A stretch of 64,000 bases of DNA from Siphonodentalium dalli. Lineage: Eukaryota; Mollusca; Scaphopoda; Gadilida; Siphonodentaliidae. A program made the position numbers and the translations under genes. This document shows positions 1 to 64,000 of this stretch, piece by piece (position 1 is the first letter of the stretch; every line of letters starts with the position of its first letter). The notes under the pieces are model-generated. The model saw only the letters and a program-made list of their open reading frames with translations. It was not told where the DNA came from and made no database searches. The stretch lies in contig CP136063.1 in assembly GCA_032622095.1 (NCBI GenBank), positions 25,298,987 to 25,362,986 of the forward strand. Reading direction: 5' to 3'.

Positions 1-397
1 TGCAGCGTACGTTACTTCACAAGAGGAGGAGACGGTTCCAAAATTAATAGATTGTGAAGGGAAGACTGAGGCAACGATAACTATACACGAGTATGACATA
101 AGTAACGGATATTATCGACAACGAAATGTGACGTCTTATTGTGTTATATCCAACAGGTTTCCGATGAATGGCAACAAGCCATATTTCCGACTAAATCCTG
201 AAAAACAACAAACAAAACTAACAAATCATCTTCAAGACAAACTTAAAAACACTGATTACATGAGGACAGGCTCTTCTCAGAGAAAAGGTGGCACCCGGCC
301 ATCTTATGTTTCAGTGGTGTATGGACCATAAACTTGAACTGTCGTTTAAGGACATCTTAAAGGATACATTTTTCACATCCATTGAAAATAATGTTGA

Positions 398-868
398 AAA
401 CGAGCGTCGCACAGCAACTGCATTTATCCCGTCGGGTCGCTAAAACATGACAGCTAGAGAGACACGTTTGCATTTGTTTACCAAAACTAAGAATAGAACC
501 AAAACAAGATCACGTGCCCGATTGTGTCAGTTGCTAAATAAAGATGTGATGGATCACGCGGATCGATACACAAATTCCATTGGTGGGATTAACATGCAGT
601 ACTATATGATCATTAATAAGATTTAATAAGGCAACATCTGCCTGGTAATTTATTCGCAAGGTTACCAAAAACTCTCAGTAGCATCAGGGTAATATAATAT
701 AACCAAGGCTCTGATCGTTCTCAGTAAATCGGGAGAGCAGAACTATATCGCCGGAGGCACGTGATCAAGTCGTTAGAGGGCCAAGGTCTTTTCGCAAGAT
801 TCGAAAATTGGGGAAAGTATGTTTTTGTTAGAGCTCTCCGTTTTTTTGTATTTTGCCCGTCTTCCACG
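398..868 (+). mobile_element. 5' non-coding part of the SGNH/recombinase element, copy 1
   Basis: The stretch from about 398 (AAAACGAGCGTCGCACAGC) to the SGNH start is repeated at about 4081-4551, 8115-8583 and 15138-15550. The 15.1-kb copy lies in unrelated flanking DNA and its similarity to the others starts at AAAACGAGCG, which marks the element's left boundary. The stretch contains no convincing ORF. It is probably leader or terminal sequence of the element. Confidence 0.6.
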
Positions 869-1508
869 ATGGTTCGTGTGCTCGTTCTCGGCCATTCTTT
901 TGTTAATCGTCTGGGGTGCCATTTATACGGAGGGCCAAGGTGCAGGACATTCCCCAAATGGACCAATTTCGCCTGCAAGTTGAACATTAGTTCTCATCGG
1001 CGTAATGATAACAGTCCTTTGCGACACGTGTGCGTCCGATTCCTGGGTCGTTCGGGGGCGACAGTACGGCAGTTAAGGGACGACTGCGAAGTAAAGAGAA
1101 CTCTTGAGCGTTTCCGTCCAGATTTAGTGGTGTTACAGGTGGGGGCAAATGACCTTTGTTCCCTGGGTCCGGAAGTGGTCGCCTGCGAGATAGACGAGTA
1201 TGTGACCCACCTGCGTGCACATTATGGAGTTTCGGCCGTCTTTGTGAACCGCCTATTTACACGCCGTACGATTTCACGCCGATTCTCTGCCATCACCTTA
1301 GACGTCCTTAACCAGCGGATTCAGACGACAAACGTTATGCTGGGTAACTACTTCGAAGGCCGACCCAGTACTCTGGCGCCAGACCCGACTCGAGAGGGCA
1401 GTCCGGTACTTCTTGGCGGACGGCGTCCATTTCAACCTTGGGGGGATGCAGAAGTATTACTGGGGCGTCCGCGGAGCATTGCTCTTTTTCCTCAATCACA
1501 ACTATTAA
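869..1508 (+). pseudogene. SGNH-hydrolase-like protein of a mobile element, copy 1 (frameshifted)
   Basis: The frame opens at ATG 869. Residues 5-11 read LVLGHSF (block I, catalytic Ser of the GDSL/SGNH fold). LQVGANDL, around residues 90-96, is block III (GxND). Block V (ADGVHF, with the Asp-His pair) is present only in the +1 frame and ends at TAA 1506-1508. A frameshift between about 1330 and 1400 therefore breaks the protein; the original frame runs on uselessly to 1684. SGNH proteins are lipases, esterases or deacetylases, and such domains occur inside invertebrate transposable elements. The copy at 8584 shares the frameshift, so the lesion predates the tandem duplication. The substrate cannot be read from the sequence. 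Confidence 0.75.
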
Positions 1509-1636
1509 ACATTAACCTTGTATGTTGTAAATTACAAGAATTGATAAACTTAAAGTTACTCAATCCGATTTTGCTGGTCCCCATATCATCAGATACCAAC
1601 AACAATTATGACACCCAGAATGGGGATAAAGTAGTC

Positions 1637-2641
1637 CCCTGCGAACCGTTCGAGGTTCGGTTCGATTCGAAACCGCCGAGATGATTCGGTCCGGTTCGAA
1701 ACCTTATACTGGATTCATTTATATTGAACCTTTTCTTTAGTCCCGCAAAATGGGCAAATTTTACGTACTGGGAATTGTATATTGATTATATACCGTATAT
1801 TGATTGGTTTACATACAACTGTGTGATACTATGATTTTATGTTTACATTTGACATAATTAATTTGATCATTACTCACTGGGTGATATTTCATTTTGGCAT
1901 AACTTTATTCCATTCTCGCTAAACTAATAGCCAATAAGTTATGATTATTGATGAATACAGATCGAACAAGCTTTTTTTAATTCCGTAAACTGGCTGAAAC
2001 TGAATAGGTATATCCCGGGCAGCACTGGGATTCAACCAATCACAGTGAGGAGAAGGTGTGGTCATTGTTTATCAGCATAAATGATTGACATGATTATGTA
2101 GCCTGGTGTGCTTTGTCTTGTGACACATAATTGCTACAACACGACATCAGCACGCTTCGATCTTTGTCATGTGTTGTCACAGTTATATATTGACGAGCCT
2201 GTTAATAGTTACTGAGTGTCGACATTACAATAATAATATGCCGTACGGGTACTTAATTTATTCACAAGATAAAATTCACCCTGCACAGTGCTGATTATGG
2301 GACCCTACGTACATGTATGTTACTTTACCGATAAAAAATCATATTCGCTTGCAAAAACAGAAAATATCAGAACACAAAATGCGTAGATTTGAAACCAAAG
2401 TCGCAAACGAATAAACAGACTACCCATCTCCAATATAAAATAATTCTTTGTTGTGTAGTTATCTTATAGCTGTGTAGATGGGCAATAATTAAATAACCGT
2501 TGATTTTACTATAATATTGTCCACTCTATCCCTAGTCTACAACAACAAGGTCGGTGTTTGGATTCGAGGTTCGAATCGATTCGAAACCGAGACGATTCAG
2601 TTTCAAAGTTCGGTTCGACCTAAAATTTAAGGTTCGCAGGG
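1637..2641. mobile_element. Inverted-repeat element, TIR CCCTGCGAACC (unit 1 copy)
   Basis: CCCTGCGAACC (1637-1647) is matched in inverted orientation by GGTTCGCAGGG (2631-2641). Beside each end lies a subterminal run of GGTTCGATTCGAAACC-like motifs. The interior is AT-rich with no coding signal. The same element is at 5599-6621 in unit 2. I could not identify a target duplication, so the superfamily is undetermined; ends of CCC...GGG would fit a piggyBac-like MITE, but no TTAA flank is seen. Confidence 0.55.
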
Positions 2642-3683
2642 CCCTAGGATAAAGATAAATATATAACAAATTACAAGGATGGATAAACTCAATGATTAAA
2701 GTATTATACTGATCTGTTCAATCAGGGGTTTACATAGAGCAATTTTATCGATTACAGACAATTAAGCGACCGAGCCCCAGTGTCTAGTTAACCAATGTCG
2801 TTATTAGATCTGCATGGAACATGATCAGAAAACATTTTCCATGGGACAGATTCTCAGACTCTGCTTGGATCAGAAAACTCTGGGATTCTTCTGTTGTGTC
2901 AGAACTTCATACGGTTTTCCAGAAAATTTAAAGACATATTATGGACTTGTTCAGGTGCATTAAATTGTTAAGTTAGTATTCAGGCGGTATGCCAGCTGGA
3001 GGAATATAGCATTCTACTACATCGCCAAAAATCTCAAACAGATCGACCGTACCACCCAATAGAAACATCATCTGAACTATGCTCAATTGTAAATATTTAC
3101 TTCTCGATTCGGGACGCAACTATCGGCGACAAAGTAACGAAAACGATTTTGCCATCAAGAGTCACTGAATTTAATTTATATATAATAATGGCGGTGTGTG
3201 TTATTCAGTTTGGATTTAAGATTTGTAAAAATAACTACATGTACTTTGAGCAAGATATTCTCCATTTCTATTGGTTCACTCTACCGGAGTGTTTAATATC
3301 ACTTTAAGAGGATATTGTAAGAGATATCCAGCTCGAAAACATATACATACGAAAACACAGGAAATGTTTAACTTCCTCACGTGGTCAGGCTCGTAAGAAG
3401 AAAAACAGTCGTAATTATCATAATTACCATGCTTCCATTTACTGCAGAAAAAAGGTACAGCACATAAGTTCCAGCCAGAGGTGACAGAAATTCTAAAAAA
3501 CAAACAACCCGACTTCACAAAGTTACGAAAACTTGGAGATCACAAAAATAACCAACTGACAGTAGCACCCAAAGTAAGTGTACATGTATATTTAAATGCA
3601 CACGAAATCCGGACATGTCTGGGACCAAATTTTTAGCAGCACTGGTAACTTGTGACTTGATTTCAACAGAAGACGAGAAAAAC
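2642..3683. other. Non-coding remainder of unit 1
   Basis: This is about 1 kb of AT-rich sequence shared with unit 2 (6622-7715). No domain, splice signal or terminal repeat is recognisable. Small differences from unit 2 are point changes and indels, and the short open frames are not maintained between copies. Confidence 0.5.
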
Positions 3684-4551
3684 TGCAGCGTACGTTACTT
3701 CACAAGAGGAGGAGACGGTTCCAAAATTAATAGATTGTGAAGGGAAAACTGAGGCAGCGATAACTACACACGAGTATGACATAAGTAACGGATATTATCG
3801 ACAACGAAATGTGACGTCTTATTGTGTTATATCCAACAGGTTTCCGATGAATGGCAACAAGCCATATTTCCGACTAAATCCTGAAAAACAACAAACAAAA
3901 CTAACAAATCATCTTCAAGACAAACTTAAAAACACTGATTACATGAGGACAGGCTCTTCTCAGAGAAAAGGTGGCACCCGGCCATCTTATGTTTCAGTGG
4001 TGTATGGACCATAGACTTGAACTGTCGTTTAAGGACATTTTAAAGGATACATTTTTCACATCCATTGAAAATAATGTTGAAAACGAGCATCGCACAGCGA
4101 CCGCATTTATCCCGTCGGGTCGCTAAAACATGACAGCTAGAGAGACACGTTTGCATTTGTTTACCAAAACTAAGAATAGAACCAAAACAAGATCACGTGC
4201 CCGATTGTGTCAGTTGCTAAATAAAGATTTGATGGATCACGCGGATCGATACACAAATTCCATTGGTGGGATTAACATGCAGTACTATATGATCATTAAT
4301 AAGATTTAATAAGGCAACATCTGCCTGGTAATTTATTCGCAAGGTTACCAAAAACTCTCAGTAGCATCAGGGTAATATAATATAACCAAGGCTCTGATCG
4401 TTCTCAGTAAATCGGGAGAGCAGAACTATATCGCCGGAGGCACGTGATCAAGTCGTTAGAGGGCCAAGGTCTTTTCGCAAGATTCGAAAATTGTGGAAAG
4501 TATGTTTTTGTTGGAGCTCTCCGTTTTTTTGTATTTTGCCCGTCTTCCACG

Positions 4552-4608
4552 ATGGTTCGAGTGCTCGTTCTCGGCCATTCTTTTGTTAATCGTCTGGGGT
4601 GCCATTTG
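4552..4608 (+). pseudogene. SGNH-like protein, copy 2, truncated after block I
   Basis: The frame begins at ATG 4552 and carries block I (LVLGHSF), but homology to copies 1 and 3 stops near 4608. The sequence then switches to unrelated DNA, so blocks III and V are absent. The frame reads on to a stop at about 4698. This is a deletion-derived remnant in the middle tandem unit. Confidence 0.75.
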
Positions 4609-4765
4609 GATAAACAATTTGTAATGTATCCTTCGCTACAAAGAAAACTTTCAGTTACCAGACGCAAATCTTTTCTGCTTCAGCATTTTTATATCTAAGG
4701 ATATAGAACATGTACATGTATAAGGAGAAAAATTTGTGTCTTGTTTTTTCTCTTAATTCTACGAT

Positions 4766-5230
4766 GTGCGAGATAAGAAGTATATAACCATTAGTTCATT
4801 CAGTGACAGAGATATAATTCCTATCATTGTAGGTAGATTCTCTAAGTGGGAAGCTACACCAACTCTTATATCCAGTGCAAGTCAGTCAGCACTCCGCAGC
4901 CCATTCTTATATCCAGTGCAAGTCAGTCAGCACTGCGCAGCCCATTACACTCTTTATTTTGATCATTTATTTCTTAAGATGGTTATATCTGTTTTATTTT
5001 GTCAACATGTTCATTATCTTGTAGATGGGAAAAGTAAAATATGCAAAGAGACGTGGACTGACCATGAAAATGAGGTGTTTTGGTCTTTACTTGAAGAATC
5101 ATTAAAGAAAAAGACTGTGCCAAAAAGTCATCTATTACAACAAGTTGCTGATGCATTTAATAGCAGCAGGACCATAGCTCAACTGAGGACAAGATGTCAT
5201 AATATTAATAACAAGAAACACAACTTCTAG
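4766..5230 (+). CDS. Myb/SANT-like DNA-binding fragment (exon-like)
   Basis: The C-terminal third (about 5035-5230) reads like a Myb/SANT or MADF-type trihelical domain. It has a leading Trp (TWTDHENEVFW), a second helix with SLLEES, and a third helix around AQLRTRCHNI. Such domains are common in transposon-encoded accessory proteins and transcription factors. The N-terminal part of the open frame has a 40-bp internal direct duplication (ATCCAGTGCAAGTCAGTCAG at about 4869 and 4913) and is probably not coding, so the true exon likely starts near 5020. It exists only in unit 2, where less of this neighbouring sequence was deleted. Confidence 0.4.
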   Translation: MRDKKYITISSFSDRDIIPIIVGRFSKWEATPTLISSASQSALRSPFLYPVQVSQHCAAHYTLYFDHLFLKMVISVLFCQHVHYLVDGKSKICKETWTDHENEVFWSLLEESLKKKTVPKSHLLQQVADAFNSSRTIAQLRTRCHNINNKKHNF

Positions 5231-5598
5231 ATTTTTCCTTCATATTTAGCTCAACAAATCAAGATATGCTATTGCCTCAAGCCTCTGTGTGTGCATAAAA
5301 TACTTCCTTTAGATAGAAGATACAAGGCATGGGTAACAAATCATGTCAAAGATTAAAATGGTAATAATCGAATCAGAATCGATCGCTGAACATTTAGTTT
5401 TATAAGGAGTATAACATATCATCTGTAAAATTGCAAGAAAATAGTAACACAATGAAAATTAGAATGGGGATAAATATAAGTATATTTAACTAATTACAAG
5501 GATTGATAAACTTAAAGGTACTCAATCCGATTTTGATGGTCCCCATATCATCAGATACCAACAACAATTATGACACCCAGAATGGGGATAAAGTAGTC

Positions 5599-6621
5599 CC
5601 CTGCGAACCGTTCGAGGTTCGGTTCGATTCGAAACTGCCGAGATGATTCGGTCCGGTTCGAAACCTTAGACTGGATTCATTTATATTGAACCTTTTCTTT
5701 AGTCCCGCAAAATGGGCAAATTTTACGTACTGGGAATTGTTTATTGATTATATACCGTATATTGATTGGTTTACATACAACTGTGTGATACTATGATTTT
5801 ATGTTTACATTTGACATAATTAATTTGATCATTACTCACTGGGTGATATTTCATTTTGGCATAACTTTATTCCATTCTCGCTAAACTAATAGCCAATAGG
5901 GCTATGATTATTGATGAATACAGATCGAACAAGCTTTTTTTAATTCCGTAAACTGGCTGAAACTGAATAGGTATATCCCGGGCAGCTCTTATGTGTCAAC
6001 AATGGGATTCAACCAATCACAGTGAGGAGAAGGTGTGGTCATTGTTTATCAGCATAAATGATTGACATGATTATGTAGCCTGGTGTGCTTTGTCTTGTGA
6101 CACATAATTGCTACAACACGACATCAGCACGCTTCGATCTTTGTCGTGTGTTGTCACAGTTATATATTGACGAGTCTGTTAATAGTTACTGAGTGTCGAC
6201 ATTACAATAATAATATGCCGTACGGGTACTTAATTTATTCACAAGATAAAATTCACCCTGCACAGTGCTGATTTTGGGACCCTACGTACATGTATGTTAC
6301 TTTACCGATAAAAAATCATATTCGCTTGCAAAAACAGAAAATATCAGAACACAAAATGCGTAGATTTGAAACCAAAGTCGCAAACGAATAAACAGACTAC
6401 CCATCTCCAATATAAAATAATTCTTTGTTGTGTAGTTATCTTATAGCTGTGTAGATGGGCAATAATTAAATAACCGTTGATTTTACTATAATAATGTCCA
6501 CTCTATCCCTAGTCTACAACAACAAGGTCGGTGTTTGGATTCGAGGTTCGATTCGATTCGAAACCGAGACGATGATTCGGTTTCAAAGTTCGGTTCGACC
6601 TAAAATTTAAGGTTCGCAGGG
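5599..6621. mobile_element. Inverted-repeat element, TIR CCCTGCGAACC (unit 2 copy)
   Basis: This is the second copy of the element at 1637-2641, with the same 11-bp inverted ends and subterminal TTCGAA-rich motifs. It differs by small indels, including a short insertion near 5987. Being inside the tandem unit, it was copied with the unit rather than by its own transposition. Confidence 0.55.
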
Positions 6622-6656
6622 CCCTAGGATAAAGATAAATATATAACAAATTACAA

Positions 6657-6785
6657 GGATGGATAAACTCAATGATTAAAGTATTATAATGATCTGTTCA
6701 ATGAGGGGTTTACATAGAGCAATGGATAAACTCAATGATTAAAGTATTATACTGATCTGTTCAATCAGGGGTTTACATAGAGCAA
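6657..6785. repeat. 64-bp tandem duplication
   Basis: The sequence from GGATAAACTCAATGATTAAA to ACATAGAGCAAT appears twice in a row here but once in unit 1 (about 2680-2745). It is a local slippage or unequal-exchange event specific to unit 2. Confidence 0.85.
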
Positions 6786-8583
6786 TTTTATCGATTACAG
6801 ACTATTAAGCGACCGAGCCCCAGTGTCTAGTTAACCAATGTCGTTATTAGATCTGCATGGAACTTGATCAGAAAACATTTTCCATGGGACAGATTCTCAG
6901 ACTCTGCTTGGATCAGAAAACTCTGGGATTCTTCTGTTGTGTCAGAACTTCATACGGTTTTCCAGAAAATTTAAAGACATATTATGGACTTGTTCAGGTG
7001 CATTACATTGTTAAGTTAGTATTCAGGCGGTATGTCAGCTGGAGGAATATAGCATTCTACTACATCGCCAAAAATCTCAAACAGATCGACCGTACCACCC
7101 AATAGAAAACATCATCTGAACTATGCTCAATTGTAAATATTTACTTCTCGATTCGGGACGCAACTATCGGCGACAAAGTAACGAAAACGATTTTGCCATC
7201 AAGAGTCACTGAATTTAATTTATATATAATAATGGCGGTGTGTGTTATTCAGTTTGGATTTAAGATTTGTAAAAATAACTACTTTGAGCAAGATATTCTC
7301 CATTTCTATTGGTTCACTCTACCGGAGTGTTTAATATCACTTTAAGAGGATATTGAAAGAGATATCCAGCTCGAAAACATATACATACGAAAACACAGGA
7401 AATGTTTAACTTCCTCACGTGGTCAGGCTCGTAAGAAGAAAAACAGTCGTAATTATCATAATTACCATGCTTCCATTTACTGCAGAAAAAAGGTACAGCA
7501 CATAAGTTCCAGCCAGAGGTAACAGAAATTCGAAAAATCAAACAACCTGACTTCACAAAGTTACGAAAACTTGGAGATCACAAAAAAAACCAACAGACAG
7601 TAGCACCCAAAGTAAGTGTATAATTAAATGCACACGAAATCCGGACATGTGTGGGACCAAATTTTTAGCAGCACTGGTAACTTGTGATTTGATTTCAACA
7701 GAAGACGAGAAAAACTGCAGCGTACGTTACTTCACAAGAGGAGGAGACGGTTCCAAAATTAATAGATTGTGAAGGGAAGACTGAGGCAGCGATAACTACA
7801 CACGAGTATGACATAAGTAACGGATATTATCGACAACGAAATGTGACGTCTTATTGTGTTATATCCAACAGGTTTCCGATGAATGGCAACAAGCCATATT
7901 TCCGACTAAATCCTGAAAAACAACAAACAAAACTAACAAATCATCTTCAAGACAAACTTAAAAACACTGATTACATGAGGACAGGCTCTTCTCAGAGAAA
8001 AGGTGGCACCCGGTCATCTTATGTTTCAGTGGTGTATGGACCATAAACTTGAACTGTCGTTTAAGGACATCTTAAAGGATACATTTTTCACATCCATTGA
8101 AAATAATGTTGAAAACGAGCGTCGCACAGCGACCGCATTTATCCCGTCGGGTCGCTAAAACATGACAGCTAGAGAGACACGTTTGCATTTGTTTACCAAA
8201 ACTAAGAATAGAACCAAAACAAGATCACGTGCCCGATTGTGTCAGTTGCTAAATAAAGATTTGAAGGATCACGCGGATCGATACACAAATTCCATTGGTG
8301 GGATTAACATGCAGTACTATATGATCATTAATAAGATTTAATAAGGCAACATCTGCCTGGTAATTTATTCGCAAGGTTACCAAAAACTCTCAGTAGCATC
8401 AGGGTAATATAAGATAACCAAGGCTCTGATCGTTATCAGTAAATCGGGAGAGCAGAACTATATCGCCGGAGGCACGTGATCAAGTCGTTAGAGGGCCAAG
8501 GTCTTTTCGCAAGATTCGAAAATTGGGGAAAGTATGTTTTTGTTAGAGCTCTCCGTTTTTTTGTATTTTGCCCGTCTTCCACG

Positions 8584-9220
8584 ATGGTTCGTGTGCTCGT
8601 TCTCGGCCATTCTTTTGTTAATCGTCTGGGGTCCCATTTATACGGAGGGCCAAGGTGCAGAACATTCCCCAAATGGACCAATTTCGCCCGCAAGTTGAAC
8701 ATTAGTTCTCATCGGCATAATGATAACAGTACTTTGCGACATGTGTGCGTCAGGTTCCTGGGTCGTTCGGGGGCGACAGTACGGCAGTTAAGGGGCGACT
8801 GCGAAGTAAAGAGAACTCTTGAGCGTTTCCGTCCAGATTTAGTGGTGTTACAGGTGGGGGCAAATGACCTTTGTTCCCTGGGTCCGGAAGTGGTCGCCTG
8901 CAAGATAGACGAGTATGTGACCCACCTGCGTGCACATTATGGAGTTTAGGCCGTCTTTGTGAACCGCCTATTTACATGCCGCACAATTTCACGCCGATTC
9001 TCTGCCATCACCTTAGACGTCCTTAACCAGCGGATTCAGACGACAAACGTTATGCTGGGTAACTACTTCGAAGGCCGACCCGGTACTCTGGTGCCAGACC
9101 CGACTCGAGAGGGCAGTCCGGTACTTCTTGGCGGACGGCGTCCATTTCAACCTTGGGGGGATGCAGAAGTATTACTGGGGCGTCCGCGGAGCATTGCTCT
9201 TTTTCCTCAATCACTACTAG
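8584..9220 (+). pseudogene. SGNH-hydrolase-like protein of a mobile element, copy 3 (stop plus frameshift)
   Basis: The frame opens at ATG 8584 with block I LVLGHSF and block III LQVGANDL. It is cut by TAG at 8947-8949, where copy 1 has TCG. Downstream it shares copy 1's frameshift. Block V (ADGVHF) then reads in the +1 frame to TAG 9218-9220. Unlike copies 1 and 2, the DNA after it continues into the rest of the element, with the recombinase domain at 9600-9931. This is therefore the copy that shows the element's gene order, SGNH then tyrosine recombinase on the same strand. Confidence 0.75.
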
Positions 9221-9502
9221 TATTAAACATTAACGTTGTCGTCACTGCTTATATCGATATTCTCGGGTCGTGGCAGGGGCTTTGCCCCTCAGTCACTCCT
9301 CCATGCCCTTTCGTCGGGTAGCATACCGATTGGGTGGGCCCCGGTTTTTTATTTTCCAGGGGAATACAGGTATAATTTTTATTTTCCAGGGGAATCCAGG
9401 TATATATATGTCACTTCTGTCCCTCCATAACTCGTCGTATTTAATATTTCCTTTCCTTAGGACGGCGCCACGCACCAATTCCCCTCGCTTCCCGTAAGAA
9501 TA
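9221..9502. other. Spacer between SGNH and recombinase pieces
   Basis: No domain was recognised. It contains a short direct repeat of a TTTTTATTTTCCAGGGGAAT motif (about 9346 and 9377). A TTTCCTTAG acceptor-like site lies near 9461, just before a GC-rich stretch that could be the start of a recombinase exon. Confidence 0.35.
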
Positions 9503-9598
9503 CAGGGTTCATACGAGTGCTTGTATATCTTGAAAGTGCTTAAATTTGGTTTTGGATTTTTCAAGCTCTTGAAAGTCATTGAATTGTCTCTCAAACAG
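9503..9598 (+). mobile_element. hAT-type terminal fragment interrupting the recombinase region
   Basis: CAGGGTTCATACGAGTGCTTG, followed by repeated CTTGAAA motifs, matches the terminal style of the two hAT elements at 44127 (CAGGGTTCGTAC) and 50664 (CAGGGTTCCCGC). No opposite end is found nearby, so it is a truncated or solo terminus. It sits just upstream of the recombinase domain. Confidence 0.5.
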
Positions 9599-9599
9599 A

Positions 9600-9931
9600 C
9601 AAACACGCTGTGTTCCCCATCGTATTCGCGTCGGGGCCAGCCGCACACCTATTTGCCCCATCGAGGCCATGCGCAGTACTTGCGCTTCCGAGGCGCTCAT
9701 CCTGGTCCCTTGTTTAGCTGGCCCGATGGCCGCCCTTTATTATATGGCCCCTTCGCCGCAGTGTTGCGAACGTGCCTCACCTATTGCGCTTTAGACCACA
9801 TCCTGATTAAGGCTCATAGTTTTCGGATTGGTGCGGCTTGCTGGGCGGCGGGGAGAGGGTATTCTGATGCCCAGATCCGGTTGATGGGGAGGTGGAAGTC
9901 AAATGCCTTTATGTCATACATCCGGGGTTGA
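9600..9931 (+). pseudogene. Tyrosine recombinase, C-terminal catalytic domain (partial)
   Basis: The open frame covers the C-terminal half of a tyrosine (phage integrase/XerD-type) recombinase of the kind in DIRS/Ngaro- and Crypton-like animal elements. The catalytic core is visible: HSFRIGAA (box II H-x-x-R), GRW in place of the usual H/W region, and SYIRG, whose Tyr is the expected nucleophile, at the very end before TGA 9929-9931. The N-terminal SAM-like domain and the first catalytic Arg are not found; the sequence before 9600 is a hAT-like fragment. The enzyme would cut and rejoin DNA via a 3'-phosphotyrosine link to insert or excise the element. This copy is broken but its catalytic tail is well preserved. 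Confidence 0.8.
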
Positions 9932-10680
9932 TACAGGTCCCTCTTGGTTTCACTTCGCCTGAGCGAGTGGAATATCGCACCCACACCCCGTTTGCATATT
10001 TTACATTTGTAACAGTCACTTATTGAGTCTGCCCGTTGTTTGAGCGCGGTCAGCCTTGCTTGCCTATTCCTCAATGTTATTATGTTATTCCTTACTGGCT
10101 TTCTAATAAAATTTGCAACCGAAACTGAGCGCTCGTGCTTCCTTTGCCCGGGGGCAGGCTAGTCGTTCCCTGTGGTGACAGGCTCTGTAGCACGTTGCTT
10201 GAGCGGGTGCGACAGGGGCTGTCATCCAGCTTTTCATCGCGACTTCAGATATAGTTTCACTGCGATTTCACCGGGAAATAGCTACCCCTTCCAGCCAGGA
10301 CTTAGTTGCGGCGGTGGGGACCTCCTCACTTCTCCCCTTCGGTTATTTGTCGTTCACTCCAGTGGTGGCCCCTGGGGCGCTTTGTTTGAGCAAGTGCTGC
10401 AGGGTACCGTCTCTCCACATCAAACCATTAATTCATTTTCATTTCGCCTCTGCGGAACTCTTGGCCCTTCGCTTGTGCGAGGTCCAGTTTTTATTATATG
10501 TCCCACCTTCCAGCACTCACCCCCCCTTTTTTGGTGGGATCGAAATGCATGCTCAGCATGCAGTTCGATTTTGGCGCATTGTGGGCCAAAAAAGGAAGAC
10601 GCGAAGCAAGCAATGGATAACTGGACAGTGAACATCCTACCAATAATTTCGCGACTACCTTTTTGATTAATAATTCATTA
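9932..10680 (+). mobile_element. 3' non-coding region of the SGNH/recombinase element
   Basis: GC-richer than its surroundings and without a recognised domain. An AATAAA at 10105-10110 is a possible polyadenylation signal. A hairpin with 15-bp arms (10539-10553 and 10555-10569, one mismatch) lies near the 3' end. About 10570-10680 is repeated almost exactly at 15695-15805, at the end of the short derivative, which fixes the right boundary close to ATTAATAATTCATTAA. Confidence 0.55.
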
Positions 10681-10712
10681 AATGAAAGTGTCAATGACAC
10701 TGTATCTCAACT
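10679..10712. repeat. Terminal palindrome AGTGTCA-N-TGACACT (first SGNH element)
   Basis: 10687-10701 reads AGTGTCAATGACACT, a perfect 7+1+7 palindrome, preceded by AAATGAA. The reverse complement of 10679-10712 matches 61568-61604 and, less well, 61675-61711 beyond the second SGNH element. A dyad of this size is the form expected of a recombinase binding/crossover site. That role is inference. Confidence 0.5.
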
Positions 10713-10794
10713 TGGAAAGGGAATAATTTAATGTATTACAGTCAATGGAGCGATTAGGAATGTGGAAAGTTGAATGTCTAATACTAGTTTATAG

Positions 10795-13503
10795 ACATGA
10801 AGAGAAAAGTAAAATCCAAGATGGCTGCTGACGGCCATGTCTTCGGCCGAATGACCCCAAAATGATTGTATCCCATCCACATGTCATCGTTAACATCCAT
10901 GACAAATTTTATGACGATCAGACTAAAGGTACGACTTGTAGCCCATGGTAAAGAATTTAGTCATACAAAGAGTAAAATCCAAGATGGCTGCTGGCGGCCA
11001 TGTTTTTTGGACAAATGACCCCAAAATGACTCGTACCCATCCACATGTCATTGTTAACATCCAGGACAAATTTTATGATGATCAGACTAAAAGTACGACC
11101 TGTAGCCCGTGCTAAATGATTTAGTCATACAAAGAGTAAAATCCAAGATGGCTGCTGGCGGCCATGTTTTTTGGCTGAATGACCTCAAAATGACTCGTTT
11201 CAATCTACATGTCATTGCTAACATCCATGACAAATTTTATGATGATCAGACTAAAGGTACGACCTGTAGCCCGTGCTAAAGGATTTAGTCATACAAAGAG
11301 CAAAATCCAAGATGGCTGCTGCGGTCATGTTTTTTGGCCGAATGACCCCAAAATTAATCGTTCCCATCTACATGTCAATATTAACATCCATGATAAATTT
11401 TATGATGATCAGACGAACAGTACGACCTGGAGTCTGTGCTAATGGATTGAATTTTGAAATCAAAGATGGCCACTTGCGGCCATGTTTTTCATCCAAATGA
11501 CCCCAAAATGACTCGTTCCCATCTACATTCCAATTTCAACAGCCACGAAAAATTTCATGATGATCAGACTCAAGGTACGACCTGTAGTCCGTGCTAAAGG
11601 ATTTAGTCATACAAAGAGTAAAATCCAAGATGGCTTCTGGTGGCCATGTTTTTGGCCAAATGACCCCAAAATGACCCGTTCCCATCTACATGTCATTATT
11701 AACATTCATGACAAATTTTATGATGATCAGACTAAAAGTACGACATGTAGCCCGTGCTAAATGATTTAGTCATACAAAGAGTAAAATCCAAGATGGCTGC
11801 TGGCGGCCATGTTTTTTGGCCGAATGACCTCAAAATGACTTGTTCCCATCTACATGTCATTGTTAACATCCATGACAAATTTTATGATGATCAGACTAAA
11901 AGTACGACCTGTAGCCTGTGCTAAAGGATCTAGTCATACAAAGAGTAAAATCCAAGATGGCTGCTGGCGGCCATGTTTTTTGGCCGAATGACCTCAAAAT
12001 GACTCGTTCCCATCTACATGTCATTGTTATCATCCATGACAAATTTCATGATGATCAGACTAAAGGTACGACCTGTAGCCCGTGCTAAATGATTTAGTCA
12101 TACAAAGAGTAAAATCCAAGATGGCTGCTGGCGGCCATGTTTTTTGGCTGAATGACCTCAAAATGACTCGTTTCAATCTACATGTCATTGCTAACATCCA
12201 TGACAAATTTTATGATGATCAGACTAAAGGTACGACCTGTAGCCCGTGCTAAAGGATTTAGTCATACAAAGAGCAAAATCCAAGATGGCTGCTGCGGTCA
12301 TGTTTTTTGGCCGAATGACCCCAAAATTAATCGTTCCCATCTACATGTCAATATTAACATCCATGATAAATTTTATGATGATCAGACGAACAGTACGACC
12401 TGGAGTCTGTGCTAATGGATTGAATTTTGAAATCAAAGATGGCCACTTGCGGCCATGTTTTTCATCCAAATGACCCCAAAATGACTCGTTCCCATCTACA
12501 TTCCAATTTCAACAGCCACGAAAAATTTCATGATGATCAGACTCAAGGTACGACCTGTAGTCCGTGCTAAAGGATTTAGTCATACAAAGAGTAAAATCCA
12601 AGATGGCTTCTGGTGGCCATGTTTTTGGCCAAATGACCCCAAAATGACCCGTTCCCATCTACATGTCATTATTAACATTCATGACAAATTTTATGATGAT
12701 CAGACTAAAAGTACGACATGTAGCCCGTGCTAAATGATTTAGTCATACAAAGAGTAAAATCCAAGATGGCTGCTGGCGGCCATGTTTTTTGGCCGAATGA
12801 CCTCAAAATGACTTGTTCCCATCTACATGTCATTGTTAACATCCATGACAAATTTTATGATGATCAGACTAAAAGTACGACCTGTAGCCTGTGCTAAAGG
12901 ATCTAGTCATACAAAGAGTAAAATCCAAGATGGCTGCTGGCGGCCATGTTTTTTGGCCGAATGACCTCAAAATGACTCGTTCCCATCTACATGTCATTGT
13001 TATCATCCATGACAAATTTCATGATGATCAGACTAAAGGTACGACCTGTAGCCTGTGCTAATGGATTGAATTTTGAAATCAAAGATGGCCACTGGCGGCC
13101 ATGTTTTTCATCCGAATCACCCCAAAATGACTCGTTCCCATCTACATTACAATTTCAACAGCCATAACAAAATTTATGATGATCAGACTAAAAGTACGAC
13201 CTGTAGCCCGTGCTAAATGATTTAGTCATACAAAGAGTAAAATCCAAGATGGCTTCTGGTGGCCATGTTTTTTGGCCGAATGACCCCAAAATGACTCGTT
13301 CTCATCTACACGTCATTATTAACATTCGTGACAAATTTTATGATGATCAGACTAAAGGTACGACCTGTAGCCTGTGCTAAAGAATTTAGTCATACAAAGA
13401 GTAAAATCCAAGATGGCTGCTGGCGGCCATGTTTTTTGGCCGAATGACCCCAAAATTACTAGTTCCCATCTACATGTCATTGTTAACATCCATGACAAAT
13501 TTA
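10795..13503. repeat. 162-bp satellite array, left block (about 17 monomers)
   Basis: A monomer of about 162 bp repeats head to tail. Each carries CCAAGATGGCTGCTGGCGGC, a CATGTTTTTTGGCC segment, TACATGTCATTGTTAACATC and TGATGATCAGACTAAAGG. Divergence between monomers is modest. Short open frames inside are by-products of the period. The GATGGCTGC/GGCCATGTT pair makes an imperfect dyad in every monomer. Confidence 0.95.
11102..13049. repeat. 973-bp higher-order repeat within the satellite
   Basis: 11102-12075 and 12075-13049 are essentially identical at an offset of 973 bp, about six 162-bp monomers. Monomers inside one block differ from each other more than from their partners in the other block. 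This is the signature of a recent block duplication by unequal exchange. Confidence 0.9.
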
Positions 13504-14308
13504 ACTAGAGGTGTGACTGTCCCAATGGGACTACGGATACCCCCCTTTTTTAAAAATACTAAGATGTTTGACATGTCAGTAAACATTTAGTTAAAATAAT
13601 GAAATAACAGTTCCCATTGCAGGTGTACAACCATAACCCTAATCTTAAACCTATTGACCGAAAATTGTAGGAATAAAAGCTTGGACAAAATTATGTATGT
13701 TGCGAAATAAATTCTAAGTCGAAAATGGGGAATAACTCCACACAAAAAATGTCGGACAGACGTCATAATTGCAGGTGCACAGGTTCCCATGGTACTAAAT
13801 ATCAGTGCCAAGATTAAAAAACATTGACCGAAAAATGTAGGAATAAAAGCTCGGACAAAATTATGCATGTTGCAAAAAAAGTTTCTAAGTTGAAAAAGGG
13901 GGATAACTCCACCAAAAAATGTCGGACAGATGTCATAATCCCAGATGCACAAGTTCCAATGGTACTAAATATCTGTGCCACGTTTGAAAAAAATTGACCA
14001 AAAAATGTAGGAATAAAAGCTCGGACAAAAGTATACATGCTGCGAAAATTTTCTAAGTCGAAAAAGGGGGGATAACTCCAAAAATAAAAGTCCAACAGAC
14101 GTCATAATCGCAGGTGCACAGGTTCCCATGGTGGTTGATGTCTGTGCCAAGTTTCACGGAAATTGATCAAAAAACGACTGAGAAAAACTCCGGACAAATT
14201 TGTGTCCACGGACGGACGGACGACGGACGACGGACAGACGGACGACGGACGGACGGACGGACAAGCTGACTCCAGTATACCCCCCCTAACTTCGTTGCGG
14301 GGGGTATA
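13504..14308 (+). mobile_element. Helitron-like insertion with its own tandem repeats
   Basis: The satellite is interrupted after GACAAATTT and resumes at ATGATGATCAGAC. The insert starts near AACTAGAGGTGTGACTGTCC. It holds about three diverged repeats of roughly 160 bp (each with AGGTGCACAGGTTCCCATGG-like and TAGGAATAAAAGCTCGGACA-like parts), then a GGAC microsatellite. It ends in a hairpin of TATACCCCCC and GGGGGGTATA arms. No target duplication is apparent. A 3' hairpin plus internal tandem repeats is typical of non-autonomous Helitron/Helentron elements in bivalves, but the CTRR-type end is not seen, so the class is tentative. Confidence 0.45.
14206..14263. repeat. (GGAC)n/(GACGGAC)n microsatellite
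   Basis: Short tandem GGAC, GGACGAC and GGACAGAC units lie at the 3' end of the inserted element. Confidence 0.9.
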
Positions 14309-14995
14309 ATGATGATCAGACGAACAGTACGACCTGTGGCCTGTGCTAATGGATTAAATTTTGAAATCAAAGATGGCTGCTGGTGGCCATGTTTTTTGTC
14401 CGAATGACCCCAAAACGACTCGTTCCCATCTACATTCTAATTTCAACAGCCATTACAAATTTCATGATGATCAGACTAAAGGTACGACCTGTAGCCTGTG
14501 CTAAAGAATTTAGTCATACAAAGAGTAAAATCCAAGATGGCTGCTGGCGGCCATGTTTTTTGCCCGAATGACCCAAAAAAGACTCGTTCCCATCTACATG
14601 TCATTGTTAACATCCATGACAAATTTTATGATGATCTGACCAAAGGTACGACCTGTAGCCCGTGTCAAAGGATTTAGTCATGCAAAGAGTAAAATCTAAG
14701 ATGGCTGCCGGCGGCCATGTTTTTTGGTCAAATTACCCCAAAATTACTCGTTCCCATCTACATGTCAATATTAACATCCATGACAAATTTCATGACAATA
14801 AGACGAACGGTACAGCCTGTAGCCCGTGCTAATGGATTGAATTTAGAAATCCAAGATGGCCACTGTCGGCCATGTTTTTTTTCCGAATGACCCCAAAATG
14901 ACTCGTTCCCATCTACATGTCAATGTCAACATCCATGACAAATTTCATAATAATCGGACCAAAGGTACGAACTGTAGCCCGTGCTAAAGGAAATT
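14309..14995. repeat. 162-bp satellite array, right block (about four monomers)
   Basis: The satellite continues in phase after the insertion. These monomers are more diverged than the left block, as expected near an array edge. Confidence 0.9.
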
Positions 14996-15081
14996 GTTGA
15001 CGCATCACGCACACACACACACACGGACGACGGATACCAAGCCATGGCAATAGCTCAAACTTTACAAAGTAAAGTTGAGCT
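14996..15081. other. CA microsatellite and short hairpin at the satellite edge
   Basis: A short (CA)n run near 15010 is followed by GGACGACGGATACC, then a hairpin AACTTTAC-AAA-GTAAAGTT at 15059-15077 and GAGCTAATA. This looks like the 3' terminus of a larger element that contained the satellite repeats; the matching 5' end was not found. Confidence 0.4.
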
Positions 15082-15141
15082 AATAAAGGTAGTCAATCAG
15101 GCAAACCTGTCTTTGTTGTGTTACGACCCTGTGGGATAAAA
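15082..15141. repeat. 60-bp direct repeat, left flank
   Basis: The sequence from AATAAAGGTAGTCAATCAGG to the TTACGACCCTG region and ATAAAA is repeated at 15805-15864 with about two mismatches. The pair brackets the short SGNH/recombinase derivative. Confidence 0.9.
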
Positions 15142-15808
15142 CGAGCGTCGCACAGCAACCGCATTTATCCCGTTGAGTCGCTAAAACATGACAGCTAGAG
15201 AGACACGTTTGCATTTGTTTACCAAAACTAAGAATAGAACCAAAACAAGATCACGTGCCCGATTGTGTCAGTTGCTAAATAAAGATTTGATGGATCACGC
15301 GGATCGATACACAAATTCCATTGGTGGGATTAACATGCAGTACTATATGATCATTAATAAGATTTAATAAGACAACATCTGCCTGGTAATTTATTCGCAA
15401 GGTTACCAAAAACTCTCAGTAGCATCAGGGTAATATATAACCAAGGCGCTGATCGTTCTCAGTAAATCGCCGGAGGCACGTGATCAAGTCGTTAGAGGGC
15501 CAAGGTCTTTTCGCAAGATTCGAAAATTGGGGAAAGTATGTTTTTGTTGGAAATTTACCCCCCACCCTCCCCCTTTTTGTTTGTGATTCTGCGGCATTCG
15601 CTTGGCACTGACCAGCAGACGTCAGTAACCAGGGGGTCTAGTGTCTCGTTTCAGGTCCTGGTTCCCCACGGACTCAGCTTGCTTGTTTGTGGCCATGGCG
15701 CATTGTGGGCGAAAAAAGGAAGACGCGAAGCAAGCAATGAATAACTGGACAGTGAACATCCTATCAATAATTTTGTGACTACCGTTTTGATTAATAATTC
15801 ATTAAATA
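15138..15808 (+). mobile_element. Internally deleted SGNH/recombinase element
   Basis: The left part (15138-15550) matches about 398-833 of the first array unit. The right part (15695-15805) matches about 10570-10680. Between them is a 140-bp segment without the SGNH or recombinase frames. It is thus a non-autonomous deletion derivative of the family, and it independently defines both termini. It lies between 60-bp direct repeats that are not part of the larger copy. Confidence 0.7.
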
Positions 15809-15864
15809 AAGGTAGTCAATCAGGCAAACCTGTCTTTGTTGTGTTACGACCCTGCGGAATAAAA
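15805..15864. repeat. 60-bp direct repeat, right flank
   Basis: Partner of 15082-15141. A target duplication of 60 bp would be unusual for any known class, so this may reflect tandem host sequence or recombination between flanks. Confidence 0.9.
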
Positions 15865-15907
15865 GAACTTTATATAAAAAAAAATTGGCCCAAAAAAGAA
15901 CTACATG

Positions 15908-16925
15908 AACTGAAATCACTGAAATAATGCGAAAAGAGTTAACTTTCACTGAAATCACCGAAATAATGCGAAAAGAGTTAACTTTCACTGAAATCACTGA
16001 AATAATGCGAAAAGAGTTAACTTTCACCGAAATCACTGTGAAATAATGCAAAAAGAGTTAACTTTCACTGAAATCACTGTGAAATAATGCAAAAAGAGTT
16101 AACTTTCACTGAAATCACTGTGAAATAATGCAAAAAGAGTTAACTTTCACTGAAATCACTGAAATAATGCAAAAGAGTTAACTTTCACTGAAATCACTGT
16201 GAAATAATGCAAAAGAGTTAACTTTCACCGAAATCACTGTGAAATAATGCAAAAAGAGTTAACTTTCACTGAAATCACTGTGAAATAATGCAAAAAGAGT
16301 TAACTTTCACCGAAATCACTGTGAAATAATGCAAAAGAGTTAACTTTCACCGAAATCACTGTGAAATAATGCAAAAAGAGTTAACTTTCACCGAAATCAC
16401 TGTGAAATAATGCAAAAAGAGTTAACTTTCACCGAAATCACTGTGAAATAATGCAAAAGAGTTAACTTTCACCGAAATCACTGTGAAATAATGCAAAAAG
16501 AGTTAACTTTCACCGAAATCACTGTGAAATAATGCAAAAAGAGTTAACTTTCACCGAAATCACTGTGAAATAATGCAAAAAGAGTTAACTTTCACCGAAA
16601 TCACTGTGAAATAATGCAAAAAGAGTTAACTTTCACCGAAATCACTGTGAAATAATGCAAAAAGAGTTAACTTTCACCGAAATCACTGTGAAATAATGCA
16701 AAAAGAGTTAACTTTCACCGAAATCACTGTGAAATAATGCAAAAAGAGTTAACTTTCACTGAAATCACTGTGAAATAATGCAAAAAGAGTTAACTTTCAC
16801 TGAAATCACTGTGAAATAATGCAAAAAGAGTTAACTTTCACTGAAATCACTGTGAAATACTGCAAAAAGAGTTAACTTTCACTGAAATCACTGAAATAAT
16901 GCAAAAAGAGTTAACTTTCACTGAA
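15908..16925. repeat. 41-bp minisatellite (about 25 copies)
   Basis: The unit contains GTTAACTTTCACCGAAATCA followed by CTGTGAAATAATGCAAAAAGA. Edge copies are 38-39 bp, lacking GT and reading ACTGAAATAATGCG. The central copies are nearly identical, so homogenisation is recent. No gene reads through it convincingly. Confidence 0.95.
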
Positions 16926-17217
16926 GGCGGTTTCAACCCCAAGAGATCGCCTGGAACAAGATGGATTTTATTTAAGCTAAATGCCTTTGTGAATGGTTGT
17001 GGACAAGTATGGAGTTTACATGAAGCACTCCGAACCACTTGCTGCATGTGATGTGAAAACTAAAGCACTTCTGAGGACGGCGAGGAAGAACAAGTACCTT
17101 CTCTACACTGCATTTTTCTATGACTTATCGGGTCCACCATCCTAACTGTCGAAGGCTTTCTAAGATGACGGAGTTGATATTATGAGTGCCATTTCAGGTG
17201 CAAGAAAACAAAAGCTC
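16926..17217. other. Unassigned sequence
   Basis: About 290 bp between the minisatellite and the next element. No coding, repeat or RNA signal was recognised. Confidence 0.4.
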
Positions 17218-17226
17218 TTATGGAAT

Positions 17227-18167
17227 TAGTCCAAGTCTTCTTGTACTAAAACCAGCTAAGATATTGGGATGGCGATGCTGGCGTTTAGTCCAAGCCCGCT
17301 TGCATACCAATCCTACCACACGACTTACGCCCACGATCTGTGGCGGGAATCTGTGGTGTATTTTACTCGATTTACCTCGCAAATCAATACATGATGCTAT
17401 ATACATCGGAAAGGCTTACATCTTATGGTCACAATGGTGTATAATAATCTAACTTTAATGTTAAATTACACATAGAATATTCCGGTTGATTGCCATAAAC
17501 ATCGTTGTTTTTTTCTGTTTGTTTACTTAACTGAAAGCCGAACTCAGGTTCCGAAGAACTTCGGCATTGTCCGGTGTTTGTTTTGGCCGAGGCGAATTTC
17601 GATACAAACAAAATGGCGGCCCCCATGATATTCTAATGGTCATTGTGTTTACACTGTTTTAAACTGTGACTAGTGTGAGATGGTTATAATTCCCGTAATT
17701 TATTTAATGTATTACATTTATATCTTCAATATGTATTTAATCTATGTATTTATTTATTTATTGTCACGTATAATTACGATTACAATGGAGAATTCATCGT
17801 GCGTGGTTGATTGAAAATCTACGGAATATTTTCACCGGAAAATGCCGAACGCAGTTCGCAAGGTCAACTGAGTTCGCATACTTAAAAAAAATTGTAAACA
17901 TTGAGGTAAATGTCTCTTTTCGCATTAAATTACCGTTTTAAATTCACAACTGATGTGGGTTTCAGATAAAATAGCATGTCTTCTGCGGAAAATATCCGTT
18001 TATTGTCGCAATTGTGATATTTTATTTCATATAATTGTGGTTTTATTTGAGCGGGTCACTAACGCTTAAGCCGTGTCATAAGCGAGCATATAGGGCGGTC
18101 TTGGACTAAACGCCAGCATCGCCATCCCAATATCTTAGCTGGTTTTAGTACAAGAAGACTTGGACTA
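17227..18167. mobile_element. MULE-like non-autonomous element, 68-bp TIRs, 9-bp target duplication
   Basis: 17227-17294 and 18100-18167 are inverted copies, 68 bp and apparently identical, starting TAGTCCAAGTCTTCTTGTAC. TTATGGAAT stands directly outside both ends (17218-17226 and 18168-18176), a 9-bp target-site duplication. The 941-bp body has no transposase. A 9-bp duplication is typical of Mutator-like elements. The TIR itself ends in a second TAGTCCAAG, so each end carries an internal direct repeat. Identical ends suggest recent insertion. Confidence 0.88.
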
Positions 18168-18176
18168 TTATGGAAT

Positions 18177-18480
18177 CTGCAGCAGCTAAAGATGTCAGAG
18201 ATATATCAGCAGTTAACTATGTGCTTTGACAAAAATACAATACAACGAAAAGAAGGACAACTTAAGGGAGATTAAGGGAGATAACCCAGCCTGGTCGCCG
18301 AATAAGGTACTATGTATGTGTCATCCACAGGCCGATTAAGGGAGATAACCCAGCCTGGTTGATAAGGCTTTATGTATGTGTCGTCCACAGGCAGATTAAG
18401 GGAGGTAACCCAGCCTGGTTGTTACTAGCAGACACTCTATACATGAAAGTCTTAATTCTGCATCTCAGTTCATTCATATG
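18177..18480. repeat. Short array of GATTAAGGGAGATAACCC units plus tail
   Basis: Three units carry the core GATTAAGGGAGATAACCC (about 18268-18420), with intervening TTATGTATGTGTCGTCCACA. They are followed by a tail (GTTACTAGCAGACACTCTAT and onward) that also follows the larger array ending near 53030. Both loci are copies of one dispersed element that includes the array. Confidence 0.75.
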
Positions 18481-18534
18481 ACACCGTCAGGCTTTAGTTT
18501 GTACATCACATGAAAGCCTCAAACTCTAGTTAGA

Positions 18535-18935
18535 TAGATACTTTATTTCACAAAATGCCCAATAAACAGAACAACGTAAACCCTGAAATACAAAAACAAA
18601 TTGGAATACAATGAAATGAAAATATAAAACACATACATGACAATAACTGCAAGGCACTTTGCCTGAGACAGACAGCACTATAGCAGTGGTCTTCCTGTCT
18701 GACCCAGCAGCATTTAACTAAATAATTAAAGTGGGATGTTATAGATTTGGTCACCAGCAGAATGATTCCCCCGAGTTGCGCCCCACCCCGATATGTGTGC
18801 CGCCGCCACAGAGGCCGTCGGTCCGTCCCCGGTACTTGAGTCATCTTATCCAAGCGATGAATTGATGAGACCCAGAAGTTGAAGCAGTTGACCCCCTCCC
18901 CCACACATGGAAATTTACTCTTCATGGCACATTGA
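18535..18935 (-). mobile_element. Possible non-LTR retrotransposon 3' end
   Basis: On the minus strand a 125-codon open frame ends just before AAATAAAGTATCTATCTA (complement of about 18533-18550). That is a polyadenylation-type signal followed by a short tandem TATC tail, as at the 3' ends of LINE-like elements. The predicted peptide has no recognised catalytic motif and includes a Cys/His-containing stretch (HFNYLVKCC). No reverse transcriptase is present. The call rests on the tail structure and is tentative. Confidence 0.3.
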
Positions 18936-19610
18936 TATATAATTGAGACTATATGCTGTATATGTGTGTAGCAGGCCTGCAGATTTCGGGCGAACGACCG
19001 TTCAGTTCGCCTCTCGGTTAGGCAAAATTGTTGTTGTTCTTCTAACTGCTTGGACTCTTAAAGTCATTTCAGTAATGGTCTCGTTGTACTCTCTTCGTGT
19101 AATTTCTCGTGTGTGCTTAACTCTATGTGCTGCGATACACTTGTACATTTAGATTGAAAACAGGTGAATGGAAAGTTGGTCGCCCAAAAAAGTAACCTAT
19201 TCTATGCGACCCATTTTTATATTTTGTTTGAGCGCCATTCTTTAGTTATCGATCTTTACTGCGTGTCTGGTCGCCTAATAAAATGACCTACTCTTCGCGA
19301 CCAGATTGTTAATGTATCGAGCGTCACTTCCAGTCCTACAATGGTAGCCAATAATAAAAATAATTTCTTCTGAAAACGTATCAAAAATGGGAGTTTACGA
19401 AAGACTTTAGTACTCTGGAACAGCGCGATGGTTATGTTATGAAAATTCCTTGTAATTTGTGTGCAAAATACTTGGCGAAAATCAGAAACGAAGCGAAACT
19501 ATGGAACATCAGGGGTTCAAGCGTTGGAAGAAGCCTTTACTTTGTTGAAGAAATGAAGTTATAAATAAAAATCAACCATGACCAATAATCACACTTAATC
19601 CCACTAACTT
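18936..19610. other. Unassigned sequence with a duplicated GGTCGCC motif
   Basis: Two related segments of about 40 bp lie at about 19178 and 19268, each running from GGTCGCC through ACCTA to GCGACC. No coding signal was recognised. Confidence 0.4.
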
Positions 19611-19924
19611 ATGAAAAATGGGTCTGAGATATCTGAGAGATTGAGAAACTCCAGCCAAGTTGGGTTGGGGAATCATCAAAATCAAAAACCAACAAGACAC
19701 ATCAATGAAGCTTTATTTTTTTACTTCTATCATTCAAGGAATATGTGCTTAGAGTTTCTATTCTTTTATAATATTTCAAAAATTCAAAAAGTCCTTCTAC
19801 AGTTGGGTTGGTAGCTCTCATTTTACATGAGTATATCAATTTTCTATACAATATTGTACAGATATCGAGAGTATCCTTGGGATATATGTCTCCTCTCCAT
19901 GCATACCAAGACAATTTACTGTCT

Positions 19925-20546
19925 CCATGCATACCAAGACAAAACAAGGCAGACTAAAGACAAACAAGTCGATAAATATGAAAAACTAGAAAATCTGTAC
20001 AAGTGTAAAGACTTCAGCGACATCACAAAATGTTTTGTACAGTTACATCAGTCCATAGGCGGTCGGTTGGATTGTGTTGAGAAGATAGTGGTGGAACTTA
20101 CAAAAAAAGTGGAAATTGTGGAAAAAACATCAAAAGATACAGCCAAGTCTGTTAAATCTCTGCGTGAGGACACTAATGTTATAGAAGAGAAAGTTTCCAA
20201 ACATGATGAAACACTGGAAGAATTTAAGATCAGTATAGATTTCATACGTGAAGATCTGAGGGAAAAGATCAAAGAATGTGGTTCTGAATCAATAAATGCA
20301 CTTGAGGACAAAGTAAATTCCCTTTCTGATAAACTGAACAACTTGGGATCAGCCCATACAAAACTTGATTTATGGGGACAATACAGAGTTATTAACCCTT
20401 TTCGACTTGGAAAAATTCAACATTTTTTTAAATTTAACTCGCCACGTTTTCGGGAGACACTGTGGTCGGCAGACCTTTTATTCATTTGTCAGCCTTCCTC
20501 AACAGTGATGTGCACGATAACCCCACTTACAAATAAATTAAAATGA
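19925..20546 (+). CDS. Coiled-coil ORF, unidentified
   Basis: The open frame enters from upstream. About 19950-20345 codes a charged, heptad-patterned helix (repeats like VEKIVVELTKKVEIVEK and LEDKVNSLSDKLNNL), a strong coiled-coil signature. After 20350 the composition changes and the frame is probably non-coding to its stop. The 5' part contains a direct repeat CTCCATGCATACCAAGACA (about 19893 and 19921). Coiled coils of this kind occur in LINE ORF1 proteins and in host exons; no RNA-binding or zinc motif decides between them. Confidence 0.4.
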
Positions 20547-20609
20547 CATTGTGCAAACTTCAAATTATAATGTTATGTCATGGGTTATTCCATATCAATA
20601 GGTCGCTAA

Positions 20610-20979
20610 TCTGATTGATAAAACATAGCTATGAAATGATATAAATTTTCTCATCGAGGCTAAATATTTGTTTATTTCAGTTTTTCGCTGAAGATATTCC
20701 AGACATCTGCATTCGACTGCCGCCCGAATCAGATTCGGATATCGAAGATTGCAACGTGAAGCAACCTGATGACAAGCAGCACATTCAGCCAAAGAGACGT
20801 AAGTGTACTCAACGTGTGTGTGCCTCCTGTCAAACACTATCCACAGATGACTTTTTGTTGACATCCAGAAATATTGTGGCTGAGGAGTTAGTCACCAGTG
20901 TCAACAGAAACAACAAAAAAACACAGACAACTATCACTGATACCATTATGTTATTTAATAGTTGCATGCATTTAAAATG
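20610..20979 (+). CDS. Exon-like region (unidentified), copy 1
   Basis: TTTGTTTATTTCAG at about 20667-20680 is a good splice acceptor. The following frame reads FAEDIPDICIRLPPESDSDI, and a downstream frame covers QPDDKQHIQPKRRKC and CASCQTL to a stop at 20980. The Cys pairs (TQRVCASCQ) could be half of a zinc site. The acceptor, preceding intron and first 70 bp of exon are duplicated at 21144-21290. The protein family was not recognised. Confidence 0.35.
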
Positions 20980-21143
20980 ACTCAATTCTCCTAAAATTAC
21001 CTCAATGACATTGCGTCGGCTGAGTGTTATTTTGTTCTATGTCAACTTTGGAGGGTAATGAGTTTTTGGTATCGTTAGATTCGTCTCGCAATTCTCTATT
21101 AGAAAAATTCCCGATATCGTGCACGTTATGCACTAAATTTGAA

Positions 21144-21290
21144 TGATTGATAAAACATAGCTATGAAATGATATAAATTTTCTCATTGAGGCTAAACATT
21201 TGTTTATTTCAGTTTTTCACTGAAGATATTCCAGAAATCTGCATTCAACTGCTGTCAGAATCAGATTCTGATATCGAAGATTGCACTAAG
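21144..21290 (+). pseudogene. Exon-like region, copy 2 (partial duplicate)
   Basis: About 145 bp matching 20610-20755 at roughly 90 percent: intron end, TATTTCAG acceptor, and the FTEDIPEICIQLLSESDSDI reading frame. Similarity ends at GAAGATTGCA. It could be a duplicated alternative exon or a dispersed remnant. Confidence 0.5.
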
Positions 21291-21429
21291 ACTAAGACCC
21301 TTTGTCCAGTGAATCCTCCAAAGGGTGACATGATATATTAATAACATTTGACCCAAGATTGATATCAACAGCCAGAAGCTGACATTGTGGTGTGTAATGA
21401 GGGAGCTCAGTTGTAAAGTTATAATGGTG

Positions 21430-21775
21430 TTCAGATTAAAGCATGATTAGCACGAGTCGCATGCCTATAAAACAGTCCATTATTAAATAAATCATTACAA
21501 GAGTTGCATGCCTATAAAACAGTCCATTATTAAATAAATCATTACAAGAGTCGCATGCCTATAAAACAGTCCATTATGAAATAAAGCATTGCAAGAGTCG
21601 CATGTCTATAAAACAGTCCATTATTAAATAAATCATTACAAGAGTCGCATGCCTATAAACAGTCCATTCTTAAATAAATCATTACAAGAGTCGCATGCCT
21701 ATAAAACAGTCCATTATTAAATAAATCATTACAAGAGTCGCATGCCTATAAAACAGTCCATTATTAAATAACCAA
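21430..21775. repeat. 47-bp minisatellite (about 7 copies)
   Basis: The unit is ATTACAAGAGTCGCATGCCT followed by ATAAAACAGTCCATTATTAA and ATAAATC. Copies differ by single bases. Confidence 0.92.
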
Positions 21776-21862
21776 GTAGATAAACTGGTTTTCTAAGTCA
21801 CAATTTTTATGTGAAAGAGCCATATACCAAATACGAATGGAAAATTTCATATTTTTATTACA

Positions 21863-22131
21863 GGAACAGTTGATTATAAGATCGATGTTACAACCACAGA
21901 TATTGAAGCTTTGAGAAACGAATGCCAGAAACAGTTGATTATAAAATCGATGTTACAACCACAGATACTGAAGCTTTGAGAAACGAATGCCAGGCTCAAT
22001 TGTCAGTTAGTGATTTATCAATAAATTATTTGCAGTCAAAAATAATGGATACATGGCAGGTTTTTAATAATATACATTTTAAAAGATCCATTTGGAAACG
22101 ATCAATCATATCTCATAGATCTGTGGTATAA
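21863..22131 (+). pseudogene. Exon-like region with 65-bp tandem duplication
   Basis: TTTTTATTACAG near 21852-21863 is an acceptor. The frame after it (TVDYKIDVTTTD, then EALRNECQ) is repeated in tandem at a 65-bp offset (21865 and 21930). As 65 is not a multiple of three, the duplication shifts the frame, and one copy or the exon must be dead. The second copy continues to a stop near 22131. The family was not recognised. Confidence 0.35.
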
Positions 22132-22569
22132 TTACGGTATTCCCACGACGTCGACAAATTGAACCCCGTGTGTTGGGTCACGTGGGTCTTTACCCGGATG
22201 ACGGACCTCTTGGGAAAAATAACGAGACTCAGACGAGACCAGACAAAACCAGAAGTGTGCTGCAAAATCAGACAGACAGCAGCCGGCCGCTAGTAATGGT
22301 ATTGGAGTCATAACACAAGGTGAGTGAACCTGAATTGCATTCACAACCTTGCGGTAGGAAAATATCGTGGAGAGACACGAAATCTCAATATTGGCACTGC
22401 TTGCCTTCTCCAACGTATCGTCGGGAAATTCCACTTTGATTTGTGTTTCAAATTGGCCGCCATTTTCGGCGAATGTACAACGTGGTTTGTGTGTGATTGA
22501 TAATCGATCTTTATCGATTATTCTCGGGTCGCATCCGACCCGATTGATTGCACATTATTAAATATACTG
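22132..22569. other. Unassigned sequence
   Basis: No recognised domain or repeat. TATCGATTATTCTCGGGTCG near 22515 resembles TATCGATATTCTCGGGTCG at 9251 beside the first SGNH element, a possible trace of the same family. Confidence 0.3.
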
Positions 22570-22860
22570 TAGGCAGCGAGTTGGGGAGCTGGAGAGGGCC
22601 TTCGGAGTCAGCCACGCTAAGGCCACCAAATTTGATGTTTACGGGAGGGTGCTGACCCACCCAGTGAATATAACTCTCCTTTTTCATTGGAGAGTGCTTC
22701 GCTGGGTGGCAGCATGGTTGTGGCGGGCCGGTTTCTTAGCCGATGGGGATCCGCGGGCATCAACGCCCCGGGCCCCACAGGTCGGGAAACCCGATTCAGC
22801 TCTGCCATCTCCCCGCGGTGTCGCGGGTGCAAACATTAAAACCACCGTACATATGAATGT
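22570..22860 (+). other. GC-rich coding-like fragment, unidentified
   Basis: A GC-rich island in AT-rich DNA with an open frame reading ELERAFGVSHAKATKFDVYG. Its base composition matches the recombinase part of the first SGNH element rather than its neighbours. It might be a fragment of a mobile-element gag-like ORF. No motif confirms that. Confidence 0.25.
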
Positions 22861-23245
22861 GATGCTACCGATCATAACTATGCGGAAAGTAAACAAAGTT
22901 TGCAGTATATGAATGAACCTCCTTCGGATGCCGAACCTGATGTGGATGAACCTCCCACAACTAGTATTCCTACGCTTGACTGATCTATGAGGCGATCGCG
23001 TAAGAGAACACGCCAGCCAGTCGAATGGAAACGCAACATTCGGAAGTGACGGCGAAAGTGTGTCTTAAAACATATGTGAAAACTAAGAAAGATTTCCAAG
23101 ATAAATGCAAATTCAAATAACGTGTCACCTCACACTCTTGTCTATACCGATCTATACGTTCCGCTATACTAAATCTATTTTCAATCAATTTCTTCCCATT
23201 ATTCCATTAGAAAAACAATCTCATTTTGATATATCTATCGATCCA
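22861..23245. other. Unassigned sequence
   Basis: No coding, RNA or repeat signal was recognised. Confidence 0.35.
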
Positions 23246-23338
23246 GCCCACACTGTGAGTAGCTGAGTAACATATATACCAACAACGATCTTGTATGAAC
23301 ACAACTACCTGTTATGTTATCATTCTCACAGTGTGGGC
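23246..23338. repeat. 93-bp element with 14-bp inverted ends
   Basis: GCCCACACTGTGAG at 23246-23259 is exactly inverted at 23325-23338. No clear target duplication. It could be a very short MITE or a structured site. Confidence 0.45.
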
Positions 23339-23989
23339 CTATTCACACGTAATCGAAAACGACCCCAATAAGCTTTATGTCGGATCCCCTCCATAAACCT
23401 ATATTCATGACTTATATCTTTTTTTGTTACATCCACTGTATTTGAATTTTATGGAATAAATACATATCAGGGGAAAAAAAGGCATTTTATGCGAGTACCA
23501 CAGAGCGAACAATTAAAATGCGTTGCCATGCGAGGCAAACAACAACTCAACGGGAAAAGTTTTCTATCACGTATAACTTTATTGTTAATGAGACCAAAAT
23601 CCGTGTCTGTAAAGAATATTACCTGACAACACTTGATATCAGTCAGCGCCGTGTCAGCTATTTTCATGAAAATTAAAATGGTTTCTCGGAAAATCACGAG
23701 AAACACGTAAAGAGGCGCATACCCATAATCTCTCGAGATCGTGTGAAGGAGCATATTGATTAATTTCCAAAAGTCCCATCCCATTATTGCTGATCATCTA
23801 CTGAACGTGAATACATGGAAGCGGGGTTGAATCTATCCAAGATGTATTTTCTTGGTGTGGCGAAAAGAACTATTCCACCAAGAAAGAACATCTGTATCGC
23901 AATATATTCTATACCGAATACAATATCGGATTTCATGTCCCTAAAAAGGACAAGTGCGATCATTGTGAAGAATATAAAGTTTTACAAAC

Positions 23990-24460
23990 AGCACATGGGA
24001 CACAAGAACAGATGTAATGCCAGTTACACAAGGTACAGTAATGCCCTAAATAATTCCAGTGAATGGTTGCTGGTAACACAAGGTACAATAATACCCTAAA
24101 TAATTCCAGTGACTAGGTGCCACACAAGAAAAAATCCGAACAAATTTTGTCACTGGCATTTGACCGAGGTTGAAGCAAAAGCCAGACACATCTGATAAAA
24201 AATGTTATCACTGGCATTATGCAGAGGTTAAAGCATAAAAAGCCAGACACATCAGATTTGAATCAAATATAGGAACTCATCAGAAAAATGTTGTCACTGG
24301 CATTACCCAGAGGTTGAAGCATTAAAAGCAAGACATATCAGATTTGAATCAGGATCTCATCATAAAAATGTTGTCACTGGCATTACCCAGAGGTAATAGA
24401 AGTAAAACCAAGTCACATAATATTTCAATCTGGTGAGGTGAAAATATGGATCTCATCAGC
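23990..24460. repeat. Diverged tandem repeats (TACAGTAATGC remnant and 85-bp units)
   Basis: First, two copies of a block around ACAAGGTACAGTAATGCCCT and AATAATTCCAGTGA (about 24030 and 24079). Then about three units of roughly 85 bp containing TTGTCACTGGCATTACCCAG and AGCCAGACACATCAGATTTG (24140-24420). The first block carries the terminus of the hairpin MITE at 25572. Confidence 0.65.
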
Positions 24461-24461
24461 T

Positions 24462-24715
24462 ACAGTAATGCTCCAAGAGAGCTTTCCAATGAATGGGAAC
24501 AAGCCATATTCCTATCCAAATCCTGAACAGGTGTGCAGTGGGAAAGCATTTCTGGCTAAACAAAATGTGTGTTTTTGTTCTGATGAACTGAAGAGGGATG
24601 CATGGGGATCTGAATACGACAGCATTTTTCAATATCTGGATTCTATCAAAATTTGAGAATGGGAAGGAACTTGTTCAAGTTCGATCTGCCCAAGTAAGCT
24701 GGTTAAAAGAACTAG
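24462..24715 (+). mobile_element. Fragment of a dispersed repeat
   Basis: It starts at TACAGTAATGCTCCAAGAGA, contains CAATGAATGGGAACAAGCCA (also at about 165, 3848, 7880 and, in hairpin form, 25640-25720), and continues into a stretch from GTGGGAAAGCATTTCTGGCT to AAGTAAGC. That stretch recurs at 52110-52285. The open frame across it is not a gene. Confidence 0.5.
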
Positions 24716-25530
24716 CCGACAAATCATATTGAGGCGAGATGCCGACCAATCATATTGAGGCGAGATGCCGACCAATCATATTGAGGCGAATGGGTCCCAA
24801 CATTAGTGATGAACTAGCCGACCTATCATATTGAGGCGAGATGCGTCCCAACATTAGTGATGAACTAGCCGACCTATCATATTGAGGCGAGATGCGTCCC
24901 AACATTAGTGATGAACTAGCCGACCTATCATATTGAGGCGAGATGCGTCCCAACATTAGTGATGAACTAGCCGACCTATCATATTGAGGCGAGATGCGTC
25001 CCAACATTAGTGATGAACTAGCCGACCTATCATATTGAGGCGAGATGCGTCCCAACATTAGTGATGAACTAGCCGACCTATCATATTGAGGCGAGATGCG
25101 TCCCAACATTAGTGATGAACTAGCCGACCTATCATATTGAGGCGAGATGCGTCCCAACATTAGTGATGAACTAGCCAACCTATCATATTGAGGCGAGATG
25201 CGTCCCAACATTAGTGATGAACTAGCCGACCTATCATATTGAGGCGAGATGCGTCCCAACATTAGTGATGAACTAGCCGACCTATCATATTGAGGCGAGA
25301 TGCGTCCCAACATTAGTGATGAACTAGCCGACCTATCATATTGAGGCGAGATGCGTCCCAACATTAGTGATGAACTAGCCGACCTATCATATTGAGGCGA
25401 GATGCGTCCCAACATTAGTGATGAACTAGCCGACCTATCATATTGAGGCGAGATGCGTCCCAACATTAGTGATGAACTAGCCGACCTATCATATTGAGGC
25501 GAGATGCGTCCCAACATTAGTGATGAAAAG
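24716..25530. repeat. 51-bp minisatellite (about 15 copies)
   Basis: The unit contains GACCTATCATATTGAGGCGA, then GATGCGTCCCAACATTAGTG and ATGAACTAGCC. Copies are nearly identical (one has CAACC for CGACC); the first are truncated variants. Because 51 is divisible by three, the minus strand is open for 255 codons of a 17-residue repeat. That is a consequence of the period and not good evidence of a protein. Confidence 0.95.
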
Positions 25531-25571
25531 GATATCAGTGTTCACAAATTAGCAAAATACTGAAGCTAACA

Positions 25572-25778
25572 TACAGTAATGCCCTAAGTAATCTACCTCT
25601 TAACCAAAGCAGAATTATGGTTAACTTTTCAGGATTTAGTCAGAAATATGGCTTGTTGCCATTCTCTCGGCGAGAGATTTCAGATGAATGGCAAAAAGCC
25701 ATATTAACGAATAAGTCCTGAAAGGTTACCCATAATTCTGCTTTGGTTAAGAGGTCGATTACTTAGAGCATTACTGTA
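25572..25778. mobile_element. Hairpin MITE, ends TACAGTAATGC, TA flanks
   Basis: The whole 207 bp is an imperfect palindrome of two arms of about 98 bp around TCTCGGCGAGA. Ends read TA-CAGTAATGC and GCATTACTG-TA, consistent with a TA target duplication and CAGT ends of Tc1/mariner-type MITEs. The arm contains ATGAATGGCAAAAAGCCATA, found as single arms elsewhere in this window. No transposase. Confidence 0.75.
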
Positions 25779-26310
25779 ACATCTATCAATGGTAGATTGT
25801 AAATCATATTGCAGGTTCTGCCAAATGGGTAGTATCTACACATCATCTTATGCACAAAAATTAAAATGGGACAATTCCTTGAAATTGAAGAATGGGAAGA
25901 TCGTCATATTGAAATATATATATGCTGTTCATCTGTAATGTACATGTGATACAGTACTTCTACAGCCTGTCGATGTGAGAAAGAAATTTTCTTATTTGGC
26001 AGCGAATTGGTGCGTTCACATAGCACAAAGGGTGGACAGACTTCAATATAGTGAAGCTAACATAACATCAGATAGGTGGATCAATATCGTCGGTGACGTT
26101 CAACGAGAAGAGGAAGGAAGGGGCCATGGCCCCTTGTTTATTTGCCCAAATGACATTAAGGGGCCAGGATATTGTTGTCCAAAGACTTTTAAAAAATGGC
26201 CCTGTATTTATGTGTCCATAGAGTTTAATTCAATTCAATTCATTGAACGGAAGAATTGTTGCATTAGATATTATCTTTCAATATTTTTCAGAATTGTAGT
26301 GCTACTGATA
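25779..26310. other. Unassigned sequence
   Basis: No recognised domain. A TTTTTCAG acceptor-like site near 26292 precedes the SGNH relic. Confidence 0.35.
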
Positions 26311-26600
26311 ACACAACGAAATGATAATAGTGATGTGCTTCTACTTGGAACATCGAATATAAAACACATCGAGGCTGATGGAACATCCGTGAAAGAATTT
26401 AACATTTTCACAGCAAGGAAGCAGTTAATTTCTTAGATAAAACTGAAACGGAGACACCACCCAAAGTTGTTGTGCTACATGTGTTGACAAATGCAAGACC
26501 ATCAACTGGTTGAAAATAAGATGGATACAGGTCAAGAAGAATTATCCTGATAGTATATTCGTAAATTATGGATTTGACTTAAACATTGTTTAAAGAAATA
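26300..26600 (+). pseudogene. Degenerate SGNH-like relic
   Basis: The frame reads DVLLLGTSNIKHIEADG, matching SGNH block I (LLxGxSxxKHI) but without the usual GDS. After stops, VVVLHVLTNARPSTG resembles block III (LHxGTND) with the Asp lost. A third stretch NYPDSIFVNYGFDL follows the spacing seen in such proteins. It is unrelated at the DNA level to the 0.9-kb and 59-kb SGNH copies and looks like an older element or gene fragment. In-frame stops show it is dead. Confidence 0.5.
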
Positions 26601-28909
26601 TAGGTGACAGCAGGCCCCACGCTAGGAGTCGACTCGGGCGAAGGTGAAAACGACGTCGCCTTCCAAATTTGACAAAACTATCTTAGGAAGGATTTACGGT
26701 AATTTTACCGGTGAAAATTTGTCTCGTATTGCAAAAAAATATATATATATATAGTCTCAACTGTTCCAACGAGGCATTTTATTTATCAATTATACATGGT
26801 GTACCCTATCCACATATTCTAATCAAATTGGGTGTTTTTGGAAATGGCAAATTGCGCTGAGCAACGAAGTTTATGATGAGCTACTGTTTCGTTTTAAGGA
26901 GACTGGAATTTAGACATTACTTTGTTCCGTCGGATCATTTTGTAACCGCAAATTGTATAGCCATACATGGTCATCACCGCTCCCCCAGTAGCCAATGTGG
27001 ACAAATAATACTGTCTTTGAATTTAAACTAAAACATATCTATGAATTTTCAATTTTACAAAAGTAGTTTGTGTCGGACTCCGTTTCCAAATCCAACTTTT
27101 TTACTTTTTGGAATTGCACATTTTTATTTATATGTTTACAAACAAGAACACATGCTTGCTTACTATTAAACACAGACGTTTGAATGTGCATTGGAAGTAA
27201 TTAATTTAATGTTCTCAGTTAAATCAAAGATCTACATAATAAACTATTACTATCCAAACTCATTTAAAAGGATTAATTTGTGTCAAAACTATGTGTTAAT
27301 TGCAACTTACAATTGTTGTCAATCTATCGCTCGGGCCACGTGCTCGTATATACGTCTGTCAACGGTTGCAAATTAATTGCATGTAGGCCTACTTTGTTAC
27401 AATGCAGTTATTTAAATAACCTGCTGTTATATATTATAAGCTCAACTGGTCTCTGTTAAGAACACATTACTAGTAATCACTACATATTGTGACACAGCTA
27501 TTGTGGCATCTTTTTGACGCTATCTGTCGCCGGTGAATTTCACCGGCGTCAGATCAGAGGTCAAGGCCGAAGCTTAATTTCCCGCCTCACTTTGACAAGA
27601 CCATGAAACAAGACAGACACACACGAAACGTATACTGGGAGAATAAAGAAGATTGCCTGCAGGCTTAAAGAAAACTACACACCAAATAGTGTAAGTATAT
27701 CTGGCTATTTGCGGGGCAAGTGTTGTAGCCGAGGAACTACACTATCAAACTCGTCAAGTTTATTGCTTTAATCGGATTATCATCAGACATAAATGATGGC
27801 ACACAGTCGTGATGTTGGTATTCAACAATAAACTCTTTAGAAACAAAATTAAAAGCTTTTACACCTCCTTAATTAGTCCTTATTGTTTATTTTAACGGAC
27901 ACCCACAATACAGCAGCTGCCAAAAGCCATTTCCAAAAAATTTATAATAATAATCCAGTCTCAGATATTAAAAGTTATGAAGTCAACAATTAAATTATCA
28001 GTTCAAATTAAATATTGTTTAAACCAACAATTAATTTCTTCAGATAAAGTCAACAGTTTAAAAAGTTATTAATTATTAAAGTTATCAATTTAGTTAAAAT
28101 TTCAGATTATCGTGAAGTCTCCCTAAATTTCCTGGAGGAAGACTTCAAGTCTCCCTGTTCTGAACCTCTAGCCTGAGGCCTGGGTGACAGACTCGCGAAG
28201 AAATGCCCCAGCACCATCAAACAGCCATATTTAAAAAAAAATTTGTATCTGTATTTCACAGAGACAAGTATTGTTTGGGCGTATGACTCTTTGAAGACCG
28301 TCTCTGAGACATTCGCAAGTACATGGCAAGTTACACAGGTTTGAGTGACCATCAGATACAGTGGGTCCTGAATCATCTTGGACATACTATGGATGTCCAT
28401 AAGATTTATTACAGGTACATCTTTGCTTTTCTTGAATTCAGTTACTGTTAATCGCATAGCCTCCATTTTATAAAAATTTTTAGTAGATAAAGAACAAATT
28501 TAATTAAGCGGAATTTGACATGAACTTAAATTTAAAATATACGTGAATTATTGTTAAATATTGATGTGAATTAATCGGAGAACCTATGATAAACACACTT
28601 TCATTATTGTTGTCGGGAGAAAATCGTTATCTTGTGCAACATCGTGGGTTATAAAGATTTAATACATGCATGGATGTCTCTTTTTGAACTCGGCTCCACC
28701 TCGGGGGCTCACAATTGACACCCAAGTATGAAATTTTCATGTACCCCTGATGTTGCCGAAGATCACTATAATAATATCACATATACACAATAGATTATAA
28801 AGCATTCGCCAACATCTCGGTCCAAATGGAAATTGTACAGCTTCTTGGTTTTGAAAGAGAGGTGTCCACAATATAATAGTATACCATCGATTGTCATAAA
28901 AACGTGCAT
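26601..28909. other. Unassigned AT-rich sequence
   Basis: About 2.3 kb with no recognised gene. It holds an (AT)n run near 26740 and a perfect 21-bp palindrome CGCCGGTGAA-T-TTCACCGGCG at 27528-27548. A shorter related TTTTACCGGTGAAAA lies near 26705. The two ACCGGTGAA sites about 830 bp apart may mark an old element, but no full ends were found. Confidence 0.4.
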
Positions 28910-29121
28910 TTAAGTATTCCATCTATTTTATTGCAGATCATGATCAGAGTTAAATTCATTAGTCCGATAACGGAACATCTCAACAACAGAGGGGGAACAT
29001 ATCTAAGTTCTTTTGTGGTAACGAATGCCACAATAAAGCGCATAACGTTCGACCCATTGCCAGAGCCCGTGGAAAATGGGCCGATTGGAATTGGCAAAGT
29101 GGCAACAATCGATAACCAATG
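28904..29121 (+). CDS. Exon-like frame, unidentified
   Basis: CTATTTTATTGCAG (about 28923-28936) is a strong acceptor. The frame then reads IRVKFISPITEHLNNRGGTY, continues through FVVTNATIKRITFDPLPEP and stops at 29119-29121. It looks coding, with beta-rich, globular composition. The family was not recognised. A dispersed repeat begins immediately after the stop. Confidence 0.3.
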
Positions 29122-29185
29122 ACCTGATACAATGCTTTACAAACAAAGGGGCATCGGTAAGTTAGATAAGTTAGTAAATTCCGCT
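29110..29185 (+). repeat. Single copy of the 70-bp ATAACCAATGACCTGATACA repeat
   Basis: The sequence GATAACCAATGACCTGATAC to GCATCGGTAAGTTAGATA also occurs in tandem at 44015-44126 and 45494-45637. It is a dispersed repeat that forms short arrays elsewhere. Confidence 0.8.
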
Positions 29186-29514
29186 TTATTGCATAGTGTC
29201 GGTGCATGGCCTTTCCCATGCATATAACCGAATATGCATAAAGCCGAAATCACCCCATCACCCCATTTGAGGGTCTTAAGATTGTTTAGTTTGTACGGTA
29301 CGTAGTACCACGAAATGGCGAAATCATTAGATTGCTGTATCATATTTTCATCTCATACCTTGTTGTAAATTACTATTATGTCAATAAACTGATTCATTAA
29401 CATCTTTATTTGTTGTTACATGTATAAAATGATTACATTAATCATTATCACACACAAAAAAACATTAAGAAAAAAAACCATTTTGTGAACATGTTGTTTT
29501 TAATTTCCCATCCC
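29186..29514. other. Unassigned sequence
   Basis: No gene or repeat recognised. Confidence 0.35.
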
Positions 29515-29519
29515 ATAAT

Positions 29520-29650
29520 TTTATAGATAAATATGTATGGGAGGCCAGACCAAACACATTCGTTGTTATTTCCATTACAGAATGGATATGTATGGGAGGC
29601 CAGACCAAACACATTCCTTGTTATTTCCATTACAGAATGGATATGTATTG
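29520..29650. repeat. 55-bp tandem duplication
   Basis: ATATGTATGGGAGGCCAGAC and the following sequence to TTCCATTACAGAATGG occur at 29531 and 29586, with the start of a third copy. Confidence 0.85.
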
Positions 29651-29789
29651 AGTACGCAATTGTGGTTAATACTTTATTTTAATTTAAACGAACATGATAA
29701 AAACAGCAAAAACAACAATTACAACAACAACATCAATAAATCACATTTACAGAATCTGCGTCTTTGTATTGTATTGTATTTATTTCAGG

Positions 29790-31673
29790 CAAGATATGCC
29801 GGTTCGTTGTCGCTTTCGATGGGGGTTGCATTTAGACTCAAATAGTCGGATGATCTCATCTTTCTTCGGTTGGATACGTGAGACCTGGGACTGAGAACGG
29901 TATCCAGCTAACTGGGACCTTGGCTAACTGGGACCTTGGCTAACTGGGACCTCAAGTCAGGCTAACTGGGACCTTGGCTAACTGGGACCTTGGCTAACTG
30001 GGACCTTCAGATATATTATTAATTATTTCATTAAAATCAATTTTTATTAAGTCATGAGATGAAAATACTTGAAAGGTTTTTGAGAAATTTGATATGTGTT
30101 CCCAAGTGATATATATTGCACTGGTGATTACAGGTGTTTTTCCTCCGATATATGACCTCAATGCATATTGTCAAAAATCGTTCAGGAAAGGACATTTTTT
30201 TAAACAATGATAAATCAATTTTTTTTACATTACTAGTGTGTTACATACTAAACTTTCTGTTAGTTATGTCTGTCATGCCATCTAATGCCATTATTAAAAT
30301 TTACTTTCCTTGTTAAGGTGGCTGGTAATGAGAAAATTTCAGAAAAAGCCATGTTCAGGAAAGGACATTTTTTAACGGAATTTTTGTCATCACTAATCAA
30401 AGAACTAAAAAAATCACTAATTTTTAATCACAGAAATAATAGCACATCTATATTATATATCATATCCTTATTGTTGAAAATACACCATATGTGACATATT
30501 TAATGGTGTTTTCTTCAATACTGGCTGTAGTTGATTTGATTTTGGTGTTTTTTTTTATTTTTTTAACGGAATGTCTCCAAAATAACAAAAATTGACATAA
30601 AATTACATATTTTTGACATTTTTACATGAAATTTTCACTAATAAGAACAGAATGTCTTAGATTATAATTACTGTATGAAACTTGTTTCCTTTGTACTATA
30701 TATTTTCTTATAATCACCTTATTATTGAGACCATTTCCTGTTTGGCACAGAGAAAATGGCAAAATAATGCACATTTCTGGTCATAAAATTGCAAAAAAAT
30801 AGTCATATTCAGCTGAAATTTACTGCTCCGGTCACATAAATATACCTTTATATGATAAAAAATGAATGGTAAGTTGGTCATACACTGAACATGAATTTAA
30901 GGGAGATATGTGTCCAATTCCTTCATGCTACACTTCCCGTGAAATCACCCCCTATCCCATTATCGTTAGATCTATATATACATGCATGTAGAACATGACA
31001 TGTATGTAAAGCTTGGAATGTCCTGCATATTTATTTTCCTACACTATATACATGAACAAACTGTATTTGACTTATTCTATATACCTGTAAACTATAACCC
31101 TGACCTATTGCATGCCAACTTGAATTTTTAACAAAGTTGGGGGGAGACCCGCAAATCCCCGGCGCCACTTTATTGCATCTTAACTGTGAATGCCCATAAT
31201 AACCATCACTTTATTGACTTTATTAACAATAAATATTCATAGAAATATATAAGATACAAATAAGATACAAATAAGAAATTAAAATAGTGACCTTCAGTTT
31301 TATAGATTGACAATATTTTTTTTTTATTAAGTCAGGTTGAAACAAATCTAAAACATTTTTGAAGCAATAACATACATAAAACAAACAATATTCTATTATC
31401 AATGTTCTATTCTACTAATATATGTAATAAATATAACCAAGGTCCCAGTTAGCCAAAGGTCCCAGTTAGCCAAGGTCCCAGTTGGTCATGGTCCCAGTTA
31501 GCCAAGGTCCCAGTTAGCCCAAGGTCCCAGTTAGCCAAGGTCCCAGTTAGCTGACATTCCTGAGAACCCAGTTTCTTTGCGATTTCTGTCTGTGTGAATT
31601 TTTGCTCTAAAAGCTTAATCACTTCGTACTTGTCAGCTAAGGAAAGGTCGTTGCGTTTTCGTTTTGAAGACAT
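29790..31673 (-). pseudogene. pogo/Tigger-type transposase N-terminus, split by an insertion
   Basis: On the minus strand the frame starts at ATG 31673 and reads KRKRNDLSLADKYEVIKLLE followed by TQTEIAKKLG. This is the helix-turn-helix (CENP-B N-terminal/psq type) of pogo/Tigger transposases. At 31560 it is broken by a 1661-bp element. Beyond that element, from 29898 downward, the same domain resumes with SQVSRIQPKKDEIIRLFESK and CNPHRKRQRTG before degenerating near 29795. The frame across the two pieces is consistent if the insertion and one copy of its 8-bp duplication are removed. The DDE catalytic domain is absent, so the gene was already truncated. Confidence 0.8.
29899..31559. mobile_element. 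Non-autonomous element with tandem CTAACTGGGACC ends, 8-bp duplication
   Basis: CTGAGAAC flanks both sides (29891-29898 and 31560-31567). The ends are inverted: CAGCTAACTGGGACC near 29904 and its complement near 31552, with the outermost six bases imperfect. Inside each end the 16-bp motif CTAACTGGGACCTTGG repeats about six times, in opposite orientations at the two ends. The core (30010-31435) is AT-rich without a transposase; AGGAAAGGACATTTTTT occurs twice in it. An 8-bp duplication fits hAT or P-type elements, but the TIR identifies neither. Confidence 0.85.
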
Positions 31674-31679
31674 GATGAA

Positions 31680-32154
31680 TGATATGCTTTACACTGATAA
31701 CCAATAGCCTTTATACTGAGAAATGTTTTGATAAAACCCGACAATAAATCATAGTGAACCATTGTTACACTAATGAGTTGAAATCATTGTAATGTGATGT
31801 CAACCAGCTGTTCATTGAATGATAAGCCATCACTATGTAAACATGTTTCTATTCATTAAATTATTGTCGGCTCAGAAACAAAGAGATCACTGTGTTGGCC
31901 TTCTTTTTGTGTCGGCGACCTTGACACTTTATTGATAGAATTCGCGGAAGCGTCCTTTCACATTCAATAGGAATTCTAACTGCAAGTGTTTACAATCGTT
32001 TTTATTTTTACACAAAACAAATATACAAGCTTTAATAATTCATATAATTCACACAGAAATAAGGAAACATACAGGAAATGTTTGTGAACAGAAGCATGTT
32101 AGAAGAAATAGAAAAGCACTTTCGGTTTCGGTTTAGTTCACTTCCTTGTTGGGG
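31680..32154. other. Flank of the foldback element
   Basis: No gene was found. About 31950-32125 (CCTTTCACATTC to GAAATAGAAAAGCAC) is homologous, in the same orientation, to 43507-43690 on the far side of the foldback element. The host site was therefore probably a tandem repeat, or part was duplicated around the insertion. Confidence 0.6.
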
Positions 32155-32596
32155 AATTCCCGGGGAGTGACTAAAATGCAGAATGGGACGATGGGACGGG
32201 ACGGTATGGGACGGTATTGGGACGGTATTTGGGACGGCTTGGGACGGCTTGGGACGGTATTGGGACGGTATTAGAAAACCGGCTGTTTATCAATAATACA
32301 GCATGTAGCGGCATCAAAATGGTTATATATAGTCGGCATTAACATTGCGTACATGGAGCAACAATTTAATAGTCTCATTCGCCAACACAAAGCTCATATT
32401 ATCGGCTAAAAACAGACACGACGGAAATAGGCGATTACGGTCAAACGCAGAACGAAAATGTAAACACCAAATCACCCCATACATTCATATTTCCCTGTCC
32501 CACGGTGATATTTTTGCATAAAATGTTAGATTAACATCTTTTCGACATCACTGTAGCATTTTATTGACCATAATCAAGATGAAAACAATTTTTTTC

Positions 32597-35453
32597 CGGT
32601 CCTACTAAACAACGAACACAAACGAACACAAACGAACATAAACGAACACAGGTCTAAAAAGCGGAATAGAAGGGTGAAATTTGGTTTGTGGGTGCGTGTG
32701 GGTCCATTATATGTGTATGTGGTGTTATTTCCAACTTTGATGACTTATTTTTCGAGTTATAAGCATTATTTGAATGCAAAGCTACTAAACAACGAACACA
32801 AACGAACATGAGATTAGCCGTATTGCAAAGGTGTTAATAAAGGTGTTAATTAACTACCGCCTTCTCTATGGCTTATACTCTGTCTCTTTGTCACTGAGTT
32901 GTTTTGACTTAGTTAGTTTGTCTTATTATTACTTCGTTTAACTTCCCTGGCATCACACTGCTCTTTCAGTAGAGCTTCAGGTACTAGAATCAAAGTTTGT
33001 TTTATATGCAATCGAATATTTATATATTATTTTACACTGACGCAGCCCCGGCGGAACGATGGGCAGAGTTTGTTCTCCTTGAAGTCAGTGCATGGATGAT
33101 CGTCTTGGTTTTTGATGTCTTCACTCTTTCCTTTTTTTTGTCCATTTTTTTTTTGCCAGAACGGTAGTTTTGGGTATAGTTAATTGTCATCAGTTGAAGT
33201 TTGGAATTTGGAATTGTCACTCACAAAATTAAGAAGTCTTCGCATTAGTCTGTCTCGTTGTTCGGCCGTCATATTTGTTCAAATTTCGTGTCTCACTGTG
33301 CCAATACGGGTACATATAACTCTTAAGGCTATCAGAACGGTTTGATTATTTATATACAACAAAGTCAATAATGTTCAATCATCGTCATCTGGGTTTCTCT
33401 TCTTGTCGTCTGCTTGGTTTATGGCCTTCTTCCGTCTTCATAGGTTGGGTGTATCTGCTTGTCTTCTACTCGGTTGAGTTCCGGTTGAGTTTATCTTCCT
33501 GTCGTCTGCTCTTCTTCTTCTTGCGTCGGCGCATCAGTGGGACGTTGTTAGAACCACAAGAGTCATAATGTTACCTTGTGTTCACGTCCATACTTTCGGC
33601 TGTTTTTCCTAGCGTCCGAGAATTCTTGATTACTCGCTGTGTGGTCAGATAGAAACTGGTTCTGGATGTCGGCTTGCTTCTTACTAAAATACCCAGCGGC
33701 CGTTAATGACGGCCATGTGGATCTTCACGGCGCGTCGATTCCAGACGTACTTAGGGTAATTGAGTTATCGTCATCTCCCCATGGGTCCTATTAACTCTCC
33801 TGGTTTCAGTAGCTTTTCTAGGCGATACATCTGGTCTTGCTTAATCCTCAAGACCGTTCTGTTTACTCCACAGCTGTCTTACTATGTATGTATCGGCCTG
33901 GTTACTGCATATTCGTTTTGATGTCCAGTATTTCGCAATGTTGATGTGGTCAGCAGGGGCGCTAGTATGTGTGGTAAACTAGCGGCTCCCGCGACTAAGA
34001 GATTGCCTGTATTCTTCCCGGGTTGAAAGTTATGTCCCTGGGGTTGTCTTGGCACATCACTTCCAAAGATGATGCAATGCCTGATAATGTAAAATCCCCT
34101 CCACTCGAATGTCAAGCAGTTGATCAGTCACTGTTTCATTTAAATTGTCTGTAAACTCAGTCAATTTTTTTGTTAATTATATTATTAAAGGCACGGGAGG
34201 CCTTAGTTGTCGAAAATATTCATATTTGTTCCAATCACCGTAAACAGAAAAACACTAAAACGCATACAGTTTCGTTCATCGTGACGTCGTGTAAACAGCA
34301 TGCTATCATAAAGACCTACTATATATTACCTAAGCAAGAGCCTGATTGTGTTACAGAAGACAGCACCGTACGTGTTACTGGCTAATCACACACAAATGAT
34401 ATAAACGATCTTTATTAGTTCCATATCAGGAATTCAGCAACAAAGAACGCTCTTTATGTTTACCATCATAATATAAACAAACACCAGGAAAGTAACTTTT
34501 TATGCTTTTGTTTACACAATGGTCAAACATATGACAATAACATACTTTTATGCGATATTTCTTATTTGTATACGGACAAAGTCTGTCTACATTTTCTTTT
34601 TGTGTCGGTTTTTGACCGTTGGAAATTTTTCACAGCATATATACCCACTGCCAAGGACTCCCGCACCTTTAATGCTTTCATAATTGTTATTTGTCCAACA
34701 TTTCGGAATTGTTGAATTTTGTTTTCTAGCATTGAAAACTTTCGTCTTTAGTCTTTCCATAAATGTAAGGTATCGTCTGTTGTCACATATATTTGTCAAT
34801 TATGTCTGTCTGTATTTCGTCATAAATGATTTTGTTTTCTATTGTTACCAAGCCGCTCTCGCTATTGAATACTTTTCCATCTTATTGACAGTTTGATCAC
34901 TGTCTGTTTTACTTAAATTACGATTGAGATTTTCCTTAAGATGCCTGGTACATAGCGTATGCGTGTATCAGGAAAGCAAGCAGATATAGCATTTACCAGA
35001 GTGATCTCCGAGACTGAGAAAATATATATAGTCATCTCAGAGACTGACAACAATGAATCACTCACATTCACTCAAATGTTTTGTTAGCTATGCATTAAAA
35101 CGCCGACCTCTGATGTTTCCCCGTGTTTTTATTGCTATCAGTGATAAAATTGACAATCATCTTGCAGTAAAAACAAGGAGACAGAGTAAGCCGTAGTTAA
35201 TTAACACCTGCATGGTAACCTCTGCACTGCCGCTAATCTTGTGTTCGTTTGTGTTCGTTGTTTAGTAGTTTTGTATTCAAATAATGCTAATAACTCAAAA
35301 AATAAATCATAAAAGTTGGAAATAACACCACATACACATAGAATGGACCCACGCGCACCCATAAACCAAATTTCACCCTTCTACTCCGATTTTTGGACCT
35401 GTGTTCGTTTATGTTCGTTTGTGTTCGTTTGTGTTCGTTGTTTAGTAGGACCC
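32597..35453. mobile_element. Element family CGGTCCTACTAAAC, copy A, nested in the foldback arm
   Basis: The ends are (C)GGTCCTACTAAACAACGAAC and its complement. The right inverted end is about 352 bp (35102-35453), the left shorter (32597 to about 32905). Flanks are TTTTTTTC (32589-32596) and CTTTTTTC (35454-35461). The uninterrupted right arm of the foldback element (complement of 43080-43087) shows the empty site with a single CTTTTTTC, confirming the boundaries and the 8-bp duplication. The TIRs contain AACGAACACAA repeats. The interior (32906-35101) has no recognised domain. Long TIRs with an 8-bp duplication are MULE-like in structure. Confidence 0.85.
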
Positions 35454-35936
35454 CTTTTTTCGTCGATGGGACGGAAGCGAAATTGCAGAACGAAAATGTA
35501 AACAAACACCAAATCATCCCATGCATTCACATTTCCCCGTCCCGCGGCGATATTTTTACATAAAATGTTAGATTAACATCTTCTCGACATCATTGTAGCA
35601 TTTTAATGACCATAATCAAGATTAAAACATGTTTTTATTCGCTGATGGGACGGAACGGAAGCGGTATTAAAGCGCAGAACAACCGTAGGAAATTGCAGAA
35701 CGAAAATGTAAACAAACACCAAATCACCCCATGCATTCACATTTCACCATCCCGCGGCGATATTTTTACATAAAATGTTAGATTAATATCTTCTCGACAT
35801 CATTGTAACATTTGAATGACCATAATCAAGATGAAAACATGTTTTTTTTCGCTGATGGGACGGAAGCGAAATTGCAGAACGGGATGGGACGGTATTAGAT
35901 AGGATGGGACGGTATTATAAAACGCAGAACAGCTAA
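33114..35936. repeat. 2823-bp tandem duplication, copy 1
   Basis: Every sequence landmark here recurs 2823 bp downstream. One difference was noticed (CATAGCGTATG against CATAGAGTATG). The copy runs from inside the nested element A across its right end into the foldback arm. Confidence 0.95.
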
Positions 35937-38759
35937 GATGTCTTCACTCTTTCCTTTTTTTTGTCCATTTTTTTTTTGCCAGAACGGTAGTTTTGGGTAT
36001 AGTTAATTGTCATCAGTTGAAGTTTGGAATTTGGAATTGTCACTCACAAAATTAAGAAGTCTTCGCATTAGTCTGTCTCGTTGTTCGGCCGTCATATTTG
36101 TTCAAATTTCGTGTCTCACTGTGCCAATACGGGTACATATAACTCTTAAGGCTATCAGAACGGTTTGATTATTTATATACAACAAAGTCAATAATGTTCA
36201 ATCATCGTCATCTGGGTTTCTCTTCTTGTCGTCTGCTTGGTTTATGGCCTTCTTCCGTCTTCATAGGTTGGGTGTATCTGCTTGTCTTCTACTCGGTTGA
36301 GTTCCGGTTGAGTTTATCTTCCTGTCGTCTGCTCTTCTTCTTCTTGCGTCGGCGCATCAGTGGGACGTTGTTAGAACCACAAGAGTCATAATGTTACCTT
36401 GTGTTCACGTCCATACTTTCGGCTGTTTTTCCTAGCGTCCGAGAATTCTTGATTACTCGCTGTGTGGTCAGATAGAAACTGGTTCTGGATGTCGGCTTGC
36501 TTCTTACTAAAATACCCAGCGGCCGTTAATGACGGCCATGTGGATCTTCACGGCGCGTCGATTCCAGACGTACTTAGGGTAATTGAGTTATCGTCATCTC
36601 CCCATGGGTCCTATTAACTCTCCTGGTTTCAGTAGCTTTTCTAGGCGATACATCTGGTCTTGCTTAATCCTCAAGACCGTTCTGTTTACTCCACAGCTGT
36701 CTTACTATGTATGTATCGGCCTGGTTACTGCATATTCGTTTTGATGTCCAGTATTTCGCAATGTTGATGTGGTCAGCAGGGGCGCTAGTATGTGTGGTAA
36801 ACTAGCGGCTCCCGCGACTAAGAGATTGCCTGTATTCTTCCCGGGTTGAAAGTTATGTCCCTGGGGTTGTCTTGGCACATCACTTCCAAAGATGATGCAA
36901 TGCCTGATAATGTAAAATCCCCTCCACTCGAATGTCAAGCAGTTGATCAGTCACTGTTTCATTTAAATTGTCTGTAAACTCAGTCAATTTTTTTGTTAAT
37001 TATATTATTAAAGGCACGGGAGGCCTTAGTTGTCGAAAATATTCATATTTGTTCCAATCACCGTAAACAGAAAAACACTAAAACGCATACAGTTTCGTTC
37101 ATCGTGACGTCGTGTAAACAGCATGCTATCATAAAGACCTACTATATATTACCTAAGCAAGAGCCTGATTGTGTTACAGAAGACAGCACCGTACGTGTTA
37201 CTGGCTAATCACACACAAATGATATAAACGATCTTTATTAGTTCCATATCAGGAATTCAGCAACAAAGAACGCTCTTTATGTTTACCATCATAATATAAA
37301 CAAACACCAGGAAAGTAACTTTTTATGCTTTTGTTTACACAATGGTCAAACATATGACAATAACATACTTTTATGCGATATTTCTTATTTGTATACGGAC
37401 AAAGTCTGTCTACATTTTCTTTTTGTGTCGGTTTTTGACCGTTGGAAATTTTTCACAGCATATATACCCACTGCCAAGGACTCCCGCACCTTTAATGCTT
37501 TCATAATTGTTATTTGTCCAACATTTCGGAATTGTTGAATTTTGTTTTCTAGCATTGAAAACTTTCGTCTTTAGTCTTTCCATAAATGTAAGGTATCGTC
37601 TGTTGTCACATATATTTGTCAATTATGTCTGTCTGTATTTCGTCATAAATGATTTTGTTTTCTATTGTTACCAAGCCGCTCTCGCTATTGAATACTTTTC
37701 CATCTTATTGACAGTTTGATCACTGTCTGTTTTACTTAAATTACGATTGAGATTTTCCTTAAGATGCCTGGTACATAGAGTATGCGTGTATCAGGAAAGC
37801 AAGCAGATATAGCATTTACCAGAGTGATCTCCGAGACTGAGAAAATATATATAGTCATCTCAGAGACTGACAACAATGAATCACTCACATTCACTCAAAT
37901 GTTTTGTTAGCTATGCATTAAAACGCCGACCTCTGATGTTTCCCCGTGTTTTTATTGCTATCAGTGATAAAATTGACAATCATCTTGCAGTAAAAACAAG
38001 GAGACAGAGTAAGCCGTAGTTAATTAACACCTGCATGGTAACCTCTGCACTGCCGCTAATCTTGTGTTCGTTTGTGTTCGTTGTTTAGTAGTTTTGTATT
38101 CAAATAATGCTAATAACTCAAAAAATAAATCATAAAAGTTGGAAATAACACCACATACACATAGAATGGACCCACGCGCACCCATAAACCAAATTTCACC
38201 CTTCTACTCCGATTTTTGGACCTGTGTTCGTTTATGTTCGTTTGTGTTCGTTTGTGTTCGTTGTTTAGTAGGACCCCTTTTTTCGTCGATGGGACGGAAG
38301 CGAAATTGCAGAACGAAAATGTAAACAAACACCAAATCATCCCATGCATTCACATTTCCCCGTCCCGCGGCGATATTTTTACATAAAATGTTAGATTAAC
38401 ATCTTCTCGACATCATTGTAGCATTTTAATGACCATAATCAAGATTAAAACATGTTTTTATTCGCTGATGGGACGGAACGGAAGCGGTATTAAAGCGCAG
38501 AACAACCGTAGGAAATTGCAGAACGAAAATGTAAACAAACACCAAATCACCCCATGCATTCACATTTCACCATCCCGCGGCGATATTTTTACATAAAATG
38601 TTAGATTAATATCTTCTCGACATCATTGTAACATTTGAATGACCATAATCAAGATGAAAACATGTTTTTTTTCGCTGATGGGACGGAAGCGAAATTGCAG
38701 AACGGGATGGGACGGTATTAGATAGGATGGGACGGTATTATAAAACGCAGAACAGCTAA
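35937..38759. repeat. 2823-bp tandem duplication, copy 2
   Basis: Partner of 33114-35936. It starts where AGCTAAGAT of the arm joins GTCTTCACTC from inside element A, so it contains a half copy of element A lacking the left end. The junction shares only GAT, as in a simple tandem duplication rather than transposition. Confidence 0.95.
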
Positions 38760-40180
38760 GATAGACCCCTAAACTTGCTGTTTAGCAATAATACAGCATG
38801 TAGCAGCACCAAAATGGCTCTATATGGTCATCAGTGCAGCATTTTATTGGTGATCCCATTTTATTGACCATAATCAAGATGAAAACATGTTTTTTTTCGC
38901 TGATGGGACGGAAGCGAAATTGCAGAACGAAAATGTAAACAAACACCAAATCACCCCATGCATTCACATTTCCCCGTCCCGCGGCGATATTTTTACATAA
39001 AATGTTAGATTAATATCTTCTCGACATCATTGTAACATTTTATTGACCATAATCAAGATGAAAACATGTTTTTTTTCGCTGATGGGACGGAAGCGAAATT
39101 GCAGAACGGGATGGGACGGTATTAGATAGGATGGGACGGTATTAGAAAACGCAGAACAGCTAAGATAGACCCCTAAACTTGCTGTTTAGCAATAATACAG
39201 CATGTAGCAGCACCAAAATGGCTCTATATGGTCATCAGTGCAGCATTTTATTGGTGATCCCATTTTATTGACCATAATCAAGATGAAAACATGTTTTTTT
39301 TCGCTGATGGGACGGAAGCGAAATTGCAGAACGAAAATGTAAACAAACACCAAATCATCCCATGCATTCACATTTCCCCGTCCCGCGGCGATATTTTTAC
39401 ATAAAATGTTAGATTAATATCTTCTCGACATCATTGTAACATTTTATTGACCATAATCAAGATGAAAACATGTTTTTTTTCGCTGATGGGACGGAAGCGA
39501 AATTGCAGAACGGGATGGGACGGTATTAGATAGGATGGGATGGTATTAGAAAACGCAGAACAGCTAAGATAGACCCCTAAACTTGCTGTTTAGCAATAAT
39601 ACAGCATGTAGCAGCACCAAAATGGCTCTATATGGTCATCAGTGCAGCATTTTATTGTTGATCCCATTTTATTTACCATAATCAAGATGAAAACATGTTT
39701 TTTTTCGCTGATAGGACGGAAGCGAAATTGCAGAACGAAAATGTAAACAAACACCAAATCACCCCATGCATTCACATTTCCCCGTCCCGCGGCGATATTT
39801 TTACATAAAATGTTAGATTAATATCTTCTCGACATCATTGTAACATTTTAATGACCATAATCAAGATGAAAACATGTTTTTTTTTCGCTGATGGGACGGA
39901 AGCGAAATTGCAGAACGGGATGGGACGGTATTAGATAGGATGGGACGGTATTAGAAAACGCAGAACAGCTAAGATAGACCCCTAAACTTGCTGTTTAGCA
40001 ATAATACAGCATGTAGCAGCACCAAAATGGCTCTATATGGTCATCAGTGCAGCATTTTATTGGTGATCCCATTTTATTGACCATAATCAAGATTAAAACA
40101 ACTTTTTTATTAGATAGGATGGGACGGTATTAGAAAACGCAGAACAGCTAACATCTTTTCGACGTCATGATCATTAAAGA
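38760..40180. repeat. 404-bp tandem modules of the foldback left arm (about 3.5 copies)
   Basis: GACCCCTAAACTTGCTGTTT recurs at 38764, 39168, 39572 and 39977. Each unit includes TACAGCATGTAGCAGCACCA, a GATGGGACGGAAGCG segment and GGTATTAGATAGGATGGGAC. One complete inverted counterpart is in the right arm (about 42130-42490). The repeated 61-codon frame in them is not a gene. Confidence 0.95.
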
Positions 40181-41418
40181 TTAAAACAACTTATCTCGCT
40201 GATGGGATAGCAGCGGCAAAACGCAGAACGCAGTCCCAATCGTCCAAGGTCCCAATCGTCTGGATACCCAACGATATGGGACAGAAGAGCTATGGTAAAA
40301 CGCAGAACGATCGAAACATAACAAAATCAGTTTTTACTTACAAATTGTGTGGTAAATCCAAATATCACATGCGAGTACTATAAGAATTCACTATTAATGA
40401 ACGTACAAGGAGAAACCAATATCAAAAATGTTTGACACGGCGTTCAGTTGTTCACACTCTGTTCACGTCGGCACTGAGCTTGAGTTTACGTTGGCACTAA
40501 GCTTGTGTTTGCATAACTGGTGGCAGATGACACAGACTCTTTAGGGTGATGATATCGTCTCAGTGAGAATTACTCGCTGTTTGTGTTATGCACTTCCGAA
40601 TGGTGTTGAGTGTTCTACTATTCATGTATTTGAACGCTGTTCGAACCAGCAACATGTGGTTAATGGCAAACACATATCTCATGGGTTATATAATATAAAC
40701 TAAGAAACGCTCTTTATTATAATTACAAAACAACAAATTCATTCATATTTCGCCGTCCTATGACGACTATTCTTGACATATGTTAGATTTATATATTCAC
40801 GACATCAGTGGAGCATTTTAATCTAGTTTAAAAGAACTTGTTTCGTCGATGGGTAAAACGCAGAACGATAGCATTTTATTGACCATAATCAAGATTAAAA
40901 CAACTTGTTTCGCTGATGGGACGGAAGTTGTAAAACCCAGAACAGCTTAGGAAATTGCAGAACGAAATGGTAAACATCAACATCATTCACCGCATTCATA
41001 TTCACCCGTCCCACAGTGATGTGAGATTAAAAAAATTTCAGCTTCGTTGTTGAATTTTAATGACCACAATCAAGACTAAAACAACTTATTTCGCCAATGT
41101 GACAGCAGTCGTAAAACGCAGAAGAACCTTTGGAAATTGTAGAACGGTATGGGACGGTATTAGATGGGATAGGGCTGTATTAGAAAACGCAGAACAACTA
41201 TAAGATGGTCCCCAAAGATGGGATGGACAACACTTGCTGTTTATCGAAAATACAGCATGTAGCAGCTCTATATGGTCATCCGTGTAGCATTTTATTCAAA
41301 GAAGTGAATGGTCAAACGCACAGCAGCCGTGGTACAATGGATATGTAAACAACAAATTCGTTCATATGTCGCCATAACAACTTGCTTCGTCGATGGGACA
41401 GACACGGTAAAACGAAGA

Positions 41419-41463
<45 letters not shown>

Positions 41464-41511
41464 ACATAGGCGTAAAAAAAATTACACATAATTTGTTTCC
41501 TTATTCATTTA

Positions 41512-41555
<44 letters not shown>

Positions 41556-42128
41556 GTCGGAAAAAATTTGCATGTAATTTTTTCCAAATATGTATTTTCA
41601 GACTCACAACTTAAATTTTCTCTAATTTTATAGAATATGGATTAACCTTAATATCAAAATCATATATACATGAGTAGTACAATCCACATAAAATAATTTT
41701 GGATAACCACTGTCTTGGTTTACATGTGATATTGACCCCATTAACCCTCTTAATAATGCCGACAATGTCAGTGTCTACCAGTCGAATGCAGAATTCTACC
41801 CTGCGATCGCTTATCTGGCAAATTTTTACTGCAGAACTATCCCATGTAATAAACAATTTCTCCTCCAATGGTATCAGAAAACATAATAATAATAATAATC
41901 TAAACTAAGTTACCAAGCACCTTCTCGTGAATTGTATGCTCCGGTGTTTTTTTCGGTTTCTGGTAAAACCGAGTTGTTGTCCGGCTGGGGTAGATTCGAT
42001 TTTTCTGGGGGGGGGGGGGGGGGGGGGTGTCGCAATGGTCAGTGAAAAAAAACTGCAGTTTTTGTTGTTTGGGGGGGGGGGGTACCCAAACCGAAGAAAA
42101 CAGTTTTTTCCACCCTGCAATGTGTCTG
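40181..42128. other. Central loop of the foldback element
   Basis: 40200-41420 is degenerate arm-like sequence with scattered AAAACGCAGAACG modules. 41563-42006 is unique. No domain is recognisable in any frame; the glycine- or proline-rich frames near 41300-42150 are translations of homopolymers. Confidence 0.5.
41422..41553. repeat. Two 41-nt poly-G runs
   Basis: G runs occupy 41422-41462 and 41513-41553, both 41 nt, separated by 50 bp. Shorter runs lie at 42007-42027 (21) and 42071-42082 (12). Lengths of such homopolymers are unreliable in any assembly. Confidence 0.85.
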
Positions 42129-43492
42129 CGAAAAAAAACATGTTTTCATCTTGATTATGGTCATTAAAATGTTACAATGATGTCGAGAAGATATTAATCT
42201 AACATTTTATGTAAAAATATCGCCGCGGGACGGGGAAATGTGAATGCATGGGGTGATTTGGTGTTTGTTTACATTTTCGTTCTGCAATTTCGCTTCCGTC
42301 CCATCAGCGAAAAAAAACATGTTTTCATCTTGATTATGGTCAATAAAATGGGATCAACAATAAAATGCTGCACTGATGACCATATAGAGCCATTTTGGTG
42401 CTGCTACATGCTGTATTATTGCTAAACAGCAAGTTTAGGGGTCTATCTTAGCTGTTCTGCATTTTCTAATACCGTCCCATCCCGTTCTGCAATTTCGCTT
42501 CCGTCCCATCAGCGAAAAAAAACATGTTTTCATCTTGATTATGGTCAATAAAATGTTACAATGATGTCGAGAAGATATTAATCTAACATTTTATGTAAAA
42601 ATATCGCCGCGGGACGGGGAAATGTGAATGCATGGGGTGATTTGGTGTTTGTTTACATTTTCGTTCTGCAATTTCGCTTCCGTCCCATCGACGAAAAAAG
42701 TTGTTTTCATCTTGATTATGGTCAATAAAATGCTACAGTGATGTCGAGAAGATATTAATCTAACATTTTATGCAAAAATATCGCCGCGGGACGGGGAAAT
42801 ATGAATGCATGGGGTGATTTGGTGCTTGTTTACATTTTCGTTCTGCAATTTCCTACGGTTGTTCTGCGCTTTAATACCGCTTCCGTTCCGTCCCATCAGC
42901 GAATAAAAACATGTTTTAATCTTGATTATGGTCATTAAAATGCTACAATGATGTCGAGAAGATGTTAATCTAACATTTTATGTAAAAATATCGCCGCGGG
43001 ACGGGGAAATGTGAATGCATGGGATGATTTGGTGTTTGTTTACATTTTCGTTCTGCAATTTCGCTTCCGTCCCATCGACGAAAAAAGTTGTTTTCATCTT
43101 GATTATGGTCAATAAAATGCTACAGTGATGTCGAAAAGATGTTAATCTAACATTTTATGCAAAAATATCACCGTGGGACAGGGAAATATGAATGTATGGG
43201 GTGATTTGGTGTTTACATTTTCGTTCTGCGTTTGACCGTAATCGCCTATTTCCGTCGTGTCTATTTTTAGCCGATAATATGAGCTTTGTGTTGGCGAATG
43301 AGACTATTAAATTGTTGCTCCATGTACGCAATGTTAATGCCGACTATATATAACCATTTTGATGCCGCTACACGCTGTATTATTGATAAACAGCCGGTTT
43401 TCTAATACCGTCCCAATACCGTCCCGCGCCGTCCCAAATACCGTCCCATACCGTCCCGTCCCATCGTCCCATTCTGCATTTTAGTCACTCCC
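42129..43492. repeat. Right inverted arm of the foldback element
   Basis: The complement of left-arm modules, in order from the loop: one 404-bp module, further GCGATATTTTTACATAAAAT modules, the unique segment with CTCATTCGCCAACACAAAGC (complement), then GGGACGG tip repeats. It lacks the nested element and the 2823-bp duplication, so it preserves the arm's earlier organisation. Confidence 0.9.
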
Positions 43493-44126
43493 AATTCCCG
43501 GGAATCTTCCTTTCACATTGAATTCTCAGAATTGCAACTGGAACTTCAGGTGTTTACAAACTCAACAAACAACCAAATAAATATTCAAATTTTAATAAAT
43601 CATACAATTCACAAATAAATATGTAAACATACAGGAAATGTGTGCCAACAGAAGCATGTTACTGAGAAGAGATAGAAAACCACGTGTGTTATGAAATTGA
43701 AAATTGCCGTCTTCGCTCTCGCGATGGTCATCTTCAACAACTTTGCATTAAGTTTTCCCATAAAAAACGTTTTTCAAGGTAAATAATTTTACAAATTGCT
43801 ATAATTTCGACACCGTCAGGTGACTTTTTACCCCTTCTCATCAACATTTTTGGCGATTTTCGTATGCATAAAAACGGAATAGAGTCCGACCCTTATGCAA
43901 ATAAACGATTAAAAAATAGTCTTTTTATGAGAAAATGGTTTGGTGCATGCATATTGTATGCAGATAGCCGAAATATGCATTTAAACGATATGCAATTAAC
44001 TGAAATTGACTGTAGTACCAACGATAACCAATGACCTGATACAATGCTTTACAAACAAAGGGGCATCGGTAAGTTAGATATATAGTACCAACGATAACCA
44101 ATGACCTGATACAATGCTTTACAAAC
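43428..44126. repeat. Duplicated foldback end plus flank, copy 1
   Basis: It matches 44899-45606 at an offset of 1479 bp, covering the element's terminal GGGACGG repeats, the target duplication and about 630 bp of host flank including two 70-bp ATAACCAATGACCTGATACA units. No gene is seen in it. Confidence 0.9.
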
Positions 44127-44898
44127 CAGGGTTCGTACACCTCCTGAAATTCCTTGAAACTCCTTGAATTTGGTAATAACCTTTCAAGGGCCCTGGAAAA
44201 CTCCTTAAATATATAAAGGTATATGAATCTCCTGGAAAACTCCTTAAATTTTAGTATTATTGGTTCATGATGCCCTTTTAATGTTAATAATATTTATTTA
44301 GAATCTTCCGTAGTCGCCAATCTAGCGACAAATTATGTCTACCACATACAGAGCATTTATAATGAAACAGACTATAGTTGGGGTATGCAGTAACACTGGA
44401 AATCCCCAATCTATTATTGTATATTTTTACCAGGAAGAAGTTAAATTATGGTATATCTTTTGTGTTTTACACACGTGCGTGAAGCGTGAAAATTGTGTCA
44501 AATTCTTTTGTCAATAACAATGCCCGATGGGAAGTGTATTTTTAATCCGGATTGGCTAACAAAGGATCAATACAAACTATGGGTTCAGCGTCATGGTTCA
44601 GATAAACATCGTGCGTATTGTGTCCTTTGCAAAAGTTCGTTTGATGTAGCGAATATGGGTGAATCGGCGTTGGTCAGCCACACCAAATCAAAAAAGCTCA
44701 GGACAGCCAGTGGCGGACAGACTTCATCGCAGACGCTTGCCAACTTTAATTATCAAATGCCAGCATCTTCATCAAATAACAGTACCACTCCTTCTACAAG
44801 CAATGCTAGTATGACAAATCAAAATGTACCCACGCAGCAGTCGCAATTGCCTATTTCCGCGGCAGCAGCTAAAACCGATACACTGACGGCAGAGAGAC
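44127..44898 (+). mobile_element. hAT element A, 5' end only
   Basis: It starts with CAGGGTTCGTACACCTCCTG and subterminal CTCCTTGAA/CTCCTTAAA repeats typical of hAT ends, followed by a BED-finger reading frame. It is cut at 44898, where the duplicated foldback end begins. The insertion point is inside the 70-bp repeat of copy 1. Confidence 0.75.
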
Positions 44899-44963
44899 GT
44901 CCCAAATACCGTCCCATACCGTCCCAATACCGTCCCGTCCCATCGTCCCATTCTGCATTTTAG
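44520..44963 (+). pseudogene. BED-type zinc-finger N-terminus of hAT transposase A (truncated)
   Basis: From ATG 44520, residues 5-45 form a BED-like finger: a WLTKDQYKLWVQ helix, CVLCKSSF (the Cys pair) and SALVSHTKSKKLR (the His ligand region). A Ser/Thr/Gln-rich linker follows. At about 44898 the coding sequence joins foldback terminal repeats and the frame reads through them by chance (RPIPSQYRP repeats) to 44963. The RNase-H-like catalytic domain is missing. It is homologous in architecture to the ORF at 51050. Confidence 0.8.
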
Positions 44964-45606
44964 TCACTCCCAATTCCCGGGAATCTTCCTTTCACATTGA
45001 ATTCTCAGAATTGCAACTGGAACTTCAGGTGTTTACAAACTCAACAAACAACCAAATAAATATTCAAATTTTAATAAATCATACAATTCACAAATAAATA
45101 TGTAAACATACAGGAAATGTGTGCCAACAGAAGCATGTTACTGAGAAGAGATAGAAAACCACGTGTGTTATGAAATTGAAAATTGCCGTCTTCGCTCTCG
45201 CGATGGTCATCTTCAACAACTTTGCATTAAGTTTTCCCATAAAAAACGTTTTTCAAGGTAAATAATTTTACAAATTGCTATAATTTCGACACCGTCAGGT
45301 GACTTTTTACCCCTTCTCATCAACATTTTTGGCGATTTTCGTATGCATAAAAACGGAATAGAGTCCGACCCTTATGCAAATAAACGATTAAAAAATAGTC
45401 TTTTTATGAGAAAATGGTTTGGTGCATGCATATTGTATGCAGATAGCCGAAATATGCATTTAAACGATATGCAATTAACTGAAATTGACTGTAGTACCAA
45501 CGATAACCAATGACCTGATACAATGCTTTATAAACAAAGGGGCATCGGTAAGTTAGATATATAGTACCAACGATAACCAATGACCTGATACAATGCTTTA
45601 CAAACA
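44899..45606. repeat. Duplicated foldback end plus flank, copy 2
   Basis: Partner of 43428-44126. Here the host flank continues uninterrupted past the hAT insertion point, so it is the empty site for hAT element A. Confidence 0.9.
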
Positions 45607-45873
45607 AAGGGGCATCGGTAAGTTAGATATATAGTACCAATAATATCAGTGCATACTATATCATCACATCCTGCAACTGTATACTACCCAACATGTAATA
45701 TGTACAGTACAGATTACCAAGCATCTCACCAATGACAGTTTGCTAAACATTGAACCATGTAAATCTCTCACCAGTTCCATTTACAAGGAATAGAACTTCA
45801 ATTTATAAATTTTGCCTTTTATGATTATATCATTGATTGTGTCTCTAAATTCCTTCATTCCATTTTACTTCCA

Positions 45874-46144
45874 GGCAACAGCTTACAGCTGTTTCTTTAA
45901 ATGTACGGATGTGCAAAGTGGACTAATCTCAGCTGGACTGAAAAGGATATGGAACATTATAAAGACCAGTAAACAGCGAGGAGATAACCTACATGTGGAT
46001 ATGGAGTCTGACATTGAATTTCGCCAGAATCCGGAACTGAAGATTAGGCCAAACAAACAAAATAATATGTTTCTCAAGTATCGCCGCGTCCGCAAAATTC
46101 CCCCGCTGGCTACTTTTTATAGCTTACAACAAATAAAAATTTAA
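45874..46144 (+). CDS. Exon-like frame, unidentified
   Basis: CATTTTACTTCCAG ending at 45874 is a good acceptor. The frame reads ATAYSCFFKCTDVQSGL, then a charged stretch (DMESDIEFRQNPELKIRPNK), and stops at 46142-46144. Whether the 3' part is coding is unclear. The family was not recognised. Confidence 0.3.
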
Positions 46145-46262
46145 AAACATGCCGCCGCACAAAATCTTGGCGATGTCGATACCCGCAAACAACACGAATA
46201 AGCTCAAGTCGTCTCTGCCATCAATGCAAGGGCAGTAACTCTAAAATGAAAGCATTCCTTGC

Positions 46263-48611
46263 CGGTCCTACTAAACAACGAACACAAACGAACACAAACG
46301 AACATAAACGAACACAGGTCCAAAAAGCGGAATAGAAGGGTGAAATTTGGTTTGTGGGTGTGTGTGGGTCCACTCTATGTGTATGTGGTGTTATTTCCAA
46401 CTTTGATCACTTATTTTTTGAGTTATTAGCATTATTTGAATACAAAGCTACTAAACAACGAACACAAACGAACATAAGATTAGCCGTTTTGCAAAGGTGT
46501 TAATTAACTAGGGCTTACTCTTTGCACATCTGTGAGTTGTTTTTACTGCAATGTGATTGTCAGTTTTGTCACTGATGGCAATAAAACACGGGAAACATCA
46601 GAGGTCGGCGTTTTAATGCATATCTAACAAAACATTTGAGTTGCTCTTTTTATCGACCTTATAAATCGTCGTGTGAGAATCAGATGGTTCTATCCAACAT
46701 TAATCATTTTGTTGGGAAATCGATGTTGAAATTTCGAGACGGGAATTACCAAGTAAATCGTTTTCAGTGTGTGTCGTCATGTTTCAAAATGTTAAAGCTA
46801 ACTAAAATATTATTATATCCGAAGTCTCAGTTCTAGAAACTCGCCAGTTTTATAATAAAAGACACTACGAAAAATGTGTTTAGAGATAGAACCCTTTTGC
46901 TTACGAAACCATCGTCTCGCTTCCGGATCAGAGTGCACATGGAGATAGAACTCTCTAGCCTGAATTTTTCCTCCATTTTAAGTAGTAGGCCTATGTGGTT
47001 AAATTCGACAGCATGCAGTTAATCAAGAAATATGTTGTATTTTCTCTCGCGGTTTGTGAGGGGATTGTGTTAGAGTATATGAGCGAGTGGTCACTATTCT
47101 TTGCCATTTTGGGAAACGAATGGTTGTCTCTTTCAATTTAATGGGTAAGAATGCATATATATAGGCCTTAAAATGGCGTGACGCGAAGAATAACTTCTCA
47201 CATTTTCCAGGCTCACAAGCATTCACGCACCATGGAAATGAACGAAACAATAATTTCCAATCAATCGATTATTTATATTATTCTGTCTTACTGTAAAATG
47301 TTTGTCAAATGTTTAAATATGTTATTATTTTGATTGGAATAAAATATGTTTACACTAAACATATAATATTATATTTCAACTGCAAAAACCTCAAAGGAAT
47401 AGGAACAAAAATAGGTTTGGAGCTATGTCTCGCGCACAGTATCAGACAAGCCTGGGGAAAGGTTAGGTGCACTCTAAACTAGTATTTATTATTTTCCGAA
47501 GAAGGAGCGAATATTTTCGGTAGATACACGTAACAGAATCTCCCTAATAACCAATTTCACCAAAAACAAAAACATGAAAGCCAGACTGGTTCCATCCTTT
47601 GGATTTTCGAAGGAACAACTCAGTTAATAACTAACGTTGAGGTATTTTGATAATGCTTTGGTTCACCATCTGGTAGACTGCTGGTCGCATTGATTTGTTC
47701 TCCAACAACACAATATTCTAAAGATGGTTTCTCGGTTATAGTTATTACTGTGGACGGGTACATGAGACATCTATATATAGTTCCATGCCCACAAAATATG
47801 ATCGATCAACAAACGAAAAAGGTCCGAAACATAATACATATACATGTATACGTGTGGTCTGAGATATTCTCGCTACACCAATTCAAATCAGAAAACAACT
47901 GCGCTTCCGCATTGCGGAAAGAGGCAAAACAGACACAAGTCTGGCGAACTGTCATCTCCATTATAAAACACAACAACCGATCGAACTACATAAATTTTGT
48001 TCAACTTCATGTCGCTGCAATTCGATGTCTAAACTACGACGGGACTGACCTTACCTGTAGTATCTTAAGATGGAAGTTGAACAAATTTGATGTGCAACTT
48101 TTTCGACTGATAAAAATAACGAACATAATATCCTCTATCGAGGAGAAGTGGAAAATCAAACGACGAAATTAAACTTAGAAAGAACCATATGTATGTGTGG
48201 CTATGTGCGAAACAATAGTTCGTACTTCGGATCACATTCATACATGAATTCATACATACTGCCGACCTCTGATGTTTCCCGTGTTTTTATTGCCATCAGT
48301 GACAAAACTGACAATCACCTTGCAGTAAAAACAACTCACAGATGTGCAATTAACAAGGAGACAGAGTAAGCCGTAGTTAATTAACACCTTTGCAGTGTGG
48401 CTAATCTTATGTTCGTTTGTGTTCGTTGTTTAGTAGTTTTGTATTCAAATAATGCTAATAACTCAAAAAATAAGTGATCAAAGTTGGAAATAACACCACA
48501 TACACATAGAGTGGACCCACACGCAACCACAAACAAAATTTCACCCTTCTATTCCGCTTTTTGGACCTGTGTTCGTTTATGTTCGTTTGTGTTCGTTGTT
48601 TAGTAGGACCC
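46263..48611. mobile_element. Element family CGGTCCTACTAAAC, copy B, complete
   Basis: TTCCTTGC flanks both ends (46255-46262 and 48612-48619), an 8-bp target duplication. Inverted ends are about 347 bp (46263-46609) and 351 bp (48261-48611), starting GGTCCTACTAAAC and carrying AACGAACACAA/AACGAACATAA repeats at both the outer and inner parts. The 1.65-kb interior has a 160-codon open frame (47690-48172) with no recognised motif and probably no transposase. Together with copy A it defines a family; MULE affinity is inferred from TIR length and duplication size only. Confidence 0.88.
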
Positions 48612-48779
48612 TTCCTTGCGTGCTCCGAATTGCCAATCGAGTTCACCCGTAACGCGCCAGCGAACACGCGGTAAACAAATAACCAGCATGGCGCTGATAA
48701 GTATGTGTCAGAAGGGGACTTAAATTTGTTTGTCCCTGCACAATTACGGAAATTAATTCGTCTGACAACATTTCCCGAC

Positions 48780-49220
48780 GCGGCAATGTGTTCATAGAGA
48801 ACCACTGTGAAACTATTGCTGATTGTGATGTGTATATTAGTGGGATTTCTGTTGGAAAGTCTCAGGATTCACAGGACTTTCAGTTTGTTTGCCAGAATCT
48901 AAATTCGGTCCAGGTTGCAGATATATTCGGCTGCTATTTGCGGATTACATTGGAAGATGCCACACCAGTGTCTGTTGAAAACGGTGGGGAAAAATGCATT
49001 TTCTGTTCTCATGGACTCAAACAATAAAACTGTTTTAATACCCAATTTCAAAACAAACAACAACAGCAAGGACGAAATGATACAAAAATTCATCAATTTC
49101 CTTGAAGATAAACTAAGAGATGTTGTCACATTCCGGATGGACTTCAAATTTTTCTTGGATACAATGATCCCAGAAAAAGTAAACACAAACTGCCGGTGCT
49201 TGAACTCTCAAAAATGTTAG
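48780..49220 (+). pseudogene. Exon-like region with a frameshift, unidentified
   Basis: The first frame reads FIENHCETIADCDVYISGIS, then VCQNLNSVQVADIFG, to TAA 49025-49027. The overlapping frame reads GKNAFSVLMDSNNKTVLIPN and then KFINFLEDKLRDVVTFRMDF to a stop at 49220. Both look coding, so a frameshift near 48980 or an intron joins them. The NAFSVLM-type motif recurs in repeated invertebrate proteins I cannot name with confidence. Confidence 0.35.
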
Positions 49221-49950
49221 AATATTCTGTCCAACTTGTTGCTGTAATGGAACAACCCTTCACACAAAAACCAAATTGGTGAGGCGTAAAGGATCTCCTG
49301 AATAAGCTTGTGAATAAGGTAGACTGGATATGTTTTAAACCAAAATATTCTTGTTATTGTTAAACATCTGTTATTTCTGCAATAAATTTTAATGCTATAA
49401 ATGAGAGATCTTCTTATTTTAATACAGCATCCATAGGGTACATAACTTTGCATATATATAAAATAAACAACTTCATTTTCCAACAACATATGAAAACAGA
49501 TCATGATCATGAACAAACAAGGTAAATATACATTACACACCATGTTACGATTACGAACAGCCAAACCTCGTCTTAAGTCAATCTTTAATCATAAAAGCAT
49601 GCCTGCCCATCATTTTTATACCTAAAAATTCAGCATAAAAAACCTGCCTGCCGGTAAAATTCAGCCCAAAAAATAAAAATAAAAATCTGCCTGCCTGCTG
49701 GGTTTTTTTGAAAAAAAACTTGAGAAACACAATATTTTTTTTGTGTGGCCTTAGCTGCCACAAAAATTGTGTAATTACAACAAACAGAGTAGTCTTTCAG
49801 AATGTTTATTATGTGTTTTTCTCGCAACATGACACCCATAGCTATCTGTAATGGTGTTAATCGGTTGGTCACACAGTATGAAATTATGTTCCCAATGAGT
49901 AAAGACGGTAGTGAATAATTATCCAAAATGGAAGAAAATCTACACATGGA
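49221..49950. other. Unassigned sequence
   Basis: No gene was recognised. GCCTGCCTG-type short repeats occur near 49600 and 49690 (CCTGCCTGCC). Confidence 0.35.
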
Positions 49951-50391
49951 ATGGCAATCATCATCACGCAAGCAGGCAGTAATTACGGCCAGCAAAATGT
50001 TAATCCTGGTCAAGTCAACTTACCGCACCTGAAGAAAAGTGAAACGTCTCAACCAATTTATCGGGATATACCGACATCAGTTTATGAAGGACCAAAGAAA
50101 CCACCAATGCCGGCATCAGCTTGCAAGAAATCTGCGATATCATTGAAGCTAATGTGCGAACAAACATTGTCAGTGCTTAGAACAAAGCAACTGGATTTCC
50201 AATTCCTTCGTGCCATTGTCAACATTCTAGATACACCAGAATATGGTGGCTATAACCCACGGTTACTGCGCGAGGAAGGAAAGGCGAGTCAACCAAAGAC
50301 AAATGTCAGCTACAGACCACTGATTGACATGAAACCCAACAATCACAGCACAATGCTGACTGTCATGCAAGAATGTCAAAATCTCAAATAA
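49951..50391 (+). CDS. Exon-like frame, uncharacterised invertebrate family
   Basis: A 147-codon frame is open to TAA 50389-50391. Its C-terminal part reads TPEYGGYNPRLLREEGKASQ, then PKTNVSYRPLIDMKP and STMLTVM. This resembles, from memory of style only, repeated uncharacterised proteins of cnidarians and molluscs. The N-terminal part is Pro/Ser-rich. No catalytic motif. The hAT element B begins 270 bp downstream. Confidence 0.45.
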   Translation: MAIIITQAGSNYGQQNVNPGQVNLPHLKKSETSQPIYRDIPTSVYEGPKKPPMPASACKKSAISLKLMCEQTLSVLRTKQLDFQFLRAIVNILDTPEYGGYNPRLLREEGKASQPKTNVSYRPLIDMKPNNHSTMLTVMQECQNLK

Positions 50392-50663
50392 ATGCGGACA
50401 AGTTTTTACAGTTTCAACCAATGACCAATGTTTATATAAGTATGCAGTTGACGTGAGTTGGGTGTATCCAAATCGGTTTTAAAATTTTGTGAATAGGCTA
50501 GGCGGAATGCACCTTCTGATGAGCTTTGTTGATTGTGTCGGTAATCTGATGGCTGGCAGCGGAATGGAGGAGATCTTGTCTTCTGTTTTTGGTGGTGTAC
50601 CCAAGATGCTCGTTGGCAAAAACTTTCCACAAAATGTGACTTTTAACTGAGGAATGCATTAGA

Positions 50664-52063
50664 CAGGGTTCCCGCGGGTCCTTGAAACCCTTAAATTCCA
50701 GTACCAGCCCTTGAAAACCCTTGAATGTGAACCTAATATATAAACACAAGATAGAAGGTATACACCAGGTTATAACGCAATGCGAACACACGATGTCAAC
50801 TTGCATAGAGACATACGGAACACAGTGACCTAACGACCTGTGACCAACTGACATAGAATGTAAATAGTGGCTATTACGCGCTATGAATTTCACACTGTTA
50901 ACAGTAGTAACAATCGATCGAGTAATTATGTATTGCTCATTGTGATTGGTCAATGACTATCCCCTCCAGCTATTAACAAATCAAATTGCACGTAACATAT
51001 CCGAAGTCGGCTGAAAACACAGCGTGTCACCAATGCTCGAAATAGAAATATGACAGGAGGGAAATACAAATTCAATAATAAATGGCTCTCAAATCAAGAG
51101 TATTCTGCATGGCTACGCGCAGTAGCCGACAACAAACACAATGCAAGGTGCTTATTCTGTCAAACGAATATAGACCTCTCTGTCATGGGGGAGCATGCCA
51201 TTAAAAGTCATACTAAAAGTGACAAGCATAAAAAAGCCGTCAGAGAAAGGGGGAACTTAATAACCATTTCTTCTGCCTTGAATTCCACTGCCAGCTCAGA
51301 CCAACAACAACAACAAGAGCAGCGCAATACTAGTACTACCCAACCTGTAACTATTAGCACTGTGTCGTCCCTGGTGACCAGCAGCGATGTACTCAAGGTT
51401 GAACTTTTGTGGTGTGCAAACATGTGTGCAAGTCATTACAGCTACAACAGCTGTTCAACTGTATCTAAAGTATTTCATCAAATGTTTCCTGATAGACAAA
51501 TAGCTAGGCAGCTGAGTTTAGGGGAAAACAAATCGATGTATTGAACTGTGTTTGGTCTTGGTGCATATTACCAGAATATTACTCTGGACAATATAAAATC
51601 TTCAAACATGAACTATATTGTCCTTATGTTTGATGAGTCCCACAACAGGTCATTAGAAAAGAAACAGCTAGATGTGTATATAAGATACTGGGACGTCACA
51701 ATCAGTGTGAAAACAGTATATTTCAACTCGGAATTTCTAGGGCATGGACGCGCCGATCACTTACTGCCTGTCTTGTTGTCAAAAATCGAAAAGGTGGATG
51801 CCTTCCATAAAATGATTCAACTATCAATGGACGGGCCCAATGTGAACTGGAAGGTATGGGAGTTGATGCTGTCAACCATAGCTGATAAATCTGAAAATTC
51901 GAAGCTTCTGAATGTTGGAAGTTGTGGTTTACATACTGTCCATAACTCGTTTAAGAACGGTTTCGCCAATGATAGTGTTGCAAAAGTCTTGAAATCTTTG
52001 TTCTGGCTTTTTAAAGGTGCACCAGCTCGATGGGATGACTATATTCATCAATATGTTTACAGA
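50664..52063 (+). mobile_element. hAT element B, 5' two-thirds
   Basis: It begins CAGGGTTCCCGCGGGTCCTT, with subterminal CCCTTGAAA repeats, and contains the transposase frame. Homology to a hAT breaks off near 52063, where a dispersed non-coding repeat takes over. No 3' terminus was found. Confidence 0.75.
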
Positions 52064-52084
52064 CGGCAACATATATCTTGTTGA
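51050..52084 (+). pseudogene. hAT-like transposase with BED finger, one stop codon, C-terminus lost
   Basis: From ATG 51050: a BED-like finger (WLSNQEYSAWL, CLFCQTNIDLS, HAIKSHTKSDKH), a Ser/Thr/Gln linker, then the start of an RNase-H-like catalytic region. An in-frame TGA at 51542-51544 is the only interruption; the frame continues unchanged with NYIVLMFDESHN (candidate first catalytic Asp), a KKQLDVYIRYWD strand, SMDGPNVNWK and CGLHTVHNSFKNG. It ends artificially after FKGAPARWDDY, so the last part of the catalytic domain and dimerisation region are missing. DNA cut-and-paste activity is impossible for this copy, but it is relatively young. Confidence 0.85.
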
Positions 52085-52299
52085 AAGTCACGAATATGAT
52101 TGAATGTGGCAAGTTCGCAGGGGAAAGTGTGTCTGGCTAAACACAGTGTGTGGTTTTTGTCCTGATGAAGTGAAGTCGGTTGTATAGGGATCTGAATATA
52201 ACATTGTTCAACATCCAAACTCTTATCAAACTCAGAGAATGGAATGAACTTGCTCAAGTTCCATCTTTCTGAGTAAGCCGAAAAAAAGTGACTGATCAT
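52064..52299 (+). mobile_element. Dispersed repeat fragment
   Basis: It matches 24530-24715 (GGGAAAGTGTGTCTGGCTAA through GAACTTGCTCAAGTTC to GAGTAAGC) at moderate identity. It bridges the truncated hAT and the tandem array, so the break occurred by insertion of, or recombination with, this repeat. Confidence 0.55.
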
Positions 52300-53035
52300 T
52301 TTGAGGCTCTGATATAAGGCTCTGTTGAATGTGTCGCCAACAGGCAGATTAAGGGAGATAACCCAGCCTAGTTGCTGAATAAGGCTCTGATGTATGTTTC
52401 GCCAACAGGCAGATTAAGGGAGATAACACAGTCTGGTTGCTGAATGGAGCTCTGATGTATGTGTCGTCGATAGACAGATTAAGAGAGATAACCCAGCATG
52501 GTCACTGAATAAGATACTGATCTATGTGTTGTCACAAGCAGATTAAGGGAGATAACAGGCCTCGTTTTTTTAAATAAGACTCTGATGTATGTGTTGTCCA
52601 CAGGTGGATTAAGGGAGATAACCCAGTCTGGTTTTTAAATAGGGCTCTGATGTATGTGTCGTCCACAGGCAGATTAAGGGAGATAACCCAGCCTAGTTGC
52701 TGAATAAGGCTCTGATGTATGTTTCGCCAACAGGCAGATTAAGGGAGATAACACAGTCTGGTTGCTGAATGGAGCTCTGATGTATGTGTCGTCAATAGAC
52801 AGATTAAGAGAGATAACCCAGCATGGTCACTGAATAAGATACTGATCTATGTGTTGTCACAAGCAGATTAAGGGAGATAACAGGCCTCGTTTTTTAAAAT
52901 AAGACTCTGATGTATGTGTTGTCCACAGGTGGATTAAGGGAGATAACCCAGTCTGGTTTTTAAATAAGGCTCTGATGTATGTGTCGTCCACAGGCAGATT
53001 AAGGGAGATAACCCAGCCTGGTTGTTACTAGCAGA
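52300..53035. repeat. 65-bp tandem array with a 325-bp higher-order repeat
   Basis: The unit core is GATTAAGGGAGATAACCC with CTGATGTATGTGTCGTC. Five slightly different units form a block that repeats at 325 bp (GCCTAGTTGCTGAATAAG at 52366 and 52691). The tail after 53020 matches 18420-18480. Confidence 0.92.
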
Positions 53036-53079
53036 CACTCTATACATTAAAGTCTTAATTCTGCATCTCAGTTCATTCA

Positions 53080-53235
53080 TGGATCAAAATGCACATCACA
53101 GGGAAACCTCAAACTTTAGTTTGTAGATCACATGAAAACCTCAGCCTCTAGTTCATACATCACTTGAAAACCTCAACCTTTAGTTTATAGATCACATGAA
53201 AACCTCAACCTCTAGTTTGTACTAAATAATCACAC
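53080..53235. repeat. 34-bp tandem units
   Basis: About four copies of a unit with ATCACATGAAAACCTCAACC and TCTAGTTTGTAG. Confidence 0.8.
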
Positions 53236-53309
53236 ACAGAACATATGTTGTGCTGCGTCAGCATTTGTGGAACTCTTGGTTGACTCATGTTAATACTCTT
53301 AACCAAATT

Positions 53310-53885
53310 TCTCATTAATTGTCACCAATGGTATGGCTCTCTGTCACCAATGGTAGGGCTCGTTGTCACCAATGGTATGGCTCTCTGTCACCAATGGTAG
53401 GGCCCCATCAATGTACCAGTAGTTACACCTCCCAATCCATTAATTGGTAGGACTCGCTGTCACAAACGGTTGGGCTCCATCAATGTACCAGTAGTTACAA
53501 CTCCCCATCCATTAATTGTCACCAAAGGTAGGCCTCGCTGTCACCAATGTTTGGGCTCTTTATCACCACTGGTTGGGCTCGCTGTCACCACTCGTAGGGC
53601 TCCATCAATGTATCAGTAGTTACACATTCCCATCCATTAATTGTCACCACTGGTAAGGCTCTCTGTCACCAATGGTAGGGCTCGCTGTCACCACTGGTAG
53701 GGCTCCATCAATGTACCAGTAGTTACACATTCACATCCATTAATTGTCACCACTGGTAAGGCTCGCTGTCACCAATGTTTGGGCTCGCTGTCACCACTGG
53801 TAGGGCTCCATCAATGTACCAGTTGTTACAATTCCCCATCCATTAATTGTCACCAAAGGTAGGGCTCGCTGTCACCAAAAGGTCT
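53310..53885. repeat. Complex GTCACCAATGGTAGGGCTC tandem array
   Basis: Nested repeats: a short unit TGTCACCAATGGTAGGGCTC inside a longer unit of about 120 bp that also has CCATCAATGTACCAGTAGTT and CCCATCCATTAATTGTCACC. Confidence 0.9.
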
Positions 53886-54030
53886 TCAAAACAGTTGTTT
53901 AAATGGGTATTGTAGGGTTTCATCTTTCTAAATTTTGATAAAGATCCCCTGTTTGAAGGGATGAGACCTTATCTTCTATACAGTGTTCTATAGAGAAATG
54001 TTTTAAGGTTCTAATTTGAAAGAATATTAT

Positions 54031-54138
54031 TCAGAACAGACATGCTGCCATGAGACCGAAGGTCGAGGCGAGGTATTGGTGTCGTGCTGGTTTGGATAGG
54101 GTTGAGTTCAGGCTGAAGTACATATCGGATCACAAAGG
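54031..54138 (+). CDS. Exon-like frame 1, unidentified gene
   Basis: Between TATTATTCAG and a GTGAGG donor lies a frame reading MRPKVEARYWCRAGLDRVEF and RLKYISDHKG. The exon form and a plausible partner exon at 54483 suggest a real or recently dead gene. The RLKYISDHKG ending recalls the start of some SET-domain exons, but nothing confirms that. Confidence 0.35.
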
Positions 54139-54482
54139 TGAGGATTGTTTGCAGTGCATTCTAGCAAATATTTCATCTGTTGATTTAATTTTTGTTTCTA
54201 ACATATTGTATCAATAATGATTATTATTATATAACTTACTCTAAAGCACTTCAATTAATTGCTGGCTTCTGATTGGATAAAAGATAAAATTTCTGACAGA
54301 TTAACCACCATAAACCTGTCGTAAATTTGCGAATGTCAAGACCACCAGTAGTAATCACTCTCAGGCTTTGCATATTAGAGCTAGCTAGAGCTTTATTAAT
54401 ATCAAGAATTTGTTTCTTTTATATTATGCTCACATCATCCATGCACATGTATCATTAATCCATATTCTTTTGTCGTTTTGCA

Positions 54483-54682
54483 GTCTGGCAATGCCGCTCA
54501 TGAACAAGATTTTGAAGATGCGGAAAGCATTCAAATCCATATTACAGCCATGGATACAGAATGTGGAAAAAATAGACCAAATCTGTCATATGTTAAAGAG
54601 AAAATGTCAAAAACAAGAAGCATCTGAAGCATACCACAGAGGAATCGATTGAAAAATTCCCAGCTCTGAAGGTTCCAGAAAT
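54483..54682 (+). pseudogene. Exon-like frame 2 with frameshift and interrupted donor
   Basis: After TCGTTTTGCAG the frame reads SGNAAHEQDFEDAESIQIHI. One base shift near 54625 is needed to continue into KHTTEESIEKFPALKVPEM, which ends at ATG|GTATGT, a donor site. The foldback MITE at 54691 inserted 7-8 bp past that junction, duplicating GGTATGTT and hence the donor. The family was not recognised. Confidence 0.4.
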
Positions 54683-54690
54683 GGTATGTT

Positions 54691-54937
54691 CAAGCCTTGA
54701 AATAGGGTGTCTGTCATTTGCAGAATGAGGTCCCCAGAGGGTGAATTTAGTGATAGCATAGCGGGCTAGCATCACCAAATTCACCCTCTGGGAACCTCAT
54801 TCTGCTGAGGTGTAAGCAGAATGAGGTCCCCAGAGGGTTAATTTGGTGATGCTAGCCCGCTATGCGGGGTAGCATCACTAAATTCACCCTCTGGGGACCT
54901 CATTCTGCAAATGACAGACACACTATTTCAAGGCTTG
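54691..54937. mobile_element. Foldback MITE with A-A'-A-A' arms, 8-bp duplication
   Basis: GGTATGTT flanks both ends (54683-54690 and 54938-54945). The 247 bp consist of alternating inverted copies of a GCAGAATGAGGTCCCCAGAG arm, with outer ends CAAGCCTTGAAATAG and its complement. Each half can fold on itself, and the whole also folds as one hairpin. An 8-bp duplication with CAAG ends is compatible with hAT-type MITEs. Confidence 0.85.
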
Positions 54938-55144
54938 GGTATGTTCAGTTATCCCTACTCACAGGCATTCATGCAAACCCTTGAATGTGATTGATCACCT
55001 GACTTGTCCGTGATTAACCCTTTGAGAGCCACGGGCCGATCTCATCGGCCCTAAGCCTACAAAATAAGTCTGTTAAAGAATCTAAGAATAAATTATTAAA
55101 ATTGTAAAAAATTGTAAAAAAAATAAAAAAATAAAAATTGTTAG

Positions 55145-55213
55145 GCCAATGCATTCTCTTATATATGCGAGGCGACCTATGGTCGACTCGCATATATGAG
55201 AGAATGCATTGGC
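55145..55213. repeat. 69-bp hairpin
   Basis: Two 33-bp arms, GCCAATGCATTCTCTTATAT onward and its complement, with two mismatches around a TAT centre. A smaller GGGCCGAT-CTC-ATCGGCCC hairpin lies about 100 bp upstream (near 55034-55052). Neither has an evident target duplication. Confidence 0.75.
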
Positions 55214-55693
55214 ACAGGGTATATGGGTTGATACAAAAATCGACCTGACACTTAATCTTTCTTTAAAAATGATATAGCATCTACCATGATAGAAAAAGGC
55301 ATAGTGATGATATGTCTCCTTAAGCTTTCATCTGATGAAAACCATAAACGAGTATTAAAAGTGATTTGAACCACATGGTGAGGGCACGGCCGACAAATTT
55401 GCAGGAACCTATGCCGGGGTGGTGGGTGGCCCGAGGGACAAAAAACATGTTTTTTACCAAAGACCTTTTGTGCCCTTATATGACTTTTGTAACAATTTAA
55501 AACATAAGAATTTATATCTGCAAAACACCATATTTATGTTACTGGGACCTCATATGGGCCTTAGTAGAGATGACAATGAACTAAATAGTATGTTGCATAT
55601 GGGGCAGTGGGGTGAAAAAATCCCTTCCCGACACCCTTATGAAAGTAGATTTGAGAAATGAAAACTGAAATAAATAAACTTGTCTTGATGTAA

Positions 55694-57961
55694 GGCCAAA
55701 CTTTGTTATTTTTCTGCTTTACGGATTTTTTTAACCTTGTTTTGGTAGGGTCGGTCGGAAAAAAAAAAATAAAAAAAAAATGCTTGAAGCATTTTTTTTT
55801 TTTTTTGGACATTCGCTAAGGTGGTAATTGTGTCTTTGTAATTCTCTGTCAGTCCCTTACAAGTTACAGAGAACAGTTTTCGGATGTATATCACAAATTT
55901 CAAATCCAGTACTATTATTTGAAACATAGCTCAGATTATTGAATAATATTGAAAAACTGCAGAAGTAATGAGTTTGTTTAACATTTTAATTATTGAATAA
56001 ATGGACTCCCCCTTTCAGTTATAATATATACATTGAAAAAGTCCATTATTCATCTGGATGGATGTCATGGAAAAATAAGTAGCCGACAGATAATATATTT
56101 GCAGAAGGATTCCTATTAGTTGGTGGGAAATGTTCACATAATAATAAATTTGTTTAGAACTTGATGAACTTATTATCTGAACATTCCTAAGGAATATACT
56201 TGTCTGGTCAATGAGTATTTAGTATAGAAAGGGTTAATACACACATGGGAATGCTGAGATTAGTGGTAGTGATAAAAAGTGAATGTATAGTTAACTTGAG
56301 CAAACCCACATACTCATTAGCTTGTCATTCCTATCTGAGAAACCTTGTGGACTGTTATTCATAATTGGTCTTCAGTAATAAAGATCACCATAAATTCCCA
56401 GGAATACAAAATGTATTCTAAAGGCCATATAATGTTTTAAAGAGATGTCAAGATTCATAGAAAGCATACAGGTATCTTGGTGGCAGAAGCATATATAAAC
56501 TCAAGCCAGGGTTGGGGTAATCGTAATCAGTAATTGTAATCAAAGTAATCGATTACAAAATTTGGAGTAATCATCTGTAATCAGTAATCATGACATTTCT
56601 TGATTACAAGTAATCGTAATCGTAATCGATTACATTCAAATGTACCTGTAATCACGATTACATTTTGATTACTTTTTGATTACTTTTACTAAAATATCCG
56701 TATGGATGGCTATTGGATACTCATAGTCTCATACTGTGGTACTATGGAGCGTGCAAAGATACATACACCATATTAGAAAGTTAATACAATTTTGTCATGT
56801 CTTATGTTAGTGGTACAGTGTGTATGTACATTCTGGCAGTGGACACAGATAACAACACACAATTGTTGAATACAGCATGAATAGCAATAAACTTGTGATA
56901 CAGACAAATGAAATGTTCTAATATGAATAAATAGGGTAGCCAACTTCAACTAAGATTAAATTGAATTGGGATTGCTGCAGACAATGGCTGTAAAGTCACA
57001 CTGGTACAATAGGGCTAATTAACTGAACAAAGAATGTGTGAAGTACATCGGTAGACCTAATTAGCTGGTTTGTCATTTACTGCACCCATGGAGTTAAGCC
57101 TAATTTAATCCTCATCAGGATTAACAACGGATGATCATCAAATAAATCTTAATGTTATCTTCATTGTGTTGGGTATTGAATCTAACAGAACATCCAAATA
57201 TTTTATAATTGTTTCTGGTGATATTTTCATAAATATTATGCGTTCGTTTGAATGCATGTAAGAAAATTTAAAATATATTAAAAATTATTTACAGAAATAA
57301 ATACAAATAAAACATAATGTATTCCCAATAAGTTGGTGTATAACTTCATGATGAAACCTTTCCAATACATGTAAATGTAAAAAAAAGTTTTTATGTTTTT
57401 TGCTTGCATCTTTCTATTGTTTCAGTCGTTTCTTGTTTCCATGTTATGCAGTGATGTCTTTATTCAATCATATTAGACATGTTAATTTGAATTATTTCAT
57501 TATTTATTCCTATGCGATCAAAATGGTTGGAAACCAACAATTGTAATAAGATGTAATCAAAAAGTAATCGATTACATTTACTAAAGTAATTGTAATCATA
57601 ATCGATTACATTGAAAAAAATGTAATCAGTAATCGTAATCATGTAAATCAAAAGTAATTGTAATCGTAATCGATTACATTGGTATGTAATCGCCCCAACC
57701 CTGACTCAAGCTGACTTCTCAGTTTTCATCTTGGATGTAGTTAAAAGTAATTAAAGCCAGAGATGTATATAGTTGGGGGTGTCCTAGGCATCTTTAATCA
57801 CCAGTGAAATGTGGTTAGATAATTTGTTACTGATAAGCAGAAACAGCTATGGTCGGCTGTGAAAATAAAAATAAAAATTATATTTGATTTTTATTTCCTT
57901 ATCAGGCCACAGAAAACAGGGTCGGCGGATCCGTAAAGCAGTAAAATAAAAAAGTTTGGCC
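55694..57961. mobile_element. PIF/Harbinger-like element, TIR GGCCAAAC, TAA duplication
   Basis: GGCCAAACTTTGTTATTTTT (55694) and its inverted partner ending GTTTGGCC (57961) share about 33 bp, including CTGCTTTACGGAT. TAA flanks both ends (55691-55693, 57962-57964). A related site at about 58308-58325 reads TAAACTTGTCCTGATGTAACTAA, the uninterrupted version. TAA duplication plus GGCC ends is the PIF/Harbinger pattern. No DDE transposase or Myb gene is inside; the central half is a nested hAT MITE. Confidence 0.78.
56507..57703. mobile_element. hAT MITE, ends CAGGGTTGGGG, 8-bp duplication, nested
   Basis: ACTCAAGC flanks both ends (56499-56506 and 57704-57711). Ends are CAGGGTTGGGG and CCCCAACCCTG, followed inward by many TAATCGATTACA-type palindromic repeats. 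This is a classic non-autonomous hAT layout seen in many animal genomes. The core has no transposase. It sits inside the PIF/Harbinger-like element, so it is the younger of the two. Confidence 0.92.
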
Positions 57962-57964
57962 TAA

Positions 57965-58440
57965 CTAAAGCCAAGATCTTTGTGTGCATGGAAAAAGAGC
58001 GAGCAACTCTCTCAAACATTAATGTGACTATCAATGGCTGTTCATCAGTGCATCAAGCCAATCAGTGAAATATTTGCATGTCTATCAACTCATATGATCT
58101 GTTACTCTCACAACACCTAAAATATCCAAGTATGGCATAGTTGCTGTTAGTCATTTATTATAACAGAGGTTGCTCCAGTAGAATTAACAATAGTGTTGAG
58201 GCATTATGCTAGATAATGGGCTGGTTAACAGACTAATCGGGAAATGGTTAGAAATTATGGAACTGTGTGTATCCTGTACAATGACCTAAGTTAGCATATA
58301 TAAGTAAACTTGTCCTGATGTAACTAATGCCTAGATCATTGTGTGCATGTAAAAAGAGCGAGCAACTGTCTCAAACATTAATGTGACTATCAATGGGTAG
58401 AAAATATCTGTCATCAGTGCATCAAGCTAATCAGTATTTG
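57965..58440. repeat. Direct duplication of about 110 bp at 359-bp spacing
   Basis: TGTGTGCATGGAAAAAGAGC and the sequence to CATCAGTGCATCAAGC occur at 57981 and again at 58340. The second copy provides the empty site for the PIF/Harbinger-like insertion. Confidence 0.8.
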
Positions 58441-59096
58441 ATTATTTAATGGCCATTAATTAAGTATTTTAAGAATTTGATACCCAGTTCAGGTCAAGGT
58501 CTAGACATGAACGCCCCTTTTGAGTTTCTTGAAAAAGGATTAATTTTATTAACAAAATTTAAATTTCTTTGCTTTTCAGCTCATTACTAAAAAAAAAATA
58601 TTTTCTTTTTTTTTTCAAATGTTTTTTTATCTTTAAAAAAATGCGAGTAATGAGGGCAAATCGCCGACATTAGTCTTTTATGAATCTGTCCTGTCTATTT
58701 TTAACAGTAATGGAATAGGAATATTTGTTTCTTAGTTTTGAGTTATATTAATGGGCATAACATAAGTTTAGTCCCTTGAGCACGATAGCAAATAGTTAGG
58801 AAATAAAACGTCAGTACGATAATTATAACACATTAGATTTCGCGTTTTGAAAAGGAACTATTTTTCGAGTCTGACTACATTACTTGAGGAGCGAGACAGG
58901 CATATGGATACGGCCTCTTTTCTGCGAATATCAGGCTGACAATTCCACCAAAACATCGCTCAGCAGCAGAAAAGAGCACGTTATTCTCATTAAACATAAC
59001 AGGTAATCTGACTTTTTAATTTTACTTATTATTAACATTTGTCGGATTTTATTTACACTATTTACGGTATTTCTACGCTGCTCATTTCCACGTAAT
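58441..59096. other. Region upstream of the second SGNH element
   Basis: AT-rich, with poly-A/poly-T stretches near 58590-58640. No gene was recognised. The element's 5' end must lie here but its boundary is not visible. Confidence 0.35.
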
Positions 59097-59135
59097 TTGA
59101 AGTTACAAAAAACAAAACCATTGAAAGTTGGAACA

Positions 59136-59898
59136 ATGACTCAGCGTCATTTTCACACACGAGTGGCTGCGATTGGCCATTCCTTTGTTGTGCGTCTTGG
59201 TCGTTTCCTCCGACGCAGGTATGCTCGTCAGCATGGACACAGAGTCTTTCCCGGTGATCGCTTGTATAATTATGCCAATGCATTCAAGTTAAAACAGCAT
59301 AATGGCCGGCCTCTCGATATTCAGTTTTTTGCCAAAGGTGGCAATACGTTGGCGGACGTTTCGGCCTATCTTAACCGCCTCCGAAAATTTTGGCCTCACA
59401 TAATCATACTACAGATCGGCTGTGCACCAAATTACCTCAGTCTGTCGGGAGTATCACCAATGATTTTGTTGGTGAAGTTCTGAAATGCAAATCTGTCAGG
59501 ATGGTTATGGCGTGTCAAGCTTTTTATCGAGTTCGGATCCATGGAGGAAAGGAACCGGCCATCTATGATAAACATGTAGACATGCTGAACCAATATAACT
59601 CGGTTGTGCTCCCCGACAGTCTAGTTCGGTGCACACCTGGCATCATGGCCGGTTACAGCCAAAAGCAAGGGCCTTCTTCTATGATGGCATTCATTTTAAC
59701 CCCCTTGGGGAACATTTATATGCCAAGAGCCTTAGGGGAGCTATTTATTTTATTTGCATTGAACAGGGTAACTTGGTATTAATGGCACTTGTCTCAGCCA
59801 CACAACCTTTTGCTGACCGGCTTGTGGCCAGCTACAGGTCTATTTTAATTTTATGCCTTTTGCACTGGCTGATATTACATCTAATCATATTCATATGA
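59136..59898 (+). pseudogene. SGNH-hydrolase-like protein of a second mobile element (two frameshifts)
   Basis: From ATG 59136: block I reads AAIGHSFVVRLGRF (catalytic Ser in GHSF). The block III region LQIG is followed by a one-base shift near 59420-59435, so GxND is damaged. The middle frame carries VGEVLKCKSVRMVMACQAFY. A second shift near 59650 leads to block V, FYDGIHFNPLGEHLYAKSL, with the Asp-His pair intact. Order and spacing match the first SGNH copies, and LRGAIYF parallels VRGALLF there, so the two are distant members of one element family. An intron-like gap and a gag-like ORF follow. Confidence 0.75.
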
Positions 59899-60279
59899 CC
59901 ATATAAACAATGATCACGATCTTTGCCTTGGCTTGCTTAATCACACATTGTTACTTTGAAAATCGTTATCGTCAGGGTTTGTTCTCTTTCTCCATTAACA
60001 TACGAATATAATTACCACTTACAGTGCCACAGTTTGAGTCTCAGTGTTTAGTTATTTTCACCACACCCCCACCAAATGTGCTACCAAATATTCAATATAT
60101 AGGTACTGGCTGTGGCACCGGCATTTATACCAGGAATTCATGGTGGTTTAATATTTACTATAATTCATGGCGACCTATACCATCTTATCATACCTTAACC
60201 ATTAACGATTATTGTAAATCATGGCACTCAATTATCATGTATTGACCTCCTTCTGCTTTGGTTACTCTTCTTTTCACAG
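59899..60279 (+). other. Intron-like or spacer region
   Basis: No coding signal. It ends in TTACTCTTCTTTTCACAG (about 60262-60279), a strong polypyrimidine tract plus acceptor directly before the hairpin and gag-like frame. No donor was assigned. Confidence 0.45.
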
Positions 60280-61560
60280 CCTACCCCCGCTTCTGTACAA
60301 TTCTGCGTTTCTTTGGAGACAAAGAAGCGCAGAATTGTACAGAAGTGGGGGCGTCGTGCGGTCACAGATATAGTAAATTCCACGGCCGATGATTCTTCCA
60401 GGACGGTGCCACTGGACTTATCACTTCCATACACTGGGAATGATACGACACAACTTAATATCCAATCACCGGCACACAACTCACATTCTTTACCGGTACA
60501 AATACCGGTCTGGGACCTTTCTTGTTCTCATTCAATGTCGGTGCCTACTAGTTTATCAAACCCGACAGTTCTGGCACCGATTAATTATCAGATTCCGGCA
60601 TATTCATCAGTTCCGGCACCAGCAACAACAAACACTTCTCACATGCATATGCCAATATTTTTCAGTGCCTTAACATTCCAGTGTCCTATATAAACACTCC
60701 AGCTACATCAACCATCCGGCCGTTCTGGACAGTTTCTAATCCGACCGTCCCAGTTCATTCTCTGAACCCGCTTCCATGGACTTGCAGCACGTACACGGAT
60801 CCATCCGTGCATATGAACATTCCATCGACCAGTGACGTTCAACCTGTGTCAAACTCACATGTACATGTAGTTACCAGTGCTGTTGCAGCCTCTCATCATG
60901 AACTATCGGACAATCATGACATTTCATGTGATAATTTGCCATCACAGGTTGCCTCGGCAATCACCACCGTCATGCAGGAAGCAGGTAATACTGTCAGGGA
61001 TATTCTCAGTTTTCAATCAGAACTTCAGCAGGTCATCTCATCCTTTTTACATGCTGACAACAACAGTAGCCAGGGGCCAAGGGTTGATATTATTCCAAGT
61101 CCAATTGTCCCTCTCATCCCTCAAATGGCAACACCCGCTGTAGCTGGCACAGCAAATACATCATCAGCCCTCCATACGGCCACCACTGTGCCATTTTTGA
61201 TCACATCACATGTGCCCTTACAAGTCAAAACACAAATTTGGGCTAATGAGCCCATCAATTTAGCCATACTTCTCCCCAGCAACCAATCAGATGAGCCCAC
61301 TTGTGACCCATCTGGTCCGCCATGGGGCCATATACAGGGTCAACCTCATCCTGTGGTGTATGTCCCCAATCCACCCCGCAAAATTACAACATTATATCAG
61401 CCGAAAAAGGTTATGACTGGCTATTATATGACCGGGAATTCCGCGCTCTTAGAGCGACTACATTAGACTTGCCTTGGCAAACCACCAACTAGGATCTACA
61501 CGAGCGGGCTTTGCCATTAGTTCCATTGCATAGCACTATCATCAGAGATGATGCTTGTTA
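60280..61560 (+). pseudogene. Gag-like, Pro/Ser/Thr-rich protein of the second SGNH element (frameshifted)
   Basis: After the acceptor at 60279 the frame reads KKRRIVQKWGRRAV, then a long low-complexity Pro/Ser/Thr/Asn tract to a shift near 60680. A second frame continues to 61466 with an amphipathic helix (SQVASAITTVMQEAGNTVRD) and QIWANEPINLAILL. A third frame after about 61405 carries DWLLYDREFRALRATTLDLP. The IWANE...LL and YDxxFRxLR pair resembles the C-terminal part of structural-type ORFs in invertebrate tyrosine-recombinase elements (from memory). A gag role is inferred. At least two frameshifts make it non-functional. Confidence 0.55.
60284..60351 (+). promoter_or_regulatory. 32-bp RNA-type hairpin with GAGA tetraloop
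   Basis: 60284-60315 and 60320-60351 pair over 32 positions around GAGA (60316-60319), a GNRA-type loop. The only two departures from perfect symmetry give G-U pairs in the sense RNA (60289 with 60346, and 60308 with 60327). The stem would thus stay fully paired in RNA of this strand but not of the other. It lies four bases past a splice acceptor and within the frame of the gag-like protein. Its role is unknown. Confidence 0.8.
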
Positions 61561-61566
61561 AAATGA

Positions 61567-61711
61567 AAGTGAGATAAGTTACAGTGTCATTGACACTTTC
61601 ATTTAATCCATGTATGGTATTCATTGTGACAACTACAGTAGACAATGTTGCTGTATTTTGATCAGTAATGTCAAGAGATAAGCTACAGTGTCATTGGCAC
61701 TATCATTTATA
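61567..61711. repeat. Terminal direct repeats with AGTGTCA-N-TGACACT palindrome
   Basis: GAGATAAGTTACAGTGTCAT and following CACTTTCATTTA (61571-61604) is repeated with changes at 61675-61711. The first copy has a perfect palindrome, AGTGTCA-T-TGACACT (61583-61597), and is also bracketed by AAATGAAAGTG and CACTTTCATTT. The same palindrome ends the first SGNH element at 10687-10701. Confidence 0.6.
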
Positions 61712-62150
61712 ATTAGATAGTGAAGATGTGGAACATGTATATGGATGACTGAAAAATAGTTGAGAAATGAGTTGAAAAGGGTTAATAATTCTGTCAAATA
61801 AAACTACTTTTTCATCATGTATATACACGTTGCGAACCTCTAGTATGTGGGTAATGATATTATGAAGTTTCAAGTCAATACAATCCAAATTGTAGGAGTG
61901 GATTACACCGTGTTGGAACGGACACAGCTAAATGTCCAAAGACTGTACTGCATTCAGTTGATCTGCCAATAAACTTTAAACTTCAATTTTACATTGTATT
62001 TTTACTGATCAGGCATTCCAAATTATTTTTTGGGTTTTTCGCCTCGTAGGAGACACTCTCATGTTCAAATTTCTGCTTCATTACTACTATTTTTCAAAAT
62101 TTAGAGAGTGCTCATTCTTACTAACGACATCACCAACTTAAAACCAAGTC
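61712..62150. other. Unassigned sequence
   Basis: CCAATAAACTTTAAACTTC near 61968 looks like a polyadenylation signal. No gene was recognised. Confidence 0.35.
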
Positions 62151-62156
62151 AGTAAA

Positions 62157-62260
62157 GCTGATTATACACATTCATGGAGTCAGTACGGTAAATCTTACAT
62201 GGCTGATTATACACATTCATGGAGTCAGTACGGTAAATCTTACATGGCTGATTATATCCC
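62157..62260. repeat. 45-bp tandem duplication
   Basis: GCTGATTATACACATTCATG with the following 25 bp occurs at 62157 and 62202; a third start is at 62247. Confidence 0.9.
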
Positions 62261-63738
62261 ACCATGGATGGAGTTATTTGTAAACTGCCCTGACAGACAT
62301 GTTTTATGTTCATGAAATAACTTTATTTCCCACGCTGTACGCAGTAGGTGCAGGGTGATTTTTTATTTATTCGTGTTTGTGAACTTCTGTGACACTTTGG
62401 ATTCGTCATTCATCAACTAGCAACTTAGTATTCGTAATTCATAAATTGGGAATCATTTCAACACGGTGGATACAGAATTTTATTACAAAGAGGGAATAGT
62501 GATGTGAAAATGGATTTAACCGAAAATATGGTGCAGCAATTCTCAATAGGCCGGAAACTACACTGATGACCGGAGTTGAAATAAAGCGGACCAGAGATAG
62601 AAAGAATTCAGACCGAAAACAGAAACCAAACCGAACAGACGTATTTCTTCAATAATCTCCAGATTATTATCCTTTGTATTAATCCTTGTGGATCCAAAAT
62701 GTATTGATAGTAAGTATGTTTATTATTTAATATTCTATTGTAAATGTTTATATATACCGCCAATTTTTACAATATGGATTGATATCGGATGTTATGAGGA
62801 ACCGAGTACATCAATCGAGTTATCGAGATATCTGTTTAAATAAATTCGAGAACTTTTATCTTGATGCTTCATTAGCAACACATAGCAGGAACTCAAACTT
62901 GAGTGTTTTGTGGGGACTGATCGCACCATCGATCGATCGTTCCAGTGGGTAACATCAACCTAATGTTCCCAGGATGCTATGCAATAGCAGACAGGAAGTC
63001 ACATGATTTTTAACCCAATTTTCTACGCCTCTCCAGATCGCGTCGTATTTCTGTTTCATGGTATTGTAAAAAATAATGTCATTCATGCCTAAACTTGAAA
63101 AGCAACAACGCGCCTGGTTGCTATCATTTAGGGAGAGATCATGTTATTCTTTCTAAAAATACGAAGTATGGTGTTCAGCATGGCTCATTTATGAATTTTG
63201 CACTACCCGCTATGTACACACTATGCAATAGAGTCCTACATGTAACTGAGCTGGAACACAAAAATCACAAAGCAAAAATGTATTACATACAATTGTACAT
63301 CCGCATAATGCCATCTCAAATTTATTAATGTATTTCTTTCAGATTCAGCATGAAGCATCATCAAGTATCTACTGTCAAGATTCAACATACATGTACATTA
63401 TCTGGAGATGTCATCTGGATCATGTGAACTGGACAACTCAATAACATGACTTCTGCTCTAACCCAGTCTTATTGTGAATTTTTCCAAAACTCTCTACATG
63501 TGATTGTATACCAAACAAGTTTTGTTTAGGACAACTATGTACTACACCACTTAATATAATACTTCACAGAAGAATATCAATATTTAATACATCCCTAGCT
63601 GAGTGTTAGTCAAGAATAAATTACATGGGGAAGAATAAATCTTGTTTTCCATACAGGTTTGAAGTAAATTCAAGTAATTGAATATTTTGAATTTTTTTTA
63701 AGTTATTGATTTGCTTTCTGATTTCGGAAGTATATTAA
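62261..63738. other. Unassigned AT-rich sequence
   Basis: No coding, RNA or element signal recognised in about 1.5 kb. Confidence 0.4.
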
Positions 63739-63963
63739 GTTCGTCGTAAAAGTAAAACACCCGAGACTGTTGACAAAAATACTACTAATACCACTAGACA
63801 GTCTGCAACAAATGCTCTGCAACTACTGATGGAAAAGTCAAAACAGTTACAGCAACAACAAGTTCTCACTGCGATGTTTGATGAAAAGCCGAAGGAAATT
63901 CCAAATCTCTATCAGAGCAAACTTTCCACCTGGACGCATCTTAACAATTATATTGATTTTTAA
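63739..63963 (+). CDS. Exon-like Gln/Thr-rich frame, unidentified
   Basis: A 74-codon frame reads RRKSKTPETVDKNTTNTTRQ, then NALQLLMEKSKQLQQQQVLT and AMFDEKPKEIPNLYQSKL before merging into a terminal 20-bp repeat that supplies the TAA. Composition looks coding, and a possible acceptor AG lies at 63738-63739. It may be a terminal exon or an element ORF continuing outside the window. Confidence 0.3.
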   Translation, partial: VRRKSKTPETVDKNTTNTTRQSATNALQLLMEKSKQLQQQQVLTAMFDEKPKEIPNLYQSKLSTWTHLNNYIDF

Positions 63964-64000
63964 CAATTCTATTGATTTTTAACAATTATATTGATTTTTA
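63942..64000. repeat. 20-bp tandem repeat at window end
   Basis: TTAACAATTATATTGATTTT repeats about three times and reaches the window edge. Confidence 0.9.

Follow-up and report, generated by a model that had tools for sequence, protein, structure and literature searches.

What class of mobile element is represented by the damaged copy at this locus, and why should such an element encode an SGNH hydrolase? A first-pass annotation of the window, the stretch of 64,000 nucleotides of Siphonodentalium dalli DNA analysed here, had left the class between Ngaro-type and Crypton-like because no reverse transcriptase (RT) was seen there. From comparison with full copies elsewhere in the genome, the locus is very probably a dead, 3'-truncated Ngaro-type tyrosine recombinase (YR) retrotransposon, which starts at 58641 and stops near 61516 and whose intact relatives carry SGNH between the 5' repeat and gag.

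We searched the whole genome (2.23 Gb) and scored the best 40 of 112 candidates. At least 15 other places matched the entire gag-side stretch (query 941-2273), and complete units of about 7.0 kb were found around the gag-side matches. On one contig (C3), four units lie head to tail with their starts about 7.0 kb apart. One unit (L010) encodes, in order, SGNH, gag, a zinc-finger Gag C-terminus, RT/RNase H and YR, with profile matches for SGNH (PF00657, 1.4e-7), RT (PF00078, 2.8e-14) and RNase H (PF17917, 2.6e-5). The intact relatives read A1 - SGNH - gag - RT/RNase H - YR - B1 - A2 - B2. In a single copy (L016), the A1/A2 direct repeats (354 bp, 99.2% identical) lie at both ends, and a self-blast on both strands returned only direct repeats and one 20-bp palindrome, with no inverted terminal repeats. 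At the end of the array, a B1 of 183 bp is followed by A2, which carries a deletion at this place, and then, after a spacer of 231 bp, by B2, which is 99.5% identical to B1. The series A1...B1 A2 B2 is complete in family A and L035 and likewise in L030, where about 130 bp of A1 were unmatched; most other fetched loci end ahead of B2. The spacer between A2 and B2 measures 231 bp in family A, 241 bp in L035 and 415 bp in L030.

The same split direct repeat has been described for Ngaro elements (PMC9210276, PMC4157794). We assigned the Ngaro-type class from sequence features, namely the gene order, the split direct repeats, RT/RNase H, YR and the lack of a methyltransferase domain, for which the RT ORFs of L010 and L036 gave no Pfam match at E ≤ 1. 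A DIRS1-like element was rejected because L016 showed neither inverted terminal repeats nor an internal complementary region and no methyltransferase was found, a CR1/L2 LINE because YR and RNase H occur on the same element, and a Crypton, which has YR without RT, because the full copies have RT. The absence of RT and YR from the window copy could suggest a DNA transposon of Crypton type or several unrelated insertions side by side. However, in the full copies RT/RNase H and YR are flanked by the same terminal repeats, and we give such an origin practically no credence.

The gene order was then followed across the genome with six-frame searches, in which RT was taken from 83 scored of 2683 candidates and SGNH from 150 of 571 and 150 of 555. 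SGNH was found upstream on the same strand and within 8 kb in 73 of the 84 listed RT rows (two rows being fragments of a single copy); the remaining 11 had no SGNH among the matches listed (about the best 150 of 571 and of 555). The quartiles of the gap from SGNH to RT were 2.7 and 3.3 kb. An RT within the array (C3:133479485) has its own upstream SGNH (C3:133476095-133476745) at a distance of 2740 bp. We fetched eight further loci with SGNH approximately 28-83% identical to that of the window family. All eight have the order SGNH-gag-RT-YR, and SGNH is confined to the upstream side of gag; SGNH after YR, an arrangement known from Xenopus that does not define the group, was found in none of them. 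The A1/A2 repeats are 97.7-100% identical in seven of the eight, two of these running off the fetched sequence, and L032 had no A1/A2 pair within the fetched stretch. In the counts below, the eight families are a family A copy plus L029-L032 and L034-L036, and the nine-family splice counts add L033. A search of IMG/VR with the SGNH and RT profiles confirmed no relatives among 21 and 114 pattern matches, respectively.

These results bear out the proposal of the first-pass annotation that a family joins SGNH, a gag-like protein and YR, since the full copies keep SGNH, gag, RT/RNase H and YR together. The annotation had further suggested examining genome copies for a fixed order, and in these the order of the four regions is constant between matching terminal repeats; the case that it named as refuting, regions found only apart and with termini of their own, does not hold.

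The features of the window copy are collected in Table 1. The first-pass annotation had placed the start at 59136 and missed A1; the true start at 58641 lies 495 bases upstream, and this left boundary is common to 11 other loci with differing flanks. Beyond A1 and gag, no match to RT, YR, B1, A2 or B2 was obtained in the window copy. SGNH blocks I (IGHSFV) and V (DGIHFNPLG) are present where they had been reported, although their frames differ. Near 59420, a net loss of 10 bp shifts the frame and removes block III (GGND), and at least one additional frameshift lies ahead of block V. When the intact L010 ORF was used as the tblastn query, it matched the window SGNH first over 105 aa with 90% identity and next, in a second frame, over 125 aa with 65%; block V was in a third. 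The reported splice-acceptor-like sequence and the Pro/Ser/Thr-rich gag-like ORF with both of its motifs were found as described. The gag fragment has lost its 3' end ahead of the zinc fingers, and about 100 bp are missing near 61400-61409.

Table 1. Features of the window copy and of its 3' flank (positions in the window).
Feature	Position	Strand	Remarks
A1, 5' split direct repeat	58641..58992	+	352 bp; 94% to L018; left terminus TATGCGAGTAATG
Candidate 5' splice site CAG|GTAATC	59000..59008	+	shortly after A1; from sequence
SGNH hydrolase ORF, degenerate	59136..59782	+	tblastn and alignment
Scar of a ~600-bp deletion, in short TTATTT(C) repeats	60051..60076	+	blastn against L015
Candidate 3' splice site CTTTTCACAG	60270..60279	+	upstream of gag
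Private inverted duplication, 32-nt arms	60284..60351	.	covers gag ATG region
Gag fragment with IWANEPINLAILL (IWANE) and YDREFRALR motifs	~60320..61516	+	Pro/Ser/Thr-rich
Foreign repeat, outside element	61520..61711	.	two palindromic units, 61571-61605 and 61675-61709

Three other features had been misread in part or in whole. Within the spacer between SGNH and gag, a stretch of 615 bp in L015 corresponds to 18 bp in the window copy, between 60057 and 60076; the blastn break at these positions corresponds to L015 1433/2049, and most of the spacer is gone. The missing stretch of about 600 bp was rejected as a spliced-out intron because its borders are not GT-AG; the break falls inside the short repeats. 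The intron-like gap proposed at first has lost part of its length to this deletion. A hairpin that had been read as an RNA feature of the element (inverted repeat, 94% complementary) is absent from all five other aligned copies, and L018 matches one arm only. Because of this, we consider it an inverted duplication private to the window copy and not a conserved RNA element. Finally, a 3' palindrome does exist and has 31 bp (97%) in common with 10677-10707. However, window positions 61515-61640 match at least seven other genomic sites with 96% identity (best 40 of 112 candidates scored), with no other part of the query among the matches listed there, and all five aligned relatives run on into gag past the 3' breakpoint of the window copy. 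Because the palindrome recurs alone elsewhere while the relatives continue into gag, it was rejected as the element end and assigned to an unrelated repeat; the true terminal palindrome spans the B/A junction.

At the B/A junction, where B is followed by A, a check of eight loci (L032 left out) found inverted arms exceeding all 200 shuffles in seven. In these seven loci, arms of 15-25 nt surround a centre of 25-35 nt and end in ATAAA and TTTAT, and the outer parts vary between families. The junction of L036 is weaker, with 12-nt arms that are within chance (43/200 shuffles). Among 95 control stretches from element interiors, one scored 9 or more, 9 being the weakest score of the seven loci. 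The left ends of family A mostly follow A/T-rich bases. In L035, for which both ends are known, the flanks share only ATAAAT, and because the same letters form the junction of the element itself, there is no clear target duplication. We infer a cycle in which the full-length RNA would be reverse transcribed into a circle with the B/A junction as the recombinase site, and in which YR, as in known YR elements, would integrate the circle without target duplication. The period of the tandem array would fit an A-to-B1 circle entering an existing junction; unequal crossing-over would look alike.

In gag, the WA-E motif is found in seven of the eight fetched slices (L035 lacks the pattern) and the YD--FR motif in all eight, and a pair of CCCH and CCHC zinc fingers occurs in seven (L030 lacks the first Cys); there was no credible Pfam match to gag. 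The catalytic DD of RT (H..DD) is invariant in all seven aligned sequences, with the motif YLDD in L010, L029 and L030 and MIDD in L031. Eight aligned loci share the YR motifs AR(V/I/M)GE, HSFRIGA and YIR, with YR of L030 and L032 in two pieces and one Arg replaced in L031 (HSFIIG). The Pfam matches of YR are below the cut-off (E 0.0069, 0.0053 and 0.0021).

The residues GHS, G69, G-ND and DG-H of SGNH are invariant in the eight families with an intact SGNH ORF, all of which matched PF13472 at E ≤ 0.01; L010 scored 32.3 against a cut-off of 32.9, yet passes PF00657. In one of the seven family A copies compared, L023, SGNH is full-length but without the block V His (DGIRFN). Between families, dN/dS was 0.09-0.16 for SGNH (five of seven pairs, two saturated), 0.07-0.09 for RT (three of eight pairs) and 0.09 for YR (one of six), the remaining pairs being saturated; because dS exceeded 1 in every usable comparison, these values are rough. 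Within family A, pN/pS was 0.41 for SGNH (seven copies), 0.49 for RT (five) and 1.23 for YR (five), so recent copies are near neutral, as expected with mostly dead copies. The selection test left out the SGNH of L011, L018 and L025, those shorter than 200 aa (L016, L022 and L024) and YR of L034, which has an internal stop; the broken SGNH of L033 entered no SGNH alignment, selection test or tree. The same three clades appear in the SGNH, RT and YR trees (9, 10 and 9 rows, respectively), with a warning from the program of long branches meeting in the SGNH tree.

Might SGNH be a dispensable passenger that was acquired from the host or a LINE and came to lie 5' by accident? The weak selection within families and the lost catalytic His of L023 would fit such an origin, as would the SGNH/GDSL ORFs reported from the unrelated CR1/L2, bdelloid LTR and Penelope-like retroelements (PMC3905857, PMC5408684). 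Against it, SGNH holds the same position in nine families down to about 30% identity, its catalytic residues are intact in the eight families with a whole ORF, the between-family dN/dS is low and the three clades are congruent with those of RT and YR. The sequence comparisons largely refute the passenger reading, which we regard as highly improbable. They indicate instead that SGNH is under purifying selection between families and is an integral gene rather than a recent passenger, and the simplest reading is that it was already in the common ancestor and has been kept since.

A search of the PDB with a single SGNH protein (phmmer) returned no matches, and the best profile match was a weak one (E 0.0066) to 4c1b, an 'ORF1-encoded protein'. 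We take this entry for the esterase encoded by ZfL2-1, an L2 element of the zebrafish. The ZfL2-1 ORF1 esterase is described as hydrolytic and as binding negatively charged phospholipids (PMC3905857). Because of these published properties, our leading guess for SGNH, made by analogy and offered tentatively, is that it may be an esterase recruiting the ribonucleoprotein to lipid or membrane surfaces, a role already suggested for the ORF1 SGNH of CR1/L2 elements.

The position of SGNH raises the question of how gag would be expressed downstream of it. In eight of nine families, the top-scoring position within the 160 nt ahead of SGNH is a donor-like site (for L033, with its broken SGNH, distance was measured from the start of the SGNH match); the ninth, L035, has a weak site, whose score was equalled in all five control windows. 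The best acceptor-like site, a pyrimidine-rich AG, lies 1-45 nt ahead of the gag ATG in all nine families, and the gag ATG is in every case the first ATG following the acceptor. The stretch from donor to acceptor contains 18-57 ATGs. Compared with dinucleotide shuffles, the splice-site scores gave combined p values of 2.8e-5 and 4.8e-4, calculated with assumed base frequencies and across related families. Singly, four of nine donors and three of nine acceptors had p < 0.05, and the acceptor score was equalled by spacer windows in L031 (5/13) and L036 (6/20). For family A, the genome held no intronless copy of the A1:gag junction (up to three mismatches allowed) and no copy of a junction between the SGNH end and gag. 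A fusion of SGNH to Gag through AACAGG|GTAACC at the SGNH end was rejected, as the first element of the window lacks the donor and no junction copy was found. On paper, this fusion is in frame in family A.

These data suggest that candidate splice sites bracket SGNH, such that the unspliced RNA would give SGNH and the spliced RNA Gag-RT-YR. In the proposed scheme, splicing from the donor ahead of SGNH to the acceptor ahead of gag would yield the Gag-RT-YR message, and the unspliced RNA would serve both as the SGNH message and as the template for reverse transcription. If the splicing is real, the RNA that is copied is therefore the unspliced form.

Gag could also be translated from an internal ribosome entry site formed by a hairpin array in the SGNH-gag spacer, with the GT and AG sites present by chance. 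The spacers of families A and B do each contain about six repeated units, most of which fold into hairpins, and several of the individual splice scores are within chance. Jointly, however, the splice scores exceed the shuffles, and the gag ATG is the first past the acceptor in all nine families despite the many ATGs between donor and acceptor. In addition, most 150-nt spacer windows are of ordinary stability and the hairpin covariation is within shuffles: the paired cells of the array amounted to 83.5% versus 82.0 shuffled (118/500 reached the observed value), and the observed values were likewise reached in 88/500 for pairs changed on both sides, in 54/500 for further pair types and in 66/500 for the covariation score. 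We therefore consider ribosome entry unlikely, and the array of families A and B may be put forward as an RNA element by way of suggestion only.

SGNH in Ngaro elements is already known. The Xenopus Ngaro-like elements DIRS-53_XT and DIRS-54_XT carry an SGNH ORF after YR (PMC9210276). They resemble the elements described here in having gag, RT/RNase H, YR, the A1...B1 A2 B2 repeats and an SGNH ORF, and in having no methyltransferase (PMC9210276). In Xenopus, however, SGNH follows YR and the ORFs overlap (PMC9210276), whereas here SGNH lies between A1 and gag, candidate splice sites bracket it and a spacer parts A2 from B2. CR1/L2 LINEs such as ZfL2-1 likewise encode an SGNH hydrolase 5' of the polymerase, but they have a LINE RT and an ORF1 fusion and lack YR and split direct repeats (PMC3905857). 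The bdelloid Vesta LTR and Athena elements also carry an extra SGNH/GDSL ORF, with intact catalytic residues in Vesta, but these are LTR or Penelope-like elements, and GDSL is ORF3 in the LTR ones (PMC5408684). PAT-like elements are YR retroelements with split direct repeats as well; PAT belongs to the DIRS group, which is defined by a methyltransferase domain (PMC4157794), and none was found here. In the literature searched, we found no description of SGNH 5' of gag in a Ngaro element, although the main sources on the group may contain an earlier account; within the literature searched, SGNH ahead of gag is a new arrangement.

The two arrangements might be related by circular permutation, gag-RT-YR-SGNH becoming SGNH-gag-RT-YR or the reverse as the terminal repeats, which form the recombination site, moved past SGNH. 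The cyclic gene order equals that of Xenopus (PMC9210276), and both the tandem array and the palindrome at the B/A junction fit circular DNA; independent gain of SGNH at two places is equally plausible. We regard permutation as possible, if somewhat doubtful. It would be natural with a circular intermediate, and it adds to the explanation preferred here, an Ngaro-type element with an integral SGNH, and replaces no part of it.

Taken jointly, SGNH may be the first gene across the clade and lie in a retained intron, with the unspliced RNA serving as message and template and the spliced RNA giving Gag-RT-YR. Only the intron-bearing RNA would be packaged, perhaps by means of the spacer hairpins, and the gene order would be a circular permutation of that of the vertebrate SGNH-Ngaro elements, with the B/A palindrome having moved past SGNH. 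That all of these parts hold together is speculative and, in our estimation, rather unlikely.

SGNH/GDSL proteins have been taken up by LINEs, LTR, Penelope-like and Ngaro elements, and in the present clade the gene is old and co-inherited, is under selection between families and has intact catalytic residues. The junction palindromes, which differ in sequence between families and are alike in form, are candidates for the sites at which Ngaro elements recombine on integration. Why a retrotransposon needs an esterase would be testable in this clade by means of purified proteins and RNA reads.

The first SGNH element of the window (1-10708) contains a single SGNH sequence present as three partial copies, together with the C-terminus of a YR, and this order, SGNH then YR, is that of the window family (family A). 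Over the matched pieces only, its SGNH is about 28-44% identical to that of the window family; gag and RT had no match in window 1-10708. Elsewhere in the window, a minisatellite forms a single open frame in which a 16-aa unit, SLMLGRISPQYDRSAS, is repeated. Two further ORF regions have similar zinc-finger-like starts (C..C...H...K), and we take these ORFs to resemble hAT/BED-type transposase remnants.

The spacer between SGNH and gag carries a hairpin unit, common to families A and B, that is repeated about six times (CCTGTTTACGCACC...GGTGTATGCGGG); covariation in these units was not significant. Immediately 3' of A2, a split direct repeat downstream of YR, a C-rich motif, CCCACC(A/T)CC(A/T)CCCC, occurs with slight variants in the families seen.

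Features of the window and of loci fetched from the same genome (L0xx, internal coordinates)
Feature	Location	Strand	Unit
SGNH partial copy 1, first element	window 818-1204 + 1374-1496
SGNH partial copy 2, first element	window 4501-4623
SGNH partial copy 3, first element	window 8533-8919 + 9089-9211
YR C-terminus, first element	window 9632-9925
Minisatellite, open frame	window 24750-25541	-	16 aa
Zinc-finger-like ORF regions	window 44490-44963, 50996-52084
Spacer hairpin units	L009:4747-5859, L032:1452-2578	element
C-rich motif	L012:1857, L016:9844, L019:9584, L026:8709, L029:7769, L030:7402, L031:7946, L035:7042	element
5'-end minisatellite	L029:7610-8000		26 bp
5'-end minisatellite	L031:7396-8000		38/44 bp
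5'-end minisatellite	L036:1-237		31 bp

In three of the eight fetched non-A loci a minisatellite stops at most 5 bp from the element 5' end; these data, which concern the 5' flanks, suggest that these elements inserted into tandem arrays.
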